Source: Candidatus Desantisiibacteriota bacterium (GTDB lineage: Bacteria; JACRDZ01). Taken from it: a DNA stretch of 8,110 bases. The position numbers and the translations under genes were made by a program. The notes below the pieces were generated by a model. The model saw only the letters and a program-made list of their open reading frames with translations. It ran no database searches and had not been told where the DNA came from. The stretch lies in the NCBI GenBank assembly GCA_016209155.1, contig JACQWU010000282.1, positions 1-8,110 of the forward strand, in the 5' to 3' direction. The number at the start of each line of letters is the position of its first letter. Within the stretch, counting starts at the first letter, position 1. Below are positions 1 to 8,110 of the stretch, piece after piece.

Positions 1-8
1 GGTTTTAT

Positions 9-42
9 GAAGAATCCTGTGGCAGAGCCACAGGGTATCTTC
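9..42. repeat. Strong hairpin at left edge of window
   Basis: Arms at 9-23 and 27-42 pair over about 15 bp around a 3-nt loop (AGA at 24-26), with one bulged A at 37 and one G-T pair. The core is CCTGTGGC (16-23) with GCCACAGG (27-34). No T-run follows directly, so it is not a classic intrinsic terminator. It may still end or protect the transcript of a gene beyond the left edge, or be a member of a dispersed palindromic repeat. The pairing is seen directly and the role is open. Confidence 0.55.
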
Positions 43-74
43 TGTCTCTGATAGGAATTTTTATTATTTAGTTT

Positions 75-120
75 AGCGCTATTAAAACCCTGCATTTTAA
101 GGCAGGGTATTAATAGCGCT
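75..120. repeat. Long inverted repeat upstream of the HEAT-repeat gene
   Basis: Two 19-nt arms (75-93 and 102-120) are reverse complements with a single mismatch and enclose an 8-nt loop (94-101). The right arm ends 22 bp before the ATG at 143. If transcription of the HEAT gene begins upstream, this hairpin would sit in its 5' leader just ahead of the ribosome binding site AGAGGA (128-133). It shares CAGGGTAT with the hairpin at 9-42, which suggests related repeat elements. No clear promoter hexamers were found between 1 and 142. Confidence 0.6.
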
Positions 121-142
121 TTCAGATAGAGGATAATATTAA

Positions 143-775
143 ATGTTAAAATGGGTTAAACGTTTTTTTAAGGGTTGTCTTTGGTCTATATTGGGAATTT
201 TCATTCTAATCGCAGGTTTTATTCTTTTAGTTATAATTACCACTCCTTCTATAGATAAAAAAAAGGAAGCGGAAATAAACAGACTCTATGAAATAGGACA
301 TGAAAAAGTACCGGAACTCTTAAAATTTCTCGATGATAAAGATGGAGCTATACGTTATGAAGTTATTTATAAGTTGAATGATTTCCGTGACAGGCGCACT
401 CTTAATCCTTTAATTAAGGAGCTTAAAACAAGCAATTATGAAGTGTCACGCAAGTGGGCTGCCCAGGCTCTCGGAAATCTGGGGGATACCAGTGCGGTGC
501 TTCCGCTTATACAGGCTTTGTATGACAGTTCTTTTCATGTAAGATATAAATCTGCTGATGCTTTAGGAAAAATAGGGGATGAAAGAGCTTTAGCACCGCT
601 TATAATATTGGCGGAAAATGATGAAATGGAATATGTAAGTATTTATGCGGAAAATGCGATAATTGATATATGCGATAAATCCGGACTTACTATGCCTAAA
701 ATAAAAAGAAGAAGAGAAAATGTTCCGGTTTTTAAAAAATTTATGAATCGGGTAAAAAATTTATTTAGTCCATAA
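143..775 (+). CDS. Membrane-anchored HEAT-repeat protein
   Basis: This 210-residue protein has a positively charged start (MLKWVKRFFKG), one hydrophobic segment at about residues 12-34, and then an all-helical repeat region. I see about four HEAT/PBS-lyase-like units between residues 53 and 175. The clearest are RKWAAQALGNLGDTSAVLPL (103-122) and the equivalent stretch around residues 134-153 with ADALGKIGDERAL. The C-terminal 25 residues are basic. In this family the repeats form a curved protein-binding solenoid; no catalytic residues are expected and I see none. The single N-terminal anchor predicts an inner-membrane protein, but which side the solenoid faces is not clear. The start is supported by AGAGGA at 128-133, 9 nt upstream. 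It is the only plus-strand gene before waaA, converges on waaA, and its stop abuts a hairpin repeat at 776. Its specific role is unknown. Confidence 0.85.
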   Translation: MLKWVKRFFKGCLWSILGIFILIAGFILLVIITTPSIDKKKEAEINRLYEIGHEKVPELLKFLDDKDGAIRYEVIYKLNDFRDRRTLNPLIKELKTSNYEVSRKWAAQALGNLGDTSAVLPLIQALYDSSFHVRYKSADALGKIGDERALAPLIILAENDEMEYVSIYAENAIIDICDKSGLTMPKIKRRRENVPVFKKFMNRVKNLFSP

Positions 776-800
776 GGGCAGGTGCAAGAACTGCCCCTAC
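776..800 (-). repeat. 25-bp palindromic repeat, copy 1, between convergent genes
   Basis: Read on the minus strand this begins GTAGGGGCAG and ends CCTGCCC. It matches the copy at 2125-2149 at 23 of 25 positions. On the plus strand GGGCAG (776-781) pairs with CTGCCC (791-796). It begins right after the HEAT gene's stop codon. Its GTAGGGG end supplies the waaA stop codon (CTA at 797-799 on the plus strand, TAG in waaA). It fills the whole intergenic gap and could form a hairpin at both mRNA 3' ends, though neither side has a T-run. The form resembles REP-type elements; the comparison is by eye. Confidence 0.7.
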
Positions 801-2083
801 AATAAAGAATTTATTTCTTCTATCGTACGGGTTGATGCTCCTTTATTTTTTATTACAGCTTCATATGCCGCCTTCCCATCCAGCTTTTTCTTTTCGGAGT
901 TTTCCATATATTCAAGCAGGACTTTTTTTAAAGATAATTTGTCTTTCACACATTTTCCCCCGCCGCTTTCGATTAAAATATCCGCTGCCTCTTTAGTATT
1001 AATGATATAGGGCCCGAAAATAACCGGTTGGGACAAAAGAGCCGGTTCAATTAAATTATGCCCGCCAAAATCCATCAGGGTACCGCCAACGAATGCAACA
1101 TCAGCAATTGCATAATAAGACAACAATTTTCCCATAAAATCAACAATAAAAATATCTGCAATATAATCCTTTGACGTCTGACTCTCTATTTCTGACAGCT
1201 TTTTATATGAAATACCTTTTTGTTCAACTAATCTTACTATTTCGGGAATACGCGCAAGATGTCTTGGAACTAAAATCAATTTACATGTTTTAATATTTTT
1301 TATTTCCGTAAAAACATCTATTAATATTTCTTCCTCCCCAGGCCGGGTGCTTCCCGCAGTCAATAAAAAATATGAAGACTCAAGTCCAAGCTGATGCGTA
1401 ATCATCTGTCTTTCGGCTATAGGGATATCTATTTCAATATCAAATTTTGTCTGTCCGCATACGGCAATTTTTTCTTTATCAGCTCCCAATTTTAAAAAAT
1501 TATTTTTATCCTGATTACTTTGTACACAAAACCTGTCAATGGATAAAAGTATATGGTTGAAAAATTTTTTTAGTAATAAATAATGTTTAACGCTTTTATC
1601 GGTTATACGCCCGTTTATCAAACATATTTTTATATTTTTTTTATGCGCCTCAACTATTATCTCAGGCCAGAGCTCTGTTTCAGCAATTAATAAAATTTTC
1701 GGATTAAAAAAAGAAAGACTTTTTTGGACAATAAAAAAAATATCGAGCGGAGCATAAATAACTAAATTTGAACTACCGTATTCTTGATAGGCTTTATTAT
1801 ACCCTGCTTCTGTGAGGGTTGAAATTACAAAAATATATTCCCGATATTTTTTTTTCAGCTCAGTTATAATTTTCTTTATACTGTTTATCTCTCCCAGTGA
1901 TGCGGCATGAATCCATATAACATTGCGGCCCTTTACCATTTCCTTCCATTTCAAAGGATAATTTCCAAGGCGCATGAAAAGACCGTTGCGATGCTTTTTA
2001 AAAAAGAAAATAACAGGAAGCCCGAGAATAAGAAGGCAGAACCAGATAAAGTTGTAAAAAAAAATAAAAACATTTTTTTTCAT
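797..2083 (-). CDS. waaA: 3-deoxy-D-manno-octulosonic acid (Kdo) transferase
   Basis: WaaA (KdtA, glycosyltransferase family 30) transfers Kdo from CMP-Kdo to the lipid A precursor at the cytoplasmic face of the inner membrane. The 428-residue length is normal for the family. An N-terminal membrane anchor lies at about residues 5-28, followed by the basic KKHRNGLFMRLG stretch. Family motifs follow in order: WIHAASLGE (57-65), whose Glu65 matches the catalytic base; ETELWPEI (135-142); GSTRPGEEEIL (244-254); PRH (273-275); and GGTLMDFGGHNLIEP (333-347), the donor-binding region. The start is supported by AGGA 6 nt upstream (2090-2093). Whether it adds one, two or more Kdo units cannot be read from the sequence. 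It lies downstream of the barrel operon on the same strand but behind a probable terminator, so it is probably transcribed separately. I see no convincing promoter. Its stop codon lies inside a palindromic repeat. Confidence 0.95.
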   Translation of the reverse strand: MKKNVFIFFYNFIWFCLLILGLPVIFFFKKHRNGLFMRLGNYPLKWKEMVKGRNVIWIHAASLGEINSIKKIITELKKKYREYIFVISTLTEAGYNKAYQEYGSSNLVIYAPLDIFFIVQKSLSFFNPKILLIAETELWPEIIVEAHKKNIKICLINGRITDKSVKHYLLLKKFFNHILLSIDRFCVQSNQDKNNFLKLGADKEKIAVCGQTKFDIEIDIPIAERQMITHQLGLESSYFLLTAGSTRPGEEEILIDVFTEIKNIKTCKLILVPRHLARIPEIVRLVEQKGISYKKLSEIESQTSKDYIADIFIVDFMGKLLSYYAIADVAFVGGTLMDFGGHNLIEPALLSQPVIFGPYIINTKEAADILIESGGGKCVKDKLSLKKVLLEYMENSEKKKLDGKAAYEAVIKNKGASTRTIEEINSLL

Positions 2084-2124
2084 TGGAATTCCTGTTGAAT
2101 GGGATTTAAATGAATATAATCATG

Positions 2125-2149
2125 GTAGGGGCAGGTCTTGCGCCTGCCC
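2125..2149 (+). repeat. 25-bp palindromic repeat, copy 2
   Basis: Begins GTAGGGGCAG and ends CCTGCCC. GGGCAGG (2129-2135) pairs with CCTGCCC (2143-2149) around a 7-nt loop. It lies upstream of waaA and faces copy 3 at 2188-2212 head to head (GTAGGGG outward), separated by 38 bp of A/T-rich sequence. This is the paired arrangement seen in REP doublets (BIMEs/REPINs). Confidence 0.7.
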
Positions 2150-2174
2150 TTTAAATAAAATATAATATGAAACC

Positions 2175-2208
2175 AAATAAAAAAGAAGGGCAACCGCGAG
2201 GGTTGCCC
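2175..2208 (-). terminator. Rho-independent terminator of the barrel/lipoprotein operon
   Basis: Reading leftward from the barrel gene's stop at 2238, an 8-bp perfect G/C-rich hairpin (GGGCAACC, loop CTCGC, GGTTGCCC; 2188-2208) is followed at once by TTCTTTTTTATTT (2187 down to 2175). This is the intrinsic terminator layout, 30 bp past the stop codon. The hairpin is also repeat copy 3, so a repeat appears to serve as the terminator. Confidence 0.7.
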
Positions 2209-2212
2209 CTAC
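2188..2212 (-). repeat. 25-bp palindromic repeat, copy 3
   Basis: On the minus strand it begins GTAGGGGCA and ends TTGCCC, like the other two copies, but its stem has changed to GGGCAACC/GGTTGCCC with a 5-nt loop. The stem bases changed on both sides, so pairing is kept (8 bp perfect). That points to selection or a copying mechanism acting on the hairpin rather than on the sequence itself. Confidence 0.7.
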
Positions 2213-2237
2213 ATATAAATGTGAAGAAATATGTATA

Positions 2238-3542
2238 TTAAAACACTAATCCTCCGCTTAATGTATAGTAATCAGCAAAATCCGTACCATACATTGAAGC
2301 CTGTAGACTGAAAAACCATAATCCGTTCAGAGTAACACCGTATGTCGGGAATCCCTGATTTTCTCCAACTCGAAGTCCAAGCCCAAGGAAATCCCGCCAT
2401 AAACTGAATTTTGTCTCAAATCCTAAATGTGTTTTATCCGCAAAATCTGTATTATCCCGCGCAGAACCATTTAAATTATCAAGGTCGGCTGCGAGTGTCA
2501 TATCCATGGCTTTTGTATTTTTGTATCCCATAAATTTTAATGGTTTAAAAGCCGCACCTATTCTTAAATTAGTCGGAAATTCTTCATCGATTGTTGTATA
2601 TGTCTTATCTTTGTCATATTCTATTTTGGTTACACCAATATCCTGAACATTGAGTCCCATGTTCAAATAATCATTCAGTTTGATAATAGTTCCAATGTCC
2701 GCTCCTATACCTTTTCCGATAGGCAGATCGTTCATATCCTTAGGAATACCGCTTTTTTGTTTTAATGCCGCTTCGTTTCCAAGATCAGTAAAAGCCAGCG
2801 GATCTTTTTCATCGCTATATTTTGCTCTCAATAGATATTTAAGATTCACACCCCAATTTAAATCCCGATCTGTCATATCCCCTTCGCTTAAGAATTTTGG
2901 AACAGGGATAATTTCTTTAATTGTAAAGGCTTTACTTATTGTCGGGACAACGTCTACTGAAGCAGTGTATATAACCTTGTTATCTATCCAGCTGAATGCC
3001 TGCGGGAAAAACAGGGATTGATTCATAGCACTTTTAACTATATAGGTACGCAATGTTGAACTCTGAGATACACCAAAAGCAATTTTCCACGGACGGATGG
3101 AAAATCCTGCATAGAATTCATTCCCGCCTTCAATTATTTTGCTTGAAATTTTATCAACCTGGGTAAGCATTTTTTGTGTGACGGGATCTGTCATATTTAT
3201 ACCGCCGGAGTTAGTTGTTTTTTGAAACTCGTCCATAACATCTATTGTATCCTGAATAAGTCCTTTGCCTTGAGCAAAATTCATCAGTTCATCCCCGACA
3301 TCTTTGGTTATTTTTGGGACGAGTTCTATTGTTAAATCCCATGAGTTCTGCGTGGCAAGGCTTGCCGGATTCCAGTTACGGCTGTTATAATCATCTCCGA
3401 CAGCTGTAAATGCGCCTCCCATAGCCATCGGCCGCACACCACGGTAAAAAACATTGTCTGCCGCGAAAATGATTATTGGAAATAATATAATTGCAATTAA
3501 AATTATATTTGACAGCCGGAATATTCTGTATCTTTGTTTCAT
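2238..3542 (-). CDS. PorV/TraF_2-like outer-membrane beta-barrel protein
   Basis: This 434-residue protein has a Sec signal peptide (basic start, hydrophobic residues 11-26, likely cut after IIIFA at 27). Near its mature N-terminus is RPMAMGGAFTAVGDDYNSRN (37-56) followed by WNPASLA, the hallmark of the FadL-fold PorV/UPF0164/TraF_2 group of outer-membrane proteins. The rest is rich in alternating polar/hydrophobic strands with aromatic girdle residues. It ends in an amphipathic strand with terminal Phe (YTLSGGLVF), the usual signal for the BAM machinery. The insert at about residues 80-140 looks helical and could form a plug or periplasmic part. Database names such as conjugal transfer protein TraF should not be read as conjugation here, since no transfer genes are nearby. 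AGGAGG (3548-3553) lies 5 nt before the start. It is the last gene of a three-gene operon with two lipoproteins, 41 bp after the second. Its cargo or partner is unknown. Confidence 0.8.
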   Translation of the reverse strand: MKQRYRIFRLSNIILIAIILFPIIIFAADNVFYRGVRPMAMGGAFTAVGDDYNSRNWNPASLATQNSWDLTIELVPKITKDVGDELMNFAQGKGLIQDTIDVMDEFQKTTNSGGINMTDPVTQKMLTQVDKISSKIIEGGNEFYAGFSIRPWKIAFGVSQSSTLRTYIVKSAMNQSLFFPQAFSWIDNKVIYTASVDVVPTISKAFTIKEIIPVPKFLSEGDMTDRDLNWGVNLKYLLRAKYSDEKDPLAFTDLGNEAALKQKSGIPKDMNDLPIGKGIGADIGTIIKLNDYLNMGLNVQDIGVTKIEYDKDKTYTTIDEEFPTNLRIGAAFKPLKFMGYKNTKAMDMTLAADLDNLNGSARDNTDFADKTHLGFETKFSLWRDFLGLGLRVGENQGFPTYGVTLNGLWFFSLQASMYGTDFADYYTLSGGLVF

Positions 3543-3583
3543 AATAACCTCCTATATATTAAATTTCTAATTCCAAATTTTAA

Positions 3584-4501
3584 TTAATAATCATTAGCCG
3601 CTCTTACAAATCCAAAACCCTGTGCCTGATTATAAAGACTTGTATCAAATTTATTAATATAGCCTTTAACAGTTTCAACCCATTTTTCTACTCCGCTAAA
3701 AGCCTTTTCTCCAAACTCAACTGAACGTATATAATGATATAATGCATTATTGTATTTTTTACCTGGGATATTATGTTGAGGATCATTTACATTCGGGAAT
3801 CTGCTAAGTAAAGTTGAACTTACTCCCAGATTTATAGAATCCCAACTGGTACCAAGAGGTGCGCCTGCATGTATTTCATAACTTCTTCCTGTTAAAAGAT
3901 AAAGAGCATTAATAATCGCCTGGCAGGACTGTTTAGCGCCATTATATCCCTGACCTCCGGCTAAATCACGAACATCAGTGAGCCCATCCCCGTTTTTATC
4001 ACCCATGGATACTGTATAGATACCATTACTCCAATTAATAACATTTACTCCAAGCGGAGAATGAACAAGTCTTGATGCGGCGTTTACAGTAAAAATATAA
4101 CCGACTATAAAGTGAAGATAAGCTCCCTGTCCATTGCCTGCTGTATATTCTGCTTTTCGGGCGGCATTAACAAGATTGATTGCATTGTTAATCTTTTCAA
4201 TCGCATCTTCATATGTTGTGTTGGATGTTGTGTCATTTGAAAGTGTAGCCGGTGAAGGGAGTAAACTAGAAGCTGCACCCGAATCAAAACTATCCAGATT
4301 CCCTCCTGTCTTAAAAAAGGGAGGCATAACTTGAGAGTCTTTCAGTAAATTATATGCTCCATCAAGAGATTTGTTTGCATCAGCCTCTCCGGCATCCTGA
4401 GTTTTTGATTTTCTTCCTCCTCCGCATGCCAGTGCAGTCATGCCAATAAGTGTAATAACCAGAACTAATAACAAAAATAAATTAAAACGATTTTTATTCA
4501 T
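3584..4501 (-). CDS. Predicted lipoprotein with EF-hand-like loop (paralogue A)
   Basis: I do not recognise the family. The 305-residue product begins with a lipoprotein signal (MNKNRFNLF, hydrophobic core, then TALAC with the lipid-bearing Cys at 26) and a GGG linker, so it should be anchored in the inner or outer membrane. The mature part looks mainly helical: DGAYNLL (47-53), a long helix pair at about 98-145 with NAARKAEYTAG, then a polar loop, then YHYIRSVEFGEKA (255-267). DKNGDGLTDVRD (168-179) fits a 12-residue EF-hand/dockerin calcium loop, with acidic or amide side chains at positions 1, 3, 5, 9 and 12 and Gly at 6. One Cys remains in the mature protein (C193). It is roughly 75-80% identical, by eye, to the gene just upstream and lies 40 bp after it. 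AGGAGG (4510-4515) is 8 nt before the start. A scaffold or ligand-binding partner of the downstream barrel is a reasonable guess only. Confidence 0.8.
   Translation of the reverse strand: MNKNRFNLFLLLVLVITLIGMTALACGGGRKSKTQDAGEADANKSLDGAYNLLKDSQVMPPFFKTGGNLDSFDSGAASSLLPSPATLSNDTTSNTTYEDAIEKINNAINLVNAARKAEYTAGNGQGAYLHFIVGYIFTVNAASRLVHSPLGVNVINWSNGIYTVSMGDKNGDGLTDVRDLAGGQGYNGAKQSCQAIINALYLLTGRSYEIHAGAPLGTSWDSINLGVSSTLLSRFPNVNDPQHNIPGKKYNNALYHYIRSVEFGEKAFSGVEKWVETVKGYINKFDTSLYNQAQGFGFVRAANDY
3965..4000 (-). other. EF-hand/dockerin-like calcium-binding loop in paralogue A
   Basis: Encodes DKNGDGLTDVRD, residues 168-179. Asp1, Asn3, Asp5, Gly6, Asp9 and Asp12 match the canonical DxNxDG loop. Only one such loop is visible, so this is neither a paired EF-hand nor a full dockerin module. 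Confidence 0.6.
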
Positions 4502-4541
4502 AACTTTATCCTCCTTATGTTAAATTTAAAATCTCAAATTA

Positions 4542-5477
4542 CTAATCGTTATCTGATCTTACAAATCCAAAAGCACTTGCCTGATTATAAAGGCTTGTAT
4601 CAAATTTATTGATATATCCCTGGACTTTCTGAACTCCTTTTTCTATTCCGGTTAATGCTTTTTCTCCAAACTCAATTGAGCGTATATAATGATATAATGC
4701 ATTATTGGTTTTTTTACCGGGGATATTATGTGCAGGGTCGTTTATATTTGGAAATAAGCTTAGTAAACGGGAACTTACTCCCAGATTTGTGGAATCCCAG
4801 TCTGTACCTTTTGGACCTTCAGCATGTATTTCATAACGTCTTCCTGTTAAAAGGTAAAGAGCATCAATAATCGCCTGACAGGATTTTACAGCTTCAACAT
4901 ATCCTTTTCCGCCGGATAAATCACCAAGATTAGTCTTCCCGTCATGGTTTTTATCACCTAAAGATATCGTATAAATACCATTACTATAATGAATAACTTC
5001 CTTCCCAAGCGGGGAATGCACAAGTCTTGATGCGGCATTTACAGTAAAAATATAACCGACTATGAAATGAAGATACGCTCCCTGTCCATAACCTGCCGTA
5101 TATTCTGCTTTACGAGCGGCATTAACAAGATTGATTGCATTATTAATTTTTGTAATCGCTTCTTCATAAGACTCGGTTTTCGGCTCACCGGCAGCTGTTG
5201 TGTCGCTTGATAATTTATCCGGTGACGGCAGTAAACTTGCAGCCGCACCCGAATCAAAACTATCCAGATTTCCATTCTTCATAAAAGGCGGCATGATTTG
5301 AGTTGCGTTAAGTAAATTATATGCTCCATCAAGATCTGCGGTTGCTTGTGACGGCATAGTATCCTGTGTTTGGTTTTCACGTTTTTTCGATCCTCCTCCG
5401 CATGCCAGTGCAGTCATCCCGATAAGAGTAATAATCAAAACTAATAATAAAAATAAATTAAAACGGTTTTCTTTCAT
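4542..5477 (-). CDS. Predicted lipoprotein with EF-hand-like loop (paralogue B)
   Basis: First gene of the leftward operon, 311 residues, family not recognised. Its signal peptide (MKENRFNLF, hydrophobic core, TALAC, Cys26) is almost the same as that of paralogue A. The linker after it is longer and more polar (SKKRENQTQDTMPSQAT). The block NAINLVNAARKAEYTAG (114-130) and the following 28 residues are nearly unchanged between the two. The calcium-type loop is DKNHDGKTNLGD (175-186). Differences cluster in the post-signal linker (31-48), a short insertion (AAGEPKTE, about 95-102) and surface loops. The mature Cys is kept (C200). AGGAGG (5486-5491) lies 8 nt from the ATG, and a near-consensus promoter lies upstream. 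A TPR-like helical lipoprotein is possible, but I cannot assign a function. Confidence 0.8.
   Translation of the reverse strand: MKENRFNLFLLLVLIITLIGMTALACGGGSKKRENQTQDTMPSQATADLDGAYNLLNATQIMPPFMKNGNLDSFDSGAAASLLPSPDKLSSDTTAAGEPKTESYEEAITKINNAINLVNAARKAEYTAGYGQGAYLHFIVGYIFTVNAASRLVHSPLGKEVIHYSNGIYTISLGDKNHDGKTNLGDLSGGKGYVEAVKSCQAIIDALYLLTGRRYEIHAEGPKGTDWDSTNLGVSSRLLSLFPNINDPAHNIPGKKTNNALYHYIRSIEFGEKALTGIEKGVQKVQGYINKFDTSLYNQASAFGFVRSDND
4920..4955 (-). other. EF-hand/dockerin-like calcium-binding loop in paralogue B
   Basis: Encodes DKNHDGKTNLGD, residues 175-186. Positions 1 (D), 3 (N), 5 (D), 6 (G), 9 (N) and 12 (D) are kept although neighbouring residues differ from paralogue A. This is the pattern expected if metal binding is under selection. 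Confidence 0.6.
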
Positions 5478-5530
5478 AACTTCATCCTCCTTTTAAACTT
5501 ATTTGAAATTAATGTATAATATAATATTAC

Positions 5531-5559
5531 ATTATAGTACTATTAATCAAAAACGTCAA
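5531..5559 (-). promoter_or_regulatory. Sigma70-type promoter of the lipoprotein/barrel operon
   Basis: On the minus strand, TTGACG (5559-5554) and TATAAT (5536-5531) are separated by 17 bp, which is one mismatch from consensus with ideal spacing. Transcription would start near 5524, giving a leader of about 45 nt before the paralogue B start at 5477. This is a housekeeping-type promoter, so constitutive and possibly strong expression is likely. I see no clear operator palindrome over it. Confidence 0.7.
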
Positions 5560-5644
5560 ATGCACTTAAAAAATAAAGAAAATTAAAGAAATTACGGATG
5601 CAGAGCGATATAGTAATGAAGAAACATAAAAAGAGGAAGTATAA

Positions 5645-6358
5645 ATGTATTACTTTTTTTATAAAAAAGAAATATTTATATTTTTTTTACTTATCCTTAT
5701 TCTATCCGGATGCACCCCCAGAAAAAAAATAAAAACATATGAAACTCCGTATAAAACTTTTGGAAAAAGTTATTATCCTATTCAAGAGTCTCTGGGTTTT
5801 GTTCAAACAGGAATAGCCTCATGGTATGGGAAAGACTTCCATGGTAAAAAAACATCCAGCGGTGAAATTTACGATATGAACTTAAAAACAGCAGCACATA
5901 AAACTCTTCCGCTGGGCACTTATGTGAAAGTAACTAATTTAGAAAACGATAAAATTATCGTGGTAAGGATAAATGACCGCGGACCTTTTGTGCGCGATAG
6001 AATAATAGATCTTTCATATGCAGCAGCAAAAGAACTAAATATTGATATAGCAGGAACTGGAAAAGTCAAAATAGAAGCATTGGACAAAAATGATATTAAA
6101 TCTATATCAACACAAGACTTTGGACGCGGAAATTTTACTATTCAAATAGGTTCCTTCAAAAGCAAAGAAAATGCTGTCCAGTTGACGGAACAGCTTAAAC
6201 GCATGTACAGCAGCACATCCATGACTTTCTTTAATTCTGAAGAAGGGGCATTTTATAGAGTGAGAGTAGGAAGATATAACCTCCTGAACAAAGCAAATGA
6301 TGCGCAGGAAGAACTTGAAGAAAGAGGTTACAAAGATGCCATGGTTATAGCAGAATAA
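5645..6358 (+). CDS. rlpA: RlpA-like septal ring lytic transglycosylase with SPOR domain
   Basis: RlpA is an outer-membrane lipoprotein that cleaves glycan strands lacking stem peptides, and its SPOR domain brings it to such denuded peptidoglycan at division sites. This 237-residue copy has a lipobox LSGC (Cys23). A double-psi beta-barrel domain spans about 54-145: GIASWYGKDFHGKKTSSGE, then TAAHKTLPLGTYVKVTN (82-98), INDRGPF (109-115) and RIIDLSYAAAKEL. Glu74, His85 and Asp111 have the same spacing (11 and 26 residues) as catalytic Glu120, His131 and Asp157 of Pseudomonas aeruginosa RlpA, so it should be an active enzyme. The SPOR domain spans about 162-236 (FTIQIGSFKSKENAVQLTEQ, then YRVRVGRY). 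AGAGGA (5632-5637) lies 7 nt before the start. It is divergent from the lipoprotein operon. A possible -10 (TATAGT, 5609-5614) has no good -35. Confidence 0.93.
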   Translation: MYYFFYKKEIFIFFLLILILSGCTPRKKIKTYETPYKTFGKSYYPIQESLGFVQTGIASWYGKDFHGKKTSSGEIYDMNLKTAAHKTLPLGTYVKVTNLENDKIIVVRINDRGPFVRDRIIDLSYAAAKELNIDIAGTGKVKIEALDKNDIKSISTQDFGRGNFTIQIGSFKSKENAVQLTEQLKRMYSSTSMTFFNSEEGAFYRVRVGRYNLLNKANDAQEELEERGYKDAMVIAE

Positions 6359-6380
6359 AAATACTAAAGAATAATTTTAC

Positions 6381-6409
6381 TTGACAAAAATATTAACATA
6401 TACAATAAT
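6381..6409 (+). promoter_or_regulatory. Probable sigma70-type promoter of the STAS gene
   Basis: A perfect TTGACA (6381-6386) is followed after 17 bp by AATAAT (6404-6409), one mismatch from TATAAT. A start near 6416 would leave a leader of about 69 nt. It lies just past the rlpA stop codon, so the STAS gene can be expressed independently of rlpA. I see no terminator between rlpA and this site. Confidence 0.5.
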
Positions 6410-6484
6410 TTAGAAAGTTATACGAAGGTTTAATTTTATTATATTTGACACTTCCAGATAAAAAAATGAAGGGGGATTTCTATT

Positions 6485-6838
6485 ATGGATATGAATGTAC
6501 GTGAAGCAGAAGATATATGTATACTGGATATTAAAGGCGATATAATGGCTGATACCAAAAAAGAATTAAAAGAAAAATTTACCTCATTAATAGAAGGCGG
6601 AAAGATAAAATTTATTATTAATTTTAAGGATGTTTATGTTATAGATAGTTCCGGAATTGGACTTTTAATATCCACTTTGCAGAATGTCAGAGAAAAAAAT
6701 GGAGATATCAAAATATTAAATATAAGCGGTTTTGCTAAAAGGACATTTAATGTTACCGGATTAAATAATATTTTTCATATTTTTACAAGTGAAGATAAAG
6801 CTCTGGAAAGTTTTACAATAGGAGATAATTTTTAATAG
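6485..6838 (+). CDS. STAS-domain protein, anti-sigma factor antagonist-like
   Basis: A 116-residue single-domain cytosolic protein of the SpoIIAA/RsbV type, in which a STAS domain binds an anti-sigma kinase or other partner and is switched off by serine phosphorylation. VIDSSGIGLL (52-61) carries the signature DSSG; Ser56 matches the phosphorylated Ser58 of Bacillus SpoIIAA. The first strand (ICILDIKGDI, 11-20), the acidic helix, NFKDVYVID, and the C-terminal GLNNIFHIFTSEDKAL (92-107) all fit the fold. GGGGGA (6471-6476) with 8-nt spacing supports the first ATG over the second at 6491. No kinase, phosphatase or sigma factor is in the window, so its partner is unknown. It might serve a sigma-factor cascade, a polysaccharide pathway, or a lipid-asymmetry (Mla-type) system, as STAS domains do elsewhere. 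The coordinates include the stop codon. Confidence 0.88.
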
Positions 6839-6855
6839 AGAACCTCGCAGCAAGT

Positions 6856-6977
6856 CTCGATGTATCTAAAAATAATAATAATTAGATTGCTTCGAAAGCC
6901 TACGCTCCTTGCAATGACGTCATTGCGAACTGAAAGCGAAGCAATCTAAATATGTAACCTCAACGTATAACATCGAG
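6856..6977. repeat. Nested palindromic repeat element (MITE/REP-like)
   Basis: The outer arms CTCGATGT (6856-6863) and ACATCGAG (6970-6977) enclose a 68-bp element with perfect 13-bp ends, TTAGATTGCTTCG (6882-6894) and its complement (6937-6949). At its centre is the perfect 16-bp palindrome GCAATGACGTCATTGC (6911-6926). The arms between ends and centre are partly complementary, with six extra bases on the left. AGATTGCTTCG with CATTGCGA is a pattern I have seen in intergenic repeats of many bacterial genomes, but I cannot search for copies. There are no coding frames inside, so any movement would depend on a transposase elsewhere. Confidence 0.7.
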
Positions 6978-7180
6978 GAATAGTTGGATCTAAAAACTGA
7001 ATCGCATCAAGTGCGGAATGACACCTTTTTGGACAGCCGCCTCCGTTTAAAATAATTAAATTTCAGCTTAGTTGTAAAATATGTGCCCATCCTGATTTTT
7101 AATAAATATTACATAATCTATAATTAAAATGAAACTATTTTTTATTAAATCTTTATATTATGAAAGAGTATATTATTTAA

Positions 7181-7186
7181 AAGGAG
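7181..7186 (+). promoter_or_regulatory. Ribosome binding site that decides the beta-helix start
   Basis: AAGGAG lies 9 nt before the ATG at 7196 but only 3 nt before the in-frame ATG at 7190. Translation therefore most likely begins at 7196. The two choices differ by two residues and do not change the signal peptide prediction. Confidence 0.65.
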
Positions 7187-7195
7187 ATAATGATA

Positions 7196-8110
7196 ATGAT
7201 AAAAAAAAGTCATGTTTTTGCTTATTGTCTATTGTTTATAAGCGTGATGCAGACCTGTATTTATGCTAATATTTTAGAATATAGTATAAAAAAAGAAACA
7301 AAATTAATAAAAAAGGACAGCCCTTATATTATTGAAAAAGATTTAGTGATAGAAAAAGGTGCAACCCTGATTATTGAACCTGGAGTAATAATAAAATTTG
7401 CCCCAAATATTGGGAATACAAAAAATAAGATAATTGTGCATGGTACTCTCATAGCAAAAGGAGAAGAAAATAACCGTATTTATTTTACATCCGAATACCA
7501 AAAACCGGGAGTTTGGGGAGGAATAATTTTTATAAAGAACGATAACAGAGAAAAAAGTATTATTGAATATTGTCAGATTGAATTTTCCACCTGCGGAGTG
7601 GGCGCATTTAGCTCATCCCCAGACATCGTAAATAATGTATTCTATTCAAATGAAGTAGCAATAGTATGTGAAGATTATTCATCGCCAAAAATTTTTAAAA
7701 ATAATTTATTGCAAAATGGTACTTTTAGAAGTGTAGCAGGAGGAATTTCCTGTGCTTTTTACTCCAGTCCGGAAATACGTGATAATTCCATTGAAAAAAC
7801 TCTTGGAGATGGCATAAGAACGGCTGTTTTTTCTAATCCTGTGATTTCTAACAATTTTATCGGATATGGTGCCGGCAGAGGAATAACAGTTTGCTCAAAA
7901 TCTTCTCCTAAGATTATTAACAATAATCTATTCCGTAATGGTTGCAGCTGCGGAATTGTTATATATGAAGCATCTCCTATTATTACAGGAAATAAAATAC
8001 ATGAAAACAGAGCTCCCGGAATTTCAGCATTAATTAAATCTACTCCAATTATCAGTAATAATTATTTTACTAAAAATGGTATCGGGTTAAAAAGTATTTA
8101 TTCTTCTCCA
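7196..8110 (+). CDS. Secreted right-handed beta-helix repeat protein (3' end missing)
   Basis: The frame is open from 7196 to the window end (305 codons) with no stop, so only the N-terminal part is present. A signal peptide (MIKKSHVF, hydrophobic to about residue 24, likely cut after IYA) indicates export. DLVIEKGATLIIEPGVIIKF (49-68) then VHGTLIAKGEE is the typical opening of NosD/PbH1-type beta-helices. From residue 139 there is a repeat of about 23 residues built on (S/A)xP-x-I-x-x-N-x-(I/F/L). The Pro lies at 142, 164, 192, 215, 238, 261, 284 and 305, giving spacings of 22, 28, 23, 23, 23, 23 and 21. Each repeat should be one coil of a parallel beta-helix with an Asn ladder. Such folds occur in polysaccharide-active enzymes, adhesins and surface proteins. 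No catalytic site is visible so far. Cysteines at 133, 158, 186, 233, 250 and 252 are unusually frequent for a secreted repeat protein. Confidence 0.85.
   Translation, partial: MIKKSHVFAYCLLFISVMQTCIYANILEYSIKKETKLIKKDSPYIIEKDLVIEKGATLIIEPGVIIKFAPNIGNTKNKIIVHGTLIAKGEENNRIYFTSEYQKPGVWGGIIFIKNDNREKSIIEYCQIEFSTCGVGAFSSSPDIVNNVFYSNEVAIVCEDYSSPKIFKNNLLQNGTFRSVAGGISCAFYSSPEIRDNSIEKTLGDGIRTAVFSNPVISNNFIGYGAGRGITVCSKSSPKIINNNLFRNGCSCGIVIYEASPIITGNKIHENRAPGISALIKSTPIISNNYFTKNGIGLKSIYSSP

Follow-up and report, generated by a model that had tools for sequence, protein, structure and literature searches.

The question raised by this locus is whether its lipoprotein genes and the outer-membrane barrel gene beside them encode parts of one system and, if so, what that system might do. 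The window, that is, the whole stretch of DNA that was analyzed, is one entire contig of 8,110 bp from G000, an incomplete genome whose assembly (79% complete) totals 3.08 Mb over 352 contigs. The three genes that the original prediction had described, two for lipoproteins and one for a barrel, were all present as open reading frames on the minus strand: lipoprotein A (positions 4542 to 5477; 311 amino acids [aa], with the lipobox TALAC-GGGSKKRE), its tandem paralogue, lipoprotein B (3584 to 4501; 305 aa), and an outer-membrane barrel of the PorV/FadL superfamily (2238 to 3542; 434 aa, with an N-terminal RPMAMGGAFTAVGDDYNSRNWNPA hatch motif). Intervals of 40 and 41 bp separate them, and a strong Shine-Dalgarno sequence precedes every start (AAAAGGAGG, AAGGAGG, and AGGAGG). 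The accompanying claim that this unit is well delimited stood only in part. A near-consensus promoter-like site (TTGACG-17-TATAAT; 11 of 12 consensus bases; 5531 to 5559, minus strand) does exist upstream of lipoprotein A, as does a terminator-like hairpin with a T-run (2186 to 2210, minus strand; fold z of -3.6 against shuffles). However, the number of promoter-like sites in the window was near that expected by chance (41 versus 36 ± 6 in shuffles), so that the site at 5559 to 5531 is by itself little proof, and the hairpin belongs to an intergenic palindrome that the window carries in three related copies (774 to 801, 2122 to 2151, and 2186 to 2213). This makes the end of the transcription unit less certain than first claimed; the hairpin, judged from its repetition, may be both a terminator and a dispersed repeat.

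Lipoproteins A and B are closely related, as originally described, with 74% identity at the protein level (E = 3e-160) and 80% at the DNA level, and the signal peptide of each ends in the lipobox TALAC. Their divergence (dN of 0.16 and dS of 0.53, for a dN/dS of about 0.31) indicated that both are maintained by purifying selection. The statement that they could be placed in no known family also held: hidden Markov model scans of Pfam and NCBIfam gave nothing above chance and hence no confident match to a well-known unrelated family, and PF16811 (TatT) matched none of the lipoproteins scanned. No tetratricopeptide repeat (TPR) motif was recognizable in lipoproteins of the window type. Relatives were likewise absent from a PDB sequence search with the window lipoproteins, from single-sequence pattern searches of genome contigs and viral contigs with lipoprotein A, and from a search of viral contigs with the lipoprotein alignment. 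An AlphaFold2 model built from 4 sequences was of low confidence (pLDDT of 50; pTM of 0.56) and mainly helical, with a beta hairpin (residues 162 to 171) between helices 132 to 153 and 193 to 211; the best Z score in PDB fold searches with this model, 6.3, was below the chance level for helical models.

The barrel was more readily placed. It matched the NCBIfam PorV_fam model (NF033709), which covers the PorV/PorQ family, with an E value of 3e-14, although at 53.3 bits it fell below the curated cut-off of 90 bits, and it scored 27 bits against a cut-off of 250 on the T9SS_OM_PorV equivalog. There was no match to PF03349 (Toluene_X/FadL) at E ≤ 1, to TraF_2 (PF13729) at 1e-3, or to the BamG model NF053685. 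Among the 26 barrels taken from lipoprotein pairs (described below), PorV_fam matched all 26, TraF_2 matched 19, PF03349 matched 4 (E ≤ 1e-3), UPF0164 matched 3, and the BamG model matched 1 (E = 3.7e-5). A profile of the 5 close barrels retrieved PorV of Flavobacterium johnsoniae (6h3i_F) over 41 positions at an E value of 1e-3, which was the only PDB match at E ≤ 1; a PDB search with the 26-barrel profile gave a chance match only. The hatch-like N-terminal motif of these barrels is conserved, and the R-P-M-x-M-G-G/NPA region at this end is shared with PorV (NF033709/NF033710; PDB 6h3i). Together, these matches place the window barrel within the PorV branch of the FadL superfamily, as a divergent member. 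The description of a PorV/FadL-type barrel was thus upheld, if below curated cut-offs, whereas the label "TraF_2-like" suits 19 of the 26 relatives and not the window barrel itself.

Lipoprotein profiles were searched in 386 genomes around the window and in 386 genomes around G149, a member of a second phylum; the two sets overlap, and the window's own phylum is represented by 4 genomes (G000, G001, G002, and G003). Convincing matches of the window type were obtained in five genomes, three from the window's phylum (G000, G001, and G003) and two of the 19 genomes searched from the second phylum (G286 and G149). In all five, the barrel gene starts directly after the lipoprotein gene, so that no homologue with a convincing match lay away from the barrel. 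G002 has neither the window-type lipoprotein nor this type of barrel. Only G000 has a second lipoprotein gene among the genomes with a window-type pair, indicating that the duplication is local; the three genes originally described as a unit are real, but the basic unit is one lipoprotein and one barrel, to which G000 adds a tandem duplicate. A barrel-only search of the second phylum yielded two further full-length barrel relatives, G394 and G396, in both of which a TPR-type lipoprotein, as in Elusimicrobiota, is encoded directly upstream of the barrel. Weak matches to the window-lipoprotein profile were also seen in G230 and G321. Another weak match, in G093, was rejected as an EGF-like cysteine-rich surface protein.

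A pattern search of named genome contigs, based on the barrel alignment, provided a wider set of 80 loci. The gene before the barrel encodes a lipoprotein of 240 to 350 aa in Endomicrobia, Elusimicrobia, candidate division FCPU426, and Firestonebacteria, as well as in records titled Deltaproteobacteria, Desulfobacterales, Syntrophaceae, Oligoflexia/Bdellovibrionales (Bdellovibrionota), and Nitrospirota. None precedes the barrels of Margulisbacteria/Saganbacteria or those of a second, longer Endomicrobia clade. In total, a lipoprotein gene directly precedes 39 of 64 related barrels and is missing before the other 25, a proportion that is not a census since the wider loci were picked by barrel motifs. 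On a maximum-likelihood tree of the 64 barrels, the presence of a lipoprotein required 4 changes, compared with a mean of 19.9 after shuffling (0 of 500 shuffles were as low), and the lipoprotein types required 6 changes for 5 states, compared with a shuffled mean of 31.9; the barrel trees were quick ones in which several deep forks are weak. The five window-type barrels formed one clade. A comparison with PorV paralogues was set aside: only 8 loci were usable, and the lone "lipoprotein" upstream of them is most likely a purine phosphoribosyltransferase. That both the presence and the type of lipoprotein track barrel clades is the strongest evidence, from these gene trees, that the two proteins may work together. 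The link between lipoprotein and barrel, first drawn from gene order at this one locus, is thereby extended, since adjacency holds across phyla.

The partner lipoproteins of Elusimicrobiota and FCPU426 gave TPR profile matches. The model of the Endomicrobium partner (16 sequences; pLDDT of 86.5; pTM of 0.76) showed TPR-like helices and one beta hairpin, in the order of an N-terminal TPR hairpin, more helices, the beta hairpin at residues 181 to 195, and two long helices. Its best structural neighbors were TPR domains at a Z score of about 10, which among helical repeats reflects a common arrangement and not kinship, and Foldseek returned TPR and 14-3-3 domains at E values of 3e-3 or worse. When profiles of the window type and of the Endomicrobium-partner family were compared, the E value was 1.4e-3 with 4 window-type sequences and 1.9e-5 with 6, signal peptide included. 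Without signal peptides, the same pair of profiles scored 27.6 over only about 37 columns, whereas 99 column shuffles reached at most 17.3 and a reversed-profile decoy scored 18.5; with 2 added sequences, the alignment kept the same register and scored 22.8 versus a maximum of 18.9. Residues 137 to 172 of the window type align with the Endomicrobium-partner family exactly at the helix and hairpin, and the low-confidence window-type model and the Endomicrobium partner have the same helix-hairpin-helix order, with the profile alignment pairing those elements. The window type did not rise above shuffles when compared with the Deltaproteobacterial lipoprotein type, and the latter type is related to the Elusimicrobiota type over the TPR part (E = 3.8e-12). 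From these comparisons, homology of the window-type lipoproteins to the TPR-type partners is probable rather than proven. Conservation in lipoproteins of the Elusimicrobiota/FCPU426 type peaks in the 12 residues that follow the lipidated cysteine (C..N[IL]F.), at a level that 0 of 201 other blocks reached and that is as expected for a docking tether; the corresponding segment of the window type reads C-[SA]-K-R-E in 4 of 6 members, and its overall conservation is average.

Since PorV is a component of the type IX secretion system (T9SS), we considered whether the window encodes part of a variant of that system, with the barrel as a divergent PorV and the lipoproteins as accessory proteins or cargo. 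The original prediction had noted that no type IX genes were in view, which is true within the window, but three relatives in its phylum (G001, G002, and G003) carry SprA-like open reading frames of about 1,530 to 1,570 aa, below the cut-off. These open reading frames, the similarity of the barrel to PorV_fam, and the solved PorV structure as the sole PDB match of the five-barrel profile all speak for a T9SS role. However, a PorV that exceeds the family cut-off is encoded by a gene of its own in the same three relatives, which indicates that the window barrel is another paralogue; the barrel tree likewise places true PorV apart from the pair barrels, and the equivalog score is far below its threshold. 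Because true PorV is separate in these relatives and because G002, with an SprA-like open reading frame and PorV, lacks the pair, T9SS membership of the window barrel appears unlikely from sequence, and we regard the variant-T9SS explanation as very improbable.

The precedents for such a pairing lie elsewhere in the FadL superfamily. PorV carries T9SS cargo, holding secreted proteins at the cell surface (PMC5562754), and BamG holds the lipoprotein BamH outside the Bacteroidota BAM (PMC12611786, PMC12578637), binding it via extracellular loops; BamG2-BamH2 of Bacteroides thetaiotaomicron, a putative operon, has no known role (PMC12578637). By analogy, the barrel might carry or hold its lipoprotein outside the cell for display or adhesion. 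One conserved lipoprotein per barrel would fit a dedicated cargo, and relatives in the window's phylum do have SprA-like and PorV genes; BamG, too, is a FadL-family barrel dedicated to a single lipoprotein. Nevertheless, the analysis identified no signal for surface export, surface lipoproteins are no known hallmark of the groups in which the pair occurs, and a search of the 79% complete G000 assembly found no SprA. BamH, moreover, has a carbohydrate-binding-type (chondroitin-sulfate-binding-type) fold (PMC12611786), unlike the helical fold predicted at low confidence for the window lipoprotein and the TPR-like fold of its Endomicrobium counterpart, and the locus tags of bamG and bamH (Fjoh_1412 and Fjoh_0823) are unlinked in F. 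johnsoniae, whereas the window barrel, for which the NCBIfam BamG model gave no match, is encoded with its own lipoprotein. Surface anchoring is the main contender to the reading proposed below, although we consider it unlikely. It is less probable still that the pair is an accessory of an outer-membrane assembly machine, either BAM-like or for insertion of LPS or lipid, with the lipoprotein resembling BamD and the barrel resembling BamG. A FadL-family barrel, BamG, does form part of the Bacteroidota BAM (PMC12611786, PMC12578637), and the TPR part of the Elusimicrobiota-type lipoproteins weakly resembles the BamD profile (E = 5e-5, below the cut-off), but this similarity is that of generic TPRs, and the BamG model matched only the single pair barrel noted above. 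LptF/LptG genes were found near the pair on three occasions, two of them in the same genome. Genes for an ABC exporter and a heptosyltransferase also lie near a few loci, and a Kdo transferase is encoded in the window; the neighbors vary widely, however, no BamA was seen near the loci, and the envelope genes were counted without a control set, so that their number is not evidence of enrichment.

Adjacency establishes linkage of the lipoprotein and barrel genes, not contact between their products. As gene order is indirect evidence, the pair might be an ancient operon kept by chance or by coregulation, with proteins that act independently. Against this stand the persistence of the linkage over several phyla, among partners of 22 to 30% identity and while other neighboring genes change, and the match between lipoprotein type and barrel clade, and we consider descent alone an improbable explanation, marginally more so than a role in outer-membrane assembly.

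Known side-opening barrels and ligand-binding lipoproteins, taken separately, suggest a different arrangement. The window barrel shares its superfamily with FadL/OmpP1/TodX (PF03349), along with, through the kinship of PorV and BamG to FadL, a presumed side-opening barrel. To our knowledge, a canonical FadL has no cognate lipoprotein gene. Hydrophobic ligands are bound, or probably bound, by TPR-like lipoproteins such as Tp0956 and the sterol-binding BstC (PMC10942540). These TatT/BstC proteins (PF16811; Tp0956) resemble the pair lipoproteins in being helical and TPR-like and tied to the outer membrane or periplasm, with a link to hydrophobic ligands, but the pair lipoproteins lack a PF16811 match, and TatT/BstC proteins go with TRAP or sterol systems and not with a PorV-type barrel. 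We therefore propose, by analogy, a model in which a FadL/PorV-superfamily barrel would sit in the outer membrane and its cognate lipoprotein, helical and probably TPR-like, would be lipid-tethered at the N terminus and dock on the barrel. At the periplasmic mouth, the lipoprotein would bind, pass on, or gate a hydrophobic or envelope-derived ligand, which would move through the side opening of the barrel as in FadL barrels; in G000, the duplicated lipoprotein could equip a single barrel with two specificities. We infer here the contact between the proteins, the side of the membrane, the ligand, and its direction. That the operon encodes such a dedicated lipoprotein-barrel complex, with a periplasmic lipoprotein and a hydrophobic or envelope ligand, is a tentative reading that we would place below an even chance, and periplasmic ligand handling nevertheless appears more likely than surface anchoring. 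Nearer to an even chance, although still short of it, is the broader proposal of an undescribed two-component outer-membrane system, composed of an ancient TPR-type lipoprotein and a PorV-type barrel, found in several phyla and distinct from the T9SS, BAM, and simple FadL uptake, that may move or anchor its own ligand or cargo. A search of the available literature found no description of this lipoprotein-barrel pair.

A FadL-superfamily barrel with a dedicated lipoprotein is of a general kind already known, as PorV and BamG are FadL-type barrels recruited as partners for other proteins. The recurrence of this pair in many bacteria that are only distantly related, and mostly uncultured, points to a two-part outer-membrane device that has not been described before. 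Outer-membrane biology beyond Pseudomonadota and Bacteroidota is mostly unexplored, and this pair, which is conserved from Elusimicrobiota to Deltaproteobacteria and includes a lipoprotein family without a name, would be the third such recruitment of a FadL-type barrel and offers two concrete genes for experiments in any tractable host that has both.

Several of the pairs, each a lipoprotein gene directly upstream of a PorV/FadL-type outer-membrane barrel gene, were found to adjoin envelope-lipid genes, namely, those for LptF/LptG-like permeases and ABC exporters, in a survey that had no control set. Such genes lie near pairs in other genomes at L010 (9909-11686), L034 (6402-6770), L067 (3438-5243), and L073 (6550-8316), and a Kdo transferase gene (797-2083) lies near the pair in the window. 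The gene at 7190-8110, left incomplete because the contig ends inside it, encodes a right-handed beta-helix protein that is NosD-like and carries a signal peptide.

Three related palindromes of the AGGGGCAGGT..GCCTGCCCTT type are located between genes of the window (774-801, 2122-2151, and 2186-2213). A 25-base pattern taken from one copy matched the window twice, compared to no matches in shuffled sequences, and these palindromes may represent a dispersed repeat that also serves as a terminator. Separately, a near-perfect palindrome at 75-120, with 22-nt arms (AGCGCTATTAAAACCCTGC...GCAGGGTATTAATAGCGCT), precedes the HEAT-repeat gene, and a noncoding stretch at 6841-7031 contains an inverted repeat (GATTGCTTCG...ATTGCGAACTGAAAGCGAAGCAATC) that resembles a dispersed element in type.

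In the second pair-bearing phylum, to which G286 belongs, genomes G386 to G402 each yielded numerous barrel-profile matches (up to 39 at E ≤ 0.001); by this profile measure, PorV-type barrels are greatly expanded there. SprA-like open reading frames of approximately 1,530 to 1,570 amino acids were detected in three of the four genomes of the window's own small phylum (G001, L119 4158-8828; G003, L120; G002, L121). These score well under the SprA cutoff and fall short of the model length of 2,319 positions; they possibly encode a T9SS-like translocon.
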